This document shows positions 1 through 40,225 of a stretch of 40,225 nucleotides of DNA, piece by piece. This DNA is from a virus. The stretch is taken from IMG/VR virus record IMGVR_UViG_3300009537_000059, positions 1 to 40,225 of that record. One strand, 5' to 3'. The notes beneath the pieces are model-generated. The model was given only the letters and a program-made list of their open reading frames with translations, had not been told where the DNA came from and made no database searches. A program made the translations under genes and the position numbers. The number at the start of each line of letters is the position of its first letter. Positions within the stretch are counted from its first letter, which is position 1.

Positions 1-125
1 CGTTCACTGCCTTGTGGTCTGCCATCCTCCAGCCTTCCCACCTCAGCGAAGTCACACATCTCCGACCATGTGTCCCAGCGAAGTTGCACGGCTTCGATCA
101 CGACAGGTTTCTTACGAAACTTCAC
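1..125 (-). CDS. Phage protein of the MKFRKKPVVIEAVQ type (3' end outside window)
   Basis: Reading leftwards from a GTG at 123-125 the frame stays open to the window edge and encodes (f)MKFRKKPVVIEAVQLRW, then about 24 more residues. The opening K(F/Y)RKKPVVIEAVQ is a very common start of small phage proteins of unknown role. GTG overlaps the TGA of the preceding gene (GTGA), and a GGAGGG ribosome-binding site lies 4 nt upstream, so the start is well supported. The C-terminal part is missing. It is the last visible gene of a small run behind the promoter at 1030-1058. No function can be assigned. Confidence 0.72.
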   Translation of the reverse strand, partial: MKFRKKPVVIEAVQLRWDTWSEMCDFAEVGRLEDGRPQGSE

Positions 126-589
126 CTTTCCCTCCATCCTTCGCGACGCTCGGCAGCGTAGGCCGCACAGAGCACATATTCCATCCAGTCAACTTTTGGG
201 TCAACTCCATCGAAGTCCCACCACCGGTCGTCTGCGACACGACCCGCCTCCTTTGCCGCCTCACTCGGTTCCTTCGGTAACACCACAACCCCATGGGCGG
301 CGAGCCAGTCAGCCATGTCCTCTGGTGGTAATGAACGGCTTTCACGGTCAGCCATGTATGCTCTCAGCAGCGCTGCCAGCTTCTCAGTCATCATCGGTCG
401 TTTCCTGCACTGGCGCGTCCAAGCTCGGTTCCCCAGGCGCGCCTCGTTCAGCCGTTGCCGTAGCTGCTCGATCTCCTGCTCTTGAGCAGCGATGTGGTCG
501 GCGGCCTCCGCACAAAGAGAGTCTCCGGGCGACAGGTCAAGGCCGACATCACCAGCTTCTCGCAGACGCTTCACCAAATGCTCACTCAT
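122..589 (-). CDS. Hypothetical protein with coiled-coil N-terminal half
   Basis: 155 residues, not recognised as a known family. Residues about 25-50 (AAQEQEIEQLRQRLNEARL) form a short predicted coiled coil. The C-terminal half is acidic and Trp-rich (ADDRWWDFDGVDPKVDWMEY). The ATG at 589 overlaps the stop of the upstream gene (ATGA) and follows GGGAGGGACAG, a strong ribosome-binding site. Its own stop overlaps the GTG of the next gene. The three genes at 1-969 therefore look translationally coupled and co-transcribed from the promoter at 1030-1058. It is probably an early accessory protein, judged by promoter type only. Confidence 0.7.
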   Translation of the reverse strand: MSEHLVKRLREAGDVGLDLSPGDSLCAEAADHIAAQEQEIEQLRQRLNEARLGNRAWTRQCRKRPMMTEKLAALLRAYMADRESRSLPPEDMADWLAAHGVVVLPKEPSEAAKEAGRVADDRWWDFDGVDPKVDWMEYVLCAAYAAERREGWRER

Positions 590-969
590 CTGTCCCTCCC
601 TTTGGAACTTAAAGAAGCCAGAGCAGCATTGACGGATTCAATCGTCGTCAGCCGATCTGGCGTTTCGTCTTCTGGATAGCAAGTCACATAATAGCGTCCG
701 GCGTTGACCCAAAACTTACCACCGAAACCAAGATTTCCTTGGAATCGGTACTCCTTAGAGTAGTAATGATCACAAGTAACAAACCACCACACGAAGTTTT
801 CGCGGAGAGATTCGTTGGCGCGAGCAAGCTTGACCAACACATCGTAAATCTCGTTTGCTTGACGTGTCGTCAGCATGTGTTTGTCAAAGTTCTTGACCGC
901 ACTCTGAAACTCGTCAGCGTTAGTTGCGGCAAACATGTTTTGCACAATTGAGGGAAATTTGTTGTTCAT
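586..969 (-). CDS. Hypothetical protein, first gene behind a strong sigma70-type promoter
   Basis: 127 residues, family not recognised. The N-terminal half is helical (FAATNADEFQSAVKNFDKH) and the C-terminal half is aromatic and glycine-rich (WWFVTCDHYYSKEYRFQ). ATG at 969 is preceded by GGAGAA about 9 nt upstream. It is the first gene of the transcript predicted from the consensus promoter at 1030-1058, whose leader contains the perfect 20-bp palindrome at 994-1013. Its stop overlaps the start of the next gene. The strong host-type promoter suggests early expression; the function is unknown. Confidence 0.7.
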   Translation of the reverse strand: MNNKFPSIVQNMFAATNADEFQSAVKNFDKHMLTTRQANEIYDVLVKLARANESLRENFVWWFVTCDHYYSKEYRFQGNLGFGGKFWVNAGRYYVTCYPEDETPDRLTTIESVNAALASLSSKGRDR

Positions 970-993
970 ATGAAGTTTCTCCGGTGGGCGTCC

Positions 994-1013
994 ATGCAGC
1001 TGCGCAGCTGCAT
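994..1013. repeat. Perfect 20-bp palindrome in a promoter leader
   Basis: Two copies of GCAGCTGC abut inside a self-complementary 20-mer. It lies between the predicted transcription start (about 1022) and the ribosome-binding site of the gene starting at 969. It could fold as a 5' hairpin in the mRNA or bind a dimeric repressor. There is no T-run after it on the transcribed strand, so an intrinsic terminator is unlikely. Confidence 0.6.
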
Positions 1014-1029
1014 CCCTGACCCATACTGA

Positions 1030-1058
1030 ATAATACAGACTTAGAATCGTTTTGTCAA
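1030..1058 (-). promoter_or_regulatory. Consensus sigma70-type promoter
   Basis: On the minus strand the sequence is TTGACA (1053-1058), a 17-bp spacer, then TATTAT (1030-1035). The -35 is perfect, the spacing is ideal and the -10 differs by one base. It lies in the only gap between the gene ending at 1079 and the gene starting at 969, and points toward 969, 589 and 125. Confidence 0.75.
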
Positions 1059-1078
1059 TAGGTAAATGTAGAATGTAA

Positions 1079-1687
1079 TTATAAGAGTTTTGGGCGCCTC
1101 TGCTTTAGAGGATTTCTGACAACAAACTCTTCCAATTGGAGACTAACAGGAATATGAGAATCTAGCTCAAGTCTAATGCCCAGACCAGCTTCGAGTGATT
1201 TTTCTACAAGTCCCTTTGGAATAGACGGGCCAGGTAAATTCTGGCCGCCTCTATTGAATATCTTGTTGATTTCCTCTTTGAAGTGGGCAATCATAGGATA
1301 AGGGATGCGTTCTCGTTCCATTTCACGACAAGCATACTCCCAAAGAGTATTGCAGTAATAATTGGCGTCACCCATTTTCTTGAGCCATTCTTCAAATTTA
1401 GGCTTGAGTGCGTCAGGATGACAAAGATACATGCGATCTATTATATCTTCACCTTTTCCGTTATAGAAGGCAAAAACCCAATAACAATTCATATATCGTT
1501 CAATTGTGTTGATGTTTAGGTCACGAGCGGTAGAGAATTCTTTGTTCGTGGATGTGCTTTTCAACTCATAGGGGTTGTCGTGTTTATCTGTAGCATCTTC
1601 TCCGTGAGAATCAGAGTTCCAAATAAGGCCACAAAGCTCAGTCATTTGCACTTCACGAGTTTGATCCATAGGAATAACCATTGTCAT
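1079..1687 (-). CDS. Putative PD-(D/E)XK-type nuclease
   Basis: 202 residues. Residues about 24-50 contain HGEDATDKHDNPYELKSTS, which fits a PD-(D/E)XK nuclease core: an acidic residue, then E-x-K on a strand (YELKS). This is the arrangement of type II restriction enzymes and related phage nucleases. The rest (YWVFAFYNG, then HPDALKPKFEEWLKK) is consistent with the alpha/beta fold but not diagnostic. The start could be M1 (1687) or M7, and neither has a strong ribosome-binding site. It follows the NADAR gene by 3 nt. Possible roles are host-DNA degradation, recombination or a homing-type nuclease; which one is not visible. Confidence 0.5.
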   Translation of the reverse strand: MTMVIPMDQTREVQMTELCGLIWNSDSHGEDATDKHDNPYELKSTSTNKEFSTARDLNINTIERYMNCYWVFAFYNGKGEDIIDRMYLCHPDALKPKFEEWLKKMGDANYYCNTLWEYACREMERERIPYPMIAHFKEEINKIFNRGGQNLPGPSIPKGLVEKSLEAGLGIRLELDSHIPVSLQLEEFVVRNPLKQRRPKLL

Positions 1688-1690
1688 CGG

Positions 1691-2119
1691 CTAATTACCT
1701 TTAATTTCGTCACGCACCTCCATTAGAAGCTTACCAAGGTGGTTTTCACCCTCACCATTACACACGCCCCAAAAAGTATCGCCCCAATAGTTAGTTTCTT
1801 CTAAGTACGCTGGGTGCGTCATTAGGAGAGCTTCTCGCAAGTCAGCATTGTCACTAAACTTAATGCGCAGTAAAGCTCTCATTGTGGGAATTTTGATTTG
1901 CTCCCAATCCGAACGCATCTTCACTTTGCGCCCGGCTCGTTTTGCCTCTTTAGCCAACTCAAGAGAGGCAATCCATTTCTGGTCTTTCCGATTCAGAGTT
2001 TTAGATGCTTGGTAGGCATGTTCAAGAGAAGGAAAATCAATTCCCATCCACTTTATCTGACAAGGCCAAAAGTTGGACAGAAATCTAAACTCTTCAAAGA
2101 ACCCTGTGATCTCCATCAT
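1691..2119 (-). CDS. NADAR family N-glycosidase (YbiA-like)
   Basis: The start is taken at ATG 2119 (MMEITGFFEEFRFLSNFWP), because family members begin just before the FLSNF motif. A frame-extended start at 2149 is possible. NADAR hallmarks are present in order: FLSNFWP, the FPSLEHAYQASK segment with the conserved Glu-His, the KMRSDWEQIKIPTMRALLRIKF segment, and NYWGDTFWGVCNGEGENHLGKLLM at the end. Known members hydrolyse N-glycosidic bonds of riboflavin intermediates, and some remove ADP-ribose from guanine bases modified by DarT-type toxins. In a phage, a counter-defence or NAD-related role is plausible but is inference. The length (142 aa) is normal. Confidence 0.85.
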   Translation of the reverse strand: MMEITGFFEEFRFLSNFWPCQIKWMGIDFPSLEHAYQASKTLNRKDQKWIASLELAKEAKRAGRKVKMRSDWEQIKIPTMRALLRIKFSDNADLREALLMTHPAYLEETNYWGDTFWGVCNGEGENHLGKLLMEVRDEIKGN

Positions 2120-2393
2120 TGTCATAAATCTGCAATCTTTGTCTTGCACAGGGACACACTTTTAGCATCTCAATTTTAGCTTCCAGTTCTGCTATTCTTG
2201 ACCGCAGCAAATGTTCCAGTTCTTCGTTTGTACCTTCAAACTTCTTATATAGCTCGTCGGCTCGTCGGATTGTTTCAATCCGTTCTGGCGTGTCAGGAGT
2301 ACCATTTCGCATCTCGTCTTGGATACGTTCTGCGTCACTACCCTGTACTACACCCTGTACTACGAATGGATAGTTGTATTGGTTGTCTGTCAT
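2094..2393 (-). CDS. Hypothetical coiled-coil protein
   Basis: About 99 residues, starting MTDNQYNYP at 2393, where GGAG lies 6 nt upstream. A start four codons earlier is less well placed. The region from ERIETIRRADELYKKFE through NEELEHLLRSRIAELEAKIEMLK is strongly helical with heptad character, so an oligomer or protein-binding role is likely. Its start lies about 56 nt inside the end of the upstream membrane-protein gene and its end lies inside the start of the NADAR gene, so three reading frames interlock here. A 12-bp tandem duplication at 2341-2364 gives VVQGVVQG near the N-terminus. Family not recognised. Confidence 0.6.
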   Translation of the reverse strand: MTDNQYNYPFVVQGVVQGSDAERIQDEMRNGTPDTPERIETIRRADELYKKFEGTNEELEHLLRSRIAELEAKIEMLKVCPCARQRLQIYDNDGDHRVL

Positions 2394-2730
2394 CTTTATC
2401 TCCATCTGGAAAATCTCTCAATTCTTCTACTTCTCGCGCGAGATATTCTCCAATGAGAATCTTGTGATAATCAATCAGAAGCGCACAATGTTCAGCGTCG
2501 TCACTGATGCGGCAAAAACCAGCAGACATTTTCAGTGCAGCATATTGTGTTGTCAAAAATAGCAACACTTGAGCGCTTTGAATTTGTGCGTCAGCAACTT
2601 TATTGGCTGCTTTTCTTGCTTCTATAGTCATTCCTCCGAACATTCCAATCCCTAATATACAGAGGATCATGAAAGACTGATACAACCTATCCTTCCATTT
2701 CTTTGAGAGACTTATCTTTGGTAGTTTCAT
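2338..2730 (-). CDS. Small membrane protein with one N-terminal transmembrane helix
   Basis: About 130 residues from ATG 2730 (MKLPKISLSKKWKDRLY). An AAGGA ribosome-binding site lies 5 nt upstream, overlapping the end of rtcB; the longer frame from 2763 lacks this. A basic stretch is followed by one hydrophobic helix (SFMILCILGIGMFGGMTI), then a soluble, mostly helical region with acidic end DFPDGDKDDRQ. The topology suggests an inner-membrane anchor with N-terminus in the cytoplasm, but orientation is not certain. It follows rtcB directly and its own end overlaps the next gene. Function unknown; membrane-bound phage exclusion or lysis accessory proteins can look like this. Confidence 0.6.
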   Translation of the reverse strand: MKLPKISLSKKWKDRLYQSFMILCILGIGMFGGMTIEARKAANKVADAQIQSAQVLLFLTTQYAALKMSAGFCRISDDAEHCALLIDYHKILIGEYLAREVEELRDFPDGDKDDRQPIQLSIRSTGCSTG

Positions 2731-2731
2731 T

Positions 2732-3985
2732 TTAATCCTTATAGGGGTCACGCACATCTTCACCTGCCATCACAACGATGAGAGGCGTCAAGGTGTGGAG
2801 CACCTCAATGGTGTTACCTTGCGCAGCCAAAACGTCAGGCAGACGGCGGTACACGTGCGGCGACTCATCACGGCCACCACCGCGCAGGAAGATGCCGGCC
2901 TTCTGGACCCAAGCATCCATCATGTCCTGCGTCACCAGCGGCTCACGCTTCCATTCGCCAGTGTGCTTATCCTTCTTGCCTTTCGCCTGCATACGCCCCA
3001 TCACACGACCTGCCCCGTGTACGGTGCTGAACATCATAGAGTGCTGCAACTGAACGCGGTCGTCAGTTGCCTTTCGGTTTCCCTCAAGAATGACCGATAC
3101 ATCACCCATTGATCCACCGACAAAGCCCCTCTGAGTAGGAAATGCGGGCGTAGCACCCTTGCGGATGACCACTACCTCTTCCAACGCATCCGTGTCTGGC
3201 ATGTAGTGCTCTTCCTTCCACGCGAAGTTGTGGTGGTTGTGCACCAAGTCAACTTCGTGAGCACCCAGGAGTGACACGACCTTGCGGGCTACCCACTCGC
3301 GTCCAGCGTAGGCGTAGTCACCAGCAAGCTCCATCATCGCCCAGTAGGCTTGACCGGCCCAGGTGTTGAGGTGCATGAGCGCACCCTTGGACTCTTCCTC
3401 GCTGACTACCATGTGGTCAGACCAGTGAGCTCCTGCGGCGATGTTGACGAAACCACTGCACAGCTTGTGACCGAAGCCACGCGAGCCGAAGTGCACACCG
3501 ACCCACAGCACGCCGTTCTCGTCAGCGAACACGTCAACGTAGTGGTTGCCAGAGCCGACCGTGCCCAGCTGAGCGCGAGCAAGCTCCTTGAGTGTCTCTA
3601 CATCAGCAGCACGAGGCAGCACCTCCCAGCGCTCGTCATCGAAGAGCGGGTGGTCAGTTGGAGCATCGTCAGCAAGATTCGTGCGACCAAGCCCGAACGA
3701 CACATGCTTTGCAATGTCGTCAGCAAGCTTTGACAAGCGCTCGTGACGCTTCTCGGCGTCACCCAGGTCAGCGAGCTTCATGTCGGTTTGGATTGCGCAG
3801 TTGCCGCATGCGATGTCGAAGCCGACACCAATGGGGCTGATCCAGTTGCGGAAGGCAGCAACACCACCAATGGGCATCCAGTAGCCAAGGTGGCCATCAG
3901 CCATGATGGCAACACGAGCGGCGCGCGTTGCTACTCCGCGCAACTGCTCAATGGTCTTGTCATCGTGTTGGCCTACGATATACAT
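2732..3985 (-). CDS. rtcB: RNA-splicing ligase RtcB
   Basis: 417 residues, the normal RtcB length. RtcB joins RNA ends carrying 2',3'-cyclic phosphate or 3'-phosphate to 5'-OH ends using GTP and Mn2+. The guanylate/metal-binding signatures are visible: GVGFDIACGNC (Asp57, Cys60), SGNHYVDVF (His148), VHFGSRGFGHK (His165), HNHHNF (about 250-253), KGATPAFPTQRGFVGGSMGD, and HGAGR (His323). AAAGGA lies upstream of the ATG. Together with the CCA-adding enzyme it could mend tRNAs cut by host anticodon nucleases. The gene is clearly richer in G+C than most neighbours, and this tract continues into the SprT-like gene. Archease is not seen here. Confidence 0.96.
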   Translation of the reverse strand: MYIVGQHDDKTIEQLRGVATRAARVAIMADGHLGYWMPIGGVAAFRNWISPIGVGFDIACGNCAIQTDMKLADLGDAEKRHERLSKLADDIAKHVSFGLGRTNLADDAPTDHPLFDDERWEVLPRAADVETLKELARAQLGTVGSGNHYVDVFADENGVLWVGVHFGSRGFGHKLCSGFVNIAAGAHWSDHMVVSEEESKGALMHLNTWAGQAYWAMMELAGDYAYAGREWVARKVVSLLGAHEVDLVHNHHNFAWKEEHYMPDTDALEEVVVIRKGATPAFPTQRGFVGGSMGDVSVILEGNRKATDDRVQLQHSMMFSTVHGAGRVMGRMQAKGKKDKHTGEWKREPLVTQDMMDAWVQKAGIFLRGGGRDESPHVYRRLPDVLAAQGNTIEVLHTLTPLIVVMAGEDVRDPYKD

Positions 3986-3998
3986 TGTGGTTTCCTTT

Positions 3999-4475
3999 CT
4001 ACTTTCTCCTGTCGGCCCAGAATACCAACACTTCGTACACGAGCGACAAACACCACAGGAAGTCCCCGCCGTGAGCTGGAGAGTTCATGCCCTCCTGGGC
4101 GGCGACGTGGTGAGCGATCTCGTGGCAGACCGCGGTTGTGGGCACGTTGTCCGCATACGGGAAATGCAACTTGCGTTGCTCGTATGCGCCGAGGGCGTGC
4201 ATCTCGCGCGCCAGTCGGCTGCGGAAGTGTACGGCGGTCACTGGTCGCAGCTTCAGGTACTTGCAAACCACAGCGGCCAGAGACAGGATCTCGTCCTGCG
4301 ACAGAGTGCGGCGCGAACGGACCTGTTTCGGAAGGGACTTCCACAACTTTTTCTCCAAGGTGCGACAGTCCGCATACTCAGCCTTCAGCCTCTTGCGAGC
4401 CTCGGCGATGCCGTAGTGGCCCGGCGGCAAGGTGCTGATGGCGATGTTGTAGTTCTCCAACGGGGACCGCATCAC
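3999..4475 (-). CDS. SprT-like zinc metalloprotein
   Basis: 158 residues. AVCHEIAHHVA is a HExxH zinc-peptidase motif, and HGGDFLWCLSLVYE about 12 residues later supplies the third ligand in the HGxxF/W position, as in SprT/Spartan-type proteins. SprT-like enzymes cleave DNA-protein crosslinks in their best-known members. The phage protein is short and lacks an obvious zinc ribbon, so the substrate is open. The N-terminal half is basic (RKRLKAEYADC, KQVRSRRTLSQDE). A consensus-spaced promoter at 4506-4534 probably drives this gene and rtcB. It shares the GC-rich composition of rtcB. Confidence 0.7.
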   Translation of the reverse strand: MMRSPLENYNIAISTLPPGHYGIAEARKRLKAEYADCRTLEKKLWKSLPKQVRSRRTLSQDEILSLAAVVCKYLKLRPVTAVHFRSRLAREMHALGAYEQRKLHFPYADNVPTTAVCHEIAHHVAAQEGMNSPAHGGDFLWCLSLVYEVLVFWADRRK

Positions 4476-4505
4476 TGTAACCTCTTAACTTTAGTACACT
4501 TATGA

Positions 4506-4534
4506 AATATAACCACTTTCTCACGATTTGTCCA
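4506..4534 (-). promoter_or_regulatory. Sigma70-type promoter upstream of SprT-like gene and rtcB
   Basis: On the minus strand TGGACA (4529-4534) is followed by a 17-bp spacer and TATATT (4506-4511). Each hexamer differs from consensus by one base. It overlaps the last codons of the Vsr-like nuclease gene and points toward the gene starting at 4475. The -10 context GGTTATATT is shared with the promoter at 21523-21551. Confidence 0.6.
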
Positions 4535-4910
4535 CCCTACCTAAGTGCCTGAGGATTTTAGACTTACATGATTTAGCGTTGCTGTTTATCTGTGATTCCC
4601 ACAGCACAAGCATCGGGTATCCCATTGCTTCCAGCGACCATTGTCTTTCGGAATCACGGCGCCATCGTTTCTTTGCTTCACACTTCAACCCTTTATTGTA
4701 ATAGTCGGGTTCATATTTCTTAGGATTGCAATGCCAAAAGTCTCCGTAACATTCTATGATATACCTTCCTTCAACAAAGAAGTCAACTGAGTATTTGTCA
4801 ATTCTGTAGTTTTGTTGGTAGTTGAGTTTTAAGCCGTCGAGAAATTGAGCGACTTTCGTTTCGATTTTTGGTCTTTTTTGAGTCTTTTGCTTTTTGCGTT
4901 TGCGACCCAT
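4521..4910 (-). CDS. Vsr/DUF559-like endonuclease
   Basis: 129 residues from ATG 4910 (MGRKRKKQKTQK), which has AAGGA upstream and begins just after the dUTPase stop; a longer frame to 4991 would overlap dUTPase. After a very basic N-terminus comes KYSVDFFVEGRYIIECYGDFWHC, the D...E-x-(Y/D)-G-(D)-(F/Y)-W-H signature of Vsr/DUF559 restriction-like nucleases. Then follow WRRDSERQWSLEAMGYP and LVLWESQI, the usual W..D..R...L...GY..L..WE ending. Such phage proteins are often stand-alone homing endonucleases; mismatch-nicking repair is the alternative. No insertion site can be recognised. Confidence 0.75.
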   Translation of the reverse strand: MGRKRKKQKTQKRPKIETKVAQFLDGLKLNYQQNYRIDKYSVDFFVEGRYIIECYGDFWHCNPKKYEPDYYNKGLKCEAKKRWRRDSERQWSLEAMGYPMLVLWESQINSNAKSCKSKILRHLGRVDKS

Positions 4911-4917
4911 ACTTTCC

Positions 4918-5364
4918 TTATTTATCTGTGCTTCCGAAGCCTCCGGAGCCTCTGTCGGTTTCGTCCAAGTCGCTAACTTCTTTGAGTTCACTAACCATAA
5001 AAACCGGCATAAGAATCATCTGGGCAATTTTAGCACCCATCTTAATTTCTACGGGCACTTTGTTGCTATTATATATCAGCACCAAAATCTCACCAGTGTA
5101 ACCAGGATCAATGACGCCTGCGTGCACGAACAAACCTTGTTTGGAAGCAACTCCACTTCGGTCTTTGAGAATGCCGCCCACGTTAGGCGGAAAACCTATT
5201 GCTATGCCTGTGCGAACAAGTCGGTAATTAAATGGTGGAATAATGGGAGAGTCGAGAGAAAACAAATCCCACCCCAAATCGTTCTCATGTGCTTTTTGGG
5301 GCGGCAATGCACTCGGATCTAATTTCTTATACTTCATTGAAAAATCGAAAACTGGTTCTGTCAT
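4918..5364 (-). CDS. dut: dUTP pyrophosphatase
   Basis: 148 residues, a complete trimeric-type dUTPase with all five motifs in order: DLGWDLFS (I), DRSGVASKQG (II), HAGVIDPGYTGEI with the catalytic Asp (III), GAKIAQMIL (IV), and the C-terminal glycine-rich arm DRGSGGFGSTDK (V). It hydrolyses dUTP to dUMP and pyrophosphate, which keeps uracil out of DNA and feeds dTMP synthesis. It sits 8 nt downstream of the lipoprotein gene at 5373 and is followed by the Vsr-like gene. This fits the nucleotide-metabolism set that includes the ribonucleotide reductase and GMP reductase. Confidence 0.96.
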   Translation of the reverse strand: MTEPVFDFSMKYKKLDPSALPPQKAHENDLGWDLFSLDSPIIPPFNYRLVRTGIAIGFPPNVGGILKDRSGVASKQGLFVHAGVIDPGYTGEILVLIYNSNKVPVEIKMGAKIAQMILMPVFMVSELKEVSDLDETDRGSGGFGSTDK

Positions 5365-5372
5365 TTATAACC

Positions 5373-5573
5373 TCACTTTATAATAGGGCTGACCGCATCT
5401 ATGTATCGTGCACTCACGCAATCTCCCCGTGGTGCAATAGGACACCGGGGGTCGCCGCTCCAAATTGTAGGCGCCCATGGGTCATTAGGGCCTGGTTGTG
5501 TCATGGATCTGTAGCCGGGCAAGTGCGAGCATCCAATCAAAAATATTGTGGTCAGTAAGAATAGCATACGCAC
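5373..5573 (-). CDS. Small lipoprotein (fourth of four in a row)
   Basis: 66 residues. MRMLFLLTTIFLIGC is a short lipoprotein signal peptide ending in the lipobox IGC (Cys15); the mature part is about 52 residues, starting CSHLPGYRS. No domain is recognised. The mature chain has two further cysteines (DPRCPIAPRGDC) that may pair. It is the last of four consecutive lipoprotein genes (6726 down to 5373). Such small phage lipoproteins can act in superinfection exclusion or as outer spanins, but no spanin-type proline-rich stretch or inner-membrane partner is evident. Confidence 0.65.
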   Translation of the reverse strand: MRMLFLLTTIFLIGCSHLPGYRSMTQPGPNDPWAPTIWSGDPRCPIAPRGDCVSARYIDAVSPIIK

Positions 5574-5582
5574 AACTATCTA

Positions 5583-5921
5583 TTACCAAAAACCAGGGTA
5601 TCCGGGCCTTCGTCCCGTGTTGCCGTCGTCTGCCCAATAACGGGGGTAACACAATTCCCAATTAGTTGATGGAAGCCACAATGTTGAATCGTTCATTGCC
5701 CACTGGCTTACGCATCGAGCAATCTCAAAATGAATTATTGCTATGTTGGAACCTCTCTTATAAAATCTATTACATAAGCCTCGAGCTTCATTTATTGTTC
5801 CAATATAAACTCCGGTTGAATCTCTGGCTTCAGGTGGACAAAAGGTTTGAGCGTACCACGGTGGGGCCGGCCATTCACAGCCGGCCAACCATAAGATGCC
5901 CAGCAATGCCAGCCAGCGCAT
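5583..5921 (-). CDS. Cysteine-rich lipoprotein (third of four in a row)
   Basis: 112 residues. The signal peptide MRWLALLGILWLAGC ends in the lipobox AGC (Cys15). The mature protein has several Cys (TFCPPEA, RGLCNRFY, IARCVSQW, ELCYPRY) and many Trp/Tyr, suggesting a compact disulfide-bonded periplasmic or outer-membrane protein. It begins 3 nt after the stop of the preceding lipoprotein gene. Family not recognised. Confidence 0.68.
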   Translation of the reverse strand: MRWLALLGILWLAGCEWPAPPWYAQTFCPPEARDSTGVYIGTINEARGLCNRFYKRGSNIAIIHFEIARCVSQWAMNDSTLWLPSTNWELCYPRYWADDGNTGRRPGYPGFW

Positions 5922-5924
5922 TGC

Positions 5925-6518
5925 TCACTCAAGATCCGCAATAGATAGAAATGCGCGGATCTGTGGATTGTCTGGTCCTAAAAGTACGACGGCAGCATTT
6001 ACTTTTTCTTGAATCAATGCGTTCACTCTTGCTTGAATTGATGCATTGTCAAGAATTTCATTTAACCATGCGCAATCAGGGTATAGTTCTGCCCAAGAAC
6101 GATAATAAGTCACATCACGAACGATAGGATATGAAAGTGCACTACCATGTACCGCTTCAGCCTCAAAAATTACTTCTGTAAATTTATAAGTGGGAATATA
6201 CAGTGCCTGTGTCCCAACCTCTCCTTCAAGTGCCACACCTCCGTCAAGATATTGACCACTATCTGCTCTCGTACATGTGGGACAATTCATCCAGTAAATT
6301 CTCCAAATTGCTTCATCGTCAGGAGAAGCAGTGATTGTTATACCGTGCTCCTGCCACAAACAAAATGGACCCGGATTATCTGAAACCCCCACAGTAATAA
6401 GTGGTTGAGGAAGTTTTGGTTCTGTTCCGCAACCCAAGATGAACAGAGCAAAAGTGATTAAAAATAGTCCTGCCAGCTTTTTGGCAAGCGCGCTAATTTC
6501 TGTGCCGCCTTTAGTCAT
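5925..6518 (-). CDS. Lipoprotein (second of four in a row)
   Basis: 197 residues. A longer N-terminal segment precedes the hydrophobic stretch LAGLFLITFALFILGC (lipobox LGC, Cys30). The mature part starts CGTEPKLPQPLITVGVSDNPG and looks beta-rich at first: GITITASPDDEAIWRIYW, a WMNCPTCTRA cysteine pair, then YIPTYKFTEVIFEAEAV, an Ig-like pattern. The end is helical (NASIQARVNALIQEKVNAAVVLLGPDN). The ATG overlaps the stop of the upstream lipoprotein (ATGACTAA) and uses GGAGAAG inside it as ribosome-binding site. Family not recognised. Confidence 0.68.
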   Translation of the reverse strand: MTKGGTEISALAKKLAGLFLITFALFILGCGTEPKLPQPLITVGVSDNPGPFCLWQEHGITITASPDDEAIWRIYWMNCPTCTRADSGQYLDGGVALEGEVGTQALYIPTYKFTEVIFEAEAVHGSALSYPIVRDVTYYRSWAELYPDCAWLNEILDNASIQARVNALIQEKVNAAVVLLGPDNPQIRAFLSIADLE

Positions 6519-6726
6519 AATCTTCTCCTATTGAGCTTTGCATCTCATTCCAATCAACGTTATCACACCGATGGTCTTCAAAATTCTCATATCCCGCTTT
6601 GGTTAACCACGGACATGGTGGTCCAGGTAGGTCATGGCGATCTGGTCCCGTTGGCCAATCCATACACCCCATTGAAATTATCATTACAAATATCAATACA
6701 AATATCAATACAAAAAGTTGCTTCAT
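6511..6726 (-). CDS. Small lipoprotein (first of four in a row)
   Basis: 71 residues. The signal peptide MKQLFVLIFVLIFVMIISMGC ends in lipobox MGC (Cys21). The mature part is short and acidic (CMDWPTGPDRHDLPGPPCPW...). Its hydrophobic core is built by a 12-bp tandem duplication at 6685-6714 that repeats VLIF, so the signal peptide has lengthened by slippage. The start overlaps the stop of the CCA-adding enzyme gene (TAATG), implying translational coupling. Function unknown. Confidence 0.66.
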   Translation of the reverse strand: MKQLFVLIFVLIFVMIISMGCMDWPTGPDRHDLPGPPCPWLTKAGYENFEDHRCDNVDWNEMQSSIGEDYD

Positions 6727-8168
6727 TATTTTGCCATATCCATAAATGTATCTCTAATTAATTTCAATGCTTCCTGTTTCGTTATATCAGGTTCTTCAAG
6801 CCATGCGTCTTTGACCACATCAAGCATCGTCTTTACCAGTGGTCCTGGTCTTATTCCAAGTTCCGCCATTACATCAAATCCGTTAATGGGAATTGGAATC
6901 TTTGTGCTTACTGGTGCATTTTTCAAGTTCTTCAATCTATTTCTGACGCCTGGAATCTGCTGCTCCAGTTTATGCTCAGGTGCATGAGCCGTATTATCTG
7001 CATGCATCAGGTCTAACACGTTATCTAAATGATCACCCAAATCAGCTTTGAGCTTTCTCAATGACTTATCGGAGATAACTTCGCCTTCTTTACCAGCTTG
7101 CTTGAGTCGCATGTGCTGACCGACGATGGTGGTGACCGCATCAATGACATTGTTGGGATACTTCAGCCGCTTCATAATATCGCGCGCAATGTCTGCGCCT
7201 ACTTCTTCATGACGATAAAAGTGAATAGTATCATCAATAATATCTTTGGTCTCGGCCTTCCCTATGTCATGAAACAACGCACCTAAACGGGTGACCAGGT
7301 TTGGTGGAACGCTCTTGAGAACTTCTAATGTATGTTTGTTAGCGTCCCAAATATGATACTTGTTTTGTTGTAAACCAACCAACAAGTCTAACTCAGGAAA
7401 GATGTATTTACTAAGGTCGGTGATTTGCAACAAACGAACTGCTGTATCAGGTGAGCCAGTGACGAGCATCTTGTCAAGCTCATCACGGATCCTCTCTGAA
7501 GAAATGTGCTTGAGCATATGTGCGTTACGCTTAATACCCTTAATCATAAATAGTGGAAGCGTCCAATTATACTTGACGGTGAATCGGATAGCTCTCAGCA
7601 TTCTGAGTGGGTCATCTTTAAAGATGATGTCAGGATTGAGAGCAGTTCTGACGACGCCCTTCTGAATGTCCGCCTTCCCCATACCAGTTAAGTCTTTGAT
7701 CTCGCCTGTAGACAAATCTTTGAAGAGCGAGTTGACGGTGAAGTCGCGCCTCTCGGCATCATCAGCCATTGTTCCCTGAGCAACTTCTGGCTTACGAGAA
7801 CCGAAGGTGTATTTCTCGGTGCGGGGCATCACCACTTCTACATCTATGTCGGATAAGTCTTGACCCATATGTTCGATGCCACGAAGATTGAACTTGGCGG
7901 TTCCAAACTTCTGAAAGACTACAGGATTTCCACTGCTGTAAATCCCCAACTTGCGCGTCAACCATTGGGCAAACTCAATGCCACCATCCTTCATATTGAC
8001 TACGAGATCAATATCTTTTATTGGTAGGCCCATAAGTTCGTCACGGACTGCTCCACCGGCCAAATACACTTTGCCCTTCCAACGAGAGTTCTTAATCTCC
8101 TGAGAGAGAAAGTCTAGCGCTGCTTGCTCTTTGGCAGATTCTCGGAGTAAATCCATAAGACGAATCAT
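6726..8168 (-). CDS. cca: CCA-adding tRNA nucleotidyltransferase with HD domain and N-terminal (L/I)xE peptide
   Basis: 480 residues. The class II nucleotidyltransferase core begins at VYLAGGAVRDELMG (about 34-46), followed by the catalytic DID (52-54), RRDFTVNSLF and the DDPLRMLRAIRF segment. LGALFHDIGKAETKD gives an HD phosphohydrolase domain, as in bacterial Cca. It restores or builds the 3' CCA end of tRNAs. Cellular enzymes start almost directly at the GGAVRD region; here about 33 extra residues precede it, opening MIRLMDLLRE. That matches the pattern at 33640 and the length and ending of T4 capsid-targeting peptides. No good ribosome-binding site precedes the ATG, so the start is less certain than the enzyme call. 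Confidence 0.93.
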   Translation of the reverse strand: MIRLMDLLRESAKEQAALDFLSQEIKNSRWKGKVYLAGGAVRDELMGLPIKDIDLVVNMKDGGIEFAQWLTRKLGIYSSGNPVVFQKFGTAKFNLRGIEHMGQDLSDIDVEVVMPRTEKYTFGSRKPEVAQGTMADDAERRDFTVNSLFKDLSTGEIKDLTGMGKADIQKGVVRTALNPDIIFKDDPLRMLRAIRFTVKYNWTLPLFMIKGIKRNAHMLKHISSERIRDELDKMLVTGSPDTAVRLLQITDLSKYIFPELDLLVGLQQNKYHIWDANKHTLEVLKSVPPNLVTRLGALFHDIGKAETKDIIDDTIHFYRHEEVGADIARDIMKRLKYPNNVIDAVTTIVGQHMRLKQAGKEGEVISDKSLRKLKADLGDHLDNVLDLMHADNTAHAPEHKLEQQIPGVRNRLKNLKNAPVSTKIPIPINGFDVMAELGIRPGPLVKTMLDVVKDAWLEEPDITKQEALKLIRDTFMDMAK

Positions 8169-8171
8169 ATA

Positions 8172-8948
8172 TCATAAATAGTTTACTGCAACCTTACTAT
8201 TCACCAATCTGACTTCTTGGATTGGTGGTTCCCATTTTTTGGTAGCGTCTGGATAGGGGAATATGGGCAACTTCAACTTTTTGAGTAATTCTTTCTTTTC
8301 TCGTTTGTTACAGAGAAAATAGAGATAGCGATGCTTGCTTGATTCCTCTTTACGCCAAAAAACGTGACCAATTGTCTCAGCTAATTTCTGCAGGTTCTTG
8401 CTTCCCCACTTGGCACCAACGCTGCGAGAATGAACCCAAGGTCCATTGGGTGTTTCTTTGATAGAATAGTCTGGCATCAACTTGCTTGTACCTATGCCCT
8501 GATATATCCAATTCGTCGCCCTATATATTATGCCAGCGTGACCAACTTCGGGGTCAGCATAAGAGATAAGAACCTTGACATTGGGTGCGTTCTTTCTCAA
8601 CCATCTAAACGATTGGCCGATGACATATGATTCAATGTTTGAACCGTAGCCGTCAAGAATGACTAAACGAGTAAGTTCAAGAACAGCATCCAGAGGCAAA
8701 CTAGCGTCAGTGGTAATACTATTGATTGCTTTGTTACAGACCGGATGACCATAGATAATAGATCCGACAAGCCGCTCATTAGATCCATCAAAGAAAGGAT
8801 GCTCCGTTTTTTCTTCATAGTATACTCCTAAAGCATAGCGGCAAGAACTAAAACGGTGGCTATAATGATGCTTCACTATGAAGTCTCTTGCCACCGCCTT
8901 AGTTATTTGTCGTAGTGACACTCGTGAAGTGTCAACTCTCGGTTCCAT
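8172..8948 (-). CDS. Mom-like DNA adenine modification protein (GNAT fold)
   Basis: 258 residues from ATG 8948 (MEPRVDTSRVSL); a frame-extended start at 9008 would overlap GMP reductase. It resembles phage Mu Mom: KHHYSHRFSSCRYALGVYY, LVGSIIYGHPVCN, LELTRLVILDGYGSNIES, then LISYADPEVGHAGIIYRATNWIYQG, the acetyltransferase-like core. Mom converts adenine in phage DNA to an N6-acetamido (carbamoylmethyl) form that blocks many restriction enzymes. The C-terminus has HRYLYFLCNKREKKELLKKLKLP, also seen in this family. I infer that virion DNA of this phage is modified. No com-like translational activator gene is seen next to it. Confidence 0.8.
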   Translation of the reverse strand: MEPRVDTSRVSLRQITKAVARDFIVKHHYSHRFSSCRYALGVYYEEKTEHPFFDGSNERLVGSIIYGHPVCNKAINSITTDASLPLDAVLELTRLVILDGYGSNIESYVIGQSFRWLRKNAPNVKVLISYADPEVGHAGIIYRATNWIYQGIGTSKLMPDYSIKETPNGPWVHSRSVGAKWGSKNLQKLAETIGHVFWRKEESSKHRYLYFLCNKREKKELLKKLKLPIFPYPDATKKWEPPIQEVRLVNSKVAVNYL

Positions 8949-8949
8949 T

Positions 8950-9990
8950 TTAGAATAATTCTTGTTTAGTGCGATTGACGCTAATGAATGATGCGCATTT
9001 TGGAGCATGCTTTAGTTTTCGTGCCCCAATGTAGGTACAGGCGGAACGAAGTCCGCCAAGAATCTGCAAGATAGTGTTCTCTAGTGGACCTTTATCATCC
9101 ACATCTACTAATTTACCTTCTGACGCTCGATATGTCAAGACCGCGCCGTGGTGCTTCATTTGAGCGTAGTCACTACTCATGCCATAGAACTTGGTGCCTG
9201 TCTCGTCATGCCCGGCCAGCATTCCGCCTAGCATGACGAAATCGGCCCCGCCACAAAACGCCTTGGCGACATCGCCGGGAGTCGTGCAGCCGCCGTCAGC
9301 AATGATGTGTCCGTCAAGGCCGTGAGCTGCGTCAGCACACTCAATGACCGCACTGAGCTGCGGGTAGCCGACGCCGGTGACCATACGCGTCGTGCAGGCG
9401 CTACCAGGACCGATGCCAACCTTCACGATGTCTGCGCCGCGGAGGATCAGCTCTTCAGTCATTTCACCAGTTGCTACATTGCCTGCAATGATGATGAAAT
9501 TAGGAAATGTATCGCGGGCTCTTTCTACTGCATCAGCGAAAGGTTCTGAATATCCATTGGCTACATCTAAACATAAGAAGGCCAGCGGTTCAGCATACAA
9601 AAGTGGTTCAGCATACAAAAGATTAAAATAACCCACAATCTGTTTGGTTTTATCCCAATCATTATCTTTGATGCCTTGGGAAATAATGATGCGGTCAAAC
9701 AGAGTTATTGCTCCGCCGGGCTGTATCGCCTCAGTTGCCCATTCATCAAATGTATAGTGTTTATGAATGCATGTCAACATTCCGTGTTTTGCAAATATAC
9801 GCGCAACAGGGAAGGTTCCAATCGTTGCCATGTTTGACGCAATGATTGGAATACCTTCCCATGTGAACGAGCTATGTGGAAACTTGAATTTTCGCGTCAG
9901 AGTAACCTCTGACCGAGAGAGTAACCTTGACCGCTTCGGCCGGAGCAACACATCGTTGTAGTCCAGCTTGGTGCCGTCTTCTATGTGCAT
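8950..9990 (-). CDS. guaC: GMP reductase
   Basis: 346 residues, full length. It converts GMP to IMP with NADPH, linking guanine and adenine nucleotide pools. The (beta/alpha)8 IMPDH/GMPR features are present: [24 protein letters not shown] (GMPR rather than IMPDH), [29 protein letters not shown] with the catalytic Cys199, [15 protein letters not shown], and [13 protein letters not shown]. There is no CBS domain. An 18-bp tandem duplication (9587-9622) adds LLYAEP twice before the CLDVANGY strand. GGGGGTT precedes the ATG. The C-terminal half lies in a GC-rich patch (about 9180-9440). A purine-salvage role that alters the host pool is likely. Confidence 0.95.
9587..9622. repeat. 18-bp tandem duplication inside guaC
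   Basis: Two copies of an 18-bp unit (9587-9604 and 9605-9622) match at 17 of 18 positions and encode LLYAEP twice in frame. The insertion lies just before the conserved CLDVANGY strand of GMP reductase and keeps the frame intact. Confidence 0.9.
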
Positions 9991-9999
9991 ATAACCCCC

Positions 10000-10887
10000 T
10001 TAACTAGCTTTACTTTCTGTTCCGTCACCACTGTTGTAGAATGTTTCACTCTTGGTTTTTCCACTATCGCGGTCATTCATATAATTGCTGACAGCATTGC
10101 ATACCATAAGACCTGCTTGCTCAGTGCCAACGGGTGAAGATGTGTAAGTGCACATGTTGCCAATCGGCGTGCTATACTGGATTGACCACTCCTGTACCTG
10201 CTCCCAAGTGTGTCCGTCAAGCATATAGGTGAACGTCCAAGTGTCCAGTGCGTTTAGTTCTTCAATCCTTGCTTGAAGTTGCTCGCGAGTAGTGCCGCTG
10301 GAGTTCTCTTGGCCATCAGAAATGAGTACGACCAAAAATCCTTGGTTCTTTCGGTCATCTTCATACTCTTCCATAAGGTCAATGCCTGTCATGACGCCAT
10401 CGCGCAATGCTGTTGTGCCACTTAGGCGGTATTCATCTTCAGTCAGGTGTCTCAGTTCTTTTGCTGAAACATTCTCGAATACCACTTCTACTTCGTGATT
10501 GAACAGCACGAGTGACACAAAAGTCTTGCCGCCCTTGTGAGCGTTCTCTTTGATGGTGTCAATCTGCTCATTGATTGCGTCAAGCGCTTGTGCGTAACAA
10601 CTTCCCATTGAACCGCTGCGGTCAAGAATAAGTGTGATATATGTTTCCTTCCGACCACTACGTGCTCGTATAGTCTTCTTTCGTTTCACTGGTGCTCTCC
10701 CCTTTGATTTTGGTTTGCGTGAAACTTTCTTCCACGGGCTTGGATTCTGCCATGGATCCCATCGCCACGGTTTATAGATGATGTTCGGGTCATAATTCGG
10801 GTCATAATAAGGAACCCAATTGGGCCAAATAGTAGTAATTCCGCCTGTGCTATCATTAGGCCAAGTAAGATTTAAATTGTAATTCAT
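10000..10887 (-). CDS. von Willebrand factor A domain protein
   Basis: 295 residues. Residues about 80-250 form a vWA domain with an intact metal-ion site: LILDRSGSMG (DxSxS), the Thr in LSGTTALRDG, and VLISDGQENSSG (Asp). The first 50 residues are unusual, rich in Trp, Tyr, Pro and Asn (IWPNWVPYYDPNYDPN), and are followed by a basic linker KKVSRKPKSKGRAPVKRKK. There is no signal peptide. vWA domains mediate metal-dependent protein-protein contact and in phages appear in complexes of unknown role. Its ATG overlaps the stop of the HNH gene. The collagen-like gene lies one gene upstream; a direct interaction is speculative. Confidence 0.85.
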   Translation of the reverse strand: MNYNLNLTWPNDSTGGITTIWPNWVPYYDPNYDPNIIYKPWRWDPWQNPSPWKKVSRKPKSKGRAPVKRKKTIRARSGRKETYITLILDRSGSMGSCYAQALDAINEQIDTIKENAHKGGKTFVSLVLFNHEVEVVFENVSAKELRHLTEDEYRLSGTTALRDGVMTGIDLMEEYEDDRKNQGFLVVLISDGQENSSGTTREQLQARIEELNALDTWTFTYMLDGHTWEQVQEWSIQYSTPIGNMCTYTSSPVGTEQAGLMVCNAVSNYMNDRDSGKTKSETFYNSGDGTESKAS

Positions 10888-11465
10888 TCTGTTTCTCTCT
10901 TAGTGAAAAAATCCTTCACAGTATTACCTGTTCCAGATTGTTGTATGTTCTGTGTCACAGATTGAGCCAATCCATAAAAAGTAGCGGCGTCCATTCCAGA
11001 CTTCTGAAGTGTAGTGCCAACACTATTGAGAACCAACACCGTATTATCAGGTGTCAGTCCACCAGCATTGTCTATGCGAACGGCCATAGCAGTTTGTGGT
11101 GTTATTGGTGCGCCCGTTAGAGCGCAACTGTGACTTTGTGCGAGAAACGATTCGGAGAGATATGCTGAGTTTATCGTATATGCCAATCCTTTTCCGATAG
11201 CGCTTTGATAAACTTTTCTGGTTCTATTTGATAGGGAGAATATCGTAGGGCTTTGACCTTTAGAACACTCCTTACATTGAGTGCTTCTTTTATGAACGAG
11301 ATCATATGCAGGAACATGCGATTTATTTCCGCATTCGCATTTGACAGCAACTTTGCTTCTACCCTTTCCTTCGGACATAACAAAGTCGTATACTGTCCAG
11401 CTGCCAAACTTCTGCCCTAGTTTTATCTCTTTACGATACTTTGATGAGTCTCTTGGTCTTCCCAT
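10884..11465 (-). CDS. HNH-type homing endonuclease with zinc-ribbon N-terminus
   Basis: 193 residues. The N-terminal GQKFGSWTVYDFVMSEGKG then CECGNKSHVPAYDLVHKRSTQCKEC is the four-cysteine DNA-binding module typical of phage homing endonucleases. The C-terminal part has SCALTGAPITP, then AVRIDNAGGLTPDNTVLVLNSVG, matching the HNH core pattern C..TG.pi...a.ridn..gyt.dN. The canonical first histidine is not obvious, so catalytic competence is uncertain. The ribosome-binding site GGGAGG partly lies in the 3' arm of the hairpin at 11476-11531, and a late-type promoter box sits in that loop. T4 homing endonucleases are controlled by similar hairpins. Confidence 0.7.
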   Translation of the reverse strand: MGRPRDSSKYRKEIKLGQKFGSWTVYDFVMSEGKGRSKVAVKCECGNKSHVPAYDLVHKRSTQCKECSKGQSPTIFSLSNRTRKVYQSAIGKGLAYTINSAYLSESFLAQSHSCALTGAPITPQTAMAVRIDNAGGLTPDNTVLVLNSVGTTLQKSGMDAATFYGLAQSVTQNIQQSGTGNTVKDFFTKRETE

Positions 11466-11475
11466 TGAAATAACC

Positions 11476-11531
11476 TCCCGTGTCGTTTCCCCGTATATAA
11501 GTAGTATAGAATACGAGAAAACGACACGAGA
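11476..11531 (-). promoter_or_regulatory. Hairpin covering part of the endonuclease ribosome-binding site, with promoter box in the loop
   Basis: Arms 11511-11531 and 11476-11496 pair over 21 bp in minus-strand RNA. The three positions that are not Watson-Crick are all G-U. The 14-nt loop (11497-11510) contains most of the TACTTATA box (11496-11505). The 3' arm ends with GGGA of the GGGAGG ribosome-binding site for the gene starting at 11465. A transcript reading through from upstream would fold and hide the site; one starting at the loop box would lack the 5' arm. Confidence 0.65.
11496..11505 (-). promoter_or_regulatory. Candidate phage promoter box TACTTATA (HNH gene)
   Basis: On the minus strand this reads ACTACTTATA, about 31 nt upstream of the endonuclease ATG. 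It is one of seven intergenic copies of a TAYTTATA-like box in the window and overlaps the loop of the hairpin at 11476-11531. Late-type promoter activity is inferred from position and recurrence only. Confidence 0.45.
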
Positions 11532-11554
11532 CTACATAACTTGTTTAGTGAAAT

Positions 11555-12151
11555 TTAGTTGCCAGAAGGTCCGGGTGGTCCAGCTGGGCCGCGTTCGCCT
11601 TGCGCGCCACGGTCGCCAGGAGGTCCGTGGTCACCTTGCGGGCCACGTTCACCCTGAGGCCCTCTGTCACCCTTAAGTCCCTGCAAACCAGGAGGACCAT
11701 CGGCGCCAGGAGGTCCTGGAATTCCATCCTTACCTGGAGGGCCATCTTCACCCTTTGCTCCCCTTTCACCAGGTTCACCACGTTGGCCAGGAGGGCCTTG
11801 TAATCCCTGTGGGCCTTGGAACCCATCTAAGCCAGGAGGACCATCGAATCCTTGCGGTCCTATATCACCCTTCGGGCCGTGGTCGCCCTTCGGTCCAATC
11901 TCACCGCGTTGTCCTTGCGGGCCTGACTCTCCCTTGTCACCTTTCGGACCAACGTCGCCTTTGGGGCCTTGATCACCTTTCGGTCCTACTACACCTTGCG
12001 GACCTACTGGGCCTCTTTCCCCAGGAGGCCCCTGTTCACCTCTTGGACCTTGCAATCCCTGCGTCGCCGTTGGCTCTGTTACTATTCTATAGACGGCATA
12101 AACTACCGCCACAGTCACTACTAACAGCCATGCTATAAGAAAAAATGTCAT
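11555..12151 (-). CDS. Membrane-anchored collagen-like protein
   Basis: 198 residues in two parts. Residues 1-24 are one hydrophobic helix ([20 protein letters not shown]), probably an uncleaved anchor. After a seven-residue linker come 55 uninterrupted Gly-X-Y triplets to the last residues (GLQ ... GPS GN), rich in GPP, GPK, GDR and GER, which favour charged stabilisation of a bacterial-type triple helix. There is no globular trimerisation domain or receptor-binding head, unlike collagen repeats in phage tail fibers. I expect a trimeric rod fixed in a membrane. It lies between the ribonucleotide reductase and HNH genes; role unknown. Confidence 0.85.
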
Positions 12152-12165
12152 TTCTGTCCTCTTAG

Positions 12166-14037
12166 TTAAGTTATCTCACATGCTCCACCTGAACAGGCAA
12201 GCATTTCTTGGAGATCAGTTTCATCTTCAAACTCAAAAACCTTTGAAAGATTCACTTCATGTAGATGCTTGACCAACTCATCATATTTCTCTTTCGTGAT
12301 TTCTTCAAATGGTGCTTGAATGTAAATGTGGTCTGTATATGGGAGAATAGAAAGAGCTGTATATTCATTGCGATGCTCCCACATCCATTTGCCTACATCA
12401 TCCCATTCATTTTCTTTTACAGTGACCGTTGTGCTCACATTGTTTTTGTTGTGACCACTGCGATGCCCAGGCATCACCCAATTCTTATACACCGTTGTCA
12501 CTCTATTAAGCAGGTTCAGCGCCGACTCTTCTCGTGTGATTGCTCCGTCAGGTGCTTTTTGCGGCACCTCAATGACTGCTTGAAGGTGTGGTTTGAAGTA
12601 TTCGTCGGCGACTAACTCAGGATGATTCTGTATCAGATACGGATAGATGGGTTCGTTCTTGCCGATGCGCATGCGTCGGATGTAGTAGGATGCGTGCCAA
12701 GCGTGAATGCCGCTGCTGGACCCGAGCACCAGGCTTGACGTGCCCTCAGGCTTGACCGTCGTGCAGCGTGCTGCTCTGCTGATGCCGACGGCCTTGGAGA
12801 CACGCTCGTTCTCGGCCTTGACAAGCTTGGCTGCCTCGGTCATGTCGAGCTTCAGGACTCCACCGGACGCGATGCCGGCCATGCTGACGCCGATGAGCGC
12901 TTCGCGTTCGGTCGTCTTCTTCCACACGTCGCGGAGGTAGTGGAAGTCGGTATAGCCTGCTTGCAGCGTTGCGATGAATGACGCAGCTCGTGCTCGGGCG
13001 TTCAGGTCTTCCTGCTCGTACACGTCGCTGACGTTGATGGTGACCAGGTTGCAGAACTGGTTGGCGCGGAGAGACACCTCAGCACACGGGTTCAGTCCCC
13101 ACTCTTGGTCATTGCTGAACATGAAGCCCGGCTCACCACTGCCGCTGTGCTTGATCTTGTCCCACAGCTCAAGAAACTCATTTTTCTTGATCTTATGTCT
13201 AAGGATGACCGCGGTGTTGTTAGCTCGAGCGCGCTGCTGTTCAAGTTCATACCAGTTGCCAAACTTGCAAGTCAACATTTCGTCGTCGTCAAACGAGAAG
13301 AGCGCAATCATCGCACTCCGGCGAATGCCACCAGCAAGAACAGCGTCAGCAATGTAGCAATTTATGTCGTGCACTTCCAGTGGTGTGAGCTTCGATCCGG
13401 ACTCTTTGCGGTCTAGTACCTTCTGGATGTGATGAAGGCAATCTTTCAGTGGTTCAGGTCCAGGTGCTTTGCCACCCGACGTGATTAGTCTGGCGCCCTT
13501 TGGGCGAATATCTGAGAAATCGAAGAGCGGTAGATACCTACCACCATTACCACCAAAGTATGCTTTAATCAGGACTTTAACAGAGTCCGCCCAACCCTCA
13601 ATAGAATCACCTATGAGATAACGCCTCTTTTTTACAGGACGTATAATTTGTGGTAATTCTTCAATGTGATGTTTTTGAACGGAATAACCAACGCCGCAAC
13701 CGCTTAGTAGTAAAAACATGACTTCGCTGAATGCTGCGAAATGGTTCATCGGAAGGAAAGCACAATTGTATAATCTTGACGGATTTAAAATAATGGGTTT
13801 GCCAGCAAACTGAATTGACCGCATTGACGGCAAAACCTTTTTATCATATACAAACTTGTAGGCTTCATCAATCTCCTTCTTAAGATCAGGATACTTCTTT
13901 TGGTGCATCTTTTTGTTTCTTGTGACCAATTCCTCCCAGGTTTCTCTTCGCTTTTCACCTGGAAGGAATCTTGCGTATTTCATATAAGTTGTTACATCTG
14001 ATAAAATAGATGTGGATAGCTCCATGCCCTGCCCCAA
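12166..14037 (-). CDS. nrdJ: Adenosylcobalamin-dependent ribonucleoside-triphosphate reductase (class II)
   Basis: 623 residues, monomeric RtpR/NrdJ type and shorter than the Lactobacillus enzyme (739). It reduces ribonucleotides to deoxyribonucleotides using B12. The five mechanistic cysteines are present: YNCAFLP (Cys92), NPCAEVSL (thiyl Cys318 with Glu320), QFCNLV (Cys329), and the C-terminal pair CSGGAC (Cys615, Cys620). [11 protein letters not shown] and [15 protein letters not shown] are further class II signatures. No nrdB-type small subunit is seen, as expected. The host must supply or import cobalamin. About 12640-13160 is markedly richer in G+C than the flanks (63% against 37% in lines counted by eye). 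Confidence 0.94.
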
Positions 14038-14061
14038 AAATTAAAAGGTGAAAAAGAAAGG

Positions 14062-15483
14062 TTAGCCTAGCTCGTTTGCTTCTGTATCTGCTTGGCTATC
14101 CTTTAATCTCTTGTGTAACATTTTTTTGACGATGTTATCTGCATTGGACATTGCTTGGCGAGCTTGAATACCCTGAGTAGAGTGTTCATCAAACACCTCA
14201 ACAAGTCCCTCCATTACGTTCATCTTGGCAGGGAACGTTATACCATCTGGACCAAATCTATTCTTAATTATGTGGACGCGCGCCGTGTTCGTTTGCTTAT
14301 CATCTAGAGTTCTACTAAAAGACATAACGAAATCGGCCGTCATGATTTTTCCGTAGCTTTCGGCGATCTTGTCTGCTTGGATAACTTCGTCAGAGATGGA
14401 GCTCCGATGCGTTTGACTTGCAGTCCAGCACGGAATATATAACTCGCCTGCCAATGACCGTAACTCCTCATAAATAGCACCTAATTCTAAGTAACGAGCT
14501 TCAGTTCTGCTGCTTGCGCGCAACAAATCTCCGTAATCAACAATCATTAAATCTGGCTCGAAGCCAACCGCCTCCATTTGTTGAACATGTGCCAAAAGCG
14601 TGTGAGCAGTGATTGTTTTTGATGGGAAATACTTAATGACAATCTCACCAGAAATTGAATCTACAATTTTCTTTATCTTATCGAAATTGTCTTTCAATTT
14701 GCGAGTTTCAATCTTAGTAAAGATAGTGTCATATCTGAGTCCGGTATAAGTGTCATTCAACTCTAGGGTAAAATGTAATACCTTTTTTCCCCTTTTCATT
14801 GCTTCTGCGCCCAGCGCTGACAGCAGCCAAGATTTTCCTGCACCAGAGGGAGCGGCGATAACTCCGAGCTCACCAGCCGCTAAACCACCTCCCATCGGGC
14901 CATTGATACATTCCCACGGAGTAGGAATAGTGTCTCGTGCATCTTCAAAGATACGCTTCTCTACATCTTTCTTCCAATCATGACCGAAGTTTCGTTCCGC
15001 TCCGGCTCTCATCGCCTTATCAATACGCACTTTGATTTCATCATACTCTTGCTGCTCTAACAAATCCACCGATTGAATGATAGCACTTTTAAGAGTTTGA
15101 TTTTTACAAAACTGAAGAAATCTGTCCTTCACATAGTCTAAATCTTTATCAGAACGGTGCCTCGCTACATTTTTGATTTCATTTTGGACCGCAACTTTCA
15201 ATATATCAGAGGTGATTTTCTCAATCTCATTCTTGAAAACAAGAGCCGTAGGAAGTTTTCGATACTGCTTGTAGTAGTCCAGCGTAGTCTGTGCTATCCA
15301 CTTTCTGCTGTTAGCTTCAAAGAAAGCTGGATCAACTATATCAAAGGTCCGTTGTACGAACGGTTCATCTTGAATGAGAAGCGCCAATACTTTTGCTTGA
15401 AATTCTGGCCCAAATTTTTCCAAAGTCTCTACATCAGCCACTTTATTTACTCCTGTAATGAAAACCTTATTAGTGGTTGCCAT
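14062..15483 (-). CDS. DnaB-like replicative helicase (T4 gp41 type)
   Basis: About 473 residues from ATG 15483 (MATTNKVFITG); a GTG at 15498 is an alternative. It is a hexameric 5'-3' helicase with RecA-fold ATPase. N-terminal residues about 20-110 form the DnaB-type helical domain. GPMGGGLAAGELGVIAAPSGAGKSW contains Walker A (GAGKS about 214-218), HFTLELNDTYTGLR follows as motif H1a, PDLMIVDYGDLLRA is Walker B, and PCWTASQTHRSS is the H3 region. The start lies 37 nt inside the exonuclease gene, so translation is coupled. It lies in the cluster SSB, RecA, exonuclease, helicase. No separate primase was recognised. Confidence 0.92.
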   Translation of the reverse strand: MATTNKVFITGVNKVADVETLEKFGPEFQAKVLALLIQDEPFVQRTFDIVDPAFFEANSRKWIAQTTLDYYKQYRKLPTALVFKNEIEKITSDILKVAVQNEIKNVARHRSDKDLDYVKDRFLQFCKNQTLKSAIIQSVDLLEQQEYDEIKVRIDKAMRAGAERNFGHDWKKDVEKRIFEDARDTIPTPWECINGPMGGGLAAGELGVIAAPSGAGKSWLLSALGAEAMKRGKKVLHFTLELNDTYTGLRYDTIFTKIETRKLKDNFDKIKKIVDSISGEIVIKYFPSKTITAHTLLAHVQQMEAVGFEPDLMIVDYGDLLRASSRTEARYLELGAIYEELRSLAGELYIPCWTASQTHRSSISDEVIQADKIAESYGKIMTADFVMSFSRTLDDKQTNTARVHIIKNRFGPDGITFPAKMNVMEGLVEVFDEHSTQGIQARQAMSNADNIVKKMLHKRLKDSQADTEANELG

Positions 15484-16490
15484 GTTCTTATCAACCACTG
15501 GTCATAATTTCCGAATGATCCCAACATAGCTAGATTTGCAAGTTGCTTTGTCATTTCTGTCTTATTAAAGACGATTTTCGTCTTGTCAATCTTATCTACA
15601 ACATCCATTTTAGTAGAGCTGGACATCTGCACTTCGTCTAATCTGACCAGTTTGTAGTTGCGTTCAATAATATCTCTGTTCTTTGCGATGTTCTCAAACA
15701 TTTTTCCTTTGCTTTGACCATTAGCATAGTCTAAAACTCCATTGACATCAACAAATTCCGAATCAGACAGCTGTGGATAGTTCTTAATCAAAGTTTTGAG
15801 GCCTACTCCCTTCACGCCCGGAATATTGTCGGACTTGTCCCCATCTAAAGCTCGATATATAGCAAAATTGTGAGGGTGAATACCATATTCCTCCAAAACT
15901 TGCTCTGTGTGATACAATTTCTTTTTAATGGGATTCCACACATCTATGTGGTCACTGATAAGCTGCAAGAAATCCTTGTCAGTGCTCATAATAATTGCCT
16001 TGCCGCCGCGCTCTTGTATGAGGTTGGCGGTATAGGCAATCACATCATCCGCCTCCACGTTAGGTGGGGCAAGAACTGTAACCGGAAGACAAGTAAGTAT
16101 ATGTGCCAGTGCCAACAATTGCCACCGCATTGCCCTATCTTCATCTTCTTTGTCTTTGAAATCATAGGTGCGATTCAGCCGAACCATATGCCTACGATTC
16201 TCTTTGTAGTCGGGGTATAGTTTGCGGCGCCGTTTGCTTCCACCCCTGCCGTCAAACACAATGATGCAGCGCGTGGGTCTAAATGTTCTTATAGTTAATC
16301 CGACACTTTTAAGGAATCCTGAGATGCCACCAACATGATCGCCATCTTCATTCATTGTTGGGACTGCCGCAAAACATCGGATGTAAGTATTGAGAGCATC
16401 AATAATAAGAACCCGGTCATTAAGAGAGTCGGATTCGTATTCCTTATGCTCTTTCTTCACCTGTTCCAATAGTTTTGAGTATCGGGACAT
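15447..16490 (-). CDS. 5'-3' exonuclease / flap endonuclease (T4 RNase H type)
   Basis: 347 residues, PIN-fold 5' nuclease. Metal-binding acidic residues lie in VLIIDALNTYIRCF (Asp31), IIVFDGRGGSKRRRKLYPDYKENR, NVEADDVIAYTA, and IIMSTDKDFLQL. GDKSDNIPGVKGVGLKTL is the helix-3-turn DNA-contact region with helix-hairpin-helix. It would remove RNA primers and flaps on the lagging strand, as T4 Rnh does. The ATG overlaps the stop of the recombinase gene (TAATG) and its 3' end overlaps the helicase start, giving a tightly coupled replication operon. Confidence 0.92.
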   Translation of the reverse strand: MSRYSKLLEQVKKEHKEYESDSLNDRVLIIDALNTYIRCFAAVPTMNEDGDHVGGISGFLKSVGLTIRTFRPTRCIIVFDGRGGSKRRRKLYPDYKENRRHMVRLNRTYDFKDKEDEDRAMRWQLLALAHILTCLPVTVLAPPNVEADDVIAYTANLIQERGGKAIIMSTDKDFLQLISDHIDVWNPIKKKLYHTEQVLEEYGIHPHNFAIYRALDGDKSDNIPGVKGVGLKTLIKNYPQLSDSEFVDVNGVLDYANGQSKGKMFENIAKNRDIIERNYKLVRLDEVQMSSSTKMDVVDKIDKTKIVFNKTEMTKQLANLAMLGSFGNYDQWLIRTWQPLIRFSLQE

Positions 16491-17584
16491 TATTCCACTA
16501 TTTCTTCTTCTACGATTAGTCTGTCGTTCTTTCTATACTGCATAATTTTGGCGTCAGCAATTTGATTATAGATTTTCTCGCGCCGAACAGGATCATCTAA
16601 TAAGTCTGTTACAAATGACGACTTCCGAAACTTGATCACTTCTCCCGTATCAGCGTCGGTCCAAGTGGGAGCTTGAGCTGATCCTCCAAACATATTGTGC
16701 AGCTTCATTACCTCATACCAAGAGCCATAATCATCAATTCCGCTATCAAACATGATGACGAATTCAGCTTCTCTTTTTGGTGGACCTATTCTATTCTTGA
16801 TTACTTTTGCTTTACATTTGACGCCCAAAACATCCTTCGTCTTCGGGTCTTTTACTTCACCAGCCAACGATAATCTGATTCGTGTTGAGGCGTGGAACGC
16901 TAATGACTTGCCGCCGCTGGTTGTGTATGGGTCACCAAAAGGCATCGCGTTCATCTTCATTCGTAACTGGTTTGTGAATATGAGTGCGACCTTCTGGTCA
17001 CCAATCATCTTTGTGATTTTCCTCAGAGCCTTGCTGATGACGATTGCTTTTTCTGTAGCGTAGCCATCTTTACCGTGCTCTGATTCCAATTCACTTTCTG
17101 TAGTTGCTCCTGCTAATGAGTCCACAACAATGGTGACTAATTTGTCTTTGTCAGACTTTCGAACTGTTTCAATAATCTTTTCAATGAATTCAAATATCGT
17201 TTCAAGACGATTCTCACTAACATAGACGCCATTTCTCATATCCAATCCTACCGCATCGAAGAAGTCATAGTTGACTGCTGTTTCGGTGTCAATGAGAACG
17301 GCCACACCACCTCGCTTCTGTGTGTTAGCGAGAATATGTGCAGCAATAAGGCTCTTGCCCGCACCTTCGTTTCCTTGTAGCTCTGTTATTCGTCCACATG
17401 CTATGCCACCATTCTTTCGGTTGGAAACCGCAATGTCAAGAATAGAAGAGCCGGTTGAAATGAAGTCGGTGAATAGCGTTGGTGCGTCATAATCTAATCC
17501 AAGACGAAACGCAATCTTATCACCATCACTTAGTTTGTTCAGATTGTCGGCGATGATCTGCGCAAGGTCATCCTTCTTAGCCAT
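16490..17584 (-). CDS. RecA/UvsX-family recombinase
   Basis: About 364 residues from ATG 17584 (MAKKDDLAQI), chosen because AAGGAG lies 5 nt upstream; the longer frame to 17608 runs into the terminator-like hairpin. It is an ATP-dependent strand-exchange protein. Motifs: ELQGNEGAGKSL (Walker A, 71-78), VAVLIDTETAVNYDF, LVTIVVDSLAGATTESE (Walker B), KVALIFTNQLRMKMNA and the GGKSLAFHASTRIRL segment containing the DNA-binding loop. It carries a C-terminal acidic end (IVEEEIVE). It follows the gp32-like gene across a 13-bp hairpin and is coupled to the exonuclease gene. Confidence 0.94.
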   Translation of the reverse strand: MAKKDDLAQIIADNLNKLSDGDKIAFRLGLDYDAPTLFTDFISTGSSILDIAVSNRKNGGIACGRITELQGNEGAGKSLIAAHILANTQKRGGVAVLIDTETAVNYDFFDAVGLDMRNGVYVSENRLETIFEFIEKIIETVRKSDKDKLVTIVVDSLAGATTESELESEHGKDGYATEKAIVISKALRKITKMIGDQKVALIFTNQLRMKMNAMPFGDPYTTSGGKSLAFHASTRIRLSLAGEVKDPKTKDVLGVKCKAKVIKNRIGPPKREAEFVIMFDSGIDDYGSWYEVMKLHNMFGGSAQAPTWTDADTGEVIKFRKSSFVTDLLDDPVRREKIYNQIADAKIMQYRKNDRLIVEEEIVE

Positions 17585-17608
17585 CCTAACTCCTTTCAAA
17601 ACGAGCAC

Positions 17609-17640
17609 GGAGCGAGCCAGCGATCAAGCTGACTCACTCC
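17609..17640 (-). terminator. Hairpin between SSB and RecA genes (partial terminator or processing site)
   Basis: In minus-strand RNA 17628-17640 pairs with 17609-17621 over 13 bp (two G-U), with loop UUGAUC. The strand then reads GTGCTCGTTTTG, so only a short, displaced U-run follows. It would terminate inefficiently and let recA be transcribed at a lower level, or protect the 3' end of the abundant SSB mRNA. Confidence 0.55.
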
Positions 17641-17653
17641 ATATGTTGGTTGA

Positions 17654-18448
17654 TTAGCTATTGAATAGCCTATCAAATTCATCTGCGACATCTTCGGTTT
17701 CAGCTTCCTCTTCATCATCGGAAGAATCCTCCTCAACAATCTCATCGGCGGCCGGAACTGCCGGCGCCTTCTGAGCTGCTGTCACAGATTTATCTACCTC
17801 CGGATCGAGATACCTTTCCAAGAAGGATGCCAATTCCTGATAGGCTGGCTCTTGGAACACTTCAAAGATGTCAGGTTGCTCAGTGAGCCACTTCTGTAGA
17901 AGTTCTGCATCTTCCGTAAGCGGACTCTGCTTAGGCTTAACGAGCGTCTTTGTCTTTGCAAAGTTTGTATCACTTTCCTTCTGAGGAATGAACTCAAGGC
18001 CAATATCACGACCGGTTTCTACATCGGTAATATCACCCCAATCTTCGTCATTGATGACGGCAAGGAGTTCGGTGTAAACGGTCTTGCCAAAGCCCCAAAA
18101 GCGCACTCCCTGATTCTCTTCACCACGAACGATGACGGGAACAAATGTGCGGACCTTTGGTGTGAATTGCTTTGCGTAGGTCCAATCGTCACGGTCGTTT
18201 GTCTGACGAAGTTTGTCAGCAAACTCAGCGATTGGATCTGGATTTCCCCGTGTCAACGGCGAAAGTTGAGTTTTGTTCCCAAGATAATGGAACAGCAACT
18301 CGATGAAAGGATTGTTTTCATTTTCCTTCCACGGAACTATTCTAATGGTTGATTTTCCTGCGGGTGGTTTCCAGAGGGCGGACGAACGATTGTTCTGTCC
18401 CTGTAGTGTATTTAGCTTCTTGCGAAGCGCATCAAAATCTAATGCCAT
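17654..18448 (-). CDS. Single-stranded DNA-binding protein (T4 gp32-like)
   Basis: 264 residues. The basic N-terminus MALDFDALRKKLNTLQGQ corresponds to the cooperativity arm of gp32. Next comes the OB-fold core with KSTIRIVPWKENENNPFIELLFHYL and VPVIVRGEENQGVRFWGFGKTVY. A very acidic tail (EIVEEDSSDDEEEAETEDVADEFDRLF) fits the replication-protein-recruiting tail. The zinc Cys/His cluster of T4 gp32 is not apparent. GGAGA lies 6 nt before the ATG. The leader (18449-18597) carries heptanucleotide repeats and palindromes that look like an autogenous operator. Confidence 0.88.
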   Translation of the reverse strand: MALDFDALRKKLNTLQGQNNRSSALWKPPAGKSTIRIVPWKENENNPFIELLFHYLGNKTQLSPLTRGNPDPIAEFADKLRQTNDRDDWTYAKQFTPKVRTFVPVIVRGEENQGVRFWGFGKTVYTELLAVINDEDWGDITDVETGRDIGLEFIPQKESDTNFAKTKTLVKPKQSPLTEDAELLQKWLTEQPDIFEVFQEPAYQELASFLERYLDPEVDKSVTAAQKAPAVPAADEIVEEDSSDDEEEAETEDVADEFDRLFNS

Positions 18449-18463
18449 GCTTCTTCTCCATTC

Positions 18464-18490
18464 AGTGTTTAGTGTTTAGTGTTAGTGTTT
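18464..18490 (-). repeat. AAACACT heptanucleotide repeats in the SSB gene leader
   Basis: On the minus strand four tandem AAACACT units (one shortened to AACACT) run up to 5 nt before the GGAGA ribosome-binding site of the gp32-like gene. The tract is unstructured and purine-rich, the kind of RNA to which T4 gp32 binds cooperatively to block its own translation. Confidence 0.6.
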
Positions 18491-18496
18491 ACCGTA

Positions 18497-18545
18497 ACCG
18501 TATACGGTCTATCATAAGTATCACAAAGAAACGCTAAACGGCGTT
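18497..18545 (-). promoter_or_regulatory. Structured upper leader of SSB gene with promoter box
   Basis: This holds a perfect 12-bp palindrome ACCGTATACGGT (18497-18508), a TACTTATG box (18512-18522, GATACTTATGA on the minus strand) and an AACGC/GCGTT hairpin (18530-18545) whose loop CGTTTA is complementary to TAAAC in the downstream repeats. The arrangement resembles the structured nucleation element plus repeats of the T4 gene 32 operator. The promoter box lies about 64 nt from the ATG, further than in the other copies. Confidence 0.45.
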
Positions 18546-18597
18546 CTATGTACACTTATAAACCTTTTATTTTCAATAAGTTACAAATAGAAAAGCA

Positions 18598-18816
18598 TCA
18601 AACCATGTAGCCTAACTTCCGTGCTTTCAAACAGGTATCACAGCGGCAAATGTTGGGGCCACCAGCGTGATCCGTATGCCTTTTCATATATTCTGCCAGC
18701 AATTCGTGAATTGATTGTATGGCGTCAAGAGAAGTTTCGATTATTCTTTTTGCTACCTCATATTGGTCACAGATAGCTTTGACCGCCGTTACTTCCAAAT
18801 CTTCTTCAGGAGTCAT
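18598..18816 (-). CDS. Small hypothetical protein with C-terminal zinc-binding-like motif
   Basis: 72 residues. The N-terminal two thirds are helical (KAICDQYEVAKRIIETSLDAIQSIHELL). The end has HTDHAGGPNICRCDTCLKARKLGY, in which CRCDTC plus the histidines could bind zinc. The ATG lies inside the end of the preceding gene and has AAGG upstream. The 149-bp gap downstream is the leader of the SSB gene. Family not recognised. Confidence 0.6.
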   Translation of the reverse strand: MTPEEDLEVTAVKAICDQYEVAKRIIETSLDAIQSIHELLAEYMKRHTDHAGGPNICRCDTCLKARKLGYMV

Positions 18817-19213
18817 TAGTTACCTTTCTTATCTCTTTGACTTTAGTATGTATCTTTTTGAGATGTCCATACTGCGTTACTAAGATCATATTGCGAAGCT
18901 CATTCCAATCTACTTGAAAGTTTTTGTCTGACACCCCATCATTTTGTTCAGCAACCAATTTGTTGAGAGCGTTGATTGTGTATAGAGTATTAGTCTGCTT
19001 CTTCCTGTGGAGGGAAATTGTGGAAGGGGGAATTGGCGCTCGAAGTTCTTTATCAGAATCTATATTGTATGTGCAACACAACGCACCTTCTTCATCCAGG
19101 TTGTCAAGAATATAAATAGCATTGAACGCAATGCTGTAACAATTAGTTATTTTTCTTAGCGTTTCTTCTAATTCATTCTCTGTAGTGAAAGTGCAAAGTA
19201 ATTGTGTCTGCAT
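18806..19213 (-). CDS. Hypothetical protein
   Basis: 135 residues with no recognised domain. The N-terminal TTENELEETLRKITNCYS and C-terminal NMILVTQYGHLKKIHTKVKEIRK are helical. The ATG has AGGAG 7-8 nt upstream, and a TACTTATA box lies at 19249-19259, about 36 nt before the start, giving it its own candidate promoter. It is coupled to the 72-residue gene at 18598. Function unknown. Confidence 0.6.
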   Translation of the reverse strand: MQTQLLCTFTTENELEETLRKITNCYSIAFNAIYILDNLDEEGALCCTYNIDSDKELRAPIPPSTISLHRKKQTNTLYTINALNKLVAEQNDGVSDKNFQVDWNELRNMILVTQYGHLKKIHTKVKEIRKVTNDS

Positions 19214-19248
19214 CTCTTACTCCTATAACCTGAACAGTGCATCCTAAG

Positions 19249-19259
19249 TTATAAGTAGT
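19249..19259 (-). promoter_or_regulatory. Candidate phage promoter box TACTTATA
   Basis: The minus strand reads ACTACTTATAA, 36 nt upstream of the gene starting at 19213, in the 64-bp gap after the nucleotide-sugar dehydrogenase gene. Same motif as at 11496, 30192, 35432, 36007 and 36362. Confidence 0.45.
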
Positions 19260-19277
19260 AAGAGAGATAACCGAAAC

Positions 19278-20150
19278 TTACTCTGTAACTGCTCTTCCTT
19301 TCAGTCCTTCCCAATCTCTTTCAGGTCTGACTCGCAAGTTAGTTTGCCATGCTCCATGAATTGTTGGAATACTAATTCCGGCTTTGCGAGCAACTACCAT
19401 TAGTGCATTCATATCCTTTGGGAAGCAAGTGCCGCCAAACCCTAAGTGACCGTCGGGTCCTGGGACATTCCAATGGGATTTGCCCAAACGGGAATCTTGA
19501 GTTGCATATTCCATCACCTTATCGTAGTCAACATCATAATGGTCACAGATAGCTTTTATATCATTGGCGAACGAAACCTTCGTTGCCAAAAAGCAGTTAG
19601 TCATATATTTGACCAGCTCGGCGTAGGTGGAGTCAGTCTTGACTATTGTTGCTTTTGGAAACGGAAGGGTATACATTTGCTTGAGAATGCCCGTTGCGGG
19701 CCGCGGACCACCAATGATGATGTGGTCTTGGTTGTCAAAATCTTCTAAGTAACTTGCTTCTCTCAGAAATTCTGGATTAAATACCAACTGAAACTGAGTA
19801 TGCTTCTCGGCCAATTTTTTAGTTGTTCCGGGAGGAACTGTTGACTTAATAACAACAATAGGCGACCCAGTATACTCAAGAGAGCTAAGGTCCATCACTA
19901 CGGACTCCACAATTGAAGTATTTGCTGCTCCGTCAGCGTCCATTGGAGTGGGGACGCAGACAAAAATTATATCTCGGTCACTCATTCTTGTAATATGAAC
20001 TCTATCTAACTCTGTTATTCTCGGTTCGGTTGCTCTTCTCAATCCCATAGGATATACTGCCAAATCACACCAAGTTACATTGTAATATGGGCGCAACCCT
20101 TCGTATGCAGCTTGACCCACGAAGCCCAAACCTATTACTCCAATATTCAT
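19278..20150 (-). CDS. UDP-glucose/GDP-mannose dehydrogenase family protein, lacking the C-terminal domain
   Basis: 290 residues against about 390-450 for full enzymes. It has the NAD-binding Rossmann start MNIGVIGLGFVGQA, FVCVPTPMD, IKSTVPPGTT, the NPEFLREASYLEDF segment, and the catalytic loop GFGGTCFPKD with Cys242. It ends soon after the central dimerisation helix, so the C-terminal UDP-binding domain is absent. The nucleophile and NAD site are intact, but nucleotide-sugar specificity cannot be inferred. It might act on a different substrate or serve in modifying DNA or surface sugars; no partner glycosyltransferase is in the window. The ATG overlaps the polymerase stop (ATGA). Confidence 0.85.
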   Translation of the reverse strand: MNIGVIGLGFVGQAAYEGLRPYYNVTWCDLAVYPMGLRRATEPRITELDRVHITRMSDRDIIFVCVPTPMDADGAANTSIVESVVMDLSSLEYTGSPIVVIKSTVPPGTTKKLAEKHTQFQLVFNPEFLREASYLEDFDNQDHIIIGGPRPATGILKQMYTLPFPKATIVKTDSTYAELVKYMTNCFLATKVSFANDIKAICDHYDVDYDKVMEYATQDSRLGKSHWNVPGPDGHLGFGGTCFPKDMNALMVVARKAGISIPTIHGAWQTNLRVRPERDWEGLKGRAVTE

Positions 20151-21496
20151 ATCTGCTCCATTGCGTTATAGTTCTTACCTTGTTTAATGCGCACAGGAAA
20201 TTTACCATTGTCAGACAGTAAATGAATTGTTGATTTGATAAATTCCGTGCCATCTGTTGGATGTGCGTCAATCAAAATAGCATCATAGTTGTATAGAATA
20301 ACTTTAGACTCTAAGAAATCCCAGTGTTGACTGAGTTGTTTCAGTAAAGATAAGTTGCGTTCTGTTTCCACTAATTGAATGAGATAATTGAATACCTTTG
20401 CTGGATTAGGATCCCATATTCTATTTAGATGTATTTCAATTTTATGATGCGGTGATAAAATAAGCCCCCGTTCTTGAATGTTCTTCCACAATTGATGCTT
20501 GTATTGACGCACCCGTTTGAAAAACGGGATGTTTGACTCAGTATCACTATACAATAGTTGAAATGACTTCACTTTACTCTCATCGTATTGTTCTTGTGTC
20601 AGCTTGTCTGTCTTGAAGTATTGGCGACCAAAATATTCGTGTGTTGGAATAGAAGGTAATTTGTATCCAATCAGGTCAGCAATCAATCTCAGATGATAAG
20701 ATTCAAAGTCAATCAATATCAATGACCCACCATCAAACCGACTCGTGAAAGCTGTTCTTGTTCCATCATCCTTATTGAGTGCAGCAAAGTTGATGCCGCC
20801 GAAGCGACAGCTTGGGCGGACTGTAGAAGTAAACAAGTTGTATTGAGAGTAAACCAAATCGCCATGAATATGCCGGTCAATCTTCTTGCCAAATTTCTCG
20901 CGTAGTAATTTTGGCTCCACATGCAGCCCAGATTTCTCTATAAAATGTAGGGCAGGAATAGCGATATTCTGTAAGAACCTATACTGACCATTGACTATCG
21001 GCCCATCGTAATCATTCAATACTTTCTCAACATGCTTAGCATAATCTCTAAAGAATTCTGTCCATTTGTATAATGGAATTGAGCGATTAACATTGCGGTT
21101 ATGATAGTGCCGCTCGTGCATCTGCTTTATGATTGACGGATAGAAGTATATCTGCTCTGTCATTTTTCCGGTTGACGCAAACTCCAAGGCTTGCACATCC
21201 TTCATCTTCATCTGGTTCTCTGAGACCACATACCTCAGGATGTTAGCGTCAGGAGTTTCGGCAATAAACTGCCTCAGACCGGCCAAACACGCAATAGGTA
21301 AATTGTTAGCTTCAGGATGATCAAACGGTAAGACGACCAACTCCTTCTCAACAAGAGAATAGGCACCAAGCAGACATAGGGTATTGGCAGCTGGGTGTTC
21401 TACATGATCAGAAAACACAGGCACCAATACCCATGCGTGTCTGTCGAATGAATCAGAAAATGTTTTGAATTCTTCTATTGACTCAATGATTTTCAC
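20147..21496 (-). CDS. Highly divergent family A DNA polymerase
   Basis: 449 residues. PolA landmarks are recognisable in order: RPSCRFGGINFAALNKDDGTR (cf. GRLSSSDPNLQNIP); motif A LILIDFESYHLRLIADL (Asp263; cf. DYSQIELR); motif B K308-VKS-F312-QLL-Y316, at the spacing of E. coli Lys758, Phe762, Tyr766; ERGLILSPHHKIEIHL (cf. GYVET..GRRR); NYLIQ (cf. NFPMQ); motif C ILYNYDAILID (Asp405; cf. QVHDE). Both catalytic Asp remain, but motif A Glu becomes His268, motif C His-Asp-Glu becomes Tyr-Asp-Ala, and Arg754 is not kept. The N-terminal 165 residues show no clear exonuclease motifs. It is driven by the promoter at 21523-21551. Confidence 0.78.
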   Translation of the reverse strand: MKIIESIEEFKTFSDSFDRHAWVLVPVFSDHVEHPAANTLCLLGAYSLVEKELVVLPFDHPEANNLPIACLAGLRQFIAETPDANILRYVVSENQMKMKDVQALEFASTGKMTEQIYFYPSIIKQMHERHYHNRNVNRSIPLYKWTEFFRDYAKHVEKVLNDYDGPIVNGQYRFLQNIAIPALHFIEKSGLHVEPKLLREKFGKKIDRHIHGDLVYSQYNLFTSTVRPSCRFGGINFAALNKDDGTRTAFTSRFDGGSLILIDFESYHLRLIADLIGYKLPSIPTHEYFGRQYFKTDKLTQEQYDESKVKSFQLLYSDTESNIPFFKRVRQYKHQLWKNIQERGLILSPHHKIEIHLNRIWDPNPAKVFNYLIQLVETERNLSLLKQLSQHWDFLESKVILYNYDAILIDAHPTDGTEFIKSTIHLLSDNGKFPVRIKQGKNYNAMEQI

Positions 21497-21522
21497 TAAT
21501 AACCTGCCAAGTTGACTTACCT

Positions 21523-21551
21523 AATATAACCCCACCGGCGCAAGGTGTCAA
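21523..21551 (-). promoter_or_regulatory. Consensus sigma70-type promoter for DNA polymerase operon
   Basis: On the minus strand TTGACA (21546-21551), a 17-bp spacer and TATATT (21523-21528). The -35 is perfect and the -10 is one base off. It sits exactly between the last virion gene (stop at 21557) and the polymerase start (21496), marking the late-to-early module border. The spacer carries a small inverted repeat (CACC...GGTG). Confidence 0.72.
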
Positions 21552-21556
21552 CCCGT

Positions 21557-21967
21557 CTAATATCCTCGCCACAAAGAGAAAGGATTTGAAAGTTTCTGAG
21601 TCAGCGCGGGCATCTTCTTTGATGCTTGCTTGACTGCAGTTGTGTTTGCCTCAACAATTCCAGTGCGCTCGCGGATCATCTTGCCGCCGACTTCTTTGCG
21701 CACACTGGTTGCTGGACCTGAGATTTTCCAGCGAAGAGAAACTGCCAGGTATAGAGGCGATAGTTTAGCAGTTTCAAAGTCTTGTTTTGAGAGCTCAAAA
21801 ATTTCGCTGTTCTTGTTATTTGCCTGCTGGGTGAAGTAGCGACGAATTTCTCCTAAATCGTAATCTTTTTCAGAAGGCTTTGGAGTATAAGGAAGAAATT
21901 GAGTATCAACTCGGCGGCCGCCTGCTGCTAAATAAGCACCAATCATTTCGGTGTCAGGATTAGTCAT
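21557..21967 (-). CDS. Putative virion (baseplate-region) protein
   Basis: 136 residues, family not recognised. It starts MTNPDTEMIGAYLAAGGRR. The middle (PLYLAVSLRWKISGPATSV) is beta-like and the end is basic (SKKMPALTQKLSNPFSLWRGY). It follows the hub-like gene by 3 nt and is the last gene of the tail block, so a small baseplate or tail-assembly protein is the reasonable guess. Nothing in the sequence gives a specific role. Confidence 0.55.
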   Translation of the reverse strand: MTNPDTEMIGAYLAAGGRRVDTQFLPYTPKPSEKDYDLGEIRRYFTQQANNKNSEIFELSKQDFETAKLSPLYLAVSLRWKISGPATSVRKEVGGKMIRERTGIVEANTTAVKQASKKMPALTQKLSNPFSLWRGY

Positions 21968-21970
21968 AAA

Positions 21971-24532
21971 TTATCTCCCGCCGCCTGTGGGTCGTCCAAA
22001 TGCACCACCCCTACGAATTCTCTCCGCCTCTGCTTCTGCTCCTTGTCTTGTAAGAGATTCACGGATCTCTTCATTAAGTGGTTTATATGTTGGAACAGGT
22101 TCATAGGTTCCTTCTTGAACTGCTTGTTCGGCTTGCTGTTGGCTGGTCTGCCATATAAAATAGTATAGACCATTAAGTTTGGTTGTCCAACCCCCACGGC
22201 TAATATCATGTGATATTCCATTCACAAGAAAGACCCCATGCTCTCCGTAAACTTTCGGAAGTTTATCAACCTTAAAGCAATCCCAAAATGCAATACCTGA
22301 GATTCCCATGATAGTCAATTGTAATGTGATTTCTGTAGCTATGGGAGTTATGTAATTATTAGATATTTCGGGATGACGAAGTGCATGAGCTGTAATTTTT
22401 CCTTTCATTGTTGACGCTAGCTGGATATACCATTTCAACTCGTCATTGAATTTTCTGAGCTCCTGAGAAATTTCGCTGAGTTCTTCGTCCCTTCTGCGCT
22501 GCTGTTCATATTGTGCATCACGAGCATTTTCTCGTGACTGAGCAGCATGCTCTCTATCGGTCTCTATTGTTCTTCCCAATTGAGCCAACCGTTCTCTACG
22601 ACGAACTATGGCTAAATCATTAATAGACTTCTGTAATACATCAAAAAGACCATCAGTGCCAAGAATATGTCCGTGTCTATCAGGCCCAAAAGCAACTGAG
22701 CGGCGAGCGCCAATGGTTGTTCCACCAAAATCTTGGTCTCCGCGGGATCGAGCAGAGATCATTACCGATGTTTTCATTTCATCAGAAAAAGAAGCATCAA
22801 AATTCAGCTCCAACAATTCTCCTTCAGTTCCTTTGTTGAAAATGTATGGTTCTGGAATGTTGGGATAATCAGGAAGAACAGCGGATCCGCCGCGGTCAAA
22901 GATATATACTTTCTTGGTTTCTTCGTCAAAGCCAATATCTAACTTCCAGAAGTTAGCAGTTGCGTTATTCACTCTTCTTAATAATGCTGCCATGCCATCA
23001 TAGAAAGTCCTTTGATTGAGAAACGATTCCTTAATTGCCTCTACATTCAAGTATACTCCTTTCGATAGGTAGCCCTTGCTCTCAGCTGACCCGGCTGCGT
23101 CAGCAAAAATTTGAACAGGAGACCCAAACAACGGCGGGTCTTCACCATGTTCTGCATCTGCGTCCACCGCTTGTTTATTTACTATAATCAGTGTTTTGTA
23201 GTCGGTAGAAGTCAAAATGGGATGATTGCCAACTTCTGATTCTCCTGGCCTTTGATTATTTTTGACCGCAGCATCATAAATTGGTTGTCCAATAGAAGTG
23301 AACAAATCTATCTCTGAGTTAACTGCTTGCTCATGAATAAGAGCAAACATGCTTGGAATAATGTTATGTGTAAAGTAATTCCAAGACACAAACACATATT
23401 GGTCAGCTTCTAATTTTGATCCCAAGCCGAGACCAACACTACCTGGTCGGCGGCTTCCACCAGTCCTGGTTCGGTGCCTATGAAAAGCATCTATTACTGG
23501 CGGCTGTCCTGCGGAATCTGTAATTTTGTTTGTTTGATATTGTTCGGTTGCCATTCCTACTTCCGCGTCCAGCGTTCCACCCTCTTTGAAAAATTCTTCA
23601 ATGGTATCCAAATACTCATTCTTATCTTCTTCATCTAACTTTATTCCTAAATCGGATACCAAGCTATGATGTGTAGCACCATAAATGACTTCGCCGGTGC
23701 TGACGATTGTTGTTGTGCAATTATATGTGTTATCGGGTTGGAGATTGATAGTTGAATTGGTGACCTTACCTATAAAAATGTCATAATTACCATTGTTATT
23801 AGCGACAACCGGATCCAAACCACCTTCACCATCTACAACTGCAAGTCTACCACCATGTTCATATTGAGCGAGTTTGACCACCGCATCACCTTGTCCAAAA
23901 TCAAAAGGACGCAATGGTTCTGTATTGACTCTATTAGAGATAATGTGACCAAAATCTATAACAACATAACGACCAAAAAGAAGAAAGTGATTTCTGAGAA
24001 AGTTGAGCTGTGTAGCATTATAACATTTCCATGAAACTACAACTTCCACAACATCATTGATGCCTTTGTAATTGACCGAAACGTTTGTGATGCCAGGTAT
24101 TGGATGCTTTCCTTCTGCGGGCACTTCTTCCCGCGTATCAGGACTTTGTGTGGACTGAATTGGTCTGCGGCGAAATCTCTGGCCTTCTGGGGCGCTGACT
24201 TCTGTAGTAGTGATACCTACTTCAAGCAATCCAGTAAATCCAGTAGTTGTTTCTGTTGTAAGACCTGGGGTATCATAACCAAATCCTACTACATCTCGAT
24301 TTCCATAAGTCAATTCAAACAAATTTCCCTCTAATTCTTGGTCCGTAATGCCATGTAGACCCATACTAAAGAATCGGTAATGCTCGTTCGGGTCTTCAAT
24401 GGCAGAAGTCATGCGCACAAACGGAGTGATTGTGGGCGTTGGTACTGCCAAGCTACCTCTTTTTCGTTTGTTGAGTTCTGCTTTGACGAAATCTCTCAAA
24501 GCATTAATTGCGGGATAGGTTCTTCTAGCCAT
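21971..24532 (-). CDS. Baseplate hub-like structural protein
   Basis: 853 residues. The N-terminal half is beta-rich with GFGYDTPGLTTETTTGFTG and VNYKGINDVVEVVVSWKCYN. Around residues 640-720 lies a long charged coiled coil (RRRERLAQLGRTIETDREH... RRDEELSEISQELRKFNDEL). The C-terminal part (TEITLQLTIMGISG, FLVNGISHDISRGGWTTKLNGLYY) resembles the last domain of tail hub proteins (gp27/gpD type), where a 'F.V....H.i...gWtT...g' motif is usual. Start and stop are coupled to neighbours. It is placed after tape measure, tube-cap-like and LysM-type genes, as expected for a hub. The assignment rests mainly on context and the C-terminal motif. Confidence 0.65.
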   Translation of the reverse strand: MARRTYPAINALRDFVKAELNKRKRGSLAVPTPTITPFVRMTSAIEDPNEHYRFFSMGLHGITDQELEGNLFELTYGNRDVVGFGYDTPGLTTETTTGFTGLLEVGITTTEVSAPEGQRFRRRPIQSTQSPDTREEVPAEGKHPIPGITNVSVNYKGINDVVEVVVSWKCYNATQLNFLRNHFLLFGRYVVIDFGHIISNRVNTEPLRPFDFGQGDAVVKLAQYEHGGRLAVVDGEGGLDPVVANNNGNYDIFIGKVTNSTINLQPDNTYNCTTTIVSTGEVIYGATHHSLVSDLGIKLDEEDKNEYLDTIEEFFKEGGTLDAEVGMATEQYQTNKITDSAGQPPVIDAFHRHRTRTGGSRRPGSVGLGLGSKLEADQYVFVSWNYFTHNIIPSMFALIHEQAVNSEIDLFTSIGQPIYDAAVKNNQRPGESEVGNHPILTSTDYKTLIIVNKQAVDADAEHGEDPPLFGSPVQIFADAAGSAESKGYLSKGVYLNVEAIKESFLNQRTFYDGMAALLRRVNNATANFWKLDIGFDEETKKVYIFDRGGSAVLPDYPNIPEPYIFNKGTEGELLELNFDASFSDEMKTSVMISARSRGDQDFGGTTIGARRSVAFGPDRHGHILGTDGLFDVLQKSINDLAIVRRRERLAQLGRTIETDREHAAQSRENARDAQYEQQRRRDEELSEISQELRKFNDELKWYIQLASTMKGKITAHALRHPEISNNYITPIATEITLQLTIMGISGIAFWDCFKVDKLPKVYGEHGVFLVNGISHDISRGGWTTKLNGLYYFIWQTSQQQAEQAVQEGTYEPVPTYKPLNEEIRESLTRQGAEAEAERIRRGGAFGRPTGGGR

Positions 24533-24828
24533 TATCCAATGATTCTGCTTCTTGCTGGTATCCTTAGTTGTGTGCCAGGCTTGACGTGCATAGTGCCGTC
24601 AGCAAGTCCGTTGACCGATGCAAGGACGTACCACAATGAGGGAAGTCCATAGTATTTTGCCGCAAGCGAGTCAAGTCGGTCTGCGTCACCGGCGGTAATG
24701 ATTGTGTCATCTTCGGCAGGGCGTATTCTGGTTGGTATTGTGTTGCGGTAAACTTCAGAGCCTTGCTTACGCAGTTGCTGTGACCCTAAAATTTTCTTGA
24801 GTTGAGACACATATCTCTTGACTGCCAT
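24532..24828 (-). CDS. LysM-type baseplate protein (tail protein X / gp53-like)
   Basis: 98 residues. After a basic N-terminus (MAVKRYVSQLKKILG), residues about 45-95 form a LysM-like module: DADRLDSLAAKYYGLPSLWYVLASVNGLAD, then MHVKPGTQLRIP. This single module is typical of phage baseplate proteins that clamp the hub (P2 gpX; the LysM part of T4 gp53). Its stop overlaps the ATG of the hub-like gene. A lytic role is unlikely because there is no catalytic domain. Confidence 0.75.
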   Translation of the reverse strand: MAVKRYVSQLKKILGSQQLRKQGSEVYRNTIPTRIRPAEDDTIITAGDADRLDSLAAKYYGLPSLWYVLASVNGLADGTMHVKPGTQLRIPARSRIIG

Positions 24829-24832
24829 TATC

Positions 24833-26755
24833 TTACTCCTTTATGGGTTCCAGGTAGCCATAAAAATTAGAGAGAGCCGACATTGCGTTCTTCTCAATGA
24901 CTTCAAAAGTGACCGCCATCTGTATGCGCTGTGGTACTTGCGATCCCTCTGTGGTCTCCCAAGAGGCTCCGTCGTCAATGGTGTGGACCAAATTTGAGAT
25001 GTAGCCTGGCTGACTGCTATAAAGGTCACCAATGGTGAGCCGAACGACGGGCGGCGCCATGAAGCCGTCAGTAGTGTATTTTGCTGGATACATCAGTCCA
25101 GTGAGTGTGTTGACTTTGCGCCATACATGGTCAAGTTCATCAGGTGACCACGCATTTACATAGAGGTTGAAACTCAAATTGCGAGTTGCACCTAAATAGA
25201 CGATGTTGCGTTCAATCCTACCGATATAGCGAGTTGGTGAGTATTCACTGGTGACCGTTTCAACTAATCCGTCCAATATGGCTCTAAACGGAATGAGGCG
25301 ATTGTTCGTCACATCCAAAAAGTGCACTTTGATGTAGTCTTGTATCTCTTCACCAACAGGAGTCTTGACGGGTGACAAGCCCGCGGTCCCTTCGATTGCG
25401 TCACGCATGTTGAGCAAGTCGTGGTAGTAGCCTGGCCTCTTGTTCGTGCGATAGAGGCTCTTACGAAACTCTTGTGCCTTCTCGTAGGTGTCAATGCCTT
25501 CAAACTGCATGACGTTCTCCAGCGTGATGCCGCCTTCGATGCCGCGGCGCGCGAGCTCGTTGGCCCAGCTCGGCTTCCTGTCTCTGAGCTGCACGAGCTG
25601 CTCTGCGAGCTTGGCGGCAGTGTCTGCGGCTGCAGCACGAGCGACCGGCGGGAGCGTCTGTGCTGGGTCACCAGCGTAGCGCACTGCGAGGCTGCGGTTC
25701 ACGTCGGACAGGACTGACGGCGGCACCGGCTCAGGAGGACCGATGGCAACGGACTGCTGGAAGTCAGCCAGGCTGGTGAAGCTGCTGAGCTTGCTGATGC
25801 CTCCAAGACCCAGGAGGTTGCGCACTGCTGCTGCGATGCCCAGGCCTACGATCTTGTCTACGAGCTCTGACGCGACTGACGGCAGTGCGAGAGCAGGGCG
25901 TCCAGCCACAGGCTGTCGGTCCAGGTAGGTCTGTGCGTCGTCTGCTCCGGCCAGGTCGGGGTTGAAGTAGGGCTGCACGTCACGGAAGTCACGCGTGCTT
26001 GGCAGTGGTGCTGGTCGCAGGATGTTGCCGATCACGTTCGGGAGGCCGAGGATGCTTGCTCCCAGGCCGAGCACGTTGAAGGCGTCCACCAACACGTCCA
26101 GCTCTCGGGAGAGTGACGCACGCCTTCCCTGCCACAGCACGCTGGCGTAGTAGCGTCCGTCCACGTCGAGCTCCGGTCGCTCGTTGACCTGCAGCGTGCC
26201 GTCGAGGCTCTGGAAGGCTGCGGTCACGGTGCGGCCGAGCACGGTGGAGCCCAGTACGTCGAGCAGGGACGTACGTGCGTCAGTGCCGACGATGCGTGCG
26301 GTCGCCTCTGCAGCGGTCTGCGTCTGCAGGCGTCCTGCCAGGCCCACGAGCGGGGTGCTTGCAGGAGAGCGCGCCGGGTCGTTCACGATCACGTCGGTCT
26401 GGTCGAAGAGCTGGCGCTTGAAGTGCTCGTAGGGTGCTACGTTCTTGAGCACGAAGGTAGGATCGATGAAGCGAGTCTCGCTGATGGCGTTGGAGAGCTG
26501 CAGGATCTCCTGGTTGAGCAGGAACTTGATGCCTTGAGGCGCAGTCATCAGCTTCGTCATGCGTGACAAGTCCGTCAGCGTGCGGTTGACCGGCGCGATG
26601 CGGCCGTCACCCTGACCCTGTGTGATGTTCGGGTCGCCGGGTCGGCGCACGATGATCGGGTGCAGGTCAGACGACTCCTTGGACGGGAATCTCTGGCTGC
26701 TGTAGAGCTCGTCTACTCTCGCGTTGAAGCGCTCCTCAAGGTTGCGGAAGGCCAT
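24833..26755 (-). CDS. Baseplate protein with tail-tube-like C-terminal domain (tube cap, gp48/gp54-like)
   Basis: 640 residues. The N-terminal two thirds are low-specificity (helical and Ala/Leu/Arg-rich). Residues about 490-640 contain PFRAILDGLVETVTSEYSPTRYIGR, RNLSFNLYVNAWSPDELDHVWRKVNTLTGLMYP, PPVVRLTIGDLYSS and IQMAVTFEVIEKNAMS. This is the tube-fold pattern seen in phage tail-tube initiator or cap proteins. It lies between tape measure and LysM genes, fitting the baseplate plug. The first about 460 codons are strikingly GC-rich (70% in the line at 26221) while the rest is not, so the gene is compositionally mosaic. Confidence 0.65.
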   Translation of the reverse strand: MAFRNLEERFNARVDELYSSQRFPSKESSDLHPIIVRRPGDPNITQGQGDGRIAPVNRTLTDLSRMTKLMTAPQGIKFLLNQEILQLSNAISETRFIDPTFVLKNVAPYEHFKRQLFDQTDVIVNDPARSPASTPLVGLAGRLQTQTAAEATARIVGTDARTSLLDVLGSTVLGRTVTAAFQSLDGTLQVNERPELDVDGRYYASVLWQGRRASLSRELDVLVDAFNVLGLGASILGLPNVIGNILRPAPLPSTRDFRDVQPYFNPDLAGADDAQTYLDRQPVAGRPALALPSVASELVDKIVGLGIAAAVRNLLGLGGISKLSSFTSLADFQQSVAIGPPEPVPPSVLSDVNRSLAVRYAGDPAQTLPPVARAAAADTAAKLAEQLVQLRDRKPSWANELARRGIEGGITLENVMQFEGIDTYEKAQEFRKSLYRTNKRPGYYHDLLNMRDAIEGTAGLSPVKTPVGEEIQDYIKVHFLDVTNNRLIPFRAILDGLVETVTSEYSPTRYIGRIERNIVYLGATRNLSFNLYVNAWSPDELDHVWRKVNTLTGLMYPAKYTTDGFMAPPVVRLTIGDLYSSQPGYISNLVHTIDDGASWETTEGSQVPQRIQMAVTFEVIEKNAMSALSNFYGYLEPIKE

Positions 26756-26767
26756 GTTCAGTCTCCG

Positions 26768-28951
26768 TTAGGCTGCTGTGTGCGTCATGCGTTGTTCACC
26801 GCGGCGTAGTGCTGTGGTGACGCGAGTGGTGTCCATCTGAATCGGTGGCGCCGTTCTGACCGCCTCGATGAGCTCGTCAACCTTTCGCTCCAGGGAAGCA
26901 GTGTCCAGAACGATGATCTGCTCAGCGCCCGCTGCAGCGGCTGCTCGCTGTTCGGCAGCCGCGGCTGCTCCGGCTGCTGTTGCGGTGTGCTCAGTTTCTT
27001 TGCGTTGGAACAGGCCGCCGATGGCTTTGCCGGCCAGATTTCCAACAATGGAACCTACTGCAATACCAACAGGACCACCAAAAGCTCCAAGCGTCACACC
27101 AGCAATTCTTCCAATAAGAGCAGGAGCCAACCCACCAACAATAGAACCAGCCAACCCACCAACATTTCTTGCGCCACCCTGGCCCCTTGCAAGAGCCATA
27201 ACATCCCCACCCGCTAAGGCTGCTCCTCCACCAATTGCACCTATAGTACCTGCGCCTCTTGCAAGTCTAGCCAAACCACCACCAGCCAAACCACCACCAG
27301 CTAACAAACTGGTAACGCGGCCGCCAACACCACCAATGGCTTTGACTGCGGCGGCGGCCGCTAGTGCGTTTAGTGCCAAACTGGACAAGTCAACATCTCT
27401 AACAAACCGCAAAGTGCTTGCTGCCAAGTTCTGTGCAAGGTCGCGGGCTCCTGTAATCTCTCCAGCTTCTGCCGGCGCAAGTGCACCTGCCCCTGCGGCG
27501 GCTCGGGCTGCAACTGTGCGGATTTGTTCAAAATCAACACCAAAAGTTTGCTCAAGTAGTTGTCTCTCAACTCGGCTGACGCTTGCTAAGTCACGGCCAG
27601 TTGAAGTGAAAGTATTGACAATTTCGTCAACCAACTCTGCTTGACGGCTTGGGTCATTTGCTAGTGCCAGCAAACCAATTGGATCAGCAATCTGGAAACC
27701 GAACTGACGAAGCCGTGCAATGTTCTGAATGAAGTTGTCGGGGTTCATTACAGAAGTTTCTGCAAAGTTGACTACTTTGTTTATGTCAAGTCCCAGGCGT
27801 TTTGCTTGTGCTACTGATTGAATGAGATTGTTTAGACTCTCTTCACTTGAAATTGCAAAGCTGGATGCGGCGGAAGCAACATCCGACATAAGAGAACCGA
27901 TAGGAATATCGTTTGCTCTAGCCAAATTCTCCATAAATTGTAGAGAGCTTGAAGTGAAATCTTCTGAGTGGTGCCCAACAACTTCTAAGAGTTCAAGGAG
28001 TGCTGCTGATTGATCGTTGCCAAGTCCATAAAGGGTGGTCAAGCGCAACTGCTTTTTGATTAACTCACCAGTAATTAGGTCAGTTCGACCAAACTCGTTA
28101 GCGAGAGATGCTACTGCAGCTGCCGCTTCTTCTGTGGTAACTACAACCCCGGTGCTAAGAGACTTTGCCCATCCCGAAATTCCCTCATCAACTAATGAGA
28201 AAGTTTGACCAATTCCCAGCTGTGCTCCTTTTCGGAGAGTCTCAAATGTGCGAAGTCCCACTGTGAGAGTAGCACCAAGAAGGACCGGCCAACTCATTAT
28301 TGTAGCTCGTATTTCTTCTGCTCTTCTTTGAATTGTTTTGGTTGAGATGCCAAATATTTTGTCACCCTGTTCTGCTTCTTGGCGCCGGCGCTCTTCTGCT
28401 TCTGCTTGATCCTTTTGAATATTAAGAGTTTTCGTAAGGATGTCTAGTGTGAGCTCATACTCCCCTCTTTCTTTTGTTGCCAATCCCGCAAGATTTTGTT
28501 GGAGAGTTTCTTTTTCAATTTGAATAACCAGAATATCTTTGTTTATATCTTCAATGTTTAACAAAGACCCCTCTTCAGTTCCTAATATAGAAGCCTGCTC
28601 CTCCAAAGACCCAAGTCTCTGGTCAGTAAGACTGAGAATGGCTCTGTTTGTTTCTAACCGTCTTTCTAGTGCTGTGCGGTCATCGCCTTGTCTAGTCTGA
28701 CTAATTTTTGTTTGAAGAACTCTTTGTTCTATCTCTAGATTTTCTTTGGATAGGAATAACTGTTGTGCGGCTGCGCCTCGCAAAAAATTGCGTTGCTCTT
28801 CATTAAGACCACGAATAGTTTTTGCACGATCCATAGCAAGTGACAACAATTCTCGGTCAGCTTCGACATTTGCATCCGCCGATTTTTGTTGTAATCTTGC
28901 TAAATCTTGTGCTAAGTCTGTTAACTTTTCGTATTCACGGGTATCCGGCAT
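26768..28951 (-). CDS. Tail tape measure-like protein
   Basis: 727 residues. Residues 1-200 are a long helical, coiled-coil region (LTDLAQDLARLQQKSADAN... RVLQTKISQTRQGDDRT). Residues about 220-270 and 530-690 are Gly/Ala-rich hydrophobic segments (LLAGGGLAGGGLARLARGAG, GGPVGIAVGSIVGNLAGKAIGG), the hallmark of tape measure proteins, which are ejected with the DNA and insert in the host membrane. The length would measure a tail of roughly 110 nm at about 1.5 A per residue (rule of thumb). It sits after the gp26-like/small ORF pair that may be tail assembly chaperones. The C-terminal 90 codons are GC-rich. Confidence 0.7.
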   Translation of the reverse strand: MPDTREYEKLTDLAQDLARLQQKSADANVEADRELLSLAMDRAKTIRGLNEEQRNFLRGAAAQQLFLSKENLEIEQRVLQTKISQTRQGDDRTALERRLETNRAILSLTDQRLGSLEEQASILGTEEGSLLNIEDINKDILVIQIEKETLQQNLAGLATKERGEYELTLDILTKTLNIQKDQAEAEERRRQEAEQGDKIFGISTKTIQRRAEEIRATIMSWPVLLGATLTVGLRTFETLRKGAQLGIGQTFSLVDEGISGWAKSLSTGVVVTTEEAAAAVASLANEFGRTDLITGELIKKQLRLTTLYGLGNDQSAALLELLEVVGHHSEDFTSSSLQFMENLARANDIPIGSLMSDVASAASSFAISSEESLNNLIQSVAQAKRLGLDINKVVNFAETSVMNPDNFIQNIARLRQFGFQIADPIGLLALANDPSRQAELVDEIVNTFTSTGRDLASVSRVERQLLEQTFGVDFEQIRTVAARAAAGAGALAPAEAGEITGARDLAQNLAASTLRFVRDVDLSSLALNALAAAAAVKAIGGVGGRVTSLLAGGGLAGGGLARLARGAGTIGAIGGGAALAGGDVMALARGQGGARNVGGLAGSIVGGLAPALIGRIAGVTLGAFGGPVGIAVGSIVGNLAGKAIGGLFQRKETEHTATAAGAAAAAEQRAAAAAGAEQIIVLDTASLERKVDELIEAVRTAPPIQMDTTRVTTALRRGEQRMTHTAA

Positions 28952-28961
28952 TATTTAACTC

Positions 28962-29189
28962 TTAATCTAATCCGGTAAGGAGGGGATTGACATTGGGATC
29001 GCGCTGATGCTTTTCAAGAAAGTCTCTCAATTCTTTCTTGGAGTTAGCTAAATTCAAAAGAATTTTTTTGAGTTCAGGATCAGCTGCCGACGCTCTTGCT
29101 AAAGCTCGTCGCTTTTCTTTCAGCACGGCATTAAATAGACCCACAATGATTTTGTCAATTAAACCTTCAGTGATTATTCCACGGGTCAT
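28962..29189 (-). CDS. Small helical virion-region protein with N-terminal ITE peptide
   Basis: 75 residues, mostly helical and basic in the first half (GLIDKIIVGLFNAVLKEKRRALARA), then PELKKILLNLANSKKELRDFLEKH. It opens MTRGIITE, an (L/I)xE sequence at residues 6-8 that could be a shortened prohead-protease target; this is weaker than in the genes at 36335 and 33640. It lies between the candidate frameshift ORF and the tape measure gene. Function unknown. Confidence 0.6.
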   Translation of the reverse strand: MTRGIITEGLIDKIIVGLFNAVLKEKRRALARASAADPELKKILLNLANSKKELRDFLEKHQRDPNVNPLLTGLD

Positions 29190-29193
29190 ATGT

Positions 29194-29424
29194 TTACCTT
29201 TTTCTTTTTGTGGTTCCTGGTTTTGGTTTACCTGTAGCCTTTTTGATTATATCTGCCTCTTTCTTAAGTGTATCTACCAATTCATTATGATAGAAATTTC
29301 TCAAGTATACTGGCATGTTGTAAGCAGCGTCATGATCGATGCCGCCTTTTGTCAAGTAAACTAATTCAAAGATTTGTTTGTGAACGCTAACCCTATATTT
29401 CGGACTCAGGCCAAAAAAAGTCAA
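29194..29424 (-). CDS. Small ORF overlapping gp26-like gene, probably reached by frameshift
   Basis: The frame has no ATG near its beginning. It opens at a TTG (29422-29424) just before a T7 run, an in-frame TAG lies six codons upstream of that TTG, and the nearest purine-rich site is about 20 nt away, too far. It encodes up to 76 residues with VHKQIFELVYLTKGGIDHDAAYNMPVYLRNFYHNEL and a basic tail KPKPGTTKRKR. The NMPVYLRNFY segment recalls small tail-assembly proteins found before tape measure genes. Most likely it is translated as a C-terminal extension of the upstream protein through a +1 (or -2) frameshift at 29413-29419. Confidence 0.6.
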   Translation of the reverse strand: MTFFGLSPKYRVSVHKQIFELVYLTKGGIDHDAAYNMPVYLRNFYHNELVDTLKKEADIIKKATGKPKPGTTKRKR

Positions 29425-30157
29425 CGCCGATTGGAACGGCTACTCTCCTCTCAGCCCCACAGTTCGGGCACTTATTGTCAATTGACAAATCAATGTCAGG
29501 ACTTACCGACTGATAGTGCCGACGAAAAGCTTTAGAATCACGAGACAGGAACTCGTTGTCAACAAAATCTCTGACAGACGTTGGATCATCATCACCGTCA
29601 ACTGCCACTATGATATGCTTCAATCGTGTAGTCAGTGTGCGGTCAACTTCAGCGTCAACCTTGCGTAGTTTGGCCACTTCTTCACCAATCTCGTTTTCAT
29701 CACCTTGAGTTAGAAGCTTGAAGGTGAGGGTTTTCTTTGATGTGGGAAGTCTAAACTCAAATTGGTTGACTCCCTTTGTCTTAGGCTCTTCAATCGCTTT
29801 GTCGTCAAACGCTGTCAGATCAATGCGCGTGTCTGAAATGACACCACAAGTAGCACAGGCAACCCGTGCATCATAATCTTTGCCATAACCTAACACTCTT
29901 GACGCAACCATGATTGCATTCTTGTCTCCAATGAGCAAATCATTGAAGTCAACGCTCTTATCTATAATCAGAGCTTCTAATAACCTATCAATAACCAAAC
30001 CCTTCTGAATCAGGTTCGTGGAAGTCAAAATATCTTCTTCCTTTGCTGTCAAATACTTCAACTCAATCTGACCTGATGCCAATGGGCTTGCTTGGTCGTA
30101 GTACCAACCGTGACTTGGTAAATCTATTGTTTCGGTTGGAAACTTTTTTTCTGTCAT
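29393..30157 (-). CDS. Baseplate assembly protein (T4 gp26 family)
   Basis: 254 residues. The start TIDLPSHGWYYDQASPLASGQIELKYLTAKEEDIL, followed by VIDRLLEALI, matches the T4 gp26-type base plate protein family. Two CxxC pairs (ACATCGVISD and KCPNCGAERRV) probably form zinc sites. It takes part in hub and tape-measure assembly in T4-like phages. The 3' end GVDFFWPESEI contains a T7 run where the frame of the next ORF begins. ATG 30157 has GGAGG upstream, and a TACTTATA box lies at 30192-30202. It stands where tail-assembly chaperones are found in other phages. Confidence 0.75.
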   Translation of the reverse strand: MTEKKFPTETIDLPSHGWYYDQASPLASGQIELKYLTAKEEDILTSTNLIQKGLVIDRLLEALIIDKSVDFNDLLIGDKNAIMVASRVLGYGKDYDARVACATCGVISDTRIDLTAFDDKAIEEPKTKGVNQFEFRLPTSKKTLTFKLLTQGDENEIGEEVAKLRKVDAEVDRTLTTRLKHIIVAVDGDDDPTSVRDFVDNEFLSRDSKAFRRHYQSVSPDIDLSIDNKCPNCGAERRVAVPIGVDFFWPESEI

Positions 30158-30191
30158 AACTTCATAACCTCCAATATGTAACTACTCCACT

Positions 30192-30202
30192 CTATAAGTA
30201 TC
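30192..30202 (-). promoter_or_regulatory. Candidate phage promoter box TACTTATA (gp26-like gene)
   Basis: The minus strand reads GATACTTATAG, 35 nt upstream of the gp26-like ATG, immediately after the SNF2 helicase stop at 30203. It would separate expression of the tail core from the helicase gene upstream. Confidence 0.5.
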
Positions 30203-33106
30203 TCAGGCGGTGAAATCTTCACCGTGTTTAGCCGACAGCCGCTGGACAAACTCTTTGAATGTAGAGCGAGATCTAGCGGATGACACCAGTTTCCCGTCAG
30301 CTACGGTGTCAATTACCTTCTGCTTCTCTGCCAAAAGAATTCTCATGTCTTCGTCTATAGTCTTGTCACACAATAAATAAAATATCTGGACTTTTTTCTT
30401 CTGACCGATGCGGTGAGTGCGGTCTTCTGCTTGTTCGTGAATGCCGGGCACCCAATCTTGGTTGATAAAGATTACGGTATCTATAACATGCTGTAATCCG
30501 TCCAACCCCATGCCGCCGGCGTGCAATCCAACCAACCCAACCCTAGATTTGCCAGCCACAAGCCGTTTTACGATAGCATTGCGCTCTTTTGCGGATGTAT
30601 CTCCATATAACAACTCTGCTTGGTCCCCATAATGCTTTTTGAGCTTCTTGAGTGGGTCAATATAGATAGAGAACAGAAGAATCGCTCTATCAGCCTCCAA
30701 AAACTCGTCTATAATCTCTTTTGCTCGTTCTAGCTTCTTATTTGACAAAAATCCTTGGATTTTCGGCATTGTGCTGACTGTTGCCTTACCATTGAAGTGC
30801 CAAGTCCTGAAAAGGTCGTCCAAAAGCTCGTTGTAGGCCTGACGCTCGTGCTCTTCAAGCTCAATGAACAGGTCATTGCGCTGTTTATCGGGTAATTCAG
30901 GCAAAACCTCTTTCTTTAGCCGCCGAATGACCACATCTTTCGTTCGCTCGTGTAATTCTTCAAGATTTTTCGGTTCTGCAAACTTCCAGCCGCCATATCG
31001 CTGGACAAAGTGATAAAAATTCTTGAATCGTTGCGGGTCAATGAAGCTAAGAAGGTAGTATGCCTCAATCGGTCGGTTTAGAATTGGGGTTCCCGTCAAA
31101 AACAACACATAATCGGTTTTGATTCCAGGATATTTGCGTCGTTCCTTCCACGAACCAAGCACCGACTTTGCTCGAAGCGTTCGGCGATTCTTCAAGTTGG
31201 TAGCTTCATCACAAACAAGCAAATTCCAGTTGATTTGGAGCAACTTTTTGAGTTGCTTGCGGACTGCATCGTAGTTGATTATGTGAAATTGGTTGTTTCC
31301 GTGTCCTTCAACCTTCTGAGTAGTCCAAATGGTGCTGTTCTTACCAGTGAATTTCTTGATTTCCTCCGCCCACTGCAGAGTGACAGACTTTGGACATACA
31401 ACAAGCGTCTTAGCTTGCTTTTCCAGCGCAAAACCTATTGCTTGAACAGTATTATGAGTAACTATATAATTGTTTGTTACATATAATTGCTGTTCTGAAT
31501 CTAACGATATGCATTTGGCCTCTGCCTGACGGCAGATTTCAATAGCTTTAATGTATCTTACTGGTTTATATTTTGGGCGACCTGGATAGTTTTGTGCTTT
31601 CCTGCTCAACTTGAATGGACGGATATTATCAGGCAATGCGATCGTAAGAACCCAAAATGTTCTATACTTCTTTTTATTAAATGTTGATCTTTTTCCCTTC
31701 ATTTTAGCTGTTCCGCCAAACGACTCTATTAATTCTTTAACTTGTCTAGCTAATTTCTCAGAAGTAGAACCAAATTGCAAAGCTGAGGAATACCACCCAT
31801 CAGTATCCATAAGACCCTGAAAAAGTGCAATTCTGTTTCTTAGAGAAGTGAACATGTATTGATCGGGAATTTCTTTTTCATAAGAATATTTCCCCATCAA
31901 TTGCAATTCCTCCAAAGCTTCTTTAATAGGATTGTAGACATTTTTTGCAGAATCTGCCCAAACTATAGAGTAGCCTATTCCTTTACTATGTTTAGACGCT
32001 GTTATTTTTACTGAGGTGGGAATACATTCTTGTAATAGTGATACCATTTCCTTATCGGCTGCAGTGAAGTTAACTCGCCCCTGAGTTAAGCCTCCATCAC
32101 CAATTAAAGCTCCAAGCACATACGGATGTAATGGTAATTCAACATTCTGCTTAAAATCAATACAATCCACCTGAGGGATAGCCCATTTCGCATTTCCCCA
32201 TTTATCTACCAGGTCATCTTTCAGTTGCTTTGTAGTTAGAATTTTTCCCTTTCTATTGTTATATCTGTCTTGCGGAGATTCTACATACCACAAATGATCC
32301 AAACAGCACTCAACAGAACTTTTATCTGAAAAAGTAATTCTATAAATCTCTTTTTCTCCCTGGAGGAAGCACCCATTAACATTAGCAATACCACCATTAG
32401 GAGTGATAACTTCATCTCCAATTCCAATGTCGCCCATTAATTTCCAGCCCAGCGGAGTTAAAATCTTAGCATCCAAAGGTTGCGCTTTACCCAAACCCAT
32501 TGCATCTGCAATCATGGCTCTCCCACCGGCGCGCAGTGCAAACTCTACTCCTACTCGTTGGAATGGGTAAAGCGGTATCAGCGTTGATATATGTAGGTCA
32601 CTTTCAATGCGTGACCGAATTTCGTCCAGGTCTGAACGTCGTTTCTGCTCTCTCTTATAGGCTTTCTTGACCGCATCGGTAACTTTGAGGTTATCCAGGC
32701 CGCCGAAGATGTTAACTACTTTTGGTAGATGAACGATTGGAAACTCCCAACATTTGGCCTCTGCGTTCCAAGTGCGTCCGTCTATTTCTGCCTTAATACG
32801 ATTAAGAATCTCTTGGTCATATGGGAACCTCACCGCCGCTGTCTTTTTATCTTTAACTACAAGCCCGGCGGGCTGACTGCCACTCTGGCGGCTGTTCCCA
32901 TGACTCATGCGAGTTCGGGGAAGGTTCAGTTCCTCCACTGACTCGCCTGCAAGTGCTTTCTCTGCAGCAGTGCGCCAGAGCTCTGGCAATTCGGAACCCT
33001 GTAACCACCGTAGGTAGTTTGGGTCTGTATCATGGACGTAGCCTAAACTACTTCCACGGTGCTTCCCGAATGTGAATATGATTTGATATGCAGATTGGTG
33101 AACCAT
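30203..33106 (-). CDS. SMARCAL1-like SNF2 helicase, interrupted by an intein
   Basis: 967 residues including a 345-residue intein (208-552); the spliced protein would be 622 residues. Residues 10-50 (FTFGKHRGSSLGYVHDTDPNYLRWL) match the ExoX C-terminal type domain. Residues 85-135 (AAVRFPYDQEILNRIK...WNAEAKCWEFP) resemble the HARP DNA-annealing domain. The SNF2 motor has MIADAMGLGK/T (Walker A, split by the intein), CDEATNLKN (DEAT 633-636), LTGTP, GGMGLDG and DRTHRIGQ (about 895-901). It likely remodels or anneals forks, a functional analogue of T4 UvsW. It sits oddly among virion genes, between a packaged-protein candidate and the gp26-like gene. Confidence 0.92.
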   Translation of the reverse strand: MVHQSAYQIIFTFGKHRGSSLGYVHDTDPNYLRWLQGSELPELWRTAAEKALAGESVEELNLPRTRMSHGNSRQSGSQPAGLVVKDKKTAAVRFPYDQEILNRIKAEIDGRTWNAEAKCWEFPIVHLPKVVNIFGGLDNLKVTDAVKKAYKREQKRRSDLDEIRSRIESDLHISTLIPLYPFQRVGVEFALRAGGRAMIADAMGLGKAQPLDAKILTPLGWKLMGDIGIGDEVITPNGGIANVNGCFLQGEKEIYRITFSDKSSVECCLDHLWYVESPQDRYNNRKGKILTTKQLKDDLVDKWGNAKWAIPQVDCIDFKQNVELPLHPYVLGALIGDGGLTQGRVNFTAADKEMVSLLQECIPTSVKITASKHSKGIGYSIVWADSAKNVYNPIKEALEELQLMGKYSYEKEIPDQYMFTSLRNRIALFQGLMDTDGWYSSALQFGSTSEKLARQVKELIESFGGTAKMKGKRSTFNKKKYRTFWVLTIALPDNIRPFKLSRKAQNYPGRPKYKPVRYIKAIEICRQAEAKCISLDSEQQLYVTNNYIVTHNTVQAIGFALEKQAKTLVVCPKSVTLQWAEEIKKFTGKNSTIWTTQKVEGHGNNQFHIINYDAVRKQLKKLLQINWNLLVCDEATNLKNRRTLRAKSVLGSWKERRKYPGIKTDYVLFLTGTPILNRPIEAYYLLSFIDPQRFKNFYHFVQRYGGWKFAEPKNLEELHERTKDVVIRRLKKEVLPELPDKQRNDLFIELEEHERQAYNELLDDLFRTWHFNGKATVSTMPKIQGFLSNKKLERAKEIIDEFLEADRAILLFSIYIDPLKKLKKHYGDQAELLYGDTSAKERNAIVKRLVAGKSRVGLVGLHAGGMGLDGLQHVIDTVIFINQDWVPGIHEQAEDRTHRIGQKKKVQIFYLLCDKTIDEDMRILLAEKQKVIDTVADGKLVSSARSRSTFKEFVQRLSAKHGEDFTA
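31451..32485 (-). mobile_element. Intein with class 3 signature and LAGLIDADG homing endonuclease
   Basis: 345 residues, from Ala208 to Asn552 of the host protein, inserted between Lys and Thr of GLGK/T. The first residue is Ala, not Cys/Ser. The class 3 WCT set is present: Trp273 two residues after the block B His (DHLW), Cys532 in block F (AKCISLD) where class 1 inteins have Asp, and Thr553 as +1 residue after VTHN. The two DOD endonuclease motifs are LGALIGDGGL (331-340) and QGLMDTDGW (430-438), with catalytic Asp present. Splicing would proceed through the internal Cys. It appears intact. Confidence 0.9.
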
Positions 33107-33130
33107 TAGTGACCTTTGTATTTTTCAGTA

Positions 33131-33640
33131 TTAGCGTTTAATATATAGCGACATGTGGTCTAAGATGAAGTGCAACATATAAAGAGCATCATCAGCGGCA
33201 GGAATAAACGCTTCCTGTGTTCCATACATTTCACTAAAAGCATCTTCAAGGGCGATTCTGGCATTCTTGAACACATTTCTTATTCTTTGCGCATCGTGGC
33301 CCATTTTAACCGCTAACTTCTCGTCTTTATAGAAAGCTTCAGCTGCTCTTAATGCTCTAGTGTAAATATTGACCCATTGTTTAGCGTATGTGGAAGACCA
33401 GGTCCATCCGGAATACGCTGGGTGTCCTTGCAACTTATCATGCAGCACATATAGTTCTTTGAGTTTTGAGTTTTTCGAACGCTCCTCAGGATTCAAAAAT
33501 CCTTCTTCCATTCCTCCCATATCACCCTTGAACGGCAAAAGCTCTAGCGGACGGCCAAGTGGTCCACCACCAGGACGGAGGGAGCCGGTTGCTCGTCCTT
33601 TCCCAACATCTTCGGGAAGTAAGTCAACTAATCTAATCAT
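33131..33640 (-). CDS. Candidate head-packaged protein with (L/I)xE leader
   Basis: 169 residues, family not recognised. It opens MIRLVDLLPE and then a Gly/Pro-rich segment (GSLRPGGGPLGRPLELLPF). The first ten residues share seven positions with the CCA-adding enzyme leader and end LPE, a prohead-protease (L/I)xE site. The start is forced by the ATGA overlap with the fiber gene. The rest is helical (KLKELYVLHDKLQ, QWVNIYTRALRAAEAFYKDEKLA, ILDHMSLYIKR). If processing follows T4, residues 1-10 are removed in the head. Role unknown. Confidence 0.65.
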   Translation of the reverse strand: MIRLVDLLPEDVGKGRATGSLRPGGGPLGRPLELLPFKGDMGGMEEGFLNPEERSKNSKLKELYVLHDKLQGHPAYSGWTWSSTYAKQWVNIYTRALRAAEAFYKDEKLAVKMGHDAQRIRNVFKNARIALEDAFSEMYGTQEAFIPAADDALYMLHFILDHMSLYIKR

Positions 33641-35025
33641 ACCTCTTGTATCCAGGCTTCTACTGAACCGGAGCGAACAGAAGTGATATTGCTATTTCCA
33701 CCAGGAAATCTGACTTCAACTTCTGTGGACACCGTTGGAGAAATGACGGCGCCAGCGATGGGCTGGTTGCTTGCGTCAGACGTATCAGTTCGTGGGCGAA
33801 CCCTAGCGGCAGAACCAACCAACGACGCGGCAGTTATGTTGTACCACCTGAATCTGGCCAATCCACTGGCGCTGCCGAATGTGAATCCGGCTTCTGCTTG
33901 CAGTCTGTAAGTCTTGTTCGGTGCCAAGGTGAATATGCCGGCTAACTGACCAGAACCTGAAGTCATTGGAATGTTATAGCCACCTCTACTGAGATTGAAC
34001 TGTATGTGATTGCCGTCGGTAAGATTTGCGGTTTGATCTGCAGTCATTCCTGCTTGCAAATATTCTCGTGGAGCTGTGGTTGACGCAAATGATGCAGTTG
34101 TGGCGAACGAAGCACTCTCAGCAGTCTGTGCTTGCGGTGCCGAGCTCGCGGATGCTGCAAAACTGGATGTAGTTGCGAAACTGGCTGAGATTGCGCTGTC
34201 CGCGTTGAGTGCGTGCGATGCGCTTACCGCAGAAGGCGCAAAAGACGCGGAGATTGCGTTATCGGCCAAGCTTGCACTATCTGCTTGTAAAGCGTGACTT
34301 GTAGAGATGACGCCGGTAATTTGAGCTCCGTCGCCTTGGAATGAGCCAGTAAACCCTCCTTCCGTGATTTCCATGCTACCGGTGCGTTGGTGAACATCGT
34401 CAGCAGAATCACCGAACTTGGTTGAGCCGGTCAACTCTACAACGGAACTTGTAATAAACACATATTCCAGGAACGCAAACGAACCAGTTCCTTCTACTCT
34501 CAAACTGTCAGCAAAATGAACCGAAGAGGCACTGATATTATTCAGGTTAACATCTGCTCCGCCACTAACCACTGCTTCTGCATCAAGAACATCAATAATC
34601 TGAGCCGATGAGCTTATAAGAGTCGGCTTATTTGCTACATTATCATACTCGACTACATCGGCTGTCAATGCAGTTTCTGCAAAAGATGACGAAATAGAGA
34701 AGGATGAAGTTTCTGAAAAACTGGCCGTGGCTGCTAACGACGCTGTTTCTGCGTAGACGGCATAACTGGCCGTGTAGTCTGTTGGAATGGTTGCTGCAAA
34801 ATCGGCGTAGCTGGTGGAAATTGCGCTGTCCGCGTTGACTGCGTGCGATGCGCTTATCGAGGTAGTTGTTTCGGTCAATATAGATAAGGACGCTGTTGAC
34901 GCGTAGGTGGCGAACAGAGTGCCTGCTGCGGTAGATGCTTCCATTGACCCCGACACAATCGGAGTAACCACAATTGGGTCAGCACTACCTGTGACAATGA
35001 TTGTAATATTTGCAGGAACAGTCAT
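33637..35025 (-). CDS. Fiber-like structural protein with Ala/Ser repeats
   Basis: 462 residues. Long stretches of an irregular repeat around SASHALNADSAISASFATT and ETASFAATASF (residues 50-125 and 240-320) resemble the Ala/Ser-rich shafts of marine phage fibers, probably beta-helical or trimeric. A middle segment (NNISASSVHFADSLRVEGTGSF... FTGSFQGDGAQITGV) is typical of phage appendages. The C-terminal 130 residues (GIFTLAPNKTYRLQAEAGFTF... RFRWYN) look like a jelly-roll head, possibly receptor- or glycan-binding. It lies directly after the Ig-like protein gene. No chaperone or intramolecular protease is visible. Confidence 0.75.
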   Translation of the reverse strand: MTVPANITIIVTGSADPIVVTPIVSGSMEASTAAGTLFATYASTASLSILTETTTSISASHAVNADSAISTSYADFAATIPTDYTASYAVYAETASLAATASFSETSSFSISSSFAETALTADVVEYDNVANKPTLISSSAQIIDVLDAEAVVSGGADVNLNNISASSVHFADSLRVEGTGSFAFLEYVFITSSVVELTGSTKFGDSADDVHQRTGSMEITEGGFTGSFQGDGAQITGVISTSHALQADSASLADNAISASFAPSAVSASHALNADSAISASFATTSSFAASASSAPQAQTAESASFATTASFASTTAPREYLQAGMTADQTANLTDGNHIQFNLSRGGYNIPMTSGSGQLAGIFTLAPNKTYRLQAEAGFTFGSASGLARFRWYNITAASLVGSAARVRPRTDTSDASNQPIAGAVISPTVSTEVEVRFPGGNSNITSVRSGSVEAWIQEV

Positions 35026-35026
35026 A

Positions 35027-35395
35027 TTATGACTCTACGGTGACGCCTGGTGATACTGTTGCTGTCCCCTCTAACAAACGGACAGTCTGTGGAGGATTGC
35101 TGCCACTGACGGATGCAATTATGTCGTAGTAATACTTAGGCTGCGTCAGTAAGTGTGTTTGTGTTGGGGTGAGTGTAAAGTTGACCGTTGCGGTCGCCGC
35201 GTCAACAATGCTGGAACTAAATCTTGCTACTATTGGAGCCGTGGATTTGTATTGGTTTTTGATAGAACCGGAAAATTCCCAAAGACTTGAAGTAATGTCT
35301 ATAGGATTTCCTGAGCCGCTAGCGGTTAACTGAAATGTAAGAGTATATGATGCATTTTGATTAATGCAGATGTCTAATCTATCGTTACAACTCAT
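35027..35395 (-). CDS. Ig-like virion protein (baseplate/fiber-attachment type)
   Basis: 122 residues, nearly all beta strand: ASYTLTFQLTASGSGNPIDITSS, LWEFSGSIKNQYKST, ATVNFTLTPTQTHLL, YYYDIIASVSG. It resembles the N-terminal Ig-like domain of phage upper-baseplate and fiber-connecting proteins (BppU type). The ATG has AGGA about 6 nt upstream. The gene follows the hairpin with a promoter box in its loop at 35414-35456, and is followed closely by the fiber gene. It probably anchors that fiber to the tail; partner inferred from adjacency. Confidence 0.65.
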   Translation of the reverse strand: MSCNDRLDICINQNASYTLTFQLTASGSGNPIDITSSLWEFSGSIKNQYKSTAPIVARFSSSIVDAATATVNFTLTPTQTHLLTQPKYYYDIIASVSGSNPPQTVRLLEGTATVSPGVTVES

Positions 35396-35413
35396 TGGTG
35401 TTCCTCAAATACG

Positions 35414-35456
35414 GAGTCTCCCTGCCACTAACAATAAGTAGTGAACAAGGAGACTC
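35414..35456 (-). promoter_or_regulatory. Two-tier hairpin with promoter box in the loop, after tail tube gene
   Basis: Minus-strand RNA has an outer 8-bp stem GAGTCTCC/GGAGACTC (35449-35456 with 35414-35421) and an inner 5-bp stem CACTA/TAGTG (35439-35443 with 35426-35430). A TACTTATT box (35432-35442) spans the inner loop. No U-run follows. It may stabilise the abundant tail-tube mRNA, act as a processing site, and start a second transcript for the Ig-like and fiber genes. Confidence 0.5.
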
Positions 35457-35485
35457 AGTAATGACTTACGACAATCCGTGTTAGA

Positions 35486-35974
35486 TTAGTAATTGAGTAT
35501 GCAATAATCAGGTTGAACGGTAAGCTCAATCTCTATTGGATTGTCTGTATCCCAATCAGCATCATTGAAGGTTGCGTCAGTAATCATTGCGCCCTTAATG
35601 ATCCATTCTTCTACCTTGTCGCCAACAGGACCGAGCATATTGAATACCAAATCCTTCTTATAGAAGTCTGCATATCCATCTCTACCGGTGACGGACTCGT
35701 GGTGTAGTCGGACCCATTCCATGACTGCTTGCGCTCCTGATGGAACGATTGGATCGTATAGAGTGAAAGTCATAGTGCCCCAAACGGACCTACCCTTTAC
35801 ATAACGGACAAGGTTAATATGTGGTAGCTCCTTTGCGGGCTGTGTAAGATGCGGGCGTGAGACTTTCTTCACAAGAAAAGATGGTGCACCGTCCATATAC
35901 AAGAGGAAACGGTTGGTCATCTTTGGTTCAAATGAATTGAAGAACATCTCCTGTTCGGCAACTAGGTTAGCCAT
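35486..35974 (-). CDS. Tail tube protein (T4 gp19-like)
   Basis: 162 residues, the expected size. It has the tube-protein pattern: MTNRFLLYMDGAPSFLVKKVSRPHL near the start, VWGTMTFTLYDPIVPSGAQAVMEWVRLHHES in the middle, then DLVFNMLGPVGDKVEEWIIKGAMITDATFNDADWDTDNPIEIELTVQPDYC at the end. Subunits form the hexameric inner tube of the contractile tail, surrounded by sheath. GGAGA lies 6 nt before the ATG, and a promoter-like box (36007-36017) precedes it within a leader that is repeated at 36336-36372. High expression is expected. Confidence 0.92.
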   Translation of the reverse strand: MANLVAEQEMFFNSFEPKMTNRFLLYMDGAPSFLVKKVSRPHLTQPAKELPHINLVRYVKGRSVWGTMTFTLYDPIVPSGAQAVMEWVRLHHESVTGRDGYADFYKKDLVFNMLGPVGDKVEEWIIKGAMITDATFNDADWDTDNPIEIELTVQPDYCILNY

Positions 35975-36017
35975 GCGTTATCTCCAAAAGTGTTACTGTG
36001 TTACAACTATAAATATC
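35975..36017 (-). repeat. Late leader cassette, copy A (tail tube)
   Basis: The minus strand contains GATATTTATAG (36007-36017), GTAACAC and TTTTGGAGATAA in front of the tail tube ATG. Almost the same order and wording occurs at 36336-36372, with small length differences. It is a candidate promoter plus ribosome-binding site unit with the TATTTATA variant of the box. Confidence 0.6.
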
Positions 36018-36032
36018 GTGTCAGTGTGATTT

Positions 36033-36335
36033 TCATTCCCACACCATAAGCGTGTTGATGACTCTTTGTAGCATTGCAGACCGGCGGGGATCAATCTTTA
36101 CTCCCTTTGGTCTGAATACTCCACCCACACCTGATTGTGCCCATTCAACATATTGAACAGCAAACTCTTGCTCTTGTGGGTTCTTCAACTTCACTGCAAA
36201 CTTAAGAAAGTCTCGTGCGCCTTCAGAATCGCCATGCAAAGCCTTCTTGACTCGCATGCCCACATCTTCAGCTTCATCCAACCGGCTAACCGTAGTTAGC
36301 CGGTTTTCAGTTAAGAATCTCTTATAATCCCACAC
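36033..36335 (-). CDS. Candidate head-packaged protein with T4-like capsid-targeting peptide, GTG start
   Basis: The open frame extends to 36431, but GTG at 36333-36335 is the best start: GGAGA lies 7 nt upstream in a leader shared with the tail tube gene, and it removes the overlap with the previous gene. The 100-residue product begins MWDYKRFLTE-NRLTTVSRL. It matches the T4 internal-protein leader MKTYQEFIAE at Met1, Tyr4, Phe7, aliphatic 8 and Glu10. The rest is helical and basic (VGMRVKKALHGDSEGARDFLKFAVKLKNPQEQEFAVQYVEWAQ, PRRSAMLQRVINTLMVWE). I infer cleavage after Glu10 by the prohead protease and packaging in the head. Function unknown. Confidence 0.7.
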   Translation of the reverse strand: MWDYKRFLTENRLTTVSRLDEAEDVGMRVKKALHGDSEGARDFLKFAVKLKNPQEQEFAVQYVEWAQSGVGGVFRPKGVKIDPRRSAMLQRVINTLMVWE

Positions 36336-36372
36336 TGCATTATCTCCAAAATGTGTTACTGCTATAAATATG
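36336..36372 (-). repeat. Late leader cassette, copy B (packaged-protein gene)
   Basis: The minus strand has CATATTTATAG (36362-36372), AGTAACACA and TTTTGGAGATAA, then GTG. It is nearly identical to the leader of the tail tube gene at 35975-36017. The match extends through the ribosome-binding site to the start codon and is the main support for the GTG start at 36335. Confidence 0.6.
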
Positions 36373-36399
36373 TCGCTTATACCTTTTATGAAACTTGGT

Positions 36400-37548
36400 T
36401 TAGCGATATTCAATAGTAATTGTAACCTCATCTCCTGTTTTAGCGTTAACTTGCTTCATTAATTTTTCAAATTCTATCATAAAACTACCCCATCCACCCC
36501 GAATTGATGGTATGCCAGATCCCTCTCCTTTTATAACCGCCTTAACAGGATTGCCATTAACAATGTGGCGACCAGAAGTATACACTGAAACTTCACCCTT
36601 AATAACTTTTTTGGATTCCAACAACGAATCAGGATGAAGTTGTTCGTCAACATAAAGGCCGCCGGGCCATCCACTATAAGATGCTGGCTGCTTTCCTTTA
36701 GAAAATTCTACAGCCTTTCCTTTATCATCAAAATAACGAACCAAATTTACCTGATTCATAGCACCAAATTTAGATTTGGCGCCGGGTTTGGTTTTCCATA
36801 CTTCTCCTGGATTGCGTCCCTTCAATTTTGGAGCACGATATTTGACGGCTTCTCCCCACGTCATAACATTATAACCTTCTTCGTTGATTCCTTCTTTAGT
36901 TCTTCTATAGGATGAGCGAGAAATGCGTTGAAGTCCCTTAAGCGATGGGTGTCTAAGACTGCCAGTAGTAGCATGTTCTTCTTCCTGTCTAGCGTCATCC
37001 CATCCTTTATTCCATTGAGCAAATATCTCTTGAGCACCTTGCCCCACTTTCATGCCGCGGGCCAACTGAGTTACTTTTGGGTCTAAAACGGCTGCTCTCT
37101 TTTTGCCACCTTTGAACGCTGTCTGTCCAAGTTCATATGCAGTTCTAGTCACTTCAGGATGAAGTTGTTCGTCCCCCTCTTTCATATTAGTAAGTTTAAG
37201 CCATTGACTATGTATGTCTGCTCGTCTTCCATCCGGAAATTTTACTCTAACCCAACCTAAAGCATTTGGATCTGACATAGCAGTTGCTTTTGATCCGGCT
37301 GGATAATCCTTTGTAATAGCATATCGGCCACGAGCACCACCTCTGTGTAAAGTAGATGTCAATACAACAGAGTCTCCCTTTTTAATAGCTTCTTCCACCA
37401 GTGTTCTGCCTTGATTAGCAAACTGTTGGGCTTCATTTTGCAACCTAAAAGTGCATTGCTGACCTTTGTGATTACAAGAACGCCAGTATCCGTTTGGAAG
37501 TCTCCAAACTTTGCCCTCAGGGCTTCTTTGAGTAGAAGAATATAGCAT
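36400..37548 (-). CDS. Hypothetical protein of the tail region
   Basis: 382 residues, family not recognised. The N-terminus (KVWRLPNGYWRSCNHKGQQC) has a possible zinc pair. Residues 50-120 look like a small beta domain (GDSVVLTSTLHRGGARGRYAITKDYPAG, WVRVKFPDGRRADIHSQWLKL). DEQLHPEVTR and DEQLHPDSLLE occur about 178 residues apart, suggesting a repeated linker or protease-site segment (LLE). The rest is basic and glycine-rich. AGGA lies 11 nt before the ATG, a weak placing. It sits between the sheath-side genes and the packaged-protein candidate, so a virion or scaffold-associated role is plausible only from context. Confidence 0.6.
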   Translation of the reverse strand: MLYSSTQRSPEGKVWRLPNGYWRSCNHKGQQCTFRLQNEAQQFANQGRTLVEEAIKKGDSVVLTSTLHRGGARGRYAITKDYPAGSKATAMSDPNALGWVRVKFPDGRRADIHSQWLKLTNMKEGDEQLHPEVTRTAYELGQTAFKGGKKRAAVLDPKVTQLARGMKVGQGAQEIFAQWNKGWDDARQEEEHATTGSLRHPSLKGLQRISRSSYRRTKEGINEEGYNVMTWGEAVKYRAPKLKGRNPGEVWKTKPGAKSKFGAMNQVNLVRYFDDKGKAVEFSKGKQPASYSGWPGGLYVDEQLHPDSLLESKKVIKGEVSVYTSGRHIVNGNPVKAVIKGEGSGIPSIRGGWGSFMIEFEKLMKQVNAKTGDEVTITIEYR

Positions 37549-37584
37549 TTATGTGGTGATCCTATCTACAATTTTATACAATTT

Positions 37585-37845
37585 CTATTGCTTCCTATAA
37601 TCTTTCAATTTGGCATATTCTCTGGAAAGTTGTACATATGCTATTGCTTTTTTATTAAAATTAGCAATAAAAGTTTTCAATGTAGTATCTGATGTTGTTT
37701 CATCGAAAGCAAGAACATTCCCCAAAATACTTTTTAAGTCAACTTCAAGATCATCAAGTTTATCTTCTATCTGCTCTATTCTTCCTTCTTTGAGAGCCAT
37801 ATGCAATTCTTCTTTAATTATTTCTTTGAGTTCCGAGCGTTTCAT
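37585..37845 (-). CDS. Small coiled-coil protein with MKRSELKEIIKEE leader
   Basis: 86 residues from ATG 37845, which overlaps the GIY-YIG stop (ATGA); a start four codons upstream would overlap more. The opening MKRSELKEIIKEEL is a leader I have seen on many phage virion proteins, with IKE at residues 10-12 as a possible (L/I)xE cleavage site. Then comes an acidic coiled coil (RIEQIEDKLDDLEVDLKSIL) and a basic helical end (FNKKAIAYVQLSREYAKLKDYRKQ). Prohead core or internal-protein function is the leading guess; not proven. Confidence 0.62.
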   Translation of the reverse strand: MKRSELKEIIKEELHMALKEGRIEQIEDKLDDLEVDLKSILGNVLAFDETTSDTTLKTFIANFNKKAIAYVQLSREYAKLKDYRKQ

Positions 37846-38462
37846 TTCAAAGTCCATCCTTTATATTGAGGCCGCATTCCTCTAATAAGTCGTCGGAAGT
37901 GGCCGTCATGTTTAATGCCATGTTCTCTACAAAACCCTTTCACAGTATGAACTACATACTTCTTTCCGTCAGGAGATATTACTATGGGAGAATCCCAATC
38001 ATATTTTCTGAGGGTTTTGCTTCTTTTGACATTCTCTTCAAGTGAATGCGATTGGTTTTTAGCTAATTCCGATAAATATTTCTTGAGCTGCTTTCCCTTA
38101 TTAGAGTTATAAAATTGTGTTCTAGCTACAGATAATTTTCGTTTAGTTTCTTCTGTATGCTTCCCTCGGGCGCCGCCTGACCTACAATTGTATCCGAATC
38201 TTGGATTTCTACTCTTGTGTTCTTTAATAAGCTTAATTTCTAATTCATCAAGCTGTTTTTGAGTAGGCGCCTCCATCAATACTTCAAACGAAAAAGCGTT
38301 CTCTCCATACTTATCCCATGCTCTTTGAAGATAAGGATTAAAGCATTTTCCCCTAACCAAATCTGACTTATGAGCAGACCAACGGTTATTTGGATTGTCA
38401 TAAGTAGTTTGTCCTATATAGACCTTGTTAGTAACCGTATTCGTAATCTTGTAAATATACAT
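37842..38462 (-). CDS. GIY-YIG homing endonuclease (Seg-like)
   Basis: 206 residues. The N-terminal catalytic domain MYIYKITNTVTNKVYIGQT is the GIY-YIG pair, followed by NNRWSAHKSDL (Arg/His), AFSFEVLMEAPTQKQLDELEIKLIKEH with the metal-binding Glu, and FGYNCRSGG. The C-terminal half has HTEETKRKLSVAR (a NUMOD3-like DNA-binding motif) and a DNA-contacting region ISPDGKKYVVHTVKGFCREHGI (NUMOD1-like). It is a free-standing homing endonuclease that would cut related phage genomes lacking it. It sits 7 nt after the tail sheath gene, among essential virion genes. Confidence 0.9.
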   Translation of the reverse strand: MYIYKITNTVTNKVYIGQTTYDNPNNRWSAHKSDLVRGKCFNPYLQRAWDKYGENAFSFEVLMEAPTQKQLDELEIKLIKEHKSRNPRFGYNCRSGGARGKHTEETKRKLSVARTQFYNSNKGKQLKKYLSELAKNQSHSLEENVKRSKTLRKYDWDSPIVISPDGKKYVVHTVKGFCREHGIKHDGHFRRLIRGMRPQYKGWTLK

Positions 38463-38469
38463 TTACGAA

Positions 38470-40225
38470 TTATGCTCCCTCAGGGAACGTAGCGCCAGTC
38501 GGGAGAATATTGAACTCCAAGCTGATAAATTCAGCAGTTCTCGTTGGCTGCAAGTAAATCTGACCAACAAGAATGTTTCTGTCAATCAAGTCAGGTGGAT
38601 TGTTGCTCTCATCCATAATGACTCTGAATGCGTACAACCCACTGCGCTCTTGAATGCTTGCCAAATACGGATTGGCGATGTTGAGGAAGCGTTGACGCGT
38701 AGAGTCAACGTTCTGCTCAAACACCAAGAAGTTGGCGGATGATGCAATGAACTTCTTGACTGCAATGAGAAGCCTACGAACATTGATGCGGTCAAGTGCT
38801 GAACTCTTAACTTGTAAGGTCTTCTGTCCGAATGCTACAATGCCTTGACCAGGGAACAGAGCGATAGGATTGACGCGGCCTTCGTACAGGTCGTCGCGGT
38901 TCGTCTTGGTTAGACGGCGCTCTACCTGAATTGCCTCATCAATACCACCACGATTGAGTCCAGCAGGTGCGAACCACTCTGCGGCTACCTTGTCGTTGAA
39001 GGCGTAGACGCCTGCCATCACGACCGAAGGTGGAACCCAAATGTTCTTGTTGCTTGTTGAGTCAAAAATCTTGACCCAAGGATGATACACACCTGCATAG
39101 TTGGTGTCAAGTCCTGATACGACGTTGACGGCGCCGTCTACGGTCTGGCCAAACGAGAAGCCGTCCATGATGTAGAAGCAGTCACCTCTGTTCTCACACA
39201 TGTCAATGCCGATCTGCGTGACGTAGGAGTGCAGCTGTCGTAGAACACCAGGCACCATCAATAGATTAATGTCAAATGCCTCAGGGTTACCGACAATGCT
39301 AATTGCCAAATCAAATGCCCTTGAACCACTTGTGCTTGATAGCGACAAGTCAAATCCTTGGGTGTTAGATGCAGCAATGTTTGTACCGGTTGCCAAAACT
39401 CTAGATGGGTTTAGAGAATCAAATCCATACTGCATTGGAACAGAAAACTTGCGAAGGCTTCCGCCGGTTACTGTGCTTGCAGTAACTGCTCCTGCTACAT
39501 CTGCATCGTTACCAGTTAAGTCTTCAAGACTGAATGCTGAACCAATTATAGGTGCACCATCCGGAATTGGATTTAGATATGACCCGTTTGTTACATCGGC
39601 AAAGTCCCAACCATAGTAAATTCTACTGTTGGCGACGGATTCCGATGCTCCAACAGGAACTTCATAACGAGTGGTAACATATGACGGAGCTGCCTCAGTT
39701 GGAAGAGCCAAACTGACGCCGCTGAAGACCGCCGGAACTCTAACTTCAGCAAATCCTGCTGGAAGTGCTCTGTCTGGAACATTCTCAATTCCAGCCGCTG
39801 GCATCTCAATATAGATGTAATCAGAGTTGTTTGCCCACTCACCTTCTAGGGTTGCGTCCTCATTGGCTGTATCAACACTCCAATATTGATCGCCAATTCT
39901 GCGTGCTATGTAATCTGGACTATCAGGGTCAAGACTCAGATTATCAAATTGCTCAAGAACACTGATTCGGCTATCGGTGTCGTCAAATTGACGAACGATC
40001 AATGCAAAAGTACCATGCTGGTCATCTGCGGTTGATGCAGCCGGGCGAGTGTTTGAAATGGAAATCTTGACCGTTCTGTTGGAATCGTTACCGTCAGCAA
40101 AGGTATGAACCTTAAATAGATTGTGCTTCTTACCACCAATGGTCTGTGATTGAATCCACGGAGTTTCACCACCATCAAAATCTTGACCTGCAAAATCTAG
40201 AACACCAGGAGCAGTTGAAGACGAA
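38470..40225 (-). CDS. Tail sheath protein (T4 gp18-like), 5' end outside window
   Basis: At least 585 residues; the frame continues past the window edge through DDQHGTFALIVRQFDDTDS, so the start is not here. VLEQFDNLSLDPDSPDYIARRIGDQ is the highly conserved sheath motif. The C-terminal 150 residues (GRVNPIALFPGQGIVAFGQKTLQ, RINVRRLLIAVKKFIASSANFLVFEQN, RFLNIANPYLASIQERSGLYAFRVIMDE, ILVGQIYLQPTRTAEFISLEFNI) are the handshake/sheath domain. Subunits polymerise around the tube and contract on infection. It ends 7 nt before the GIY-YIG gene. Confidence 0.93.
   Translation of the reverse strand, partial: SSSTAPGVLDFAGQDFDGGETPWIQSQTIGGKKHNLFKVHTFADGNDSNRTVKISISNTRPAASTADDQHGTFALIVRQFDDTDSRISVLEQFDNLSLDPDSPDYIARRIGDQYWSVDTANEDATLEGEWANNSDYIYIEMPAAGIENVPDRALPAGFAEVRVPAVFSGVSLALPTEAAPSYVTTRYEVPVGASESVANSRIYYGWDFADVTNGSYLNPIPDGAPIIGSAFSLEDLTGNDADVAGAVTASTVTGGSLRKFSVPMQYGFDSLNPSRVLATGTNIAASNTQGFDLSLSSTSGSRAFDLAISIVGNPEAFDINLLMVPGVLRQLHSYVTQIGIDMCENRGDCFYIMDGFSFGQTVDGAVNVVSGLDTNYAGVYHPWVKIFDSTSNKNIWVPPSVVMAGVYAFNDKVAAEWFAPAGLNRGGIDEAIQVERRLTKTNRDDLYEGRVNPIALFPGQGIVAFGQKTLQVKSSALDRINVRRLLIAVKKFIASSANFLVFEQNVDSTRQRFLNIANPYLASIQERSGLYAFRVIMDESNNPPDLIDRNILVGQIYLQPTRTAEFISLEFNILPTGATFPEGA

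Follow-up and report, generated by a model that had tools for sequence, protein, structure and literature searches.

The gene at 36033-36335, on the minus strand of the window (the whole stretch of DNA analysed here, a linear virus record of 40,225 bases), appears to encode a packaged and probably injected internal head protein whose capsid-targeting leader is of the T4 type, extended to two sites. We put the probability of this reading at roughly three in four. Packaging and injection had both been proposed in an earlier note on this DNA. Capsid targeting is well supported by a profile HMM of the leader, by the modular bodies behind it, by co-occurrence with an S77 protease, by an excess of motifs ending at residue 10 and by depletion of such motifs in the bodies, whereas injection is argued by analogy with the T4 internal proteins (IPs).

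Nearly all genes of the window lie on the minus strand, in the order tail sheath, GIY-YIG endonuclease, three genes of small or medium size, tail tube, genes for baseplate and tape measure, and then replication and nucleotide genes. The candidate gene is the immediate upstream neighbour of the tail tube gene. Neither a head gene nor the phage's own prohead protease gene was seen in the window, a 40-kb fragment with the head module outside it. The features referred to below are the following.

36033..36335, minus strand: candidate internal (packaged) protein CDS, 100 aa, GTG start, stop TGA, from the Shine-Dalgarno (SD) sequence, a codon model and leader alignment
36273..36335, minus strand: N-terminal leader, residues 1-21 (MWDYKRFLTENRLTTVSRLDE), from the leader HMM without the window protein and from alignment
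36306..36314, minus strand: first (L/I)xE site, LTE at residues 8-10, read from the sequence, at the same position as the T4 IPII/III and gp24 sites
36273..36281, minus strand: second (L/I)xE site, LDE at residues 19-21, read from the sequence, counterpart of the family LLxE at about residue 24
36036..36272, minus strand: body, 79 aa, predicted helical, with no further (L/I)xE, from sequence, homology searches and structure prediction
36343..36347, minus strand: Shine-Dalgarno GGAGA, 7 nt before GTG 36335, read from the sequence
36363..36370, minus strand: TATTTATA, late-promoter-like element of the candidate gene, from strand bias and occurrence upstream of structural genes
36008..36015, minus strand: TATTTATA element of the tail tube gene, read from the sequence
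35486..35974, minus strand: tail tube protein (phrog_4542), start at 35974
36400..37548, minus strand: neighbour protein, 382 aa, with an N-terminal domain of ~50 aa common to genes in the same place in the close relatives L002 and L003
37585..37857, minus strand: neighbour, 86-90 aa, with another leader type (MKRSELKEIIKEEL)
37842..38462, minus strand: GIY-YIG homing endonuclease in the sheath-tube interval
38470..40002, minus strand: tail sheath (start uncertain)
33131..33640, minus strand: 169-aa protein with the 10-residue leader MIRLVDLLPE
6726..8168, minus strand: CCA-adding tRNA nucleotidyltransferase with the 10-residue leader MIRLMDLLRES, like T4 gp24 MAKINELLRES

Several other genes of the window deserve mention. 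A SNF2-type helicase is encoded at 30203-33106, and its helicase match is split at about residues 426-492 by a LAGLIDADG_3 domain, an insertion that is probably an intein. The genes at 8172-9008, 1691-2149 and 8950-9990 encode a Mom-like DNA modification protein, a NADAR domain protein and an IMP dehydrogenase/GMP reductase homolog, respectively, and 11555-12151 encodes a collagen-like Gly-X-Y protein with a hydrophobic N-terminal segment.

The leader of the candidate protein has about 21 residues and two (L/I)xE sites, MWDYKRFLTE-NRLTTVSRLDE-A, where hyphens mark the sites. As the earlier note had claimed, its first ten residues agree with MKTYQEFIAE of IPII and IPIII in the T4 record at M1, Y4, F7, L8 and E10. 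The description "almost T4-identical" was overstated, exact identity being 4 of 10 residues. Residues 4 and 7 of T4 IPIII serve targeting and residues 8 and 10 processing (PMC9026906), and all four of these functional positions fit in the window leader (Y4, F7, L8 and E10). By chance, M..[YF]..F[LI].E should occur about 0.002 times in the 45 window genes, and only one copy of a leader of this type was seen within the window. Like the capsid targeting sequence (CTS) of T4 IPI, IPII and IPIII, the window leader is hydrophobic or aromatic at positions 4, 7 and 8 and has E10 and an (L/I)xE site, and like the T4 IP genes the window gene has a small unrelated body and a cassette-like locus, with an S77 protease in the phage group. 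Unlike the T4 leaders, it continues as far as residue 21, where a second site lies, and its likeness to other leaders reaches that residue. Unlike the T4 IP genes, the gene lies between tail sheath and tube, and its body is unrelated to any IP found. Head proteins of SPN3US and phiKZ also have N-terminal propeptides that are cut by the prohead protease, at several sites each (PMC5694885), but several of those propeptides exceed 100 residues and their motif is AxE or SxE, not (L/I)xE.

Similar leaders are also found on proteins of the cultured Flavobacterium phage immuto, a relative by its tail tube (54% identity), in which gp003, gp076, gp077 and gp092 have N-termini like MENFDLKKFLVENKLTTNSKILKE and different bodies. 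A leader HMM was trained on six leaders, the four from immuto and two from L002, with the window protein left out. The window protein was its best non-training match among 30,722 ORFs (E = 4.7e-4), and in L003 a protein (MFDIKQFLTENKVY) encoded in the same sheath-tube interval matched with E = 0.007. Related leaders of uncultured phages and immuto have the consensus MENNFDLKKFLVENKLTxNSRLLxE. The window leader shares with the immuto and IMG/VR leader proteins the FLxEN[KR]LTxxS[RK]L core, the terminal (L/I)xE, small genes, unrelated bodies and the S77 protease, but it is a divergent member, 2-3 residues shorter in front and starting M-WDY where the consensus has MENNFDL, with WDY in place of FDL.

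A scan of IMG/VR by leader alignment, with the window included, gave 243 confirmed stretches, and 78 loci were kept. The 73 leader proteins of at least 60 aa from IMG/VR fell into 30 unrelated body clusters, one of them an HD-domain protein. Whole contigs had one to seven leader copies each, in one contig as a tandem run. In eight contigs (L231-L238) a leader opens a conserved core-like protein of the immuto gp077 family and recurs, after LQE, at or close to the end of that protein; in some of these contigs the protein continues into a further body, at which point immuto has the separate gene gp076. A copy inside a protein cannot serve as a signal for translation, so the leader acts at the protein level. 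Such a fusion is possibly a polyprotein cut at (L/I)xE by the prohead protease. The leader HMM found no extended leader in T4, SPO1, Mel-JY01, RM378 or six tail-tube relatives, so not every member of the group has it. The leader strings had no occurrence in the literature searched.

A link to known internal virion proteins came from tblastn of the 24-aa window leader against 50,697 phage records. All six matches were N-termini of leader proteins, four of them in immuto records (gp092, E = 0.9) and two in Klebsiella Straboviridae genes (E = 3). The Klebsiella gene examined adjoins lysozyme e, which is where T4 has its ipIII locus, and an IPIII-type gene lies beside it; its product falls into PHROG 3155, annotated "internal virion protein" (E = 9e-45). 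The window leader is identical to this leader (MKTYQEFLNESRLTTVGIIDES) at 12 of 22 residues without a gap and has (L/I)xE at 10 and 21 like it, but the bodies are unrelated, and the leader match, E = 3 for the best variant chosen by search, is alone at chance level. An HMM of Straboviridae IP leaders (eight rows, one of them shifted by one residue in error) did not recover the window leader. No homolog of the body, T4 IPI, IPII and IPIII included, was found in Pfam, NCBIfam, PADLOC or phage tblastn; PHROG 36017 matched the window protein weakly (E = 0.005). The body resembles L002 1209-1571 over 21 residues, but this similarity (E = 0.005 in a single comparison) was too weak to use. The AlphaFold model from the single sequence of the window protein had a pLDDT of 61, and Foldseek against the PDB gave nothing below E = 1.8 for it.

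The proposed removal of the leader would be the work of a protease of the T4 gp21 type. Of 20 tail-tube relatives, 12 have a member of the S77 family (PF03420, T4 gp21), as do 12 of 17 leader contigs; those without it are mostly short fragments. Among leader contigs of at least 40 kb a single one lacks it, and most of the larger tail-tube relatives have it. The major capsid protein of most relatives starts with an MSxVxxFINEA-like sequence, and their protease has LLTEA-type sites near residue 20, so (L/I)xE specificity of the protease of this phage group is plausible. Among 767 non-redundant proteins of relatives, 22 had [FILVMY][LIM]xE ending at residue 10, where the background positions average 3.2 (p = 4e-12, or 1e-7 when immuto and the window were left out). 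SPO1, a non-S77 control, also gave a slight excess (6 vs 2.4); it and T4 are weak controls for this peak, with ~120 genes each and little power. The bodies behind extended leaders contained 45 (L/I)xE motifs where their composition predicts 62.6, whereas the other immuto proteins, used as controls, contained 300 against 277.6 expected (p = 0.01 for the difference). Such depletion is what proteins that have to survive the protease would show. The earlier note predicted a mature protein starting NRLTTVSRL, which assumes cleavage after E10. Since the leader family ends at the second (L/I)xE, the mature window protein may instead start AEDVGMRVK, after LDE21.

These data bear on the alternative that survives best, that the window protein is a component of the prohead core or scaffold, digested or expelled in maturation, rather than injected cargo. 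T4 gp22, gp67 and gp68 are core proteins with that fate, and the gp077 family of immuto, the most conserved leader protein, directly precedes the terminase, bears a leader copy at either end and has the look of a coiled-coil core protein. The window body, by contrast, is free of (L/I)xE past residue 21, leader bodies in general have fewer such motifs than expected, and they are unrelated and variable, as would be expected of cargo. We consider a core role unlikely, yet deserving of more weight than any of the alternatives that follow.

Two shorter leader types were also seen. The ten-residue MIRLxDLLxE kind occurs on the CCA-adding enzyme, which has TATTTATG just ahead of its ATG and is possibly a packaged enzyme, judging from its N-terminus. 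A third type, MKxSxLRxIIxEEL, is found on small genes: L002 2469-4601, window 37585-37857, and immuto gp080, gp094 and gp095. The pooled bodies behind shorter leaders, those of the MIRLxDLLxE kind included, showed no (L/I)xE depletion, so the case for cargo is weaker for MIRLxDLLxE leaders.

The locus raises another alternative, in which the leader would dock the protein during assembly of the tail or baseplate. The sheath and tube genes flank the gene, and the 5' region ATATTTATAG..GTAACACA..TTTTGGAGATAA.GCA is common to it and the tail tube gene. TATTTATA stands 27 nt ahead of GTG 36335, and the tail tube gene is arranged alike. The earlier note had described a shared leader; the sequence is indeed common to both genes, but it is a late-promoter-like TATTTATA with an SD, not a coding leader. 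In one-direction relatives the coding strand has 79 copies of TATTTATA and the opposite strand 10, and the element stands upstream of structural genes, those for terminase, portal, sheath and tube among them. It is probably the late promoter of this phage group, by its distribution. The late promoter element of T4 is TATAAATA, of which TATTTATA is the reverse complement. Against a tail function, TATTTATA also serves head genes. For (L/I)xE leaders in general no significant association with TATTTATA was found (p = 0.14). The immuto leader genes, moreover, lie just ahead of the terminase-portal-protease cluster or adjoin the DNA polymerase, and the sheath-tube interval is empty in most relatives and at this junction also hosts homing endonucleases. 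A tail-docking role is therefore improbable.

The sheath-tube junction is an insertion hot spot, with homing-endonuclease-like genes at window 37842-38462, L007 4191-4970 and L009 5937-8008. Genes in the same interval also share an N-terminal domain of ~50 residues (MLYSS..WRLPNGYWRSCNHKGQQCTFRLQNEA), at window 36400-37548, L002 1209-1571 and L003 5372-6286, in front of C-terminal parts that differ; from these three sequences it appears to be a second modular N-terminal element in the interval of the leader genes.

It is also conceivable, at slightly longer odds, that the (L/I)xE leader plays no part in targeting and is simply an amphipathic helix at the N-terminus, its likeness to other leaders being convergent composition. 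The motif is short, AlphaFold gives a helix at residues 4-10 of the window leader (with low confidence), and SPO1 too has its slight excess at residue 10. Composition does not explain a conserved sequence of 24 residues with fixed spacing in front of unrelated bodies, nor the internal copies in fused proteins.

The start codon fits a leader that begins at the GTG. GGAGA at 36347-36343 with a spacing of 7 nt was confirmed on the sequence, a start picker weighting codon usage and SD selected GTG 36335 independently, and the leader HMM alignment begins there as Met1. All leader homologs begin at the position of the GTG; the earlier note had proposed a search for homologs with aligned starts, to which the body contributes none. 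That the 132-aa protein from ATG 36431 is the real product and the T4-like peptide accidental is the least credible alternative: it would be the longest open frame and has an ATG start, but its sole purine run (aacaggagATG) places AGGAG directly against the start codon with zero spacing, so that, as had been noted before, the frame lacks a usable ribosome-binding site; the ATG falls 32 nt within the upstream gene 36400-37548; TATTTATA would lie inside the coding part; and both the HMM match and the codon-usage caller point to the GTG.

The packaged-protein reading implies the following sequence of events. The gene would be expressed late from its own TATTTATA, and the leader would dock the protein on the prohead core; it is from the leader that we infer targeting of the window protein. 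The gp21-like S77 protease of the phage would then remove the leader after LTE10 and/or LDE21, and the 79-aa body would remain in the head and most likely enter the host along with the DNA. Analogy with T4 gives good support to packaging and cleavage. The T4 internal proteins Ip1-3 are injected inhibitors of host restriction (PMC12373910), and by the same analogy the window protein may be injected and act against restriction. The interval between tail sheath and tube would then be a cargo cassette that includes this gene; small leader-bearing genes occur there in close relatives as well.

Beyond this gene, it is an even bet that the portable label of 21-24 residues, FLxEN[KR]LTxNS[RK]LLxE, is the capsid address of a general cargo-loading system in a large uncultured group of T4-related phages, serving several unrelated proteins per genome and in places protease-cut fused polyproteins, with MIRLxDLLxE as a second label that may load the tRNA CCA-adding enzyme. 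Capsid-targeting signals were previously recognised mainly in relatives of the T-even phages, and this leader family seems to have gone largely unnoticed. A leader that is recognisable in uncultured phages would allow the packaged proteins that first contact the host to be found by sequence alone. A search based on it would yield a list of candidate anti-defence effectors, and the leader may be of use as a loading tag for phages of other hosts.
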